DNA of 64,000 bases from Agelas oroides. Lineage: Eukaryota; Porifera; Demospongiae; Agelasida; Agelasidae. The position numbers were made by a program, and so were the translations under genes. The stretch lies in contig OX422192.1 in the NCBI GenBank assembly GCA_949130485.1, positions 3,790,085-3,854,084 of the forward strand. Reading direction: 5' to 3'. Positions 1 through 64,000 of this stretch are shown here, piece after piece (the first letter of the stretch is position 1; every line of letters begins with the position of its first letter). Under the pieces are notes generated by a model. The model was not told the origin of the DNA. It searched no databases and saw only the letters and a list, made by a program, of their open reading frames with translations.

Positions 1-545
1 ATGCAAAGCAGTGACTGGTTTGTTCAGTGAGAAGTTAACCAATCAAGGCAGACAGTCAGTTTCAGGCTCAAGAGGTTTCCTTGTATAAGGAGGACGTTAG
101 GAAGAACAGCCAGGCTTAGTTACTGAATACTGATGAAGGACCAACCAAGATAGGAAAAGCACCCAGCTGGCTGCGTAGCCATCAGCCATATATGTACGGG
201 AGCCTGGAGGCATGCCCCACCCCCCCACCCCCCTTCCCTTACAAAGGTGTTTTTAGATCATGTTTGGTGACTAATGAGACTCAAAGCAACTACCCCATGT
301 TACTACAGGTATCACACACATACCTAACACTGTAACATTTCTGAAAGGGTATAGGTAATCACACCCTCTCTTGGGATAGCTATGTTCCTGCTTTACTAAT
401 TAGTAATTATCACATCATGATCAGAAACCTCATGTAAGAGTGGTGAACCACAAGGTGTTACGTACGTCATTTTTTAAAGCTCTGTATGTTGCAAACATAG
501 CTTCCATCTGGTATAGCTTGTGTAAAATAGCTAGTACCGTAGAGC
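1..545. other. No gene seen; gene-flanking DNA
   Basis: I see no coding region here. The stretch holds a C-rich run near 218-238 and ordinary AT-rich sequence. It lies downstream of the gulonolactone-oxidase-type gene, which runs leftwards and stops at 801. Confidence 0.5.
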
Positions 546-607
546 TAGCCTCGTACCCAGGCTCCTCCCCATGCAGAAAAATGGGGAGGAGCCCAGGTAC
601 GAGGCTA
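546..607. mobile_element. Short hairpin MITE relic (TAGCCTCG ends)
   Basis: This is a 62-bp near-perfect palindrome. It begins TAGCCTCGTACCCAGG, ends with the complementary CCTGGGTACGAGGCTA, and has a short loop. The ends match the terminal motif of the larger inverted-repeat elements in this window (5,435-6,075 and 17,010-20,662). It therefore looks like an internally deleted member or a solo pair of termini. No clear target duplication remains. Confidence 0.7.
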
Positions 608-800
608 TATACCATAAAGTCACATATGAATTTACATAAATCTGTGCAAGTGCCTGTTGTGTACCTAAAATAGGCTCTCTTTGTTAAAACAATCATACAG
701 AAAATCAGAATGAGCCACAATTTGGCTCCCTTACTCTGGTCTATAGACTCTACACCAATTTTTGAACCCAACTACTCAGTAATTCAAACGCAGAAGACAG

Positions 801-3800
801 CTATTTGAATCCAAAGGTCTTTGTTAACTGTTCATTCAGGAAGACTCCTCTTGGATCCAATTTGGCTCTTATTCTAGCAAAATCAGCAAATTTGGGGTAC
901 ATTGCTTGGATGTCTTCTGGAGTCAACTGGAAATGCTTTCCCCAATGTAAGCGGGCATTGAATTTCTTGGTAGCATTGTGAACAGAGTTGAAGTAGAGAA
1001 TACTAGTTTCAACGGAAGGAGAGTAGATCATTTCACTGATGTGGCAACTGTCTCGTTTGTAATTTGGGCTCAGCCAGATGTCATCACCTTGTACAAACCT
1101 CACCTGGAATACAGGAAATACAGAATGTGAATTATAAAGATAGATAGGAAATATAAATAACTAGCAGGCATGTGTCCATAATTTATGGCAGTCCTTCCAT
1201 CCCTCTGCCCCTTTCTACCCATCTCAGTCACTCCCTCCCTTAATTATCATCTTCTTCACTCACCTAATTACTTCTGCCATTGTAAATTAAACTATTATGA
1301 ATACCTCGATGATATAATTCACAGGTATCGCCAGCTCACTGACAATCCTATCGACCTCTTTCATAGCAGCCGTACAATCATCAATTCCCACAGCAATCTC
1401 TGCTTGGCTGTGAACAGGAAAGTAGTTTGGAACCACGAAAATCTCATCACTAACATCAACACGATTTTGAGGGGAAAATAGTTGGAGTGCTTGAAATATG
1501 AACTTCATTGCAGGGTAGGTGGCCCCAGATACCCGTGATGCTATGTTAATGACAAACTCCAGTAGGATGTTCTGTAAAAGGAAGCAAGTGATACTAGACA
1601 TATAATGTATGCAATAGTCATTATTTGTTTACCTTGAGTGTAGCCACAAAACGGTTCGGTCTATTCCTTGGCTCATCTTTTGTGCGATTTGTTTGGTAGT
1701 ACGCACATGACCGACTACACAGCTCCAACCATATCTTGGCATGCTCTGCTGAGTCTGCCAGTTGTCCAAGATTGTCAATACATTCATCAAATGGTGGAGT
1801 TGTTATGGTCTCCTCGAGGTTGAATTCTGGTTCACACTGGAAGGTCACCTCTGTTATCACCCCCAGGAGACCCATACTTACCTGGGCTGCCCTGAAGATA
1901 TCACCAGACTGGGTAGCACTTACAGTTATAATCTGGAAGCACAGAGCAACGGAAAACATGATATTTCTGCAACAAAATGATTCATCCAGTTTTACACACT
2001 TCTCCATTTCCAGTGACCAGTTCAAGTTTTGTGACTAGAGTAGCAAGGTTCCCAAATCTCACTCCTGTACCATGTGTACCTATAGATGAAACGTGGGAAA
2101 CTATTAGCTTTGTGGATATGATAAGCTAGTGTACCAATCTGTTTAAAAGGTTTAAAAATCAATCATAGTCACCATTCTCTGATCATTATAGTGAATAGCA
2201 TAGCAAAGTAGTATCTCACTTTCCCATCATGTGAGGAATTTAGGTATGGCCCAGAAAATCAATCACAGTCTCAGAGTGAGGTTACTAACAACACTATCAT
2301 CAATTAAATGTGGTATCTTCTTTGCACAGTACCTTCATAATAGTTCTGAGTCTAAGAGATTTATGCAATTTAGGAATCCTCGGCCACGAGGGTCTGGCAA
2401 ACCGAGAACAGCGAGGCCACTACTACGGGCCTGAGGGGTCATGGATTTCTAAAAAGCATAGATCCTATGAAGCATTTAACGGAGTTGTATACTTTGTGTT
2501 CGTTATCACCTATAACAATACGATTACTACGATTGAAGTTATAGTCTACTATATTTGTGTACACAGAGCGTGGTCTCTATATATAGAAACGACATTCTGA
2601 CAATTGAGATTGCAGATAATACTATCATGCAGTATGTGCTAATGTTGAGCAACTGTGTGAATGGAATAAGAACCATAGCAACGATCTTTGGAGATCAGGA
2701 CATCTTCCATCAAGAACTCAAAATCTAGTTTTTAGATCTCACCCCACATAATTATGTCTAGTGTTTTCCTGTGTTTACGGAAGGTGGCTAGGTAGAAACA
2801 TTTTCACTGGGACAGTCTGAGTATACCTGTTGAAATTGCTCCAGCAACAGTTTGATAAGGTATTGCTCCCAGATTTGTCATGGCTAGTCTGTGTTGATGT
2901 AGCAGTTCAATCAGCTCTCTGAGAGTTGTGCCAGCTCTTACTGTCACCTGGTGGTTAGCTTTGTCCACACTCACCAGACCCTGAAGGTTGACAGTACATA
3001 GTATCATAGAGCCAGAAATGTTCGCTGTATAGTTATATGTGATGATTTACAGAAAAACAAAACAAACAAACAAACAAAAAAAAAACTGGTTTGCAGATTT
3101 AGTACTACTCTACCAAATGGGCAGTAGACCAATCACCTTAGCAGTGTGAAGGAGTGGTACCTTGTCTTGGTAGGCCCACTTAAAGCTGCGTGTAAAAGCA
3201 ATCCTCTGTGGAGTATATACCATTTTCTTTTAGCATTTCAGTGCCAAGCAAGCTTCTCTGCTTACAGTAAACACGCTGATAACTGACATACGTATGTGGC
3301 CAAAAAATGATCGCAGATGTAACTTTTGCAAAATTCTTAAACAAACTACAAACATAAACCCCACAAACCTTTTCCAGCTACAGCCTCATTCCCTGCCCAG
3401 CTTTCCAACGCTTGAAGTATACAGAAATGCCTGATACATAATCCCATGTGCCACAATGTAATCAAGAAATGGCCTAAATTCTTAGAAATAAGAAGTGGTG
3501 TTTCACACGTTCAAGCAAATACTGTGTGACAGCTTTTCACCAGTAGCTAGATAAGTGACCTGGTATATACCTTTACTCTTCTTACTGTTCTGAGCCCATG
3601 CACATTAAACCCTTTTTTACCATCCTTTCTATCTTGACATTGGGCATGTGAGATCGTGTACCAGACTTCCCTGCTTTTCTGTACTGTAACTGACAGCTAG
3701 ACAGAGGGCTGGGAACGAGGCTATTCCGACAAGACAGTAGACGAATTCTGCATCTTGCAAGCTTATGCTGACTTCCTTGAGGTCAGCCCATTACCTTGAA

Positions 3801-4359
3801 GTTCTTCATTGACACTAGGATGTCATCAGGGCATGCCACCTCAGAAAAGGAGTGCCCCGCCCCCACCACCCTCACTTTCCTGTCCTGGGCACCTGCTGCT
3901 GTCACGATACCAATCAGCTCCTGCTTGGATGAAGGAAGCTGTAAATGGGCGTGGCTATAAAAAATAGTTGAATCTGGGAGAGGAAGAAAGAATTAGTACT
4001 ACACACTCCAAGATGTCCACAAAACTGGTAGCTAGTGACCTATACAAGTAGAACTGTATAGCCTTAACGTGGTACAAATAGCTGATCAAGCTAAATCCCC
4101 TACCTCCACTTCTAGCAGCAACACCAGTTCAGACCTTCAGCTAATTTATAGTTTGCAAACACTGATTTAATAATCGAGCGAGACTGAACCCCAGATACTC
4201 CTTTCTGGAGTCGGAGGTTATGCGCCTATCAATATTATGCCCCACTATTCCTTTACCCCAGTTAAGCAGCGGGGGATCTCTGTCTGGTAGGAGACAAGTT
4301 ACCAGGTACGAAAGAAGAACAAGGGATGCACTCAACAACCACCGAATTAACTTCGCCAT
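801..4359 (-). CDS. GULO: L-gulonolactone oxidase-type FAD oxidase, 7 exons
   Basis: I read the coding join on the minus strand as 4359-4257, 3973-3795, 2980-2827, 2079-2000, 1932-1633, 1571-1305, 1103-801. That is 1386 nt, 461 aa, with GT-AG at every junction and phases that agree. Order: N-terminal hydrophobic segment (residues 4-24), an NW motif, then the FAD-binding PCMH domain with VVGAGHSFSE, whose His is the expected covalent FAD site in this family. NLGAI, GTHGTG and LGVITEVT follow. The C-terminal ALO domain has EVRFVQGDD, SPNYKRDSC, LHWGK and LDPRGVFLN. Order, spacing and length (rat GULO is about 440 aa) fit the enzyme that oxidises L-gulono-1,4-lactone to ascorbate at the endoplasmic reticulum membrane. 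The first junction is the least certain; it was chosen because it gives family spacing between NW and the next Pro. Other aldonolactone oxidases remain possible. Confidence 0.88.
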
Positions 4360-4365
4360 TGTCCC

Positions 4366-4540
4366 CTAGTCTCGCAAGCCAGACCCACTTCCGTCGGGCT
4401 TAATTGGATATCATAATTGTGTAAGCGCGCGCTCGCGGCATCCGGAGCCCCACCTACATGAGGAATTCCTTAAAGATAACACAGCTAGTTGCTTGTCTCC
4501 CATAGTCTCGCGAACCAGACCCAACCAGCCAACCACAGCG
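4366..4540. mobile_element. Two TAGTCTCG terminal-repeat relics at the GULO 5' end
   Basis: TAGTCTCGCAAGCCAGACCC begins at 4366 and a second TAGTCTCGCGAACCAGACCC at about 4505. Both match the termini of the 9-bp-TSD MITEs at 13,511-13,847 and 36,080-36,848. The first lies only six bases upstream of the proposed GULO start codon (minus strand, 4359), so transposon ends form the immediate 5' region of the gene. Confidence 0.6.
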
Positions 4541-4689
4541 CTAAATCCCCTATCTCCCACGAAGAAAACCCCCCACATAATCAACCATTTTCTCTACCTG
4601 GTTCTACTTATCACGTTGCCCTGTACTAAAGTCTACTGAACTCCACTACCATGGCTTTATACCAGGAGACAATATCAATCAAATCAATT

Positions 4690-5430
4690 TTATTATTTAA
4701 GTGACATGCATTGAAAATGCCCAGCCTGCATATCTTACACTACAGGGCCACCATCTCGAGCGTGTTGAATGCTTTAAATATCTGGGTTTACTCTTAACAT
4801 CAGATCTTTCCTGGTCCACCCATGTTGATTCCATATGCAGTAAGGCAAGGAAACTGCTGAGACTACTGTACAGAAAATACTACCAACATGCAGAGCTGCA
4901 GATCCTACTCCAACTGTATGTATCCCTGGTACGCCCCCGCTTAGAGTATGCCAGCCCAGTATGGAACCCCTACTTGCAGAAAAATATCAACACACTAGAG
5001 AATGTCCAGAATTTGCCCTCAGAATGTGCTCCAAATGCTGGGATCAGGCCTATTCCCAATTGCTCCAGTCATTTAACATCGCTGAACTGTCTGAACGCAG
5101 ACTCTACCTTGACCTCTGCACCATGTTCAAAATTGTGCACGGACTATTTAATTTTCCCTCTGGCATTTTTAATACTTACTCAGGTAGAACTCAAAGTACT
5201 AACAGACCCTTTTTGTTTTATAGACCTTTCGCCCGCACTAACTACTTCTATAACTCGTTTGTCCCTCGTACAGTTTCTATATGGAACACACTTCCAGTCT
5301 CACTTGTGTCTAATAGTTAAATACCACATTTTAGATCACATGTATGGATGCATATTACACATTAGCTCTGCTATTTTATGTATCCCTTGCTATTTGGCAT
5401 AAACTTTTATAGAAAAAAAAAATTTTAAAA
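4690..5430 (+). pseudogene. 5'-truncated LINE reverse transcriptase (3' half)
   Basis: The reading frame gives the C-terminal part of a non-LTR reverse transcriptase: FKYLGLLLTSDLSW, ICSKARKLLRLLYRKYY, LYVSLVRPRLEYASPVWNP. After a frameshift near 5,000 the next frame continues with RMCSKCWDQ, MFKIVHGLF and FVPRTVSIWNTLP. An A-rich tail follows at 5,411-5,430. The catalytic fingers and palm are absent. It is closely related in motif order to the longer LINE at 28.2-30.1 kb. It is a dead 3' fragment, as is usual for LINEs truncated during insertion. Confidence 0.8.
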
Positions 5431-5434
5431 ATGG

Positions 5435-6075
5435 TAGCCTCGTTCCCAGGCCCCGTCCGAAAAATCGGAAAAGGGGCCTGGTAGCACTTCCATGTATTTT
5501 CTGTCGCTAATGTAAACGTCATCAAACGCGCGTGCTATGGTAGGTAGGACACGCCTTACTGCAATTGCAGTAAGGCAACCGTTGATGTCAGCTGACTATC
5601 ATGCAAATGCGTGCAAGATGAAGCAAGAGTGAGTTGAACAAGCGATGCTGTAGTATGCTCTCTTCCGTGTTTATCTATCCAGTTCGGATGCACACTGTCT
5701 ATACACAAATTCCGACAGATCGTCTCAGTTGATCGGGACCCAAGCCAGTGCCAACAGACGATCGGGGAGTTTGTCTCGATAACCCGTATGGGTAAACAGC
5801 GCTCTCCGATTTCGATCGTCCACCGATCTCCCGTAAACGCGACACCACTGCTGCACGTATGTAGGAGACATAGACGACGCCATCACGAGCTACCATATTA
5901 CATAGTCGGCACTTTTAGCCTCGTGCGCATGTGACGGGATCACGTTCCGCGTGGTTTCATTCTGCAATCTGATTGGCTCCTCAAAATTTTGAGAGGTAAT
6001 GGTCGACAGAAAATACACGGAAACGCTACCAGGCCCCTTTTCCGATTTTTCGGACGGGGCCTGGGAACGAGGCTA
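5435..6075. mobile_element. MITE with 51-bp perfect terminal inverted repeats
   Basis: This is a 641-bp element. Its first 51 bases (TAGCCTCGTTCCCAGG to GGGGCCTGGTAGC) are the exact reverse complement of its last 51, and pairing continues imperfectly inward. Each TIR itself contains a small hairpin (GTCCGAAAAATCGG). No transposase is encoded. It sits directly beside the A-rich tail of the LINE fragment. A 9-bp target duplication, seen for relatives, is not clean here. Confidence 0.85.
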
Positions 6076-8219
6076 CAGCCATGGTTGGTATGACTTATGA
6101 GTCACTGTGATTGTGAATGTGTGGGTGAATGGTGTAATAAAAGGTGAGTGTGATATAAAAGAACTACAATGTAATTTATACATTTTATAAATAAACTTAA
6201 TATATCAATTGTACAAGTATTATTTTCTGAACTATAAACTTGTCATATTATATCAAGATGCATACAAAATTGGGTCTCTTTTGGTTATAATAAAAATCAA
6301 CTCATTTCGCAAGTTTTGCAGTTTGCTACATTCCATCACAAAATGAAATCCAGTCTCAACTTTATCATTATTACATAACTTACATACCCTTTCCCTTAGT
6401 GGCACCTTAGGAGTCTGATATCTACCAGTCTCCACTGCCAGCGGAAAGCACCCAGCACGTAGCGAAGCCACCACTCATCTCTGGCCAGGGCCGAGTGTGG
6501 CCAACACATAACCAGCAGTATCAGAACAGCTTTTAATTAGTTTCTAGTTACACAGTTTATCGCCACTTCTTGGGTTTCTAACTGGGCTATGTAGATCCTC
6601 TAACCAAACTTTTTCACTAAATCAGTGGGCTCTTACAGAAAACCCATTTGGTAAGTCTACTGAGAAAAGTGTAGGAACTTGAATAGCATTAGCTATATAG
6701 TAGTTGTTTAACAGAATTGTACCAATTCTTATACCCTGATTCAGCCAATTCATAGGCCATTGGAAGACTGTATTTGCAATTCGATTGGAACTATAAGACC
6801 TTAGTCTAAGCCATCATTTTATCACAGTAAAGGCATGTGTTATCCAACTTACTGGAATCCATCCCATGTCCCCATAAATGGCAGCAATCATGGGGAAGTT
6901 TTTCCCAACTCCTATAGAGCATTTCCTTGTATGGATTCTAAAGGACTGTGTTTTTCATAACCCCATAGACATGCAACAGACTATTTATTAGCTTCCTTGT
7001 TTACGTGTGTAATTATTGTTTTGAGAATGGTGTGTGCCCTCAGCTTGGAGGAAAGCTGTTATTTTCCCAGTAGCTACCTCATGAGTAATAAACACATCCC
7101 ATGCAGGCAACTACAGAGCTAGGGATTAGCTTACAAAGTGCTGTATTAAAGCTTTACACCTCCATCCTGTACAGACGCCTAATGTTCTTACTAGGGACGC
7201 ATGAGGTTATTTCCAATAACGGCTTTAGACCACATAGAACCTATGCCAAGACCAATTCTTACTCTTCACAACATTGTATTGTACTTAATCATTACACTTG
7301 TTTTGTGGACTTCAAAAAAGCCTTTGACTCTATAATTAGGGATCTATTGTGGAGAAAACTTATTATATGGAATAAGACCATTTCTAGATGCTCTAGTAAG
7401 CATGTACCAAGATTTTGAATGCTCAGTAGAAGTTCGTAAGGAATATACCCCCTGGTTTAATGTAAATTCTGGAGTAAAGCAAGGTTGCTTACTATCCCCA
7501 ACAATATTTCGTATATTTGAACATGATTTACACAATGACTATGAAGCTTGTGAACTTGGTGTTAGAAGTGATGATTTTCAGTATATACCTGCTCTGGCAC
7601 ATGCAGGCGATATTGTATATACTTCTGGCTTCCAAGCCAATGAACCTACAAAACTACTTGACAAAACTACTGCATGGTGCTGTGAGAATGATATACTCAT
7701 TAATGCTGAAAGGACAAAAAATAATGCACTTTAGGCATAAAAGACGTAAACAGCATTTGTACCACATTTATTATAATGACCAAGTCTTGGATTACTGCAG
7801 TGAGTATAAATACCTGGGTTATTTGATAAATGAGCTTCTTGATCATAAAACATCAGTAGGCATTAGCAGCTAGGAGGTCATTAGGATGTCCTAAAGCCAA
7901 GTCAAAGGAAAATGATGAATTCTTAGCACAAACATACTCATACCTTTACTCAACACCAATCATGCCCGTAAACTAATTCATACTGTAATTAGCTTGGATC
8001 AATGCTATCAATTCCCACAGCTTTGTTGGTTGGTGCTTATCTGAGTGCTTGGATGACTTCTTCCCTAGTGATAGGTTGATCAGGGTCAGGTATCGCATCT
8101 ATTCTAGCTTCAGGACTGGGGAGAAGACTAGATTTATTGCTGTCTCTATTAAGTAATGTTTTAAAGCACTCCATCCATTTGCTCAGTACAACATCCCTTT
8201 CAGAGAAGTGGTTCATTTA

Positions 8220-8242
8220 GGGGGGGGGGGGGGGGGGGGGGG
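8220..8242 (+). repeat. Poly-G tract, 23 bp
   Basis: An uninterrupted run of G inside the LINE relic, beside a CCCCCC-rich repeat at 8,257-8,580. The exact length is likely uncertain in the assembly. Confidence 0.9.
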
Positions 8243-8610
8243 ATCAAATCTGGCCCCCCCTTGGAGATAGCTAGCCTACAATCAGCCTCTCAATCCCTGC
8301 AGCTGACAGCTGCATGATTGTGCAAGACTTAGCCCTGCATGATTGCCACATGGTCATTTTTAGTGCTAATGTATTGCTACAATTGCTTCCAAATTAAAAA
8401 TTCTCCATTCACTACAAAGTCCCTGAGAATGCACCAGAACCAGTCTCAGACAATCTAAAATCTAAAATTTTCTGGGGGAGCATGCCCCCAGACCCCCCTA
8501 GTGTACATGTGCTTATGCACATGTACACAGGGCTTTGCCCCCCCTCTTTTTCATAAACACTCATTTTGCCCCCCCTTGGATCAATTTCTAAATGAAGGCC
8601 TGCAGAGGAC
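8243..8610. repeat. Dispersed GGGGGCATGCCCCC-type repeat, copy 1
   Basis: The segment contains AAAATTTTCTGGGGGAGCAT, GCCCCCAGACCCCCCTAG, and C-runs followed by TTTTCATAAACACTC. The same core recurs at about 18,146-18,190, 27,740-27,790, 33,850-33,900, 52,370-52,450 and 57,220-57,520. It is an interspersed repeat family without coding capacity. Confidence 0.65.
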
Positions 8611-9400
8611 ATGTTACCGTCTTCAATTGTAGCTGAAGTGGGATTTGAGGATCCTTGCTACTTTCAGAAATGCCTAACCTTTTTATATCCGTCCAAACTT
8701 TTAGCAGCAATTTTAACTTGTTCCACTTCATGTATCTCCATTTCTTACGGCTCTATTGAAATCGTCTTGTGCCCTTACAAACTCTACCAGGTTTTACAGG
8801 CTTTTCTTAATTTTGATTGTAAAACAGATAATTATTTATCCCACCACTTTCTCCTGTCTGTCCTTTTGATGGGAAGTTTTTTTAAGTATGATATTACAAA
8901 AGGATTCATAATTATACCTACTCAATATTTATTATGCCATTCATTCTTAAAGTGTGAACTAAGAGCTTCTATACTAGCAGGATTGCTGACAAAATCATCT
9001 GGTACTTGGAACTTTTGGCAATTGTTGTGTAGCTGTAGTCTGTAAACCATTTAAACTCTTGTATATTGGGGTTTGTGTTATGTGTGTTAGACAAAAGCAT
9101 CGTTCACCACTGATGCACCTGTAGCTGAAACAGAAGTAAATTTTCACTAAATCTCCCAGTTAGCATGCAAAGATCTATTAGAAACTCTAATATTGTCCTA
9201 CCATGACTGTTGACAGGAGAATGGTTAATGGATAGCCTAGGCGGTATGACAGTGTCACATTGACCTAACATTTGGGTGTCTGGCTTGTCTGAACATCTAG
9301 CCTTGCAGCTACAATCCAAGTACTCACTGGATGCAGTTCTTTGGCCACTGATTGATGACAAAGTCACCACAAATTATGAAATCATCAAGCAGATGACTAA

Positions 9401-10234
9401 TATTTGCATTACATTGACAAATCTCCCCTTGAGGAGTTGCTAGGTGGAAGATACACTACACATACTCCAAATGTTTCTACTGTTGCAGCTTAAATTTTCA
9501 ACAGCCGTCTTTAACAACAAAGTTCTATACTTTTGTACTTTACAGACCATGAATCCTCATCTCGGCCTTCTCTCCCACCTCATTCTCTCTCGCTATTACT
9601 AAGTAAAAACAACAGCAACAACAATAGCAAAACAACAGGAACAAGTCACAAAAACGTTTTCTGAATGAAAACAACCACTTGTAGGGATGGAATCATCAAA
9701 AACCAGCCAAACTAAATGGGAATGAAACCACAGCACTTTCACACTATCCCAACATCTTGTGCCATTTTGCCAACTATACACACACAACAAAACTTTCTAC
9801 ATGCACATTGGCCCACTAAATAAATGAACAAGGCAATCACCACTGCTCACTCCACAGCCTTCTGCTTACAAACTATCTGCCACATTTAGCAGCAATAGAA
9901 TTCAACAACATATAACTTACACTCCAATGTATGCTCTACAGACTTAGCACTGGTTGTGCACTCCACAGCTTCTCCACAGCTTCTGCATATGATACAGCCT
10001 ATATCTGCCATGCTCAGTAGCAATTCCAGCAACAACACAAACCACTCTCCGTGCATATCAACATGCACTACACGCTCAGCACTACCACCCCACTGCCTTC
10101 CACAACCCTCCCATGCAAACCAGCACAAGGCATATTTGGCAAAGTAAAATCAGGATAATAGGCACCCATAGAAAATATGCACCTAGGCACCCATTTTGAC
10201 TTCAGCAACTACTTTGTGTATACGAAAATACAAG
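9401..10234. other. No gene seen; CA/A-rich spacer
   Basis: AT- and CA-rich sequence without a convincing exon. The open frames at 9,599-9,790 and 9,886-10,147 exist on both strands over the same simple-composition DNA and show no known motif. Confidence 0.5.
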
Positions 10235-10516
10235 GGGTAGTCACTTATAATTATGTTGCTTGTAGAAACGTTTGCGACCGCGATCAAGTTTTTTGATCGG
10301 CATAAAGTGTGCTTGATCGTTCCCTTCTGAGGCCATTGATCGCTTGATTTCCAAGGGTCAAAGGTCAAATTGCAGCCGCGCATTCTTGATTGTTGAGTTT
10401 TAGCAGTTCGGAGGTCACCTTGATCCCTTGATTAGCTCCTCTAAAGGGCTTTGATCGCTTGATTCAATTTTGATCCCAGTCGCAAATGCTTCTACATGAG
10501 ACATAAGTGACTACCC
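10235..10516. mobile_element. Palindromic MITE (GGGTAGTCACTTA ends)
   Basis: The left end GGGTAGTCACTTA pairs with the right end TAAGTGACTACCC. Pairing continues inward through a TTTGCGACYGSGATCAA segment. The centre is unusually rich in TTGATC words. About 282 bp, non-coding. No family is recognised. Confidence 0.7.
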
Positions 10517-10654
10517 GCACCCTATTTGGCTTTTCAAACGTAGCCTAGCAGCTAACTTTCACCAGTGTCTGTCTTCGATTGTGAATAAGCTATCAACAGG
10601 CAAAATTTAGGCAAGACTTCTCAATAAAACATATCCACAAATTCATGAAAACCT

Positions 10655-11526
10655 TTATTTTTTATTTTTATTTTTTATTCTTTTTCTATAATAATTCTGC
10701 CAGCAGGCAAGGATATACACAATAGCATTAATGCTAATACGAGGTGCACAATCCGTACTAACTAAATAAATGGTTCTATTTCAGAGTCTGTGACCTAGTT
10801 CGAGAAGAAACAGGGCTGGGAATCACAGGAGTCCATTTTACATTCCGATTAGTAGGCCCAAACCTCATCTTGAGCCCTGGCATGCCATCTCGTATTTGGT
10901 ACTCCACTTGCTTGGCTTTTCTTACACAGGACTCAAGCTCTTCTTCACTAGATTCAGGGTTGGTAGACCTAGTTAGAGTCATCTTCCGTATCTGCCTTCT
11001 CTTTTTCCGGTGCACCACAGGAGTCCATCCTTGAGATCCATCCTTGGCGAAAGCTAACCCAGGTACATCATCTCTCATCTCAAACCCCACATTCTCACAG
11101 ACAGTCAAGTATGGCTCCATATCTACCAGTTCGTGCTTTGGAGGATCCTCAGGGTCAGTAGACAAATCCTGTGACATCTGAGATACCAGCTTTCTCCCAG
11201 CTCTGAAGAGCGGGTCTACTGTCGGAGTTTGGAGTAAGAGGTGGCTTCTCGGTGATGGAGCAACCTTGGGAGTCTGCGCGTAGATGCGCAGGCTGCTTTC
11301 GTCATCTTCTTCGTCGCTTCTTGGACACTGGTTTGACAGATGAGGATGGCCAAAAGAGCGATATGGATAACCCAGCATGTGACTGTCTCATCGTCCATTG
11401 GGCTGTGCTGAACATCAGTTTATGTTCTTGGAGCTGGACACAAAGGGCGAGTGGCATGCCGACGTCCTTGAGGCCAGCAAAGTAGCCCTCGACAACAGAG
11501 ACACAAATACGCGGTCCGTTCGCCAT
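10655..11526 (-). mobile_element. LINE-related retroelement with two overlapping ORFs
   Basis: On the minus strand an ORF from 11,526 to 11,302 (74 aa, ending KPVSKKRRRR) overlaps one from 11,378 to 10,776 (200 aa) in a different frame. The 200-aa product has two copies of an internal module, RDDVPGL with GWTPVV and RDGMPGL with WTPVIP, and ends SRTRSQTLK. I do not recognise a named domain. The 3' sequence (CTATTGTGTAT, then A/T-rich tail) resembles the 3' end of the LINE at 28.2 kb, and both flanks are T-rich (10,655-10,690; 11,527-11,578). I infer an ORF1-like or non-autonomous retroelement; a host gene is not excluded. Confidence 0.45.
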
Positions 11527-11599
11527 TTTTAAATTTTTTTTTATTTTTAATTTTTTATTTTATTTTATTTTTTTTATCACAGAATTCGTTATACTGCTT

Positions 11600-13500
11600 G
11601 AATTGTACATGCGTTTATTAGCACCCCATGAATATAAGCACCCCATGATTATAAACACCCATTCTGGCTGCTAATTTTGAAAATAGGCACCGGTGCTTAA
11701 TTTCCCGATTTACAGTAAGCACCACAATTTTAACAAAGTCAGGGTTTCTGTGGGAGGATTCACGGGTTTGTCACTTCCCACAGTTTTATGTGTATTCCCA
11801 GGCATTGGGTATATCTACAAATACACCGCATATCAAGAAATTTTGGGTAGTTTAGGCATAGATAGTGGATCCACTATCTATGGTTTAGGTGACGTCACCT
11901 CTAATTAACCACGACGGCTGTTGCATAATCAATATTACCACTCTGAAAAGGTCAAGAGTAAAGCCTTAGCAGTGTAGCCTGTGGCCTGATTTGTGTAGAT
12001 AGTGTGTAGCTCAGAGTTCGACAAGGTATGTACACAATTCAAGGAAAAGCCAGCTGCACACTTACCTAGGTAGCGCAGGACACTTGGTACTGCCTTCATT
12101 GGTTACAGAGTTTATTGAGGTCTGTACACAATTCTAGAAAAAAACAGCTATACACTTACCTAGCTTATGAGAGTAGGCCTTTGCGTTTTCACATATTGTG
12201 GTTCTTATGATCTAACTTTATGTAAGAAATTCAATTTCAGGAATTTATGATAAATCCAATCTAAAGTAACGTCACAACCTTATTACTTTGCTTACATAGT
12301 ATTTGAATAATTACAGTAATTATATAACTATGTAAGCTAGAGTCTTAATTTATTTATGCTAATCCAATTTAACATAAGATAATGACTGAAGCCAACCTCC
12401 AACCTTCCTACCGGTCTCACAAACAGGTGTACCATCTTCATAGTTCAGCGAGGTCTGTGCAAAATTGGTCGCAGACTTCAACAAGGTATGTACACATTTC
12501 GAGGAAAAGCCAGCTGTACACTTACCTAGGTAGCACAGGACACTTGGTACTGCCTTCATCGGTCACAGAGTTCATTGAGGTCTGTATACACAATTCTAGC
12601 TAAATTTAAAAAAACCCAGCTATACACTTAACTAGCTTACGAGAGCAGGCTTTCGCGTTTTCACGTATTGTGATTGTTATGCAACATAAGATCTAGTTTT
12701 ACGTAAGAAAGTCAATTTCAGGAATTTTGTGACGAATTCAATCTAACATAAGGTCACAACCTAATTTTTTTAAGATTGTGTAGTATTCTAATAATTATGG
12801 TATTTATATGACATAAATTATAGTATTCGAAAAATTACGGTATTTATATAACTGTGTACATGTACAATGTCATGTATAATAACCTCACTCCAAATTTGAA
12901 AGGCTCATAACCCAATCCACTGTAGCCCAAATCATACTGATAATTAACCTCGAACATCTGTGACTCTCTCACAGATGTTCAGTGGTTACTATACAAGCAG
13001 GTGTTGCTCCTTTCAAAGCTGTTTGTGGTTATTATATCTGCAAGATCAAGGTTGTAAGATGGTATGGGGGTCCTCTCCAGTTGTCTTATGCAATTAGCAA
13101 AATATACAATACATCACCACTGTCTCTTCAGCTTGTCTGCAGCCATGCAGGGCAACCACTATAATTATGTGGTTAAAACAACCAATTTGTTTTTGCAGTG
13201 GCACGCACTGCATGTATACCAGTAGACAGGCGAGATAATGTTTGCAATAGATCTTAAATTGAGCCATATCCATTTGTGATAGAGCTCAGGACTATCAGCC
13301 TTGTCTGTACACAGATTTAATAGGGATGCACACACAAGTCTACACCAATTATGTGGGTATATGGCCCACATATGTGGATATGAACAATCTCCCTTCTAAA
13401 ACCTTATAAGCATTAGATGCCTTGTCATGTCTCCCTGCTATACAAGGCAGGGATTAGATAACAAGAGTCATTGTGCTGAGCAGCTGCTAGGATGCATGCA
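11600..13500. repeat. Dispersed non-coding repeat array
   Basis: Segments such as CAGCTATACACTTACCTAG, TTTTCACGTATTGTGATT and TAAGAAAKTCAATTTCAGGA occur at about 12,030-12,310, again at 12,470-12,860, and also at 61,480-62,190 inside an intron of another gene. From about 13,190 to 13,500 lies the decayed 3' flank shared by the NNMT blocks. No gene is seen. Confidence 0.6.
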
Positions 13501-13510
13501 TGTATATACT

Positions 13511-13847
13511 TAGTCTCGCGTGGCCACACCCCGTTCCGCAAGAGATGGAAGGGGTCTGGTAACTTCTTTTACAGCAGTTTGTTCCTCGCACTGTGGAGTG
13601 CGGGACCAATCACAGCGCAGTATTCTGTCACATGAGTGCTGTTATCACAACTTCAATAGGAAATTACAAGGTGTATATCAACTGTGAAACCACAAGCAGC
13701 TGCTTCGTCACTCTTCTCGAGATAATTATGCGGCCTTAGCGCTAGCGCAATGCGAGTAAATGAAATTCCTGTGCAACAAGCGGCTGCAGCGAAAGTTACC
13801 AGACCCCTTCCCTCTCTTGCGGAACGGGGTGTGGCCACGCGAGACTA
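13511..13847. mobile_element. MITE with 9-bp TSD (GTATATACT)
   Basis: The ends TAGTCTCGCGTGGCCAC and GTGGCCACGCGAGACTA are exact inverted repeats; pairing extends over more than 50 bp. GTATATACT flanks both sides (13,502-13,510 and 13,848-13,856), a perfect 9-bp target duplication typical of Mutator-like insertion. It is inserted inside the decayed hammerhead repeat downstream of NNMT copy A. Confidence 0.9.
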
Positions 13848-13856
13848 GTATATACT

Positions 13857-13900
13857 GGCCAATAGCAAGCCTCGTCAGCTACGATGAGGAACTGAATCTG
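13857..13900 (-). ncRNA. Decayed hammerhead relic, NNMT copy A flank
   Basis: On the minus strand this reads CTGACGA-GGCTTGCTATTGGCC. It corresponds to the CTGATGA core and stem II of the intact motif at 50.7 kb, with a core substitution. The rest of the ribozyme is separated by the MITE at 13,511-13,847. It cannot be active. Confidence 0.6.
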
Positions 13901-14014
13901 TTAGGATATCTACCTCGCATTGAAAACTTACAAGTAATTCAAGAAATAAGTCAAGTGTTTGTGGCCAAATATAGCACTTATAGCAGTCACATAATTATCT
14001 ACAAGTCTCATAAG

Positions 14015-14389
14015 TAATATGTGACCCGCTGAGCACTTCCCGCCGCAAATATTGAATTCGAGTTAGAGTCGAGCGTACAAGTCGTTTTCCAGCTAAACTC
14101 AGATATTGCACCAACGTGTCACAGGGGGCTTGCAGTGTATCATACTGAATTATGAAGCCCGGCTCTGCTACTATAACGACGATATAAGCTCGAACTCACT
14201 GGCAGGTCGGCAACACGTGGCTATGGACAGCTGGTACGCGTTCTTCAAAAAACGGGATTCACAAGCAACCAATCGCTTCCATTTTTTCACTGCCACACAA
14301 TTGAACATCGATATACCAATTTCCGGTCTTATCTCGATTTTCATAAAATGCGGGATGTGCCGGGTTTTCGCTCAGCTGGTAACATATTA
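14015..14389. mobile_element. TA-flanked MITE (ATATGTGACC ends)
   Basis: TAATATGTGACCCGCTGAGC at the left pairs with GCTCAGCTGGTAACATATTA at the right. TA lies on each side, as for Tc1/mariner-type insertions. Comparison with NNMT copy C, whose 3' flank is continuous here, shows this is an insertion private to copy A. Confidence 0.75.
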
Positions 14390-14464
14390 CATTTTTCATT
14401 GGGTGGCATAGCCCACTCTACGTAGTTCTGATTCCTTTATTTCAAACTGTCAGTGTGTTAGTCA

Positions 14465-15253
14465 TCATTTCTTAGTGGCAATTGCAAAATGTGCAGTTTG
14501 AAAATCAGTTGCTTCAGTCGGAATGTTCAACCCAGGAGTGTCACGACTGAAGCACTTGATTGCGATGTCACAGAATCCGGTCTTTTTGAGTGTAGTTGTT
14601 AAAAAGTCCTCGTTGACGCTGAGCGCAAAGAACTTCTCTTTTCCGACCATATAAAATATAGTGTCCACTGTTGCAGACACAGAATGTATGAGTAGCTTTC
14701 CTCCTGGTTTGATATACTTGGCCAATTTGCACACAGCTTCTGCGAATTCCTCCAGTGAAGTACATGCAGCGTCTATACACAAACTGGAAATTACAACATC
14801 ATATGGGCCGTAGTAGGCTGGGTCAATTGGAGAATCTTTAGAGATGTCACAAGGAATTACTGCTTTGACAACCCGTCGCAATTCCTCCTGCCTCATTGCA
14901 GCCTCTTCTTTGGTTTTTCCTTCCAACTCCTGAACAACATACTCAAAATAGGGTTTCCAATTTGGAGCTTTGGGATCTCGATCAAGCCACATCTGGAGCA
15001 CTTTTCTGTTTCTCTCTGTGTACTCAGACAGCACTATTTCGGATGCATACAGCGCAGCACTAATCTCGTAGCTGATAACTGGGCCAGCGCCGAATTCAAG
15101 TATCTTCAAACCAACGGGAGGTAATCCATAGGATTTGTAGAACTCGTGCAAAACACTTAGCGAGTGTCGGTGCCACACGTTAACTTCTTCGTAATAGTAC
15201 AAGTACTTCCAAGGGTTAAACAGCTCGTAGTTAGAAACTTGCTGAGCCGTCAT
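14465..15253 (-). CDS. NNMT/PNMT/TEMT-family methyltransferase, copy A
   Basis: A single-exon 262-aa class I SAM-dependent methyltransferase. Start chosen at MTAQQVSNYELF because all copies align from there; the upstream 18 residues in frame are not conserved. SAM motif I is ILEFGAGP; the SSLCIDAACTSLEEF block and KYIKPGGKLL match the family signature (human NNMT has STLCLDAAC and LLKPGG). These enzymes methylate small amines or nicotinamide in the cytosol; the substrate here is unknown. AATAAA follows the stop. Copy A is the most diverged intact copy (IHSVSATVDTIFYM in place of LQSAFGPEDTVFYI). No intron is seen in any copy. Confidence 0.88.
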   Translation of the reverse strand: MTAQQVSNYELFNPWKYLYYYEEVNVWHRHSLSVLHEFYKSYGLPPVGLKILEFGAGPVISYEISAALYASEIVLSEYTERNRKVLQMWLDRDPKAPNWKPYFEYVVQELEGKTKEEAAMRQEELRRVVKAVIPCDISKDSPIDPAYYGPYDVVISSLCIDAACTSLEEFAEAVCKLAKYIKPGGKLLIHSVSATVDTIFYMVGKEKFFALSVNEDFLTTTLKKTGFCDIAIKCFSRDTPGLNIPTEATDFQTAHFAIATKK

Positions 15254-15309
15254 TTTCAGGCCGGTGACCTCGTTCCTTCGCCTTCTCCAGTATTGGTAGA
15301 CGTGCAAGT

Positions 15310-15638
15310 CTACGGATTTTGTATTCGTAAGTTACATCTTCCGGTGATATCTGTTATGAAAATCAGGGTTATGCGATCCCGTACAACGAAAGTGTCGTGT
15401 CAGATGACAGATTTTGCCAACATCATGGGGAATATGCTAAATTCAATTAGCTACGTTTAACCCCTTTGATACAAGTAAGTACATTGTCAATATAGAAAGA
15501 CGACATCAGTCATAGAACGAGATTCTCGGGCCGTGTGTTGGTGTTGTTTGCAAGTGCTTCAATACTGGCACTGGGGTAGCAGATAAAGCTGTTCCTGGAG
15601 GTGCTTTAAGGAAACGAAGTAGCTGGCTATAGTATACA
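15310..15638. other. No gene seen; NNMT copy A upstream region
   Basis: Promoter-side DNA of the minus-strand gene. I see no certain TATA box or other site. Confidence 0.4.
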
Positions 15639-16030
15639 TATAGAGGTTCTGCATGTGATGTCATCAAAAGGGTGTTAAATTTATTAATTTTAATTTAATA
15701 GTCTTGCCAATTTTTCTAGGCAATAAGGAAGGTCTAAATAGCTTAAATCTCAAGTGAAAATTCTAAATTAATGATAGTTGATTTTATATAAATTGTCAAA
15801 GTTTGATCTTTTAGCATTAACTTGTATGGCGAGTGGCAAATTTTGCCACTCGCTGTACAAATCCTATGCAAAATGTTTGACTTTAAGAATTTATATAAAA
15901 TCAATGGAAAGGAGTTAGGCCTTCATATTTTAGATTTGAGTTAGCTGGACCATCAGTATTACCTGCAAATGTTTGGAATGGCTGATTATGAATTTTAAAT
16001 TGGTGATGACGTCACTGCAGAACCTCTATA
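15639..16030. mobile_element. Foldback MITE with central perfect hairpin
   Basis: TATAGAGGTTCTGCA at the left pairs with TGCAGAACCTCTATA at the right, next to TGATGYCATCA-type words. Much of the interior also pairs. The exact centre is a perfect 25-bp palindrome, GCGAGTGGCAAATTTTGCC plus ACTCGC (15,829-15,853). Non-coding, about 392 bp. Confidence 0.8.
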
Positions 16031-17000
16031 CAGCCTATGGATATAGTACTTTGCATGCCCTGCACTATGGGAATTTGTAATACGCAGCATGTGTCTAGAG
16101 TACCGGGAATGAACATAATTTCAGCGGCTATATTCAATAACATTGACCGATCAATAGAGCACTAAAAGTTTGACAAGATAATGCATTTTGTCAGCAAAAT
16201 ATCTAGTATAGACACTGTAGCTAGTAAAACTTGCTTCGCAATATATCAAAAGTACCGGTACAAGGGCTATAACCCTTTAACAACCGATGACGCCTTTTGG
16301 CGTCGTCAGTTTTTGGCCGCATGTTATAAGTTGGCGCAATCCGTTTTGAAGATAGGTTCTGCGGTAGCAGAAAGGGTAGGACAGGGGGAGGTGGGTGGGT
16401 GCATCGCTCTGGCTGCTCTGGCTGACAGTGCATGGCGGCGGTTGCAGCTGGCTGCTCTGGCTGACAGCCGCGGTTGCAGCTACCTGTAGAAAAGCCCTGG
16501 TCAATGCCGGGTGGGCCATTTGTCTGCCTTCTTGCACAAACGGGCGTAGAAAATGCTCCTTTCACTTTGTACGGCCTCCATTTCTGGCATTTTAGGTAGC
16601 TTTTAGTCCGGAGGAGCGTTCTCTGGTCGGAGGGCCATGACTATTGAACGCTCGCTAATGAGTAGGTGTGGCCAAGGTCATGAACCCACAGAGAATGTGT
16701 CAATAAAGGTTTGACTCAAGTTTCCAGTGCTAGTTCCAAGCAGAAGTGGAAATACGGACCACGGAAGGTATCCATAGCCTAATAAACACTTCCAGTAAAT
16801 AGCCTACGGTTGTTAAAGAGTTAAGGGTTTGTGACTGTATAAGGCACAGCCTAATAAAATGGCTATCAATTCGTAGCTCTTTTCACTATCTAATGAAACT
16901 AGTTGCATTATATTTAATTTGAAGTTTGCTGTCAGAAGTTATCATCCCTAGAATTCAGTTTTCATTATTGGTACTCTAGACACAGCATTTGTAAAACCGT
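16031..17000. other. No gene seen; GCTGCTCTGGCTGACAG duplication
   Basis: GGCTGCTCTGGCTGACAG occurs twice (about 16,408 and 16,450), separated by GCGGCGGTTGCAGCT-like words. A short palindrome (GACGCCTTTTGGCGTC) lies near 16,289. The open frames here are short, mutually overlapping and unrecognised. Confidence 0.4.
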
Positions 17001-17282
17001 GGTGTAGACTAGCCTCGTTCCCAGGCCTTCCCACCGTCCAGTTTTTGATCGGGAGGTTGTCTTTTCACCCAATCCCATGCGGATCACGTGATAGGCCTCC
17101 AGGACGAAAGGTCATTGATGAAGGCAAATGTGTTGGACACTGCGCTTGCGAACGGCGGAAGCAGCGTGTTCTCCTCGACAGGTAAGGCAGCTTATAGATT
17201 TTGTGATGTTTTACTTTACGTATAAATGAGAGAGGGTAGCTTATTGGATATATACTGGGATGGGGACAAGGATTGACTCCTG

Positions 17283-17346
17283 AAAGTGGCCAGATGTGGT
17301 AAGAAGTCTCTAATACAAGAGACTTCTTACCACATCTGGCCACTTT
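17283..17346. repeat. Perfect 29-bp-stem hairpin
   Basis: AAAGTGGCCAGATGTGG and the rest of a 29-base arm (17,283-17,311) is followed, after a 6-base loop AATACA, by its exact complement (17,318-17,346). No mismatch in the stem. Confidence 0.9.
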
Positions 17347-17823
17347 TGTCTGCTCTCCAAACCTCCTGGTAGATTGTGAGTGTGGCAAGAAGGAAAGGGA
17401 GGATTTCATAGCACTGATAGAGGGTGACTTGGTGTGCCTTTGTGCTAAGGTGTGTCCTCATTACGTAACACAAGTGGTTTAAAAGTGTAAGAGCCAGTGA
17501 AAGTAAAATGGAGACAGAAGCATAAACGTAATTAGTGTAAGGCCCTTCTAAGGGAGCATCTACAAACTATGTTTTCCCAAAGTAACATCACTGTGATGTT
17601 GTGACTCCCCTCTCCCCCTCCTCATAACGTCATGCATACTGTCGACTATTGATGAGACACCGCCCTCATATCAGCCACACAATCTGAAGCTCTGAGTGAA
17701 AAGTCATCGAATAGTAGCCTTTGGTAATTATCCATCCACCCAATTGGAATAACTTAATCTATACTACTTTTATTTGGTATGTATACACAGGTGTCCTGTT
17801 ATCACAAGTGTCCATGAGTTGAT

Positions 17824-18719
17824 TAGTCTTGTTCCCAGACTATTTTTCCACACAGGGAGGGAAAAAATAGTCTGGTCAATGGCCTATTCCATTTTGTTCC
17901 GTGCGGTTCAAAAATTGGTGATGCATACGTCTTGAAAAATGCATTATGTGACGTCACACAAAGCTTGAAACTATGAAAGAACTCAAAAGAGACATCTCGT
18001 TGCAGAAATCGGAGGGATCATCCTTTTCGGAGCTTCCGAACGCCAAGAAACGGAGATTCACAAAACTTGAAGCCTCTGTCGTCAGAAAGCCAGGAAAATC
18101 TTATCGACATTTGAAGCTCAGGAACTTCACACCATAGGCGTCGCACCCGGGGGGTCAGGGGGGCCATGGCCCCCCACTTTTTTAGCCCGAAAAGTAGGCG
18201 TGGCATGTATTTAGTAATAATTAGCTAGCTAGCTAGACGTTGTCGATCGATCTATCGATTTTTGTACTGTCTTGCAAATTTTGGACGAAGGATACTTGGT
18301 TTGCGCTTGCTGAACTTGCGTTTTCGCGCACTGTATACACGCTTTTGAGAGGTGTGGCAGGGGGTGTGACCTCAAATTTTTCGCGCGCGCGGTTACTGTA
18401 AACTATAGTCCACCACTCTCAATTTGCTTCCGACGCCTATGCACACTGCCAGTTGTCAAGCTCAGAAACGCACACCGTCGTACACAGAAGTCCTGGCATT
18501 CCTTCACTAGTCCGTTCTCTATTTCTGCCTGGCTTAGTCTCCTGATAGCGCTTCAACCGCCTAGCCTTCTTAAATTAGTTATTGCAGTACGTGACGTCAT
18601 TCGCATGAAGCAATGTGATTGGAGCGCCACCATCGTGGCACTTGGATCAAAAACGGAATAGGCCATTGACCAGATTTTTTTGCCCTCCGCGTGCCGAAAA
18701 ATAGTCTGGGCATGAGACG
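17824..18719. mobile_element. Nested TAGTCTTG MITE
   Basis: The left end TAGTCTTGTTCCCAGACTAT faces the right end AATAGTCTGGGCATGAGAC. AATAGGCCATTGACCAG near the right pairs with CTGGTCAATGGCCTATT near the left. GAGTTGAT lies outside both ends (17,816-17,823; 18,720-18,727), consistent with an 8-9-bp target duplication. It contains a further inner inverted pair, CATAGGCGTCG at about 18,134 and CGACGCCTATG at about 18,440. Confidence 0.75.
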
Positions 18720-20321
18720 GAGTTGATAGGGAACTTTTCTAATTTCTCTTTGCAGATTGAGAATTAGAAGCTTCAGTCAAGATCTGCCTGTCGTATCCTC
18801 TCATGTGAAGACCTAATATATGATGTTTACATGCAAGAACTCAATGCTGTCGTGTTGTATGCAGTCATTTTTGTACCTAGTCATTTTTGTTAGCCTCAGT
18901 CCTTCTTACTCCAGTGCTTGTCAGGCATACTGCAAGAAACTAACACATGATTAGAAGGCCTGGGTATGAGGATGTTATTTTTGTAAGTATTCATGGTCAA
19001 ATTGTACAATCAGTTCTGTTTTGCATCAACTTGCATGGTTAAATTTCAGCTGAACAACTTACAGTAAATCTTAACCAGTAAAACAAGTAATATCAGCCTT
19101 ATTCTTTATGCAGGCAGGCTACTTTAGTAAAGAACATAATTATACTGGCGCCATTTCACTTACAGCAACTACAAGTGACGCCAGATCTGTGCAAAGGAAG
19201 TAAGGTCTCGACTTTGCTGACAAGTATGTTGTAGCTAAGTGTTGCCACTGTATATACAGCACCGTAGTTTTGGCTGAGAGCGTAGCTGTTAGAATAGAGA
19301 AGTCCTTCTCTACTAAGTGACCGGAAATACCCCGTGGCCGAAATTACCCCGACTTACCTCACGGCAAGCGATTAAAAACGGGAGGCTGTCTTTTCACCCA
19401 ATCCCATGTGGTACCGCCCTAATTGGTCATGTGACTTCCGGTGCAACTTGCACGGCCTGCAGTACAGTGAAGTCAGGCGAGTCACTAGCGCTGTTGTCAG
19501 TTGCCTACGTCAGTCTCGCGGTGGACCTAGGCTAGACTCTTGCAGCATGGAACTAGCTAGATGACTGCTTTCAGCATTAGTACATGACGTTTTGACCTGT
19601 CAAAACTTCAGAACTCCTTTCCTTACTCTTAACCGAAGGGAGGGCGCCCAGTCAAAACTGTGCAGACATAAACATCAACTATTATCAAAAGCGACAGTAC
19701 ACTACTAGCAGCTCAGCACTTGCACTATGCCGTGAGGCGCTAACTCCTGCATGGCCTACTTGCGTGGGTGGCGGATAAAAAACGCGTATAGGTGATTCAA
19801 ATCACTGCAACATTGCCCAAGGCAATTCCCGGCGGGAGTTTTGAAAAGCTAACTGTAGCGCAATGGCCTGGGACAAGAAATAAGTTAACCCTGGCCCTGG
19901 CCCTAACCTAACCCTCAACCTCGCGTGGGTATACCCCCGGTAATTTCGCGGTGCTGTTATTGGTGTTAATCCGACTTGATCGCTTAGCTGTCCCCAGGGA
20001 TGCCTTATACGTGCAAACGTCGTAAAAACGACGATCGAGCACCGCCAGCATACCTTCAGCATGACTATCAAAGGTAACCGGAAATACCCCATTAATTTTA
20101 TCTTCTCATATTTAGAACACAACTTTTGAAAAATAATTTTTCATGCATGTGAACCACCGATTGAAGCCAGTTGTTTGCAGCAAGCTAAAGTAGTACATAC
20201 TTAGTAGTGTCAGCGACCACTGTTTAGCAAGCTCTTCATTGTGTAGTTTTGGCACTGTGTTCGAGTAAACTTTTAAGAGTCAAACAGTGACCGAAATCAC
20301 CCCGTTTTACCTTATGCAAAA

Positions 20322-20615
20322 ACGGATGGGGGAAGGCCTGGTATATTTGATCACGTGAATGACGTCAGTGTCTACCTAGGTAGACAGAGGGGGGAGGGGT
20401 CTCCCATCGAAAGAACGAGCTTGAGGCCTTATCTTGTAGTTTCTGCCCCAAGCGCTGGAGTTTCGAACGTTCGCGTACCGCTCCGGGTTAGAAGCGAAAT
20501 GCGTTCTGTCAATGGAGGACCCCTCCCCCCCCCTCTGTCTATGCCTAGATAGACACTGACGTCATTCACATGATAAAATATACCAGGCCTAATCCCCCCT
20601 CCGTTTTTGCATACT
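20322..20615. repeat. Large imperfect hairpin inside the 3.65-kb element
   Basis: AAAAACGGATGGGGGAAGGC, then CCTGGTATAT, and a TGACGTCAGTGTCTACC segment on the left pair with GGTAGACACTGACGTCA-like and ATATACCAGG sequence on the right. G- and C-runs flank the loop. Confidence 0.75.
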
Positions 20616-21087
20616 GCAAACGATCAAAAACTGGATGGTGGGAAGGCCTGGGAAGGAGCCTAGGTGTAGACTACAGAAACACAACTTAACAGTTAAGGAC
20701 CAGGCGAAGTGAAAGTGATGCGCACTGGGTCTAGCTTGCGAGACTAGCAAAGTGGAATTTGAGCTTGTGAACAGGCCGGCCGCCACTGTCCGGAAATCCA
20801 TTCAGAACGTGACGTTTTATTTGCACCCCAATTAACGCACAGCAGGAAAAAATGCGAAAACTTCCACACGCAACCAGCACAGTTATTCGCGCGTATATCT
20901 CCGTGTACACTGCGACTTTCTTCGTGAAACTCGGAAATGTGGTAGCGGATTCCTTTGTGCACTTTGCGGTGGTGGTCCGGTCTGATTCCGAGTAGTAGCC
21001 GCATGAATAGCACGCAAAATGTGTACGTATTCGCATACCCTCTGGAATGTAGTTGCACACTTCCGTTTTTGCAACCGCCGTGGTATT

Positions 21088-22143
21088 TTACTGTGTTGTA
21101 CCCGCAAGAGCAACCACAGTAGAGTATCCAGGCCGCTTATGATAGCTTTCCAGGCTGTGTAGAAGCTGCTCATTCTCCTCTTGCAACTTTACCCGCACAC
21201 ATATTTCCAATGTTTGCTGCACCTTGTGCATGACTACATGTATTGTGCTACATGAAGTAGCATTGCCACTGTCAGACACATCTTTGCTTCTAGCTCGAAT
21301 CAAATCCCAGGTAGGTGAAGAAAAGTATGGATGCACGCACTGATCGTTCTGTTCATTCTTGATTATGTGTTCAATGTGATCATGTATACCAGCATAAAAT
21401 GACAAGCTTGTCACTGCTTCTTCCCAAGAGCAATTTGGGCATAAATGTGGTGAATCTGTGGAGCTATGGTCGGAATAAAATTAATGCATTGGGTTCCATA
21501 GTGAACTTGTTGCAATGGCACCTCGGTGTGTATAAGGTGAGCCATCAAATCCTTGTGGACAAGCACATACCCACCAGCATGTGAACCACATAAGCTACAC
21601 CCATTTTTGAGGTGCTTTTAACAAGATAGCTTTTGCCCTTATCAACCTCTTCAACGCCCTCTTTGGGCACCACTTTGGCATTGAGGCCTTGAAATCGAAG
21701 AGCAGCGTAGGTGTCAAGCCTGTTGTTTGATACACTGACCATTTTCTGCAGTAATAGCTTTCCAAGGTTTCAGTCAGAAAATGAAACAGTTGGACACTGT
21801 GCCAGTTGTAAGCCTTTGACTCTGCTGAAGATAATTTCTTTAAAAATTTTCATTCCAGCCTCAGCAAGTTGTTTTTGTGGTTTCCATATACTTTCAGTAG
21901 CAGTGTCCCATTCTTGTCTATGGGGCTGCAGTGTCTAATGTGTTCTAGGTAGTTGGGATACTTGTTTGTTACAGAGCCCTTCTCAACTGCTGAATACAAG
22001 TGGATTAGCTGTTCTGCAGTAGCTATCTGCACTAATGCCTTCAGTTCATTTATCACAAATGATCTGTCTTGTTTGTTATGTATTCCATTCCTTTCATCCC
22101 ACAGCCAAGTCCACCATCGCTGCAGGAAATGGAAGGTACACAA
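21088..22143 (-). pseudogene. MULE transposase relic with SWIM remnant
   Basis: On the minus strand: FHFLQRWWTWLWDERNGI, then LVQIATAEQLIHLYSAVE and YPNYLEHIR. After a frameshift come NNLAEAG-like residues, SRVKAYNW, QLFHFLTETLESYY, then NNRLDTYAALRFQG, SYLVKST, YVVHMLVGMC and, after another shift, PQGFDGSPYTH. This order (post-DDE helical region, TNN-AE motif, SWIM zinc finger CxC...CxH with the later Cys replaced by Tyr) is that of Mutator-like transposases. Several frameshifts and stops make it dead. It lies just outside the 3.65-kb MULE-like element; a link between them is suggested by the 9-bp TSDs but not proven. Confidence 0.7.
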
Positions 22144-22309
22144 GAGAAGGGTAGCTGGTGGCTAAGCTAGAAAAGGCATCTCATTCTGGACTGCTGCACA
22201 TATCACTGCAAAAAAAATTAGGTTAATTACTTTAACCATACGTAACTGGAACATGGATCGTGGGGAACTTAGCCTCTCCCAAGGCAAAAAGGGAGTTGCG
22301 TCGGCAAGG

Positions 22310-22800
22310 AAAAGTGCACTGTGGCCCCGTGAGTTGGAAGCTAGTAATTAGTGATGCGCGTGAGGTAGCAATTAGTGCTACGTGAATGACGTAACCATAC
22401 TGACTGCCATAGAGGCCCATAGTGAAGGTCAACTCGATTTACCCAAACAGCTTTCCTTTGTTTGGGAAGAAACTCATTCAGTGGATACTGCTAGGTGAGC
22501 TCTAGATTGACCTCTATGGAATTTTATGATACGCAGAATTTTTCGTGGGGATTCCCAAGGAAACACTCATATGCTTCGCGCGTAAGGAAGAGCTATAGCG
22601 GTCGATATAGAGCGCACCTGGCAGTATCCACTGAGTGAGTTCCGTCCCAAACAAACGAAAGCTGCTTGTGTAAATCGAGTTGACCTTTCACCATGCGCCT
22701 CTATGGTATATAGTCAGTATGATTACGTCATTCACGTAGTACTAATTACTATCTCGCGCATATCACTAATTACCAGCTTCCAACCTCCTCTGGGGCAGAA
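22310..22800. mobile_element. Palindromic MITE within MULE relic region
   Basis: Left half (GAGTTGGAAGCTAGTAATTA, then TGAATGACGTAACCATACTG and GGTCAACTCGATTTA) pairs with the right half (TAAATCGAGTTGACC, then ACGTCATTCACG and TAATTACCAGCTTCCAAC). A diverged relative of one half lies at about 27,480-27,690. It interrupts the transposon-derived coding DNA on either side. Confidence 0.7.
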
Positions 22801-23325
22801 CTAGTGCACCAGGAAGCGTTCTTATCAAAACAATACTTGTGAAGTCACTGGCAGAGGTGTTGTAGTGTAACCAGACAGTGTCTATCAAAACACGTACTGA
22901 CAGTAGGAATACTATCACCATTCCTCTCACAAAGATCCCAAATACGACCCCACAAAGGAATAATTTTCTTTTTCTTTTTTTCAACAGTGCCACTACCATA
23001 GAGAACACAGTCTGCAATTCTTTTGCTACATAAAATGTGTTCCTCTGGGCTCTCAAGTGTGTGAATCATGGACAGAGAGTTGCTGGCTGACGAACAGATG
23101 CTCAGACAATCGAAGTTCCTGGAGCCTATACACTTCTGAGAAAGACTATGGTGATTTAGTACTACAAGCAACACTCCTGGGGTAAAGAGGCTACCGTGCG
23201 TGGCTAGTGCTTTTCTTGAAAAATGTGCTTCCATTACAACAACACAATCTAATCCAGCGGAAGAAATTGGGTAGCATAACACAACTACTCAATACACCAC
23301 TATACATTGGTCTGGTATTTTCCAC

Positions 23326-23505
23326 ATGTTTCTCTTCAGGAACAAACATACAAAACACACTGAGTGTGCAAGACTATCCTGCACTGAGAAAAAATGCAAG
23401 CACCCAAAGGGAAGATTGTGGGTAGTGTGTGACAAGTGCTGCCGCTGGTGGCACTGCGTTTGTGTAGGATTGAAAAGGTCTATAGCGCAGAGAAACTTAG
23501 TTTTA
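23326..23505 (+). pseudogene. PHD-finger-like fragment
   Basis: The frame has CARLSCTEKKCKHPKGRLWV, then VVCDKCCRWWHCVCVGL. The C-x2-C-W-W-H-x2-C core with an aromatic pair is PHD-like. Upstream plus-strand DNA (23,060-23,300) has weak resemblance to an Ulp1-like protease seen beside such fingers in some transposons, but it is full of stops. I call it a transposon-derived remnant. Confidence 0.45.
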
Positions 23506-23607
23506 TTTGTTCATCCTGTTGATATAAATGTTTCATCTTTGTATGTTGTGGATTTCCCTAGTTGATGCCATGTATAACAGTTACATAGTTGTAGCAGCAT
23601 TAAACTC

Positions 23608-23860
23608 TCTATAAACACACATATAACATCCTATAACTACATAACTATCTATAACATCCTATAACCATATAACTATACCTATAACATCCCATAACTACAT
23701 ATAACTACCTATAACATCTTATAACCACATATAACCATCTATAACATCCTATAACCACAAATAACCGTCTATAACATCCTATAACCATCTATAACATCCT
23801 ATAACCACATAAGTTATCCCCATCTATAACATCCTATAACCACATATAACCATCTATACA
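23608..23860 (+). repeat. Minisatellite (CTATAACATCCTATAACCA)
   Basis: Irregular tandem array of about 15-30-bp units built from CTATAACATCC and TATAACCACATA. Non-coding. Confidence 0.9.
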
Positions 23861-24780
23861 CTGTAAGGTAGGACAACCTTGAATTGTGAATCGGGTCAAT
23901 TCCAACCATGAATAATTGATAATTAGGGTGACCATGATGGCACTATTGAAACTCATTGGCTTGTTTACATTTTCCCATGGCAGCAACCAGGATCAACAAG
24001 GAGGCGTTTCCCTTTGATGTGGTGTGCAGCCCTTTGTAGTGGTCTGGTGGCACTTTAATGTGGCTGGGTGGAACTTTGAAGAAATCGTCTAACACTTATT
24101 GCACCCAAAGTAGAAAGAGAGAAGAAATACAGTAACTAGGGGTACATACATGCAGAAAGCCTCACGCGCAAAGCACAGCCTGGCCACTATTGTCGAGACA
24201 CTAAGCATAAATAGTAGAGTAGCAAGAAAGGGATTGAAAACTTCTAATTATATTAACACTTCCCATTTGGGTTAGTAGTTGGTCAATGTAGCATGGTATA
24301 GCATCGTTCCCAGGCCTTCCCCGCCTCCAGTTTTTGATCGCTTGCAGTATGGTGAATCTTACCACGTGATGTGCAGCACAGGCGGAAGTCTCTCGGTGGA
24401 GGTTAACGAAAACATAAACATGGGTTACAGTCAGGACCAGGCGTCCTAACCACCAATGTATCTCAAATCAATCTGTGCCAGCTTCTGTTCGGAGCCACTC
24501 CCAAAGTCAGGCTAGACTCATGTTTGTCACTACTCTTGAAATGGACAACTTCAACTGCACCAAAATGAATGCACATTTCACAGCTTGTCTATGGGAGGGG
24601 CTCATTCACGAGTGGAAGCAAGCACTACTAGCCCCACCTCTCCCCCTTATTTCGCTAAACAACTCACGGCTCTGTTCCACACACAACCCAGCTCCTTTGG
24701 ATACTGGAGCGTAGTACCAACAATATATTGCATTGTTCTAGTTAATCAATTAGCCAAGTTTTTGCAGTGCAGACTAGGCT
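23861..24780. repeat. Dispersed repeats (TAGGACAACCTTGAAT unit; inverted pair with 55.4-55.9 kb)
   Basis: TAGGACAACCTTGAATTG to GGAACTTTGAAGAAATCG matches 43,868-44,100. A TIR-like MULE end, GTTCCCAGGCCTTCCC, sits at about 24,306. The stretch 24,380-24,720 is an inverted copy of about 55,450-55,940 (shared AAACATAAACATGGGTTAC and CTCCCAAAGTCAGGCTAGAC). The reading frame across it occurs in both copies but has no recognised domain. Confidence 0.6.
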
Positions 24781-24789
24781 ATAACCAGC

Positions 24790-25090
24790 TTAATGTGATC
24801 TCAGCAAGTGTCCAACTTCGATGTATTCGACCCTTGGGCGTTCTTAAACTATTATGAAGAAGTTAACGTATGGCATCGTCACTCGCTAAGTGTTTTGCAC
24901 AAGTTCTACAATTAAATCTTATGGATGTGTTGTCCTACATTTAAATCTTATGGATGATCCTGTTGGTTTGAATTCAGCGCTGGCCCAGTTATCAGCCATG
25001 AGATTAGTGCTGCGCTGTATGCATCAGAAATAGTGCTGTCAGAGTACACAGAGAAAAACAGAAAAGTGCTCCAGATGTGGCTGGATCGAG
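24790..25090 (+). pseudogene. NNMT-like methyltransferase pseudocopy D
   Basis: It matches the 5' third of the NNMT-like genes. The start codon is lost (ATGTGATCTCAG in place of ATGGCGTCTCAG). QQVSNFDVFDPWAFLNYYEE, then VNVWHRHSLSVLHKFYN can be read in another frame. A local duplication of AAATCTTATGGATG plus a deletion removes SAM motif I; the match ends at CTGGATCGAG, about residue 92. Shared flanking DNA continues from about 25,255. Confidence 0.85.
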
Positions 25091-25254
25091 TATTTACATC
25101 AGTGTGGTTTACCTATGGCTACTGTTGTACTTTGACATACCAGACCTTCGTCCTCCACGTACCCCACCAACTTTTAGCAGCAGTTCAGCCAAGAATGGCT
25201 TCAGAACCCATCTAAGAGCATCTAAATTTGTTTTGGAAAATATGCCTCGAGATC

Positions 25255-26130
25255 CCCATGGGTGTGCGGCCTGCATGCTATTGGCCCAAATGCATTTGTC
25301 CTGCACAGCAGCGTGACTCTTAATATTTAGCAGGGAGACGTGGTTGATTTCTTCATATGCTCATGTATACCAAAACATATTTGTGTAGACCTGTGTATAC
25401 ACCTATACCAATGCATACTTGAGTAAACATCCCTGTATTGTATAGGCCTACCCATATAAACTTGTGTATATCATGAACTCAGTGCATTCTCTGCATATAT
25501 TTCCCCTTTTGTGAGTAGATACTGTGTATACCAGTGTATAGAAGAGGCTGGTGGTCTTTGCAATAGGTCTTAAATAGGGGCATATCTCAATGGATATGGC
25601 TCGATTTAAGACTTATTGAAAACCTACCTGCAATGTACTGGTATACACAGTATCATCACAAAAAAGGGGCTTATGAAAGGCAAAAGTATGTGTATACCCT
25701 TTCCAACACATGGTATGCAATATATAGCGACTATATAGAAGTTACATATCTACATCAAACAGTGTGTGCATGGTAAGATGGCCACCCAATATATTTGCAG
25801 ATTAGCTCACTCTATAGTTCTACCACAGCAGCCATATAAATCAAAGGCACCAACAGTACTCTCATCTGCATAAAGTGTTCATCTATACACAGTGTAAGCT
25901 GTTTGGCAACTTACTGGCCTAGCAACTTATACCCAATCTGGGAACTTATTAGCCAACTAATTGGCTTCAGTATGATGCTGTGGTAGAAGTAGGTGTGGCA
26001 GTAGTTTAGCAATGCCTCAGCCAATGAATCGCTAAACCACTTCCACCTGGTACTATAACCTAAACTTCTGAAACCTTCAAATCTGGAGTGAGGTACATGT
26101 AGGAAGTTATGTAATCTGCTACATGCACAC
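25255..26130. repeat. Shared NNMT 3'-flank block (copy D)
   Basis: GCGGCCTGCATGCTATTGGC, then GTCCTGCACAGCAG and a long stretch rich in GTATACAC words match the flanks of NNMT copies B (31,408-32,850) and C (35,200-36,070, inverted). The first part is the most decayed hammerhead relic (CTGATGA core lost). Confidence 0.75.
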
Positions 26131-26251
26131 AAAAGTGAAACATGATTAGCTAGCTAGTAAACTAAAGTAAAAGTTGGCATTGCAGAGATAAGTCAAACAC
26201 CAAGACCAAGGGATCTAGCTGTTATACATCATGTAAATAGCTGTATCATGC

Positions 26252-26756
26252 CACTGTAATAAAGGAAAGGTTGTTTTGACTCAATTTGGTTACCTAAGTT
26301 TCCTCTTGTCTGCATTGTTAAACACAGTGGAGTCCCACTACCTGCTTTAGATTTCAAACAGATTGTTAAACCCAGTGGAGTCCCACTACCTGCTTTAGAT
26401 TCCAAACGGATTGTTAAACCCAGTGGAGTCTCACTACCTGCTTTAGATTTCAAACAGATTGTTAAACCCAGTGGAGTCCCACTACCTGCTTTAGATTCCA
26501 AACGGATTGTTAAACCCAGTGGAGTCTCACTACCTGCTTTGTTAAACCCAGTGGAGTCCCACTACCTGCTTTAGACTCCAAACAGATTGTTAAACCCAGT
26601 GGAGTCCCACTACCTGCTTTAGACTCCAAACAAATTAAGAACTTGATTTGGCATTCCAGAACATTAGTAAACATCATGGAAGAATACTTTGGTAATTAAA
26701 TGGTCCAATCATGTGGAAAAGGATATGAAACCAAAACTACCTGTTTCCTTACAGTG
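26252..26756. mobile_element. CACTGTAA MITE containing an expanded minisatellite
   Basis: CCACTGTAATAAAGGAAAGG at one end and CCTTACAGTG at the other correspond, inverted, to the 240-bp element at 34,833-35,072. Here the interior is enlarged by the 48-bp tandem repeat at 26,310-26,630. Confidence 0.75.
26310..26630 (+). repeat. 48-bp minisatellite, about 7 copies
   Basis: Units run GATTGTTAAACCCAGTGGAG then TCCCACTACCTGCTTTAGATT. One unit is shortened. Because 48 is a multiple of three, it gives an open frame with a 16-residue repeat, which I do not regard as a gene. Confidence 0.92.
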
Positions 26757-28032
26757 TGGGTTTCTATGGTGTATGGAAGTTGTACCCAAAGCCTGCATGG
26801 GTAAATACATGCATGAAACTGTGTGAAGGGTACAAACCCATTTACCCCCACAGAAACCCTGACCTGTATATCATACTTACTTGACAGTTTTGACAAGAAG
26901 ACCATGCAGCTGGTTGCCATGGAACCATCATGTAACCTGGCTTCAATGGTGCCACTTAGTGTGCATAGGTACTGTATACTCCCACACACTATGATACAAC
27001 TAGCCATGTAGTGAAACATGATCACTGTCTGTCTGCCAAAGCAGCCCATACTAAAACTGGCATGGCAGATGAATAGTATAGCTAAACACCGAGATCAAGT
27101 GGTTTAGGAACCCGAAGGCCCTGGGCCACATATGAGTGAACGAATTAACTATTTTATTAGAATGACATGCTAGTGATTCATATAGCTAGTGAGTTGAAGG
27201 CTCGAAACTTTGATTTGATATAGCTAAGAAGACTCAAAACTTTCTACAATCACTCCTGAGCTAATTGAGCTTCTTCATCTCTTCAATGTTTGACCATGCA
27301 CTGAGGTTTAACTCCCAGAGAAATGTTTCAGAGATATTATATAGGTAATGGATTTAGAAGTATGTGCAGCCCTTGTTTCGACAGCTATTGATCTGCAAAA
27401 TTTTCTATGGTCCTTCCCAGCAAGGATACACTCTAACTAGGCTTTGAGAATATTAAAGAATTATAAATGTCCATCGAGAGGTCACCTGGCAGTATCCATA
27501 GAGTGATGTTTAATTTTAACAAAAAAGGGCCATGTTTGTAAATCAATTTTACCTTTTAGTATGGGCTGTTATGGCAGACTGCATGATTACATCATTTGTT
27601 TAGCATTAGTTACTTGCTACTTGCTTCCTTGATGTGTACCACTAATTACTAATTTTTAACCTGCAAAAGTCCATAACCTGAGTCACAGGGCCATAGCAAG
27701 CTATTCCAAGGTGGTATGGCCAAAGTGTACATAGCGCATGTATCTAGGGGGGTCTGGGGGCAAGCTCCCCCAGGAAAATTTTGATATATTAGACGCTAGG
27801 AGTTCGCTTCTGAGGCCATCTTTAGGCCCCAAATCTGCAATTCCTAGCAAAGAGAATTTTAATAGTTGCTACACATACCCTCTGTGAGGTAGTGATCGCA
27901 GATGCGAGTAACTTAGTGCACATAGAAGCTACATATGGAAGGCATGCCCTCGCAGCAAAAAAAATTGGAGATCGCTTCTTGGCTGTGATCATAGGCAAGC
28001 AGGATTCAGATTCACATTGAGTACTGAATGAG
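26757..28032. other. No gene seen; duplicated block and repeats
   Basis: About 26,800-27,240 is an inverted duplicate of about 34,200-34,760 (shared GACCATGCAGCTGGTTGCCATGG-type and GGCCCTGGGCCACATATGAG-type sequence). 27,480-27,690 is a diverged half of the MITE at 22.3 kb. 27,740-27,790 is a copy of the GGGGGC repeat. Confidence 0.6.
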
Positions 28033-28083
28033 TAGTCTTGTTCCCAGGCTCCCGCCCACCTTGGGGCGTGGGGAACGAGGCTG
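28033..28083. mobile_element. Short hairpin MITE relic
   Basis: TAGTCTTGTTCCCAGGCTCC and GGGGAACGAGGCT form a short inverted pair, a minimal member of the TAGYCT family. Confidence 0.55.
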
Positions 28084-28239
28084 GTGATTTCAGATTCTGT
28101 GTATGAACTTAGCTGCGCGCACGTGTCGCAGGCAGCACGGAGTAAGGAAAGGCTGTCGAAATGGCTGAAAATCCTAAACGCAACGTTACCTTTGATGGGC
28201 AGCCGTTTTCCAGACGGCTCGCCGCTTAGCTACATACTA

Positions 28240-30110
28240 GTTCTTTTTTTTTTTTTTTTTTTGTCTATGAAACATTTATGCTGAGCAAAGGATACACAAT
28301 AGCATGAGCTAATCGAGTGTGCACCTATTACAAAATAGATTAGGGTGTAGGTGGAGTGGCAACAAATAAGCATAACTTAATCATTATAATTAAAGTAGTA
28401 TTTAAAAGCAGAAACAGATGGAGCAGTTACATGTTGTTGGTGCAGTGAATTCCATGCGGAAATTGTGTGTGGTACAAAGGAGTAGAAGTAAGCATTTGTG
28501 CGAGCATAAGGTTGATCAATTACAAGGGAGTGATTAGTTCTGAGACTATAATTAGTATGAGGACAAATAATATCTAGCACATACCATGAACAATCTTGTG
28601 GAGCAAGGAAAGTTTTAGCTGGAGTCTGCAGTCAGCAAGAGATGGTACATTCATGATGTCAAGGAGTTCCTGATATCCCGAGTCCCATTGTTTGGTGACC
28701 ATCCGAAATGCAAATTTATGGACATCCTCGAGGAGCACTTTATCTTTCATTGTGTGAGGGTCCCATACTGGGCATGCATACTCCAAATGAGGTCTTATAA
28801 GTGACAGATAAAGTTGTTTGAGTGTGTCACCTTCTGCGTGATTGTAGAATTTCCTGTACAGCAGCCCTAGAATTTGTTTAGCTTTGGAACACACTGATGT
28901 AATGTGTGGGGTCCAGGAGAGAGAAGTACACCAAATCCCACTTTGCTGCATGAGGTGCAAACCATTCAGCATTAGTGGGTGAAGTGGGGTGGTGGGAAAT
29001 CTCTTCCTAGATAGCATCATATAACTACATTTTGATTTGTTGAAGGTTAGGTGATTGTCCAAGACCCACTGTTCAATTGCCATAATGTCCCTCTGAAGAG
29101 TGGTAAAATCATCCTGCTGAGAAATCAGGCGAAATAGCAGAAGATCGTCTGCATACAAAACAATTTTGGTGTAGCTTGAGATCGGGATAGAAGTAATGCC
29201 ATCGATATATACAAGAAAGAGGAGAGGGCCAAGGACTGACCCTTGTGGGACTCCTGATAGTACAGGCATACTTTCATATGTAGCGCCATTGACTATAACC
29301 TCCTGAGATCTGTTGGTTAAAACCGTTAAATAGCTGGAGATCCAGACCAACAAATGGTAGGGGATGCCCATCTGCTGCAGTTTAGTTATCAATGGCCTGT
29401 GTGGGACGCTGTCAAATGCCTTTTTGAAGTCAAAAAATACTGCACATATCTCCTTCCCTTCCTCAAGTCGCTGGAACCATTCATGAGTAGTCGTCAATAG
29501 GGCTGTAACCGTTGATTTCCCTGCAGAGGACCCCACTGTAAGTTAGACAGGGGGTGGTGTGTGCAAAAATGTTCAGTAAGTATTTTATGCACTTGCCTTT
29601 CCAGTAACTTACTGAGCACACTCAGAAGGGAAATTGGTCTGTAATTATTGGGAGAGCCTTTATTGTTGTTTGACTTGGGAATTGGCACAACCAGAGATTG
29701 CTTCCACTCACAAGGTTGTGGCCTATGCGCAGAGACAAATTAAAGAGTTTCGTAATCGAAGGAGTGATACTTGTAGCAGTGTGTTTCAGTGTTCTAGCAG
29801 AAATCCCATCTGGTCCATTGGCTTTTGTGACATCCAGGGAGGACAAAAGCTGGTAGACTTCTTCTTCATTACACAAAACCTCCTCTGGGCATTCTTGGGG
29901 TGATTGTAAATTGTGATATTCGGATGGAACCAGGGGTGAGTGTGACAAGTTGCAGCAGGAGGAGAAAAAAGAATTTAGAAGGTCGGCTTTTCCAATGTCT
30001 GTTTGCACAGTTGCATCACCATGACTCAGAGTAGGTATTGAGCATTGGCTTTTGTTAAGATGTTTCATGGCTTTCCAGAACTTTTCGGATTTTTAGGATT
30101 CAGGTTCCGA
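28240..30110 (-). pseudogene. LINE ORF2 reverse transcriptase, frameshifted
   Basis: On the minus strand three frames together give most of a non-LTR RT. They are the N-terminal region (LLSSLDVTKANGPDGISART), fingers (YRPISLLSVLSKLLER), palm (VFFDFKKAFDSVPH, LSGVPQGSVLGPLLF, IVLYADDLLLF with the YADD active site) and thumb (ICSK-type ITSVCSKAKQILGLLYRKFY, LYLSLIRPHLEYACPVWDP), then FVPHTISAWNSL. The breaks are few, near 28,575, 29,535 and 29,690, so the copy is recent. A poly-T run at 28,243-28,262 is its poly(A) tail. The endonuclease is missing (5' truncation near 30,110). Related to the fragment at 4.7-5.4 kb. Confidence 0.88.
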
Positions 30111-30245
30111 CTGAAGTATGCTCTCTTTGCCATTTTTTTTATATACGTACGACTTCACATCAATTCGCATTGGCACGTTTAGTCTGCGAAAAAGTGGTCA
30201 AGCCAAAACCCGACCAGCCCGACCGCTTGCTACGGCCATGTACTG

Positions 30246-30385
30246 ATACCATGCTTACTTGTTCTTGATGTGCTGCATACTCTCTAAATCGCATGCTTGT
30301 ATCAAGTAAAGAGAGGGTTAAAATCTAAAAATGGGGTAAACCCGTAATTTTTCTCTCGCATGAGCAAGTCTGCTGAGGTCATGAT
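30246..30385 (+). promoter_or_regulatory. NNMT copy B upstream segment shared with 45.2 kb
   Basis: GATACCATGCTTACTTGTTC, TGATGTGCTGCATA, GCATGCTTGTAT and GGGGTAAACCCG recur in the same order at about 45,236-45,380, upstream of the alpha-galactosidase gene. It lies directly upstream of the NNMT copy B coding region and may hold its promoter. That role is inferred from position only. Confidence 0.45.
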
Positions 30386-30422
30386 AGGCGTGATACCAGA
30401 CGAGGCTACAACCAGCTTGATA

Positions 30423-31214
30423 ATGGCGTCTCAGCAAGTGTCCAACTTCGATGTGTTCGACCCTTGGGCGTATTTAAACTATTACGAAGAAGTTGACGTA
30501 TGGCACCGTCACTCGTTAAGTGTTTTGCACGAGTTCTACAAATCTTACGGATTACCTCCCGTTGGTTTGAAGATACTTGAATTCGGCGCTGGCCCAGTTA
30601 TCAGCTACGAGATTAGTGCTGCGCTGTATGCATCAGAAATAGTGCTGTCGGAGTACACAGAGAAAAACAGAAAAGTGCTCCAGATGTGGCTGGATCGAGA
30701 TCCCAAAGCTCCAAATTGGAAACCCTTTTTTGAGTATGTTGTTCAGGAGTTAGAAGGAAATAGCAAAGAGGAGGCTGCAATGAGGCAGGAGAAATTGCGA
30801 CGGGTTGTCAAAGCGGTAATCCCTTGTGACATCTCTAAAGATTCTCCAATTGACCCAGCCTATTGCGGCCCATATGATGTTGTATTTTCCAGTTTGTGTC
30901 TTGACGCTGCATGTACTTCTCTGGAGGAGTACGCTGAAGGTGTGTGCAAATTGGCCAAGTATATCAAACCAGGAGGGAAACTACTGTTACAATCTGCATT
31001 TGGACCAGAGGACACTGTGTTTTATATCGTTGGAAAAGAGAAGTTCATTGGGCTCAGCATCAGTGAGGAATTTTTGACAACTACACTCAAAAAGATGGGA
31101 TTCTGTGACATCACAATCAAGTGTTTTAGTCGTGACACTCCAGGGTTGAACATTCCAACTGAACAGGGTGATTTTCAAAATATGCATTTTGCCATTGCCA
31201 CTAAGAAATTATGA
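30423..31214 (+). CDS. NNMT/PNMT/TEMT-family methyltransferase, copy B
   Basis: Intact single-exon 263-aa SAM-dependent methyltransferase. Start chosen at MASQQVSNFDVF; the frame is open 63 bp further to 30,360, but copy C has a TAG in that part and copy A differs, so the extension is probably untranslated. Motif I ILEFGAGP is at residues 51-58, the family block SSLCLDAACTSLEEY at 156-170, and IKPGGKLL at 181-188. The N-terminal FDPWAYLNYYEE matches the SAM-capping region of NNMT (FNPRDYLEKYY). The role is methyl transfer from SAM to a small acceptor; nicotinamide is one candidate. AATAAA lies about 12 bp after the stop. Copies B and C are the closest pair. Confidence 0.9.
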   Translation: MASQQVSNFDVFDPWAYLNYYEEVDVWHRHSLSVLHEFYKSYGLPPVGLKILEFGAGPVISYEISAALYASEIVLSEYTEKNRKVLQMWLDRDPKAPNWKPFFEYVVQELEGNSKEEAAMRQEKLRRVVKAVIPCDISKDSPIDPAYCGPYDVVFSSLCLDAACTSLEEYAEGVCKLAKYIKPGGKLLLQSAFGPEDTVFYIVGKEKFIGLSISEEFLTTTLKKMGFCDITIKCFSRDTPGLNIPTEQGDFQNMHFAIATKKL

Positions 31215-31399
31215 TTGGTACACAAATAAAGGACTCAGAACTACGTAGAGTGTGTGGCTGACAAACTTTAACATTATGAGACTAGTAGAAAAATATGTGA
31301 CTGTTAATTGCTATATCTGACCACAAATACTTGACTTGTTTCTTGAATTACTTGTAAGTTTTCAAGGTGAGGTAGCGATCCTAAGAGAATTTGGTCACA

Positions 31400-31462
31400 T
31401 CATAGCTGATGAGGCCTGCATGCTATTGGCCCAAATGCATGCGTCCTGCACAGCAGGGTGAC
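31400..31462 (+). ncRNA. Decayed hammerhead relic, NNMT copy B flank
   Basis: CTGATGA (31,406-31,412), GGCC-TGCATGCTATT-GGCC (stem II), then CAAA in place of GAAA, TGCATGCGTC and CTGCACAGCAGGGTG. The invariant G12 is changed to C and stem I pairing is lost, so it should be inactive. The arrangement is otherwise that of the intact motif at 50.7 kb, with several CG positions now CA or TG. Confidence 0.75.
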
Positions 31463-31569
31463 TCTTAACATTTAGCAGGGAGACGTGTTTGATTTCTGCA
31501 CATGCCCATGTATACCAAAACATATTTGCATGGACCCGTGTACCAATGCATGCATGCACATATATATAT

Positions 31570-31965
31570 CACTGTAAAAACATTTGGGTTATTTCAACCA
31601 TATTTCAGTTATCTCAGTTGCAGGTGTACTGTGTACACATCATGAAGTTCAAGGAATGCTTCCAAACAGGTCTTCTGAAGACCTTGAAATAAAAATGTTG
31701 AGAAGCTTCTTCTTTAATTAACCAGTCTTGTTTTTAGAACACCTATCAATTAGCGTTTCTGGAAAAGGCTGGTTACATAGTTTTGGTAGTAGTGCCAGTA
31801 ATGCAGCCAAATAGGACTTCTGAAAAGAAGCTCTTGAATGGAACTTCAAGAAAACTATTTTAGAAGCATTCCTTGGACTTCTGATAATGATACTATATAG
31901 CTATCACTCTGGTGCAACTGAGATAACCTACAAATATGGTTAAAGTAACCTAGTTTTTTTACAGT
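31570..31965. mobile_element. Foldback MITE (CACTGTAAAAA ends)
   Basis: CACTGTAAAAACATTTGGG faces CTAGTTTTTTTACAGTG. Interior pairs include TCAAGGAATGCTTC with GAAGCATTCCTTGGA and GTTATCTCAGTTGCA with TGCAACTGAGATAAC. Inserted in the repeat block downstream of NNMT copy B. Confidence 0.8.
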
Positions 31966-31969
31966 GATA

Positions 31970-32850
31970 TATGCATACTTGTGTATACATCCCTGTACAG
32001 TATAGGCCTACCCATGTAAACTTATGTATATCATGAACTCAATGCACTCTCCGCATATATTTCCCTTCTACAATCACATAATATGATAAAACGCTGGTGA
32101 CTCTCTCACAGATATTCAGTGGTTACTATATCTGCAAGATTGTGGTTGTTATTGCATGCTCTTTGATACACCTGACACCTTCACATGCAGATGTTCAGTG
32201 GTTACAACTGCTGCATGGTTGTAAGATAATCTAGGAAGTTTCTTCTCCAGTCGTCTAATGCAATCAGAAAAATATATATTTCAGCATGTCTGCAACCACG
32301 GTTACCATGCATTCTGTGGTTAAAACATCCATTTTGTTATTGGAGTATATACATTATGTATATATGAGCACTTTGCGCAGATTAGGGTACTGTTGGTGCC
32401 TTTGATTTATATGGCTGCTGTGGTAGAACTAGAGTGAGCTAATCTGTAAATTTATTGGGTGGCCATCGTACCAGACTCTGTTTGATGTAGATATATGGCT
32501 TCTATATAGTCACTTTATATTGCATTCCATGTGTTGGAAAGGTTGCACATACTTTTGCCTTTCATAAGCCCCTTTTTGTGATGATACTGTGTATACCAGT
32601 ACATTGCAGGTAGGGTAGCTAGTGTTTTCAATAGGTCTTAAATCAAGCCATATACAAAGACCACCAGCCTTTTCCATACACTTGGATATACAGTATCTAC
32701 TCACAAAGGGGAAATACATGCGGAGAATGCATTCAGTCCATGACATACATGGGTAGGCCTATACTATACAGTGGTGTATACACAAGTACGCATTGGCATT
32801 GGTATACAGGGGTGTACACAGGTCTACACAAATATGTGGGGGTAGTAGAA
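31970..32850. repeat. Inverted halves of the GTATACAC-rich block
   Basis: About 31,970-32,070 is the reverse complement, with changes, of about 32,690-32,790 (TAGGCCTACCCATGTAAAC and GGGTAGGCCTATACTATACA). 32,340-32,850 is also a direct repeat of 35,450-35,990 (shared GCCTTTGATTTATATGGCTG). Non-coding. Confidence 0.7.
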
Positions 32851-33639
32851 GAATCACTTATTGACATTTCTGACTGTATAGCCCTGTGAAAGTGCATTAT
32901 TTTGTGAGAGTTTCACTTTGGATTGAAACACAGAGTGGCAATGGTGGCCATGGCTCACATGACAATATCCTGCTTGCTGTTGTATCATGGTATATTCCAC
33001 ATACTTGCAGGTATTTAATTGATAAGCCAGTTCAGGCACGGAACCCCTTTACATACGAAGCCCATGATATTTATTGTTTGTTCCAGTTAACCTATTTGTA
33101 GCTCGTTGTGCTCACTGTGACAAGGTAGTTGGAAGTGAGTCACTTTTGCTTGCTGTACCCCTTGTTGAATAACAACTCGACAACATGTTTGCAGCTATCA
33201 AATATGAAACGTTTCATCTGAAATAAGTTTTGGAAGCTGTGGGCAGGAACATGTAAGTGACAAGGGTACCAAGGCCTGTGCATGTTATGAATAGATGTGA
33301 ATAGTGAATATCATACTCACCAGGAATTAAAACTTTGCATTCTCTTGGCCTATGCATGCATGCAAAGGATTGATACTGTTTTGTGACATAAACAGTGAGT
33401 ATCGTCCACACCAGGAAATGATAATTATAAGACAGCATTCTCCCATGCAGAGTATAAAGATAGGTGACAGGATCAGTGAGTATCATGCTCACAAGGAAAA
33501 GACAAATATAGGTGGCATTTCCTATCCTATACAAGCTAAGGAAAGTTCACATAACCTGCTATATTTTACAGTTGACATGTTCAATATTAGATATGCCAAG
33601 GATAGGTATAGCACACACAGGATATAAATTTCAGATACC
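32851..33639. other. No gene seen
   Basis: AT-rich DNA with short overlapping frames on both strands and no recognised motif. GTGAGTATCATGCTCAC-like words occur twice near 33,305-33,490. Confidence 0.4.
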
Positions 33640-33740
33640 TATCCTCTGGTCTCTCACGATTGCCGATGACACTGCCCTCATGGCTGAAACAGAGAAGGAT
33701 CTGCAGTGTATGCTTCTTAACAGTACACTCCTGGTGCAGA
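33640..33740 (+). pseudogene. LINE reverse-transcriptase fragment (ADDTALM)
   Basis: One frame reads LTIADDTALMAETEKDLQ, matching the catalytic YADD/FADDTAL motif of non-LTR reverse transcriptases. Nothing recognisable continues on either side. Confidence 0.6.
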
Positions 33741-33759
33741 TCTTCCGTATGTCATGTTA

Positions 33760-34200
33760 GGCATAGCAGGGCCGTACTTAACTTTTTTTATCTGGGGGAG
33801 GGCAAAATTATTAGGTGAACTACAGAACATGGGTGCCCTGCAGTTGTTCACTGTAGGATGGTCTGGGGGCATGCTCCCCCAGGAAATTTTGGTGTTCTGA
33901 GGCCCATTCTGGTGCATTCTGAGGCATACTTGAGAAGAGGCTCATCATCATAATCATCATCACTTGCTGAGCTACCGGAATTGGAAGCTGACTGGTCGTG
34001 AGGTGTGATAGTACGGAATTTGAAAGCCACTGCCTAGTCAGCACTTCACGCAGTCAAAAGTCCACCACAGCGCCGCGGATCGCTTTCAATATTGCATGCG
34101 CACAGGGCACGCATACTGGAAGCGACCCGCGCTGGAGTTGGTGGGTCTGGCTTGCGAGACTAGCGAACAGTATACATGCAGCGGTAAGCACGCCTTTGTC
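33760..34200. repeat. GGGGGC dispersed repeat and TAGTCTCG terminus
   Basis: GGTCTGGGGGCATGCTCCCC at about 33,857 belongs to the dispersed repeat family. GGGTCTGGCTTGCGAGACTA at about 34,143 is a solo right end of the TAGTCTCG family. Confidence 0.55.
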
Positions 34201-34832
34201 AAGTCAAAGTTTTGAGCCTTCAACTCACTATATAGCGTGTCATTCTAATAAATTAGTTTATTCATTCACTCATATGTGGCCCAGGGCCTTTGGGTTCCTA
34301 AATCGCATAAACCACTTGATCTCGGTGTTTAGCTATACTATCAGTATGCATATGGCATGCCAGTTTTTACTTTGGTTCACTATAGCTAGGTAATCATGAT
34401 TCACTACATGGCTACTTGTATCATAGTGTGTGGGAGTATCAAAGAAATTGCCCTGGTGTACAGTACCCATGCATGTCACTGCAAAAACAACATTGTAAGT
34501 ATTTGTTTACTACAATTGGATGACTATTCTTACTATACAAGTTTTATGAATGCAGTGCTGGAAAAGGATTCATGCAGTGAGCTGATACTTGAATAAAGTA
34601 CTAGCCTCCCACAAAATGTTTTACATGCACTACATTATTTGAATTAGCATAAGAAAGTATATGCTTCCATGGCAACCAGCTGCATGGTCTTCTTGTCAAA
34701 ACTGTCAAGTAAGTATGATGCAAGTCAGGGTTTCTGTGGGGGTGAATGGGTTTCACCCAGTTTCATGGATGACTGCATTTACCCATGCAGGCTTTGGGGA
34801 CAACTCCCATACACCATTGAAACCCATGCATG

Positions 34833-35072
34833 CACTGTAAGAAGTGGGTAGTTTTAGCATATTTTGCATGGTTACCTCAGTTTATACCCTTTTCCCCACA
34901 TGATTGGACAATTTCATTACCAAAGTATTCTTCCATGACATATACTAATGTTCTGGAATGCCAAATCAAGTTCTTAATTTCTAAAGCAGTTAGTGTGTTT
35001 AACAATGTAGACAAGTGAGAGGAAACTGAGGTAACCAAATTGAGTCAAAACAACCTTTCCATTTTTACAGTG
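34833..35072. mobile_element. CACTGTAA MITE, unexpanded copy
   Basis: CACTGTAAGAAGTGGGTAG to CATTTTTACAGTG. It is the inverted counterpart of 26,252-26,756 but has a single TTAACAATGTAGACAAG segment where the other has the 48-bp array. Confidence 0.75.
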
Positions 35073-35199
35073 ATGCATGGTACAGCTATAATAGATCTAT
35101 TATTCTTGGAGTCTGCATGACCATCTCTGCAATGCGAATTTTTACTTTAGTTTACTAGCTATAGCTAATCAATACATGTTTCACTTTTGTGTACATGTA

Positions 35200-36070
35200 G
35201 TAGATTACATAAGTCCGTACATGTACCTCACTCCAGATTTCAAGGGTTCAGAAGTTTAGGTCATAGGTACCAGGTCGAAGCCGTTTAGCAATTTGTTGGC
35301 TTAGGCATAGCTGAAGCCAATAAAAGCTAAACCACTGCCATAGAACCTATACTTCTACCACAGCAACATAATGAAGCCAATAAGTTGGCTAATAAGTTCC
35401 CAGATTGGGTGTAAGTTGCTAGACAAGGCCAATACGTTTCCAAACAGCTTATACATTATGTGCATGTATATATGAGGACTTTACACAGGTTAAGGTACTG
35501 TCCGTGCCTTTGATTTATATGGCTGCTGTGGTAGAACTAGAGTGAGCTAATCTGTAAATAGATTGGGTGGCAATCATACCAGACTCTGTTTGATGTAGAT
35601 ATGTGACTGCTATATAGTCACTTCATATGTGTTGGAAAGGTTGCACATACTTTTGCCTTTCATATAGCTAAGCCCCTTATTCTTGTGATGATACTGTGTA
35701 TACCAGTGTACAGGTGAGGTAGCTAGTGTTTGCAAATAGGTCATAAGTTGAGACATATTCATTGATATACGGCTCAATTTAAGACCTATTGCAAAGACCA
35801 CCAGCCTCTTCCATACACTTGGATACACAGTATCTACTCACAAAAGGGAAATATATGCAAAGAATGCACTGAGTTCATGATATACACAAGTTTATATGGG
35901 TACGTAGGCCTATACTATACAGGGGTGTATATATACACAAGTATGTATTGGTTTATATACAGGGGTGTACACGGGTCTATACAAATATGTTTTGGTATAC
36001 ATGAGCATGTGCAGAAATAACCATGTCTCCCTGCTAAATATTAAGAGTCACCCTGCTGTACAGGACGCAT
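35200..36070. repeat. Shared NNMT 3'-flank block (copy C, inverted)
   Basis: Reverse-complement counterpart of 25,255-26,130 and direct counterpart of 32,340-32,850. It continues from the copy C gene across the MITE at 36,080-36,848. The distal part of a hammerhead relic lies at about 36,045-36,079 (minus strand: ATGCATGCGTCCTGTACAGC). Confidence 0.75.
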
Positions 36071-36079
36071 GCATCTGGG

Positions 36080-36848
36080 TAGTCTCGGAGCCAGACCCTC
36101 GCACGCGGAGGAGGAGGGTCTGGTAAAATACATGAAGTCCGCGGAATTTCGGCGGGGATGAATCTGATTGGTTGATGATATGTCATTACATTTCTGCCCA
36201 CGAAGGCACGTGTTCGTGTAATAACAACATGGAGAATTTGATTGACGGACTCGCGATTGATACAAGAATCGAAACGACCACCGTTCACCAAGCTTAGATA
36301 CTCTCCAGCGAATCTCGAGCAGCTGGAAAGCTGTTATGAAAGGGATAGAAGTCTTCGGTTTCACTACCCGGGCAGTGGAACTGTGAAAGTCCCTCTGCTA
36401 TGGTAGTCTGCGTTCATCGGCAAATTTTGGGGCACGCGGAAGTCATGGAGCCGGGGGCAGACTAAAGTCCATCGTAGTTGTAAGCCCGCTGGAGGCACTC
36501 ATGCTTGATGTAGCTGACGCATTTACGACAATGGATGTAAGTTATGCTTATTTCTGTAGCCAACATCACAGTTCTGGGCTGCCCTGCTACTTCGCTATTT
36601 AAATTGTCTGCCAAAAGAAGCAGTGGCGCTCTCCAAGGTACTATCAAACAATCGCGCTTTGTTACTAGTATCTTCACTGGCAGCGACAAAGGTCTACAGT
36701 AGCTAATTGAACGCATGCATATTTTCACCCAATCAACACCTTCAATTATTGCTTAGTCAGCCTGTAAGGCCATATCCCATAAAGAGTTTATGTATACAAC
36801 TTTACCAGACCCTCCTTCTCTGCGAGCGAGGGTCTGGCTCCGAGACTA
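36080..36848. mobile_element. MITE with 9-bp TSD (GCATCTGGG)
   Basis: Ends TAGTCTCGGAGCCAGACCCT and AGGGTCTGGCTCCGAGACTA are exact inverted repeats. GCATCTGGG flanks both sides (36,071-36,079; 36,849-36,857). The empty site in copy B reads GCATTTGGG. 769 bp, non-coding. It splits the hammerhead relic of copy C. Confidence 0.92.
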
Positions 36849-36856
36849 GCATCTGG

Positions 36857-36890
36857 GCTAATAGCATGCAGGCCTCATCAGCTACGATGA
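36857..36890 (-). ncRNA. Decayed hammerhead relic, NNMT copy C flank (5' part)
   Basis: Minus strand: CTGATGAGGCCTGCATGCTA then TTAGCCCAGATGC, where the transposon interrupts. Core CTGATGA is intact but stem II and the GAAA box are damaged. Confidence 0.65.
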
Positions 36891-37113
36891 GGTGACAAAA
36901 TTCTCTTAGGATCGCTACCTCATCTTGAAAACTTACATGTAATTCAAGAAACAAGTCAAGTATTTGTGGTCAGATATAGCAATTAACAGTCACATCTTCT
37001 TCTACTAGTCTCTTAAGTATAATGTTAATTTTGTCCGCCACACTGGGTGGCATAGCCCACTCTACGTAGTTCTGAGTTCTTTATTTCAAACGGACTAGGA
37101 AACATTCATTGTA

Positions 37114-37908
37114 TCAATCAATACTCTTAGTGGCAATGACAAAATGTGCGGTTTGAAAATCGCACTGTTCAGTCGGAATGTCCAACCCTGGAGCGTCACG
37201 ACTAAAGCACTTGATTACAATGTCACAAAATCCCATCTTGTTGAGTGTGGTTGTCAAAAATTCCTCATTGACACTGAGCCCAATAAACTTCTCTTTTCCG
37301 ACCATATAAAACACAATGTCCGCTGGTCCTGACACAGTTTGCAACAGTAGTTTCCCTCCTGGTTTGATATACTTGGCCAATTTGCACACACCTTCTGCGA
37401 ATTCTTCCAGAGAAGTACATGCAGTGTCAAGACACAAACTGGAAAATACAACATCATATGGGCCGCTGTACACTGGGTCAATTGGAGAATCTTTAGAGAT
37501 GTCACAAGGGATTACCGCTTTGACAACCCGTCGCAATTCCTCCTGCCTCATTGCAGCCTCCTCTTTGGTATTTCCCTCCAGCTCCTGAACAACATACTCA
37601 AAAAAGGGGTTCCAATTTGGAGCTTTGGGATCTCGATCCAGCCACATCTGGAGCACTTTTCTGTTTTTCTTTGTGTACTCCGACAGCACTATTTCTGATG
37701 CATACAGCGCAGCACTAATCTCGTAGCTGATAACTGGGCCAGCACCGAATTCAAGTATCTTTAAACCAACGGGAGGTAATCCATAAGATCTGTAGAACTC
37801 GTGCAAAACACTTAGCGAGTGGCGGTGCCATACGTTAACTTCTTCGTAATAGTTTAAGAACGCCCAAGGGTCGAATACATCGAAGTTGGACACTTGCTGA
37901 GATGCCAT
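37114..37908 (-). CDS. NNMT/PNMT/TEMT-family methyltransferase, copy C
   Basis: Intact single-exon 264-aa SAM-dependent methyltransferase, very close to copy B. Start at MASQQVSNFDVFDPWAFLNY (37,908). The two codons before it (MI) are in frame, but the further upstream region that matches copy B carries a TAG. Motifs ILEFGAGP, SSLCLDTACTSLEEF (A to T in the conserved DAAC block) and IKPGGKLL are present. The C-terminus reads KSID. Orientation is opposite to copies B and D, as part of an inverted duplicated block. AATAAA follows the stop. Confidence 0.88.
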   Translation of the reverse strand: MASQQVSNFDVFDPWAFLNYYEEVNVWHRHSLSVLHEFYRSYGLPPVGLKILEFGAGPVISYEISAALYASEIVLSEYTKKNRKVLQMWLDRDPKAPNWNPFFEYVVQELEGNTKEEAAMRQEELRRVVKAVIPCDISKDSPIDPVYSGPYDVVFSSLCLDTACTSLEEFAEGVCKLAKYIKPGGKLLLQTVSGPADIVFYMVGKEKFIGLSVNEEFLTTTLNKMGFCDIVIKCFSRDAPGLDIPTEQCDFQTAHFVIATKSID

Positions 37909-37919
37909 TATCAAGCTGG

Positions 37920-39370
37920 TTGTAGCCTAGTCTGGTATCACGCCTATACCTCAGGAATGTGCGATTAGGACGATCGAGCCTGAGCGAGCCCCACACTGGC
38001 GAGGTGCGTGTTTTGCGTAATCTCTCAAAGCCTGTTATTCCGTATTATGCAGCTAACAACTTCGCGCGCCGCGTAACCGTCAGTACACGCTGTTAGCGTT
38101 TTCCAGTGTTGAGGAGCTTGTGAACACTGCGTACGTCATGAAGATCGATCATGCATGAGTGACCGGAGCGTAATGGTAAAGTTTACCAGCAAAGGTCCCG
38201 AGATGACCAAGAATCAAGTCTGAATTAGCGTATGTGTGTATTATATACTGTACACGTAAAAAAAATTGTACTGTACCAAGTTAAAATTTGCTAAGGTACG
38301 TGTGCTAAGGTGAATCGCCAGTGAGCACAATTTTTCAGAAAGTTAGAAAGGCCACTTTTGTACACTCATTGAAAACACGAATACGTAGTAACAAGTTCGG
38401 TATCATGACTCCCCCTCCAGTTACTGTCATTCATCCCTGCTTTGCAGAAATAGTTCTCAATATCTGCAAAATGGCCTATGTTCTCAGTGGTGATTGATGT
38501 CAGGTAGTTAGCTTGCGCATTTTATACCCTTAACATTGTGAATAGAAGCATTATGTTTTGCATGACACTGTGCTGTGATAAACAGACGGCTAGAGGACAT
38601 CAAAAGGAAGTGCAGTATGCTTTGTCTGAGACGTTTGGTGGAGAATCACAATACCCCTAAGGGAGTCACTCCACCCTTAAGGACCAATTGAATGGGGAGT
38701 CATTCATGCATCCAGGGGGTCACTCATCCCTTTGATACCGAACTGGTACCTTCTGGTGCCAGAGGAGATTGTATCAAGAGCATTGCAAGTTGCAATTTGC
38801 AACAAGTGCTTATACTCCTATATATATAGCAAAGGTGGGCACTCTTTTGTGAATGAATGTATAAACACTTGAAAGAATGCCAACTTCCCTCTTGTGCTAA
38901 GGTCATGGGTGCTGTTTTGTGGGACGTTGTATATAAGATTTTTGCATGATATAATTATCCCTGGATGATTGTCTGAGTAACAAATCATGGCAGGGAATGT
39001 AAAGGGACTGGTTTACTACAAAAAAAGAAAGCTCAGTGAAGTTCCAATAAAACTGGTAGCCTTGTTCCCAAGCCAACAAATGATATATTTTTTTGGTTTG
39101 TTCATAGACTGTGCTACTGACATATTTAGAGTTGCCCAGTAAAGCACGTACTTAACGTGCCTACACTTTGCTAAACTGCATGAAAACAGTGCAGGTTCTG
39201 CCACACTTGCAGCTATGATTTATCATTCTTCCAGAACAGTTAACTCAACCCTACCTCCGAAATTGAGGTGTTTTACCTTAGCTGTCATTCCAGGGGAAGT
39301 TTGATTGTGCTAATGGGTGTTAATTGCATTACTGTAACCTAAACCAAAAAATAGCAGAGGTCCAAACATA
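37920..39370. other. No gene seen; NNMT copy C upstream and spacer
   Basis: The first roughly 180 bp are richer in CG than the surroundings (GCGCGCCGCG near 38,065) and could be promoter DNA of copy C. The rest is AT-rich spacer with a partial TIR-like GCCTTGTTCCCAAGCC at about 39,058. Confidence 0.4.
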
Positions 39371-39382
39371 GTAAATGGCTAC

Positions 39383-41216
39383 CTATTTGAATCCAAAGGT
39401 CTTTGTTAACTGTTCATTCAGGAAGACTCCTCTTGGATCCAATTTGGCTCTTATTCTAGCAAAATCGGCAAATTTGGGGTACATTGCTTGGATGTCTTCT
39501 GGAGTTAACTCAAAACCCTTTCCCCAGTGCAAGTGGGCATTGAATTTCTTGGTAGGGTTATGAACAGAGTTAAAGTACAGAGTTCTAGTTTCAAGTGAAG
39601 GAGAGTAGATCATTTCATTGATGTGGCAACTGTCTCGTTTGTAGTTTGGGCTCATCCAGATGTCATCACCTCGTACAAACCTCACCTGAAGAAGGAATGG
39701 AGGTTAAATGTAAGAGTGGAATGTACAAGGCTATGTACAGAAGGATGGACAAATTGAGGGATGCTGGATGTCTCATATTTAATACCTCAATGTAATTCAC
39801 TGGTATTGCCAGCTCACTGACAATTCTATTGACCTCTCTCATAGCAGCTGTACAGTCGTCAATACCCACAGTGATTTCTGCCTGGCTGAAAACAAGAAAG
39901 TAATCCAGAACAAGAAAGATCTTATCACTGTGACATCAACACGATTTTGAAGGGAAATAGTTGCAGTGCATCAAATACGAACTTCATTGTGGAGAGATAA
40001 GCACTGGGTATCCATGATACTATACTGATGACAAACTCCAGCAACATGTTCTATAAAAGGAAGCAAGCAATACTGTAGTGCACTATAATTGTACTATGAC
40101 TGAGACTTGCCTTCAGAGTATTCCCAAAAGTTTGTGGTCTATTCCTTGGCTCATCTTTTGTGCGATTAGTTTGGTGGTACGCACATGACTGACTACACAG
40201 CTCCAACCAGAACTTGACATGCTCTGCTGAGTGTGCCAGTTGTCCAAGATTGTCAATACATTCATCAAATGGTGGAGTTGTTACGGTCTCCTCGAGGTTG
40301 AATTCTGGTTCACACTTGAAGGTCACCTCTGTTATCACTCCCAGGAGGCCCATACTTACCTGGGCTGCCCTGAAGATATCGCCAGACTGGGTAGCACTTA
40401 CAGTTAAAATCTGGAACCATGTAGAGAGGAAGGGGCAGGAAAGGAGTGAGGGAGGGTCACACAGAAGTGGTGAAGGAAACAGATAAAGATGATGATACTT
40501 CTGCCATAAGATGATTCTTCATACTTCTCCATTTCCGGTGACCAGTTCACAAGTTTTTGGACTAGAGTAGCAAGGTTCCCAACTTTCACTCCTGTGCCAT
40601 GTGTACCTATAGATGAAACGTGGGAAACTATTAAAAAATAGCCAGGATTCTTCAATCACTCTCATCAGGAATTTGGCACCTCCAAAAAGTGCCTTATAAG
40701 GTAGCTGCATGTTTGTACCAGCTTCGTGCTCTTGAGAATCCATAGTAGTCACGGTAGTAACCTCGAAGCTTGTTAGCATGAGTAAGTTGAAACCCATGTA
40801 AAGTGTATTTTTAAAGTGTGATTCGACACAGGATGAGTATGCTAGTCTGACACTCCTTCTCTCGTATCGGTTCATAAGCTCCTCTGTCATCAATGATACA
40901 GTTAAGTAGTAAGACAGAGATGTACAATGACAACCACCACAGGGCATTTAACAAGCCATAACTATGACTATGTAGGATGAGGCCTGAGAATGAGATCTTG
41001 GTGGAAGGATACCTAGGCCTGAAAAGGGGGGTAGGATACTCCTCCTGCACCATCTAAATACCTGTTGAAATTGCTCCAGCAACAGTTTGATGTGGTATTG
41101 CCCCCAGATTTGTCATCGCTAAACCATGTTGATGTAGCAGCTCAATCAGTTCTCTGAGTGTTGTGCAAGCCCTTACTGTCATCTGGTGGCTAAACGTTGT
41201 CCCCACTCACCAGACC
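39383..41216 (-). pseudogene. L-gulonolactone oxidase-type pseudogene
   Basis: Counterparts of GULO exons 3-7 lie in order at 41216-41062, 40606-40525, 40410-40111, 40050-39786 and 39685-39383. Damage is clear. The first has a 1-base insertion giving GTTTAG in frame. The second has 2 extra bases (CTTGTGAACTGG for CTTGAACTGG). The fourth has a deletion that leads to TGATAA. The third ends at GC rather than GT. Exons 1-2, with the signal anchor and FAD-His motif, are absent. The last exon is still open and well conserved, so decay is fairly recent. Confidence 0.88.
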
Positions 41217-41229
41217 CTGAAGGCGAGAT

Positions 41230-41840
41230 GACCATCGACAGGTAAACCCTACACACTATATCAGCAATCAACGAAATTTCATCTTGCAATAATTGTAGCA
41301 TCATAATATTCACATATGCATACACATTTGTACCGGTAACTACTTATGAGTGCAACTATTGATACACTTAAGAGTTTGATGCACTCCAAACCTCAGTGAG
41401 TATATCATGTATAGTATGTATGATCTAGGGTACAGTGGTGATTATATTGATGATTGTGGTATCCTGTACAACTGGAAAATACTCTAATTTATAAATATTG
41501 GCTAAATTTATGGTTTTGTATTGGTTGTAGCACCTTGTACTGTTTACTTTAACACTTCAGTTTTGTATAGATCTAAAGATTGGTTAATGTGTTGGTGTAG
41601 AGGTTAGCTCATTACAACTTTTTTCTGGAACATTGTAGATCACTGGATATCAATATAGCACTTCATTGTATATACTATTATAGATTTTGTTCTTGCAACA
41701 CTTGAGTTGTTACATAACAATGATTAAATCAACCTTATAGTGATTGTTTTTAGTTTTGTAGTTTCAGTTTTACCTTCCTTTATGCCAACTCTCCATTGTT
41801 TCCTGCACTTTGGTGAACTTGTTTGGGGAAAGGGTAAGGG
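41230..41840. other. No gene seen; AT-rich spacer
   Basis: AT-rich sequence without exon-like structure. Confidence 0.4.
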
Positions 41841-41842
41841 TT

Positions 41843-42065
41843 TCAGTGGAGCCCCCTGCATGTTGAATAACAAAAGACATGGCTGGTCATTAACTGCTTC
41901 ATGGAGACAAACTCCTCATCACTTGCATTCATTCCCGTCCTCTGTATGAAACCCACGAGGTTGTCGAGGGTAGCCAGTGCCAGTTGTAGGTCCTTCTGCT
42001 GCCTGTTCAGTACATCCACCTTCCTCCCCATCACCTCCCATGCCTGCTGTAGCAGAACTTGCACC
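41843..42065 (-). pseudogene. TRIM-type coiled-coil exon fragment
   Basis: Following a CAG acceptor at 42,066 the minus strand reads VQVLLQQAWEVMGRKVDVLN, then RQQKDLQLALATLDNLVGF and ASDEEFVSMKQLM. This heptad-rich block with LVGFI-RTG-NASDEEF is typical of the coiled coil after the B-boxes of TRIM/B-box proteins. No RING, B-box or C-terminal domain was found next to it and the frame ends soon after, so it is an isolated exon or relic. A working gene with distant exons cannot be excluded. Confidence 0.5.
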
Positions 42066-42252
42066 CTGTTGACAAAACAACCTACTCACCCCTGAAGGTG
42101 GTTATACGCACTATGCACAAGTCTACTGATAAACATCAACAGAATAAGAAGCAAAAAGACAGGTATGTTGTACGTATGTTTCCAAATAAGTTTATTCATT
42201 GGTCCATACATCCTGTTGTGTTAATAGCTGAAATTTGTGTTTCAAACTACAG

Positions 42253-42416
42253 GTTATTTCTGTGGAGTGTGTGACAAGAGGTATAATGGAAAGGGTTCAT
42301 GGATTGGGTGTGATGGGGAATCCCAGAATTGGTATCAATTCAACTGTGTTGGATTCTCAGTTACACGTGAACCACCAAAGGGGAATTGGTTTTGTCCAAG
42401 CCGCTACTTCAACTAA
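42253..42416 (+). pseudogene. Degenerate PHD-finger exon
   Basis: After a CTACAG acceptor the frame reads GYFCGVCDKRYNGKGSWIGC, then DGESQNWYQFNCVGF and PPKGNWFCPSRYFN, stop. The C-x2-C, WIGCD, W, CVG and WFCP pattern is PHD, but the fourth Cys is Ser, the His is Gln and the last Cys is Arg, so zinc binding should be lost. Probably the tail of a dead gene or transposon. Confidence 0.6.
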
Positions 42417-42419
42417 CAC

Positions 42420-42824
42420 TCAGTAAATTATGGTGATTGTGTTCTCGATGCATTATCATCTTTAAGTTGAACTTAACACATCTATTTACTCCGGCATTTT
42501 TTCTCTGGACTGATATGTTGCTAATTGTTGGCTATGACACATATTTTTCTACCTGATGACATTTGCCATTATTGTGGTGACATCGCAATCCAAGCTAGCT
42601 ATAGCTATGTCTCTGCACTGAGATCTTGTGTTTGTAATGCAGCAGTATAGCCTAGCTGGCTGTGTGTGAGAGCCAACTGGAATCACACATACACACAAAG
42701 CAACAAAGTAAACCAGCTTAGTGAACACAAAAGACCTTAGCATGAACCACGAATGACCTTAGCATGTACGGTACCCACTTCACTTTGACTAGAGTGTCCA
42801 CTACTCTGTCAGGAATTTTGGCCC
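42420..42824. other. No gene seen
   Basis: AT-rich DNA leading into the 74-bp tandem array. CATGAACCACGAATGACCTTAGCATG is a short partial repeat. Confidence 0.4.
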
Positions 42825-43245
42825 TCTGTCAGAAATGTTGGCCTCTGTCAGGAAAACAGGCATACACCATGCACTCCACCTGGACTGCATGTAGCTACTA
42901 TGTCAGAAATGTTGGCCTCTGTCAGGAAAACAGGCATACACCATCCACTCCACCTGGACTGCATGTAGCTACTATGTCAGAAATGCTGGCCTCTGTCAGG
43001 AAAACAGGCATACACCATCCACTCCACCTGGACTGCATGTAGCTACTATGTCAGAAATGTTGGCCTCTGTCAGGAAAACAGGCATACACCATCCACTCCA
43101 CCTGGACTGCATGTAGCTACTATGTCAGAAATGTTGGCCTCTGTCAGGAAAACAGGCATACACCATCCACTCCACCTGGACTGCATGTAGCTACTATGTC
43201 AGAAATGTTGGCCTCTGTCAGGAAAACAGGCATACACCATGCACT
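42825..43245 (+). repeat. 74-bp minisatellite, about 5.5 copies
   Basis: Units of TGTCAGAAATGTTGGCCTCT, GTCAGGAAAACAGGCATACA, CCATCCACTCCACC and TGGACTGCATGTAGCTACTA repeat at 74-bp spacing with very few differences. The near identity suggests recent expansion. Confidence 0.93.
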
Positions 43246-43867
43246 CCATGCACCTGAGCTGCCTGGAAAACTGAACAGGAATGTCCATACACTTCACCTA
43301 AACTGCATCATTACTAATCCATGCAGCTCACTGGATCCAATAATTATGGCCAAAACCATGTTCAGCTTCAATACCATGTAACTTGCTTTTGGATACCCAC
43401 AAGCCCAGTAAAAGAACTCCATGAACATTAATTTACAGCTACACTGTTGAACTGCAGTTACTGATCACAGACTTTTTACTATGACACTAATTCTATGACA
43501 CAATTATCTACATGCATCGTCCCACATGATCACAAATGTCACATACATACTATCAATGGTGGAAGACCTGGGAAATCTTGTCACATGCAGTAATGTCAGG
43601 AGAATAGAAAGTAGGCATATCATGGGAGCCAATGTCTGACTAATAATTAACAATTGATCAGTCCACACAACAAGAAATATTGATGCTGCTTGGGGTTTAC
43701 AGCAATGGAAAGACTCACAGGTTATTAAAGTTGCTTTTCTTCATCTACAAATGTACAGGTATATTACTAACTAGTATATATATTACCCAGTGGGTGTTGG
43801 CCACACCCACCTTAATTGGCATGTGATTCTATGAATATCATTAATATTTGAATTTTACTTGAACCAT

Positions 43868-44822
43868 ATAGGACAACCTTGAATCGCGAATTGGGCCGAT
43901 TCTGCTCATGAATAATAAATGTTGGGTGACCATAATGGCACAATTGAAATTCATTGGCTTGTTTACACTTTCCTATGGCAGCAACCGGAATCAACAAGGG
44001 GGGCGTGTCCCTTTGATGTGGCCTGCGGCCCTTTGTAGTGGTCTGGCGGCACTTTCATGCGGCTGGGCGGAACTTTGAAAAAATCCTCCAACACTTAAAA
44101 AAAAAAACCAAAAAAACGTAAAAACTTTTCTAGCTCGTTGAATGTGATGGTTGGCTATTTGTGTGCGCAAAGCTTGCCTGAGTGGGCTTGAATGTTTGTG
44201 AGTGTACTGGAAAGGCAGAGAGCCATCCTGGAAGACGGGTATCATCACACAGTTGTCTGGCAAAGGTACTGTAGAAAGCTGACTTTTCGGGCTTGTAGGC
44301 CCCGCCCGATTTTATGCTAGCGGGAATGTGTGTAACTTGGCTCCATTCTAGGGGCAATGACAGGGAGTAGGTTTGTGGGCATAACTCCCTGGCCTGGAGG
44401 TGAGCAGGAAAAAGCATACATAGTTTTGTAGGGGGTGAGTTGAGCTTTCTGAAACTGGCTCAGTTTTGGTTGGTTTGAGTGGAGGTGTGTCGAATTTTTC
44501 TTGAAAGCCAGCACAGACAAAATTACTGTTTTTGAGGTCAAATGTGTGTTTTGGCCTGTAGACTGGAATTGAAGTGGTCCTAGGACAAACCCATACGTAA
44601 AGTTTTTACTTGTTTTGTGTGTGTGTTGATGATGTGGTCAGACTGGGGGTGGAGCCTTGGAGAGGGTGCAAATTTTTATTTTAGCTGAGGGACTAAAAAT
44701 TGAGTTTTTTGGCATTATCAGGTAGTTTGGTACAAAACTTTTTGTGAATCTTGTGTACACTTTGACATTACACATCCATCCATCCACATTACTTGGAGAT
44801 CTGTGACTCAAGGTTGTCCTAC
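43868..44822. mobile_element. Inverted-repeat element (TAGGACAACCTTGA ends)
   Basis: ATAGGACAACCTTGAAT at the left and ACTCAAGGTTGTCCTA at the right are inverted. The left 230 bp match 23,866-24,100, where the partner end is missing. Related GGCCTGGCGGYACCCTT sequence is at about 55,133. About 955 bp, no coding region recognised. Confidence 0.65.
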
Positions 44823-45585
44823 CTTAACACATTGCCAGTCATACAGTCAATAAAAAAGGGATTTGAGATTGGTCACCACCCCCACGTCCTTCTTCTGCAT
44901 GTCTACCTGATACCCCTGACATCACTGTGCAGTGGTGAAATCACCCAGGCTTTCAATTCTCCATCTATCTTTTGCATATTGAAAGTGACCAAGTAACTGG
45001 AAACAGGAATGAGGCTACACAGTGTTCAGGATCACTTGCAGTGTACAGTGGATTTGCCATGCATTTAATCATCTTTATATGCGTCTTTTCCACCCAAGAG
45101 AGGGCCTTCATACTGATCAAAATTATCCATGCTGTATGAAGGCTGCTCTGAGATGTCACAGTCTATTTCCCCATGCAGAGTTGCCAGAAATACATCCCTT
45201 CTCTATCACTCAGTATTGACTACTTATTATCATGCTGATACCATGCTTACTAGTTCTCTTTCCCTTGATGTGCTGCATATACTCTCTGATGCATGCTTGT
45301 ATGTAGAAATTCAGTTACATGGTTAAAATCTAAATTTGGGGTGAACCCGCGATTTTTTTTCTCATGAGCTATGTCTGTACATAACGAGATTCAGTACGGT
45401 ATGGTCTAAGTTCACCCGGTTTGAAACGGTTTCCAGTTACGTGACCTTTTAATAACTATTTATAATCTGTCGCGCGCACCTTATTACAATCCGTCGCGCT
45501 GCCGTAAGTTCAATACATTAGACCGTGCAGCATGATGGACGTCTGAAGCGGCTCATTGGCTAAATGGTTAAGGGTTTTTGGTTGT
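44823..45585. other. No gene seen; region upstream of alpha-galactosidase
   Basis: Contains the segment 45,236-45,380 shared with the NNMT copy B upstream region. No other feature. Confidence 0.4.
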
Positions 45586-45615
45586 GGCTAGGGTTAGGGT
45601 TAGGGCTAGGGCCAG
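45586..45615 (+). repeat. Short interstitial TTAGGG repeat
   Basis: GGCTAGGGTTAGGGTTAGGG then CTAGGG, a few telomere-type units. Comparable degenerate CCCTAA words occur near 19,905, 54,540 and 55,850. Confidence 0.7.
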
Positions 45616-45843
45616 GAAATGTATATAGTGCTTCTTTTTTGCTCTGGTCTTACAAAATGTGATGAACATCTTTGCTTCGGTTGAATATTTAATAAGATGA
45701 CGTAACCTTTTTAAACCGGGTAAACTTAGTCTCTCCCACTTCCTGCCATGCTTGAAATATTCATTGCTCACGCGCACGCCCACATCGGGCCCCACCCACG
45801 TCCACATGAGGTTCTATCAACTCCACCCACTTTTGTCACACAG

Positions 45844-46983
45844 ATGACAGTGCGAGTTGCTCGTCTCTTTATTTTGCTGCTCCCCTGCGCGTGCCTGGGC
45901 CTGGACAACGGCCTGGGAAGGACGCCTCAGATGGGATGGAACTCCTGGAACCATTTCCACTGCAACATTAACCAGACCGTCATCCAGGAAACTGCTGACG
46001 TCTTTATCTCGTCTGGACTAAACAAGTTTGGATATGAATACGTGAACGTTGACGATTGCTGGGCAAAGAGCCGGGATTCTAAAGGCGTAATTCAGCCTGA
46101 TCCCGAAACCTTTCCTGATTTCCAGGGTATGATAGACCATGTTCACTCCAAAGGACTCAAGTTCGGTCTATACAGTGATGCGGGCAACAAGACTTGTCAA
46201 AGAAGACCAGGGTCTCTTGGCCACGAGAAAATTGACGCTGACACTTACGCCATGTGGAAGGTGGACTACCTCAAATATGACAACTGCTACAACGATGGCA
46301 TTAGTCCTGAGGTGCGCTACCCAAGGATGCGTGATGCCCTCAATGCTACTGGACGGCCAATTTTCTACTCCTTGTGTGAAGGAGGTCAGGACAATCCTGC
46401 AGAGTGGGGTCCCAATGTGGGAAATAGTTGGCGAACTACTCATGATATTAAAGATGACTGGGACATCATGATATCGCGTGCTGATTTGAACAATGAATGC
46501 TACACATTCGCTGGCCCTGGGGGCTGGAATGATCCAGATATGCTTGAAGTGGGGAACGGAGGGATGAGCACAACTGAATATGAAACACACTTTAGCCTGT
46601 GGTGTTTGATGAAGGCACCATTGCTGATTGGGTGTGATGTACGGAACATGTCCAATGATACATTTCGTATCTTAACAAACTCTGAAGTGATTGCAATCAA
46701 CCAGGATGCCCTGGGTATCCAGGGAAACAAGGTCACATCTGATGGTACCAGAGATGTCTGGGCATCTCCACTTGCAGATGGATCATTTGCTGTTCTTCTT
46801 TTGAACCGGGGCGATGTTACAACTGACATTACTGCACACTGGAATGATTTTGGTCTAGACCCGTCCCAAGAAGCAAATGTTAGAGACTTGTGGGCACACA
46901 AGGACTTGGGTATGGCAAAGGGCAGTGTTACCACCAGTGTAGTGAAACATGGTGTAGCAGTGTTCCGCATCACACCAGCCTGA
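45844..46983 (+). CDS. Secreted alpha-galactosidase, GH27, intronless
   Basis: A 379-aa single-exon enzyme. Start chosen at MTVRVARLFILLLPCACLG, a clear signal peptide; an in-frame ATG 96 bp upstream would precede it with a His/Pro-rich non-hydrophobic leader. The mature part begins LDNGLGRTPQMGWNSWNHF. The nucleophile is Asp146 in YLKYDNC, the acid/base Asp201 in SWRTTHD. GPGGWNDPDMLEVGNGGM, KAPLLIGCD and EVIAINQDALGIQG follow, and a C-terminal beta domain is complete. It removes terminal alpha-galactose from glycans, outside the cell or in lysosomes. SWRTTHDI and MLEVGNGGM resemble plant and bacterial GH27 rather than animal GLA/NAGA, which have MLVIGNFG there. N-glycosylation sites are present (NQT, NKT, NAT, NMS). 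Higher GC than the neighbourhood. Confidence 0.93.
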   Translation: MTVRVARLFILLLPCACLGLDNGLGRTPQMGWNSWNHFHCNINQTVIQETADVFISSGLNKFGYEYVNVDDCWAKSRDSKGVIQPDPETFPDFQGMIDHVHSKGLKFGLYSDAGNKTCQRRPGSLGHEKIDADTYAMWKVDYLKYDNCYNDGISPEVRYPRMRDALNATGRPIFYSLCEGGQDNPAEWGPNVGNSWRTTHDIKDDWDIMISRADLNNECYTFAGPGGWNDPDMLEVGNGGMSTTEYETHFSLWCLMKAPLLIGCDVRNMSNDTFRILTNSEVIAINQDALGIQGNKVTSDGTRDVWASPLADGSFAVLLLNRGDVTTDITAHWNDFGLDPSQEANVRDLWAHKDLGMAKGSVTTSVVKHGVAVFRITPA

Positions 46984-47005
46984 TGCCAAATACATGGTGA
47001 TGCCT

Positions 47006-47011
<6 letters not shown>

Positions 47012-47094
<83 letters not shown>
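47012..47094 (+). repeat. (TA)n microsatellite
   Basis: About 40 TA units just 3' of the alpha-galactosidase stop codon. Confidence 0.97.
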
Positions 47095-47099
<5 letters not shown>

Positions 47100-47100
<1 letters not shown>

Positions 47101-48050
47101 CTGAGGTACACGGTATATAGCTTCCTTTGGGTTTTTATGTATTTTCTCATTATGTATCTAGAGCCAAGTATTTAAGGCATGAACTGCAAACTTTCTACCA
47201 AGGAAATAACATTGCCCGAGGTCTTTGAACGTATATATAGGGGGAATGTACTTCCAAAATAACATGACATTGAAGGGGGAGCAAGGTAGACTTCATGCTG
47301 TCATACATAGTGAGCATATATGTACAAACATTACTGGCAGCACATTATGGAAGGAATAATATTGTGTAGTTACTTATTTGTTTTAACACTGAGTCTCACT
47401 GTAAAAGCATGCTATAGCTAGAACCATGCACTGTAATGTTTTGGTCATTTTGTTCATCTCAGCTGCATGCTGCATGTGATCATTAAGTTCTACTTCATAG
47501 TAGGTCTCCCGAGGGTTCTAGCTGGGAAACTTTTTTGATTCTCCTGTTTCAAATTCAGAAGTCCTACTAATCAGCATTTAATTGTTGAGGAGTAGATCTA
47601 GCTGTGGAGGATCAATATTGTATGGTTATGGCAAAATGCCAGGAATGTACTCAACTAGGTCTTCTGAAGGAAGAGCATGCTGAAGAATCTGCTCCATTAA
47701 AAATAACTTCTGAGTGCATGGTCACTGCAGTTTCAGAGTTCAGTGAACTGGTGAGTACTCTAATCAAAGCCATGCATAATTACCACCATCATCTTCTCAC
47801 AATTCTACTGAACTAGCACAGACACTTATCTGCTCACACATCCCTCAGCTGGCTGTAATGCCTGGTTCTGAATAGTAATTATTCGTGCAATGTAGCTACT
47901 GTAGTAGCCATGAAGTGTAGATTCCAAAGCCTGGCTTGCATATTCTTTTCTGGCTGCGAATCAGTGATAGCCCCAACCATTCAGGCAGCAGTTTTGGAAA
48001 ATTGGTCTCAGAAGCAATCTCAAGGTTATAACTTAAAAACTTTTTTTGGT
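47100..48050. other. No gene seen
   Basis: A frame at 47,604-47,816 (ECTQLGLLKEEHAEESAPLK) is open but has no recognised domain or exon partner. The remainder is AT-rich. Confidence 0.4.
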
Positions 48051-48076
48051 GGGGGGGGGGGGGGGGGGGGGGGGGG
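48051..48076 (+). repeat. Poly-G tract, 26 bp
   Basis: An uninterrupted run of G following TTTTTTTGGT. Length in the assembly may be unreliable. Confidence 0.9.
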
Positions 48077-48867
48077 TCATGCACCGAACCTCCCAACTGC
48101 TGCATGATAGGCATCAATCTGAGGTATCTTCCTATGCAACTGCAGTGATCTATCATGATTTAATAAGCTCCAGGACAGGTTTTCAACGAAAATTTTTTGC
48201 AGACTTTTGATAGCTAATGTGTCCACATTGGTGCGACTCTAAGGCATGATTAAAGTGTTTTTGCAGTGACAGATTTTCAGTGAGTTAGCTTATTCTGCTG
48301 CATAGCTTCTCAATACATGACAGTATATCTCAGTGGCTTCTCAGTCAGCATAAATGGAAGAAGGTTATCTGCTTACCAACTTCAAATTGGAAATTTTTTT
48401 GCTTACACTTAAACTGAATGGCCCAGTTGTCACCAGGGCTAAAGTGAGAAGTGTGAACAAATACCAATTACTTTTTTATTCGTGCACTAGATTACTAAGA
48501 ATACATATCATTGGAGGTCAAAGGTTGGTAAAAATTATTCTCCCTGTCTCCTCATCATCGTGGTCCGGTAAAGAGGGATTTCCAGTTGTCCATCTCAGTT
48601 GAGGTATATACTCATCCGTGGATCTCATCAATGTACAAAGCGTCCTTCACCAACCGCTCCTGTCCCTTACCATGGTCTAGCACTCTCCTAGTGGATCAGG
48701 TGGTAGTTCTCTCACACATGTTCCACTCGGGCAGACCCTTTGCTCATTGTTGACTACGGTTAATTGATACACTGTCCCTGCAGCTGCATGAGTAATCAGT
48801 CTGATGTGATTATCATACACAGGGCATAAAATAGAATTTCCTATCTGTCCTGTGTACATGAAATCTG

Positions 48868-48986
48868 GCATTTCACTGACTGCTCTCCCCCATTCCCGTA
48901 GAGGATATAGAGCCAAATTTCATTCACATCAGATCTTTGGCTCTATCCTCTACAGGATTGGTGGGGAACAGTCAATGAAATGTACA
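48868..48986. repeat. Inverted repeat, about 48-bp arms
   Basis: CATTTCACTGACTG and GTAGAGGATATAGAGCCAAA on the left pair with TTTGGCTCTATCCTCTAC and CAGTCAATGAAATG on the right, with a few mismatches. It sits just before the GIY-YIG fragment. Confidence 0.75.
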
Positions 48987-49020
48987 GAAACTGATAGAAA
49001 ATTTTTCACCTGGTGATATC

Positions 49021-49141
49021 TCCTGCAGCTTTGGCCAAGTCTACGTTGGGGAAACCAGATGGAGACTGGTGAAGAGACTTGTAAGGAACACAGAATGCCT
49101 GCATGCATATGCAGTGAATGGAGACGAAAAAAGAGTCGGCT
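49021..49141 (+). pseudogene. GIY-YIG endonuclease fragment, Penelope-like
   Basis: One frame reads SCSFGQVYVGETRWRLVKRL and ends at a stop shortly after. VYVGET-x2-RL-x2-RL matches the start of the GIY-YIG domain, best known in this form from the C-terminus of Penelope-like retroelements. No reverse transcriptase is recognisable beside it. It is a short relic; the family assignment is inference. Confidence 0.5.
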
Positions 49142-49930
49142 AGATTTAGCTATAGACTACTCTGATGTTGAACTTCCTGCAAACACACCTGGTGTCCTCA
49201 CTCATCCCAGCCACATAGGGCATGAAGGCAGCTGAAAAAATATTCTCGATTAATGATCCCTACAGTACCAAAGTCCATTTCAAAGCTCTATTCTGATTGT
49301 TTGGGTTAGGGGTTTGTAGGGTTGGATTAAAGTTAATTTAGGGTGCAGTTAGAGCAATGGAAGACATGCACATATAGTTATTGACTAATAGGATTAGAGC
49401 TTTGAAAAAGTAAATTGGGGTAATTTTGAACAAACTTACAAAAAATTTGCAAACCCTATTCAGAGCTTGAGCAGCATATTTTTAATCGCTTCGTGTTTAC
49501 AGACTTGTTCACAGAAAAACGAATTATCACCTAATGCGGAAATTACTTAACCCTTTAAACACTGAATTTTTTTCACTGGAGATTAGTTTTAGCCTAAACA
49601 TGCCTTTAACGCACCGTATCTCCATTTGTGTCAAAGCTCTGACTCCAAAACTGAGCCCAACTCCACTTCCAGCCTTAGCAAGCAGACACGTGACTTAACC
49701 ACGCCCCCTCATTAACGAGCATGCAATGGTCAGCACTCTCGATTGGCAAACACCCGCTTAGAGCCCAAGAAGCCTTCCCTGCTAGAAATGAACCCCCTAA
49801 AAGGTGAGAGTAGCATTTTCTAAGCCTGCTCATGCAGCCAGGCCAAGAGTTGGCCCACCCGGTGCCAACCACGGTCCTTTTGCAGCCAAGCCTAGCAGCT
49901 GCCATGTGCACAGCACCCTGCGGGTGACAC
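49142..49930. other. No gene seen
   Basis: AT-rich spacer changing to C-rich DNA near 49,660. TTAACCCTTTAAACACTGAATTTTT near 49,549 and AGGGTTTAAAGGGTTAA near 50,088 form an inverted pair that may bound a small element (about 49,549-50,104). Confidence 0.4.
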
Positions 49931-49933
49931 CAC

Positions 49934-50002
49934 CCACCTCCCCCTGTCCCACCGCCCCCTGTCCCACCTCCCCCTGTCCCACCTCCCCCTGTCCCACCCT
50001 TT
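49934..50002 (+). repeat. 15-bp minisatellite (CACCTCCCCCTGTCC)
   Basis: Four to five units of CCCCCTGTCCCACCT. Both strands are open across it because the period is a multiple of three. Confidence 0.88.
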
Positions 50003-50279
50003 CTGCTGACGCAGAACCTGCGCGCCAGCGCGCAGAGACTATCTTTTCTGCGCAGTGCGCAGTATGACGTTATCAAAAGTGTACTATAGGGTTTAAAGGG
50101 TTAATTCTGAATAGTACACTGCAGATCTCTCAAGTAGGTTGTTTTTTGCCAAATTGTTATTGTAGGTTCATTGCTCTATGGTCTAAGTTGTTTTGGTATC
50201 AGAATGCTGCAAGTTACTGAAATATTGCTAAGTTACTAAAGGTATGACCTGGTCCAGGCAATTTTTTTGACTTTTGTAG

Positions 50280-50482
50280 CAGTAATATACGCAGTGTAAA
50301 CTTGATCTGCACCAACAAGAATGGGTGTGATAGTAATATACGCTGTGTAAACTTGATCTGCACCAACAAGAATGGGTGTGGTAGTAATATACGCAGTGTA
50401 AACTTGATCTGCACCAACAGGAATGGGTGTGGTAGTAATATACGCTGTGTAAACTTAATCTGCACCAACAAGAATGGGGTGT
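50280..50482 (+). repeat. 51-bp minisatellite, 4 copies
   Basis: Units TAATATACGCWGTGTAAAC, TTGATCTGCACCAACA, GAATGGGTGTGGTAG repeat with few changes. The 17-residue repeat in the open frames is a by-product. Confidence 0.92.
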
Positions 50483-50725
50483 GGTAAAAGCTACCTACTA
50501 GACCTACCTGTCTGTGCAATACTGGAGTGTAATTGTTTATAAAGCTGAAGTAGTGGTGAAACTTTCAGAATTACCCAGTATTCAGACTTACCTTACTCGA
50601 TAGCTCCTCTCTGGGGATAGATAGCTCAACGATTCCATGCCTCTGTATAAAACGTATAACGTAATGTATGAACAATCAACGAACCACATCTCCCTTATAA
50701 AACAGGCCTAGATGTTATGCAAAGT

Positions 50726-50784
50726 CACCCGCTGCGCAGGACGCGTTTCGGCCAATACCAGGCCTCATCAGCTGCGCTGGGGTG
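50726..50784 (-). ncRNA. Type I hammerhead ribozyme, intact core
   Basis: Read 5' to 3' on the minus strand: stem I strand CACCC-CA-GCGCAG; core CTGATGA; stem II GGCC-TGGTATT-GGCC; GAA; stem III ACG/CGT with no loop; GTC, the cleavage triplet; then stem I strand CTGCGC-AGC-GGGTG. Both halves of stem I pair completely (6 bp and 5 bp) around a CA/AGC internal loop, placed where loop II could make the usual tertiary contact. All invariant core bases are present. Predicted cleavage is between 50,740 and 50,739. The very short palindromic stem III (ACGCGT) is as described for hammerheads of Penelope-like elements and retrozymes, which are thought to act as dimers. It is surrounded by non-coding repeat DNA. 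Confidence 0.85.
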
Positions 50785-52780
50785 TATGTACGGGGTTAAA
50801 AGAGTTATGAATAATTTATTAGCGACATTCTGTCTGCACTTTTATACGAGAACGAAGCGAAAAGTAGTTTTGGACGCGACTAGGAATGAGAATAGCTTTA
50901 AAGCTGCTGCGCAGATCGTCCGGCAGTTGACTCTCTTTCAAAGTAAGTTAGCTATGTAGTATGTTAGCTACATTTACGTATGGGGAGCGATGTCAGGGTA
51001 AAATTTGTTTATCACAAAAACAGTTTGAAAAGAACACGAAACGACGATTTCAACAGTACCCATAATCCACATCAATGTGATTGAGTGAACTGCAGCAAGC
51101 GGTACGGTCTTTGAAATGTAACTGGTTTGCCACAAATTTTCTACGTCATTTTAGCGCAATATTATATATTTGCGGCCACTGCTTTTACTGGTAAGCCTGA
51201 TCAGAATGAAACTCGGTGTGAACGATGATCTGTACCAATTCAGTCCAATGAAGGTTTTTCTTTATATATCTAGCATAATCCTTGTACTATAGGCTTGATA
51301 AATGTGGCATTTTGGGCCATAAATAGTTGCATTTCCACATATACGTCAGAGCAGGTTCCAATCAAAAACCTGTACCATCCCATTATCCATCCCATTATCT
51401 ATTATACAGAGCTGGTTGTGCTTTTGAATATTGAAGTAATTTTGAGCAGCATCACTAAATGTATTAATACTTCCACAATATTAATTTGCAGAAAAATAAT
51501 GAACTGTGACAAAAATTGTGTGTATTTTTGATTGAGGCAGATATTCGTAACAAATCAGTGTAAGTTTCTCTAAGGAACCACTGTATCCTAAGATATTGTG
51601 AATGAAATGGCCTGTTTAGAAAAAAATTTACACACTTTTGGAAACTTATATAGTAGCTGTTGTGTGTAAGTATTTGCATAGCACATTGCAAAACAAGTAC
51701 AAAGGCCCTCATGCAAGAGCATAAAAGTTCCATACCAGATTTTGACAACTGTGACAGCCTTTGTGGTGTTCTGCTTTCGTTCTACTTCCTAGTGCATGTT
51801 ATTTACTAAATAAAGTCGAAGTTTTGTACACAGCTTTGAAAGGAAACAATGCAGGCATATAGAAAAGCAGGAAACGTGGAAAGTGGAAATGAAATGGAAT
51901 CTCGAAAATGGAAACTGGAAACAGAACTGGAAGCGCAACCTCTTAGCTGTTGTAGTCTCAGCAAGATTTGCGTATTGTCACTATGCATCCCAGAGCTTTC
52001 CCAGCCGCCATTTGCAGTTTTTGATCACTTGCTTTGCTGGTCTACCCTCATTTCCAGGTGTTTGCTGCCCCCAGTATTTCTATATTGGCAAATACTGGAG
52101 GCAGCAATGGTTGGGAATGAGGCTATTGTACTCAGGTGCTTGTGGAAAATAGGGCCTAGATATGAAGCCATCATTTGCTTCACATAGTTGAGAGTTTGTG
52201 TGTGTGTGCTAATCTTCTTAGCACTTAGCAGTCAGAATAGAGAAGTACCAAAACTTGCGGCCTGTGTCGATTTCATCTACAGGGCCATAGTGGGGCAGAC
52301 AGGGCCGGAACCAGCTATTGGTACAGCCATTGTGATGATGGACAATCAATGCATAAGTCTTAACAAGCTAGGGGGTGTGGGGGCATGCTCCACCAGGAAA
52401 ATTAGGCACTCTGAGATTGCTTCTGAGGTCATGTTTGGGCCAAAATGCTACTAGAATCTCCCCACCTGTAGTTTCTGCAGCTAGTGAAGCCTTTTGAAGT
52501 TATTGAACCAAGCTGCCTGAAATTGCCGCCTCACACAAGCATTTCGCGTGCATGTTAGCCCCTCCCCAATTTGCGCACACTCATCTCGCACTCAAACATC
52601 GCCATAAAAAATTGAGAAGCCTCAATCCTTTCGTCGCTACTTTGGATGCTTGAAGACTTGAAAAACTCTGAGGTTTTCAATTTCCACTTCCAATTTCCTT
52701 TCCTTTCCATTTCTTTTTCATTGCCCAAACAATGCAGTTGTTATGACTCTATAGTTTATGGTTGAATGTCACAACTGCAA
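50785..52780. other. No gene seen; hairpin and MULE-end relics
   Basis: AT-rich. At 52,064-52,107 a hairpin, GCTGCCCCCAGTATTTCTA with GGCAAATACTGGAGGCAGC, lies beside a decayed TAGCCTC-type end (GGGAATGAGGCTA). 52,370-52,450 is a GGGGGC-repeat copy. 51,880-51,935 and 52,680-52,715 are purine- and pyrimidine-rich counterparts. Confidence 0.5.
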
Positions 52781-52870
52781 TGACCATAAAGTTCAAATTT
52801 GGCAATCATTGCCGAATTTGAACTTTATGGTCATGACCATGGATTGTCCACGGTGGACAATCTGTGGTCA
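52781..52870. repeat. Two adjacent near-perfect palindromes
   Basis: TGACCATAAAGTTCAAATT and AATTTGAACTTTATGGTCA (52,781-52,833) enclose GGCAATCATTGCC-type sequence. Directly after, TGACCATGGATTGTCC and GGACAATCTGTGGTCA (52,834-52,870) form a second. Both share the outer TGACCAT word. Confidence 0.88.
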
Positions 52871-53320
52871 TGTGCCGCAGCTCATTAGCTGACGTGATGG
52901 GATATATATATCGCAGTGGCTAGAGAGCCGGTAGTGGAAATTAAATTCCTGGGTCGATAACTTCCGATAGCAAACTCCAATTTTAGTATCAGTAGATAGA
53001 GCTTTAAAAGAGCTACAAAATCATACCCCTTTTTTCCAGCAAGCTGTTTAGTACAGGCGCCGTACCTCACTTCGCGTAATCTTAAAGTGCCGGTACCGGT
53101 ACTTTAAGCATTTGTATTTGTATTTTATACAACAATATAAGGCACAGCCTAACGAAAAAGCTCTATCTACTGATACTAGTTACATTAAAATTGGAGTTTG
53201 CTATCAGAAGTTATCGACCCTGGAAAATTTAATTTCCATTACCGGCTCTCTATAGCCACTACCTATAATATAATACAGCTTTGTCAGACATTGTTATGAA
53301 AGCCTTGTGATAAACACACT

Positions 53321-53433
53321 GTAGTGTCTGCGATATGGGTTATACCTAAAGCAGTTTTGTTAGCGCCTGAGGGGCGAAGCCCCGAGGCCGCTATCAAAAC
53401 TGCTGAGGGTGTGACCCATACCGCAGACACTAC
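53321..53433. repeat. Palindrome with GC-rich tip
   Basis: GTAGTGTCTGCGATATGGGT pairs with ACCCATACCGCAGACACTAC. AGCAGTTTTG pairs with CAAAACTGCT. The centre GGGGCGAAGCCCC is itself a hairpin. Likely a MITE. Confidence 0.85.
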
Positions 53434-53453
53434 TGTGTGGGTTGGCTTGTTAC

Positions 53454-54632
53454 TATGGGAAGCCATAAGATGAAAAGCTTCGTGCATACTATCGTATCAA
53501 ACTGCGATTCAAACCAGTTGCGACTGGACTAGTTGTGAAGACCGGTCCCTGGCGATGGCAGAAACGCGTGAACCGCTAAGACCCAAATTCTGCGATAATC
53601 CAAGCTGTCTAGGAGAACCGTGGTGCTCCAAATGACAGTGCTGTGCACCGGCGGACCCGCCGCGGGCAAACGACGACGCTGACTTCAAGAACCCACCGCC
53701 GCAAAAGAAGCTGAAGCTAACGCTTGGTAAAGGGAAGGAGAAAGTTACCGCGGAACGCCGTTTCAGTACGTGCAGTGCGAGCGAACTGGAGTCTGCGTGT
53801 AAGGGATGTATACGCCGGAAAAAATACCGAGCGAAGTACCCAGTGAGCGTTACGCGTGTTCGACGCTTGGAGAAAGCAGACGAATAAATAATTTTAATGA
53901 CAAGAAAAGCCGGGGTGGCTTATAAGTCAATAAAGTATGAACTGTGTAATTTAAAGGCTAAATGTACAAACTTGGCTAAGGAGTTTACGACAGCTGTGTT
54001 TTGGGATGTTAACAGACGGATAAATTTGTCTCTAGTGGAGAGATACATGAAGCTTGGGTGAAATTTAACAATAATAGTGTACAGTTCATCCCTCATATAC
54101 AGGACAGACACATAGACTTTCACTCGAGTGAGTCTGGCTCCGCGAGACTACTGAATCACTGTCAGGGGCTGTAGAGGAAGCAAAAAGTTTCAACCCCTTG
54201 GGATTGAAGTATGATCTCAATAATGCGCGCCTGCACTCCCTCTCTGCCAGAATCCCCGAACATAAGCACTCGCACTACAAGGAGCTGCATATTTTGACGA
54301 GGAGTAGACCCAAGGTTGCTATAACTTGATCCATCTTCCGTAGTTCAAGCACAAGCTCATGACACCGGTTAACGCATGTGCAGTCTCGTACAATGCATTC
54401 AAAACACAATTTTTGCAAGATTCTGTAAAACCACAGTAATATCACCTATGTGATACTAGCCATATCACCCTGGTAGGCGGTCCTAGACACTTGTAGCAAG
54501 CAAGACAAGCCGTGCATGCTATACTGTATTTATACCAGCCCTAACCCACCCCTAACCACACCCTAACCATATCAGCTGTCTTGCTACATGATATATCCCA
54601 CTGTCTGTGCCTTTCATCTTATGGCTTCCCAT
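53454..54632. mobile_element. 1.18-kb element with 21-bp inverted ends
   Basis: ATGGGAAGCCATAAGATGAA at the left is exactly inverted at the right (TTCATCTTATGGCTTCCCAT). The left half is GC-rich and holds a coding-like frame (53,636-53,887); the right half is AT-rich with degenerate CCCTAA words. Confidence 0.65.
53636..53887 (+). pseudogene. Coding fragment, transposon-protein N-terminus-like
   Basis: One 84-codon frame with high GC: DFKNPPPQKKLKLTLGKGKE, then RRFSTCSASELESACKG and RAKYPVSVTRVRRLEKADE, stop. The KKLKL basic stretch followed by RF-x-ELESA resembles the N-termini of tyrosine-recombinase-like proteins I know from invertebrate transposons, but I cannot confirm this. There is no in-frame ATG, so it is a fragment or an exon. 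Confidence 0.4.
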
Positions 54633-54639
54633 GTGACAA

Positions 54640-55440
54640 TGTTATATTATGGTAAAATGTCAATTACACAATATGGGATAGCGATGGCTATGATGTTGAT
54701 TGACTGCAATATTATGTAGTAGGAACCATATTTTGTTACCTTATATTTATTTATCTTAATTGGTTATAGACCACAGTTGTTCTAAGCCTTTAATATATTT
54801 AAGTCTAAAACAACATTCAAGAACTTAATAACCTTCACAAAATAATAGGCTTTAGTCTATAAGACGCACTTCACCATTTTAAACCCACTTAATGGATCTA
54901 TGTAAATAAACAGCTAACTCAAGATTGTTAAGGTGGCAGGTAACCCTGTTACTTTGAAGGTTGACAAACCTGGAATCCAAGCTGATAGATTTCTTTGTCT
55001 TGCTAAACTTTTAGCGCGTAATCAGTTTTGGGAGTCTCAAACCGTTCACTGTCCGTAAAATTGGGGATTTTCCCCATTTCCTGTCGGCATTGCCATCCAA
55101 TAATCAGTTTATAATTAAGTTAGTTAAGATGTGGCCTGGCGGTACCCTTCATGTGGTGGTCGGAACTTTGAAGATAAGCTTAGATCGACTTAAAAAATTT
55201 TTTCAAAATTTAAAAAAATAAAGGAGTTTAGTAGAGTGCTGTAGTGTCAGTAGCTGTGAGTAGTACGTAGTGCCTGATTGTGAAAGCAAGCTTGTGTCTA
55301 GAAGCAGCAGAAAGGCCACAGTGGCCAAGACTGTACTCATTGGGCAGGCCCAGGTCTTGCGATCGTATGCCTAGCCTAGTTGGTGACCGTGGCCAGGTGC
55401 TTCGAGTGCTGGGCTGGACTTTAACTAGAATACGCAATTT
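54640..55440. other. No gene seen
   Basis: AT-rich spacer. At about 55,133 GATGTGGCCTGGCGGTACCC is related to the repeat at 44,020 and 24,020. Confidence 0.4.
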
Positions 55441-55449
55441 ATCGTTGGT

Positions 55450-55945
55450 GCTACACTCTGGTACCCAAGGGAGCTGAACGGTGGTTGTGTGTGGAACAGA
55501 GCCGTGAGTTGTTTAGCGACATAAAGGGGAGAGGTGGGGCTAGTAATGCTTGCTTGCACTCGTGAATGAGCCCCTCCCGTAGACAAGCTGTGAATTTTTT
55601 GAAATGTGCATTCATTTTGGTGCAGTCAAAGTTGTCCATTCCAAGTGTAGTGACAAACATGAGTCTAGCCTGACTTTGGGAGTATCTCTGAACAAAAGCT
55701 GGCACAGACTGATTTGAGATACATTGGTGGTTAGGACGCTACCTACAGTGAGCGTGTAGATGCGTCCATCGAGTGGCAATTTTGGTTCATGAATATATTA
55801 ATGAGCTAGTAAAACCCTTTTTTTAAAATTAGGCAAAGCAAGATTGCCCTAAACCAAACCCTAACCCTGAAACTAGGAGTAACACTGGTCCTGACTGTAA
55901 CCCAGGTTTATGTTTTCGTTAACCTCCGCCGAGAGACTTCCACCG
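55450..55945 (-). repeat. Inverted copy of the 24.4-24.7 kb repeat
   Basis: Minus-strand sequence matches 24,380-24,720 (shared GTCTAGCCTGACTTTGGGAG-type words). Both carry the same short open frame (SQSQARLMFVTTL), so the frame is as old as the repeat but has no recognised function. Confidence 0.65.
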
Positions 55946-56035
55946 CCACCTTAAGTGTTTTGCTGTCTACCACCACTTTCCCAAGCTTCTAGTCTGGCAA
56001 TCAATGAATTCTTTGTCTTGCATAAAATGTGTCCG

Positions 56036-57190
<1,155 letters not shown>

Positions 57191-57531
57191 CCGTGGCAGG
57201 GTTTCATACAGAGGGGGGGGGCTGGAATTTCCCCCCCCAGCCACAATTTTACCCCCCCAGAAATCTTAAAATTGAGTGTGGTTATTATATTAGCTATTTA
57301 CATGTTACTGAACATAAGTATGTTTCATCAAAATGTTTGGAAATTTTGTCCCAGATTGTGTCAGAAGCAATCTGAGAGGTATATAAATTCAAAATTTTCC
57401 TGGGGGGGGGGGGGCATGCCCCCAGACTCCCCTAGTAGGCATGCATGCATTTCGCACACTACTATCATCATTCTGCTATGATCCTCTTTCCCCCCCCCCC
57501 AACTCAAAATCCTGTATGAAAACCTGCGTGG
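57191..57531. mobile_element. GGGGGC-family element with inverted ends
   Basis: CGTGGCAGGGTTTCATACAG at the left pairs with CTGTATGAAAACCTGCGTGG at the right. Inside are the C- and G-runs and AAAATTTTCCTGGGGG-CATGCCCCC core of the dispersed repeat, so this copy may show the full element (about 340 bp). Confidence 0.65.
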
Positions 57532-57571
57532 TATACCATTTATTCCTAAGTACACCTGTTAGGAGAAAATA

Positions 57572-57657
57572 GAGCTCTTTAGCTCAGTTGGTGAGAGCAT
57601 CTGACCAGAGTTCAGAGGACCCAGGTTCAAATCCTGGCTGGATCTCAATGTCTTTTT
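57572..57657 (+). tRNA. tRNA-like Pol III unit (SINE head or tRNA relic)
   Basis: Perfect A box TAGCTCAGTTGG (57,580-57,591) and B box GGTTCAAATCC (57,624-57,634), with a TTTTT terminator at 57,653-57,657. The D stem GCTC/GAGC, anticodon stem TCTGA/TCAGA and T stem CCAGG/CCTGG all pair. The acceptor stem pairs only with extra spacer bases, position 33 is C instead of T, and the variable loop is short although the apparent anticodon AGA is serine. A working tRNA is unlikely; a tRNA-derived SINE head or pseudogene fits better. Confidence 0.65.
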
Positions 57658-57809
57658 CACCATTGTTTAACTCTGCAAATAAACACCTTTCAATCTTTAG
57701 CTTTGTGCATTGAATATTTCTCTTTTGCATTAATTTGACATGGATTTCTGATCACTACAAATACACTCATTGTAATATTTATAACACCTTTTCTAGGTGA
57801 TGTGGTCCC

Positions 57810-60483
57810 ATGCAAGAAATGGCTTCAGGTGTAGACTATTCCGGGTTGTCCCCACTGCGAAAATGGCTACTCTTTGTAGACAACCAAATAGACAAGGAAG
57901 GGTTAGAATGTCTCAAACTAGCACTGTACACTGAAGTCAAGTACAGTCAGATAAGCAAAATGGCCAATTTAAAACCATCTGGTCTTTTTGATGCTTTAGA
58001 GGCCATGCAAAAAGGAACAAATCCCACAAATGCTGCTCTTTCAAAGTTTGTTTATTGCTTAAGGAGCATTGGGTCATCATGTAGAGGAAAATGGTGTGTC
58101 ATACAGATGAAAGAGTATCAAGTATCAGAAGTAGATCCACTTGATATCAAAGTTCAAACACTTGAGTTCAGGTTCTCCAATCAGTGCCTGCTAAAAGTCT
58201 ATAGAAATATTCGAGAAACAGAATCTGAGGGACTACGACGCTACTTTGGAAGAAAAGACATCCTTGGTGTGAATCATAGAAACTTTGATAGCACGCCACA
58301 TATGTTCATCATGCTGTTACAACAGCGCAAGATCACTCCCAATGATCAATCATTGCTCATCAAGGCTCTCAAGGTGTGTGAAGCAAAGCACTGCCTTGTG
58401 TACGTGAGAGAATACCGGAGAAAGGCTGGATTGTGTGACCTGGCGGAGATTGAAGCAGAGTTTCCTGATGATAATGAAGGTACACATAATTATACTACAC
58501 AAGTCAGTGAGTAATATAAAGCCACAAAATCTAGTCATGCTTTATGGATTAAGAGTAGTAAAAAGTCAAGACTGTGCATGCATGTGTGATATAGTCGTGC
58601 TTTGACTGGATTATGTATATAATTATATGTAGTTTTGCCTGTAATGAAGCATAATAAATTATATGCCAATGTATTATGTATGCATGTGGATGTATTAATA
58701 AATGATATGCATCTTCAATGCATTTATTGTTATATTTTAAAGTATAGCCTCATTCCTGGCTCCTTCACAGCCTTTAGCTGTAGCAGCCTGGGAACGAGGC
58801 TATATAAGTAGAGGTCTCACACAATGTGACTGATGATGCAAACTTCAGATTAATGCACAATTATCTTATGTGGTTACTGTGCAGTCTGCTAGCTAGGGCT
58901 CCGTACGTCGTACCCATACAATCTGAAACCACTAATCGAAGACGGCAACTTACAGGTATATATGTACTGTGTGCATGCATGAAAAAGAGCCTCAGGAGCC
59001 CCCAGAACACACTTCAGAGCATGTAAAATCTCAGACCCCCCCCCATCCACCCCCACACACACACAATCCATATAATTGCATGCCCCCAGTTTTTGTATTT
59101 GCCCTGGGCCTCCCCAATCCTTTCGGCGGCCCTGGTGGTAGCTCTAGCAGCATAACATGCAAAGCAAAAAAAAACAGCAAAACGAACCCCTTAAAGAAGC
59201 TAGACTGGAATGTGACTGATGAACCAGATCTTATTTGAATGAGTCCGGCACTGTTTGGGGGCCCCCTTACACTGGGGGCCTGGCCGGGGCAAACTGCCCC
59301 TGTTGCCCCCCCCGTCGGCAGCACTGGCTACTATATTATTGTACTGTTTCTTTCTTTTGATGTACAGATGTATTTACAAGTTCCGGACCACCCATGACTG
59401 AAGGTACATAACCACATTTAGTAGCATGAAACAAAGCACGCATAGTTTTCTGAAAGGGGGAAGGCTTGCATAAATATTTTATAGTAGTGGATACCAATGC
59501 TACACCAAACTGATGCCAGCTCTGTCCATGCATATTGAGTCAATCAGGTGTGAGCTCTGTAAGGTCTCATTGGTTGGGAAACAGTTCCAAACTAGGTGTG
59601 AAAGAAAGGAAAGGATATTTGGGAGTATCGGTGCATGTGAATGAGAATGGGAGCAAACATGTTTCTCATGACTCAAGCTGCATGGATGTGTGCTCACCTA
59701 ATTCTATTAATCAAGCTGCACTGCTACAGAACAATTCATTAGCTTTGGGTGACCATTAGTCTATGAGCCAGACCATCTCTCACTTTTCTGGAGGGTGAGA
59801 ATTGGTCTGACTATGGTCACCCAAACTATCCTATGAAGTTGCCTGTTCTGTTGCAGTGCAGTGTGTACTGAGGACAACATGCTGCAATATAAATATTAGG
59901 GTCCAAACCGGTGTATAGGGCTCTTTGCGGGGAGACAGTATAGTGGCCATGCATGATGGCACCACAGAAGGATTGGGAGAAGTGGTAGGCTATGACAATA
60001 TAGTTGTGGTAGGCTATCACAATATAGTTGTGTATCACAATACAGTTGTGGTAGGCTATGACAATATAGTTGTGGTATGCTATCACAATATAGTTGTGGT
60101 AGGCTATCACAGTATAAGTCAGAAATCAGAAATGGCAGTAATAGTGCGTGCTACATAAAGAAATTCTTTGTACAAGAATTTACATTTAATCTTCAATTAT
60201 ACAGACTCAGAGTGGGAGAGAGCAGAAACAAAATCACAAAGGTCTCTGAAAACTAGAAAAAGGAAGAAGCCCCCAAAAGACACTGGTAATAAGTTATTTC
60301 TACCTAATATCACTGCTGGTTCATTATTTAGTATCTGGTTCCTTGACAGGTGGGGAAGGACATAAGTCTGGTTCACTGCGTGGCTTTTCATCAGGAAGTG
60401 CAACATCAAGGGGAACATTAGTGCCCTCCAGTCTTAAGGGTATGATATCTACTACCTACACTGTGTTCATATCAACAGATTTC

Positions 60484-60557
<74 letters not shown>

Positions 60558-63075
60558 CGATCAATCGATTGATCGATCGATTGATTGATTAATTGATTCT
60601 GAGTTACCCTAGAGGGTATATCCAGCAGCAAGATCATGTCACTAGCTACTCATAACGTATTTTGTACTGGAGAGTTAATATTTGCATGACTGGAGCATTT
60701 AGCAGAATACTCTGGGAATAAGGCTAACCATACAGCTACCATGTGAGCTGTTTTAAAGGTTTTGCTACACATGTTGACAACCCTCTCTGAGTTTTGTCGT
60801 GCTGGGTTAAATTCTGGCTCGTGTTGATGTAAGCACATGCCCAGCACAAGCGTCATTGTCAGCATGTTCATGTTTTACATTTACACTCAACAGAAACATG
60901 TTTGTTTTTGTTTTTTCCCTTTCAACAAGAAACTGCCTGTCCATAAAGTTGTCCACAGCATCTTTTTATATATAGTATAATGTGGGAACAAACTAACAAC
61001 TTGCTTGGCATATTTCGTTGCAGCTCACTCTCCAAAAATCAATGAAGTAGAAAGTGATGATGAAGAATGTGAGTGCTACCTACATAAAACATGTACACAG
61101 ATGGTCATTCATACTTGCACAATAGGTCAAGTAATCATATAGCATAGGGTGGGAATATGTGCTAGCATATGAATGCAGTACCCTTACAATGTAGCTAAAC
61201 TCTGCCAACACTGAGTGCTCTAGACGTTGTCAATAGTCATAAGTGCAAGTCTACTTGATCAAAGTCTTACCTATTTCACAGGTTATCCTCCGTTTCAGAA
61301 ACAAATATCTAGCATTCGCCCACTACTAACCCTGCATCATGTCCCAAATGTTGCGCCCCAAGATGCAGGTGATGGGGAAGACATAGTACCTGAACATAAA
61401 CAAGGTGAAATGATGGCAAATGTAATTTTGTTGTACTTTTCAATAATACTGTAGCAGGGTCACTAGCTACCGTATTTATTAGATTCTATGTATGATCCAA
61501 TTTAATGTGAGAAATTCAACCCTAGGATTTAATTATTGTGAATCTAATTCTACGTAAGCCGGAGTCTTAATTTATGTACGATAATCCAATTTAGCGTAAG
61601 CTAATGACTGAAGCCAACCTCCGGCCTTCGTGGCCAACCAGTCTCACAACATGTACTGTCTTCATAAATCGGGCAAGGTCTGTACACAATTCCAGGAAAA
61701 ACAGCTATACATTTTATCTTGCTACGCTTGGTGCAACCTACATCGGTCACAGTTCAACGAGGCATGTACACAGTTTGATTTGTACACTTACCTCAGTAGC
61801 GAAGGATGCTTAGGACGCTTGGTACTGCCTTTATCAGTTCAGAGTTTGACGGGCTATGCACGCAATGCGAGGAAAAATAACCTAAGTATGCACTTTGGTA
61901 GCTTAGTATGGACTCCAAACCCTACGTCAAACCAGCCATAGACTTATAAGACTTACACCTTCGCGATTCTGTACAGAATTCTAGGAAAAACCAGCTATAC
62001 ACTTACCTAGCTTGCAAGAACAGGCCTTCGCCGTTTTATGTACTGTGATTCTTATGCAACGTAAGATCTAATTTTACATAAGAAATTCAATTATAGGAAT
62101 TTATGATGAATCCAATCTAACGTAAGGTCGCAACCTAATTATTTTTTAAGCATACGTAGAATTCGAATAATTACGGTATGCCCAAAATTAGAGTCAGGAT
62201 CTATGGAATGAGGCTATACCCATCAATATGCGTTTAAAAATTATCTTTCAGGAATGATCATCTGGTGTAGACGAGTTGCTGTTGTAGTAGCACTGACAAC
62301 ACTCGTGGCCACTGTAATAGGATTCACTTTAACCAGCAGGGTAGAGAATGCTGTCAACACAAGCCTGATTACAACTGCATATGAAGGCACAACAACGGTA
62401 GTGCAAAGTATCAACCAGTTTTACATCAACTCAGTGCATGCCAGGGAAGATATTCGACACAAGGACATACCACAGAAAGTGCAGTTTATCCTAGCAGATA
62501 TGGGGTGCAGCAACTTGCCACTTCTCAACATAACTATTGAAACAAATGGCACAATGGTGGAGAACCAAACTGGACTTTACCTCATGCATGACTCACACAT
62601 CAGTTTTAACATTTGTGCCACTGCAAATGACAGCTCTCCAGAGCGTGGTGAAGTGTTCATACTTAGTAACCTCACTGAGGCGCGTTTTTTCGATCCAAAG
62701 AGGGACAATGAGCATGTGTGTTTCACAAGCTTTGCGATTGGTTACAGCCAAGACAAGCAGCATCCATGGATATGCACACCAGTTGATTGCCATATAAACA
62801 ATGATGGCTACTACAGTGTTGTTTTCCTTGACCCCAGCTACCCAGTGCAATACAAATACACATCAAACATTTTACACAAGTACATAGACCTTTCTTCATT
62901 ACGATCAAGCTGGAACTGCACAGTGTACGATGAAGATTACAACTGTTACCAAGAATGGCCATGGGTTGCCAAAGAAACATGCCTTATTGCTAGGGTTGGG
63001 AGCAACGACAATCGTGCCTCCAGCAGTGTAGTGTTGGACGATCAAAAATACTTCATACATATTGTAGAGTTCTGA
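57810..63075 (+). CDS. Tandem DED-like type II membrane protein, 7 exons
   Basis: Join 57810-58479, 59368-59403, 60205-60285, 60350-60439, 61024-61068, 61282-61404, 62252-63075: 622 aa. All introns are GT-AG and phase 1. Residues 16-88 and 122-205 are two six-helix, death-effector-like regions (LLFVDNQIDKEGLECLKLAL; LLKVYRNIRETESEGLRRYF). DED assignment is from pattern, not search. Small exons then give a linker with KTRKRKKPPK and an acidic ESDDEE. A single helix (about 357-377, VAVVVALTTLVATVIGF) follows RR, so the N-terminus should be cytosolic. The ectodomain has 8 cysteines and several N-glycosylation sites (NTS, NIT, NGT, NQT, NDS, NLT, NCT); I recognise no family. Probable role: membrane receptor or anchor recruiting DED signalling partners. 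An upstream non-coding exon is possible (TTTTCTAG before 57,797), as are extra alternative exons. Confidence 0.75.
58745..58802. mobile_element. Short TAGCCTC hairpin in intron 1
   Basis: TAGCCTCATTCCTGGCTCC and GCCTGGGAACGAGGCTA are inverted around a short loop, like 546-607. It lies in intron 1 of the DED-like gene. Confidence 0.65.
59985..60115 (+). repeat. Minisatellite (GTTGTGGTAGGCTATSACAATATA)
   Basis: About five units of roughly 24 bp, one shortened, within an intron of the DED-like gene. Confidence 0.88.
60488..60592 (+). repeat. (GATT)n microsatellite
   Basis: Long tetranucleotide run TTGATTGATTGA with GATC variants towards the 3' end, in the intron after exon 4. Confidence 0.95.
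61480..62200. repeat. Dispersed repeat, related to 12.0-12.9 kb
   Basis: CAGCTATACACTTACCTAGC, TACATAAGAAATTCAATT and GAATCCAATCTAACGTAAGG match the array at 12.0-12.9 kb. It fills most of the last intron of the DED-like gene. Confidence 0.7.
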
Positions 63076-64000
63076 TTTTGGGGTATATCTTGAGTGGCTT
63101 TTCATTACTAATTCTTATTTTTAGTGTGGTATCTTGTTGTTTGGGATACAACAAACAACTTAGAAAAATTAAAAATATAGTTGTGTGACTTAAACCTTTT
63201 AACAATAATTACAACAGCTGTTTTTTTATTATAATTGTTTGTGCAGAATTAATATTCTGTAATGCACACTATAATCATGTTTCTGATTTGGTATCATTTT
63301 TTTTTTTTTTGGCGATTAAGTATTGGTGATTATAATACTGAACAAACACTTTATTCTTTATGTAACTGGGGAGGTCACGCAACATTCACATCATAGTTTA
63401 GTTTACTGCATCTTACTGAAAAGGGTAATACTAAAAGATAAATTTTTGAGGGTGATTTCAATATTGACTATTGACTCAAGTCCACTGCAATAATTATGTA
63501 TAATTCTGACATAGGATAGATCCAAAACTGCCTTTTGTGTATGATCACTTGGCTTTTATTATCGTTCATATACAACACTAGTAATTATCCAGCAATGCAT
63601 GCACATACATGCACACACACGGACACCATGACACACAACACACACACACACACACACACACACACCATGACACACACACACACACCTTGACACACAAACA
63701 CACACACACACAATAAAAATAATAATAATAGGTTAGGTTTCAGAACCAGAATGGTCTATCCTGTATATACAACAGGGGGAAAATGTGCATGCTTAATGTA
63801 TTCAATGACTGCTGTATACTAGAGTTGTGGAAATTTGAGCAAGGTCCTGCATGTTGCAGCATCTCAGTTCTTAAGTTTCATACCTGGATACTTGCAATAG
63901 GATACCTGTGCACGCAACAAATTGCCCAATTATACCTAGAAATCTCACGGGCAGTTCATTGACTCCTACATGCCCTACTGGTCCCAATAATTTACTACTT
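63076..64000. other. No gene seen; 3' flank with (CA)n
   Basis: 3' region of the DED-like gene, then AT-rich DNA. An interrupted (CA)n run occupies 63,612-63,713. Confidence 0.6.

Follow-up and report, generated by a model that had tools for sequence, protein, structure and literature searches.

Hammerhead Ribozyme at the Locus

The window, i.e., the whole 64,000-nucleotide stretch of Agelas oroides DNA that was analyzed, carries on its minus strand a hammerhead ribozyme, which makes up the first half of a 117-bp truncated copy (50784..50668) of a Penelope-like element (PLE). The ribozyme and its parts are as follows:

50726..50784, minus strand: type I hammerhead ribozyme, 59 nt (direct reading; 92.2 bits to model R1; RF02275 below threshold)
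50772..50784, minus strand: 5' strand of stem I, with outer CACCC (50784-50780), loop CA and inner GCGCAG (50777-50772) (direct reading)
50765..50771, minus strand: conserved core CUGAUGA (direct reading)
50750..50764, minus strand: stem II, GGCC/GGCC with the 7-nt loop UGGUAUU (direct reading; present in the predicted fold too)
50747..50749, minus strand: conserved core GAA (direct reading)
50741..50746, minus strand: minimal stem III and loop, self-complementary ACGCGU (direct reading; hexamer duplex -7.5 kcal/mol)
50739..50740, minus strand: cleavage predicted after C17 (50740) on the basis of the hammerhead consensus, with the position verified
50726..50739, minus strand: 3' strand of stem I, with inner CUGCGC, loop AGC and outer GGGUG (direct reading)

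On the minus strand, 50784..50726 reads directly as CACCC-CA-GCGCAG / CUGAUGA / GGCC-UGGUAUU-GGCC / GAA / A-CGCG-U / C^CUGCGC-AGC-GGGUG. Stem I consists of 6 inner and 5 outer base pairs around a 2/3 internal loop (CA/AGC) and is open-ended, stem II has 4 bp, and with both stems paired the layout is that of type I. The A15.1-U16.1 pair, the cleavage base C17 and the NUH cleavage triplet (GUC) are all present by direct reading and by model alignment. The outer part of stem I has 7 bp in full-length copies (GTCACCC/GGGTGAC) and 5 bp in the window copy, in which it is slightly weakened because of the 5' truncation. The hammerhead at minus 50784..50726 is confirmed as real and lies exactly where the first-pass annotation had put it. 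That annotation had described a complete type I hammerhead on the minus strand with all invariant bases, fully paired stems I and II, a two-part stem I with an internal loop, a GTC triplet and a minimal stem III, all of which are borne out by direct reading (stem III being one A-U pair that closes a CGCG loop), and its cut position 50740|50739 agrees with the consensus-based one given here.

The Insertion and Its Copies

Genome matches around the site define the insertion and its flanks:

50668..50784, minus strand: 5'-truncated copy, 117 bp (the 3' terminal 117 nt of the element), of a PLE with N-terminal endonuclease (EN) (genome matches, common 3' end)
50786..50789, minus strand: ACAT 5' of the insertion, separated from it by one base (A); possible target repeat (direct reading)
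50664..50667, minus strand: ACAT directly after the 3' end of the element (direct reading)

A 281-bp query around the site gave 40 scored places of 2741 candidates, so that the counts are lower bounds. The window matches the query in full, and at least 39 other places match 117-137 bases at 96-100% identity, from query base 93-99 to 213-233 (base 97 being 50784), i.e., they start at or within 4 bases of 50784. Most of the copies displayed extend upstream of the start of the window copy, with sequence that ends in CCCATCTCCCGGT before CACCCC. The 5' start points of the copies vary, while the 3' end ...TTGTTCAT, which lies just past the hammerhead, is common to most copies displayed, and in most of these its distance from the hammerhead is fixed. 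From the varied 5' starts and the common 3' end it follows that the window holds a 117-bp 5'-truncated insertion. The repeat had been called non-coding in the first-pass annotation, which holds for the window copy and fails for the family, since the parent element codes for protein (see below). The same annotation had named a PLE as one candidate, correctly, the repeat being a 5'-truncated PLE copy; its remark that no coding element is seen on the same strand is true of this copy, which has lost the coding part by truncation.

The element is present in hundreds of copies in the 259-Mb genome, many of them 98-100% identical, which suggests recent activity, and transcripts may still be made. RCAT follows 22 of the 35 distinct 3' ends, compared with a background of 1.1% in the window; judged from these flanks, the insertions have a clear 3' bias to this short word. 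The first base of stem I (CACCCC) is the exact start of five insertions with differing flanks (L046, L048, the window copy, L051, and L052), and L033, a sixth, starts about one base after it; the remaining 5' truncations are spread over various positions. The shared start would be explained if an RNA began, or reverse transcription stopped, at that first base of stem I. No copy was seen to start exactly at the predicted cleavage site.

The surroundings of the insertion bear on another reading, in which the host has adopted the ribozyme as part of the 5' leader of a gene on the minus strand. The order on the minus strand fits such a leader: TATAAAAG (50846..50839), the hammerhead, an ATG at 50638 and a splice-donor-like GGTAAGT from 50592. 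However, this GGTAAGT is the edge of another interspersed repeat (50592..50098), which occurs at 23 further places in the genome, and the ATG is separated from the repeat edge by only 46 bases. Since the apparent splice donor belongs to a repeat, the host-leader reading is weakened and we regard it as highly improbable.

Several other features were observed in the window. The repeat at 50098-50592 (24 genome places, this one among them) includes a minisatellite of 51 bp. The edge of this repeat, GGTAAGTCTGAATA, is similar to a splice donor, and on visual inspection the two ends of the repeat appear to be imperfect inverted repeats. A further interspersed repeat at 50986-51163 has at least 39 other places (321 candidates) with 77-84% identity. 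A long hairpin at 52043-52125, with subthreshold matches to miRNA families on either strand (30.4 bits at most), is probably a palindromic repeat, and a tRNA-like match at 57580-57637 (Rfam 41.2 bits, model positions 8-63; no ARAGORN call) is perhaps a tRNA-derived SINE. An alpha-galactosidase of 417 aa is encoded at 45730-46983 by one uninterrupted open frame, and the named organisms among its 120 matches listed are plants.

Significance and Conservation of the Motif

No hammerhead family of Rfam was matched at the site at curated thresholds. With an open threshold, RF02275 (Hammerhead_HH9) was matched at 50787..50717 on the minus strand (27.1 bits against the curated 52; E 8.5e-4 over 3.5 kb); the core and the layout of stems I and II align with this family, whereas stem III is shorter here. 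The covariance-model check proposed in the first-pass annotation thus came out negative at curated thresholds and positive for HH9 at the open one. For the bare motif CTGATGAN{6,30}GAAA, 1.19 occurrences are expected by chance in a window of this size and two were found; it is unremarkable in 64 kb, and the significance of the hammerhead comes from its family. The extended pattern CTGATGAGN{5,30}CGAAAC has 421 matches in the genome and its reversed control pattern 43, a count of 421 that takes in non-hammerhead places such as L068, L069 and L004. Two of these, L068 and L069, are bare-pattern matches that were not counted as hammerheads, having no match to model R1 and no stem I by eye; close to L068, on the opposite strand, lies a reverse transcriptase (RT) of the C-terminal-EN kind. 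L004 was also set aside, as it is by eye without stem I and without the GUC triplet. The exact extended 5' form of the hammerhead has 221 copies genome-wide, and a looser pattern gives 299 genome matches as the copy count, with the C carried by all 100 of the matches listed. In viral contigs, no relative was found by protein search and none by pattern search.

Model R1, to which the window hammerhead scores 92.2 bits, has 66 positions and was built from 10 sequences of the family including the window itself. It gave 26 matches in 22 of the 24 sources searched, including old copies and other subfamilies; the subfamilies differ in upstream sequence and have the same hammerhead core. Over 25 distinct rows, 88.8% of cells are paired, compared with 25.6-52.5% when the partners are slid. 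Six pairs have changed on both sides, compared with 2.4 in shuffles and no more than 4 with slid partners; further pair types reached the observed count in 38 of 500 shuffles. The covariation gives modest support for a kept structure, only modest because the rows had been aligned to the structure, with relatedness left in the data. Young copies keep the bases of the catalytic core and not the stems alone, and in several old copies the core is disrupted, as may be the case in dead copies.

These results were weighed against a chance resemblance without function. The expectation of about one bare motif per window and the Rfam gathering thresholds that were not reached are what such a resemblance would have in its favor; against it are the 421 matches versus 43 for the control, the pairing kept in diverged copies, and the subfamilies in which differing upstream sequence precedes the same core. 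Mere chance is hardly credible here.

Three decayed relatives of the hammerhead occur elsewhere in the window:

31392..31463, plus strand: old decayed hammerhead copy, GAAA changed to CAAA (model R1 22.9 bits, E 7.6e-4)
36809..36898, minus strand: further decayed relative with its 3' half replaced (model R1 14.9 bits, E 0.11, not significant alone)
13806..13895, minus strand: further decayed relative with its 3' half replaced (model R1 13.8 bits, E 0.21, not significant alone)

The latter two have a sequence unit in common with the copy at 31392, in the case of 36809..36898 downstream of a paralogous gene. The three relatives are located downstream of three paralogous methyltransferase-like frames (whose homologues carry PF01234) at a distance of 0.2-0.6 kb, and for this reason an old hammerhead insertion was probably duplicated along with the methyltransferase-like gene.

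The Parent Element

Seven copies, selected because their identity extends far upstream, were examined over 10 kb. The shared stretch reaches up to ~3.5 kb, and in all seven a coding part lies upstream of the hammerhead in the same sense. The copy L043 has a stop-to-stop frame of 1012 aa, in which a GIY-YIG endonuclease domain (148-237; Pfam 24.7 bits, above the cut-off of 22.6) is followed by an RT (652-862; RVT_1 24.4 bits, E 2.6e-5, below the cut-off of 29.6). Among the 120 homologues listed, the EN stands before the RT in 98 and after it in 13, and 9 are not orderable. PLEs with an N-terminal endonuclease (N-terminal EN+ PLEs) have a CxC motif between EN and RT, an insertion-in-fingers domain in the RT, and an insertion bias to microsatellites. 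The CxC cysteines (C449 and C451) lie between EN and RT and show no variation in 19 of 19 sequences, each picked from the endonuclease-first group (aligned homologues 31-91% identical). In an RT tree of 22 rows, which left out two C-terminal-EN rows without the motif (P0107 and P0118), the EN-first and EN-last orders separate with a support of 1.000. Based on the domain order, the CxC motif and the tree split, the parent is an N-terminal EN+ ("Naiad"-type) PLE and not one of the canonical kind.

Linkage of the Ribozyme to the Element

RT-motif sites number 64 genome-wide, of which the 32 listed, on contigs C1-C6, were checked against the 100 hammerhead places listed. The extended hammerhead lies 807-961 bp downstream on the same strand at 28 of these 32, and within 1.5 kb on the opposite strand at none. 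The looser pattern recovers one of the four misses (on C4), and at the remaining three of the 32 sites no hammerhead was found with either pattern. Six full-length 5' ends were available: four stand directly after a hammerhead-bearing 3' end, one (L053) after a partial piece that starts a few bases downstream of stem I, and one (L054) after neither. Element 3' sequence hence precedes five of the six, as in head-to-tail copies with pseudo-LTRs, and in these tandems the hammerhead therefore stands upstream of the ORF as well as downstream. In two tandems the hammerheads are 3553 and 3558 bp apart, and among the matches listed same-strand neighbors no more than 8 kb apart have a spacing of 3.0-5.7 kb, including 2978 and 5681 bp. 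At L005, two hammerheads occur in about 1 kb.

It was also considered whether the repeat could be a non-autonomous animal retrozyme with its own hammerhead, amplified in the form of tandem repeats and circular RNA and having only the motif in common with PLEs. Metazoan retrozymes likewise combine a type I hammerhead with many genomic copies, and passages of PMC7229834 describe units of about 170-400 nt in diverse animals; the hundreds of copies and the two close hammerheads at L005 would suit such a unit. However, the copies here grade into one another as 5' truncations of a single 3.5-kb coding element, 28 of the 32 RT-motif sites listed carry the hammerhead, and the same-strand spacing among the matches listed is 3.0-5.7 kb instead of 0.2-0.4 kb. 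A free-standing retrozyme, very improbable in our estimate, was rejected: the ribozyme belongs to the 3.5-kb coding element and not to a small tandem non-coding unit.

Comparison With Known Elements

N-terminal EN+ PLEs (Naiad/Chlamys) are, as Craig et al. 2021 reportedly stated, without canonical hammerhead motifs, which is a reported trait and not the definition of the group. The present element has in common with them the GIY-YIG domain before the RT, the CxC linker, head-to-tail pseudo-LTRs and 5' truncation, and differs from them, as they are reported, in carrying a hammerhead. Four related loci from other hosts, found in prokaryote records of which two are labeled mussel symbionts, yielded no hammerhead with the model, with Rfam or with the pattern; L057 alone includes the endonuclease, and the EN-first order at the other three is assumed from an RT identity of 36-55%.

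Canonical C-terminal EN+ PLEs are said to possess hammerheads. Like the element described here, they combine GIY-YIG and RT domains with a type I hammerhead in the pseudo-LTR region, as judged from Poseidon PAc of the anole in passages of PMC11167929. In contrast to them, the domain order is reversed here, with the RT across a fully supported split of the tree, and the hammerhead of the present element lies in the 3' region. The genome of A. oroides itself contains 46 motif sites of C-terminal-EN PLEs, among which one unit, one 3' side and eight pieces were examined. No hammerhead was found over the whole 4306-bp tandem unit of L090, read once, over ~1.9 kb past the endonuclease of L107, or, by pattern, in eight 3-kb pieces of such copies. 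A weak U1-like match (17.8 of 69.5 bits) lies past the C-terminal-EN PLE of L107 at 1480-1659 on the minus strand.

The combination of a hammerhead with an N-terminal EN+ PLE looks new: a full-text search of one open-licence library did not find it in print, and the passages searched in papers citing Craig et al. 2021 contain no mention of hammerheads in these elements.

Folding and Proposed Cutting

Minimal PLE hammerheads reportedly cleave as dimers. Almost no stem III is present in them and in the ribozyme described here, for which a second copy is therefore likely needed as well. The lowest-energy fold of the monomer has -32.5 kcal/mol and the active one -24.2 kcal/mol with the A-U pair or -30.1 kcal/mol without it, i.e., 8.3 and 2.4 kcal/mol above the former, respectively. 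The lowest-energy fold of two strands is an extended duplex and not two active hammerheads. Two hammerheads could nevertheless share a 6-bp stem III through the palindrome ACGCGU; because this hexamer is self-complementary and a single A-U pair forms the ribozyme's own stem III, cleavage may need dimers. The older copy L006 has ACAUGU in place of ACGCGU, which is likewise self-complementary. PLE hammerheads are described in passages of PMC7761336 as being without helix III or loop-loop contacts and as cleaving as dimers, and by analogy with them cutting of tandem transcripts would be expected here; the present ribozyme differs from these minimal forms in its long two-part stem I with an internal loop and its 7-nt loop II.

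Based on these observations, the site is very probably a short 5'-truncated insertion of a young N-terminal GIY-YIG PLE of ~3.5 kb, which has a sense-strand hammerhead in its 3' region/pseudo-LTR and whose tandem transcripts would be cut at the hammerheads. The anatomy of the hammerhead, its membership in the element, the domain order, the head-to-tail hammerheads and the RCAT bias of the 3' flank are shown at the level of sequence. Head-to-tail transcripts would be cut at each hammerhead, and the cutting would free unit-length RNA starting about 72 nt before the 5' end of the next unit. The window copy would be a dead end of the element cycle.

The main rival to cutting is a purely structural role, in which the hammerhead fold is kept as a signal for the RT of the element or for packaging. 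It derives its rank from the anole PLE, for which PMC11167929 reports that hammerhead-dead RNA was inserted in vitro as well as active RNA and that no RNA reads began or ended at the hammerhead cut site. The fixed distance from the hammerhead to the 3' end in most copies displayed, and the five insertions with differing flanks that start at the first base of stem I, are also compatible with a structural signal. Such a signal would not by itself need CUGAUGA, GAA and GUC, yet these core bases are kept in young copies, and we consider a role without cutting rather unlikely. A PLE whose tandem transcripts are cut at the hammerheads is the preferred reading.

Implications for Penelope-Like Elements

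The activity and role of PLE hammerheads have been called a mystery in a passage of PMC7761336. The present genome appears to hold a permuted-domain PLE lineage with a working pseudo-LTR hammerhead and C-terminal-EN PLEs apparently without one; we lean slightly towards this picture, in which the motif either pre-dates the split of the two domain orders and was lost repeatedly, or moves between retroelements as a module. Given the reported absence of hammerheads from N-terminal EN+ PLEs, a rule would be broken and the range of the ribozyme widened, which would be of interest to specialists. One genome with a hammerhead-bearing permuted family beside C-terminal-EN copies in which no hammerhead was detected constitutes a natural comparison. 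Should the motif be present in both domain orders, it would be either ancestral to PLEs or repeatedly gained, and this would suggest that a step of the RNA cycle is common to them.
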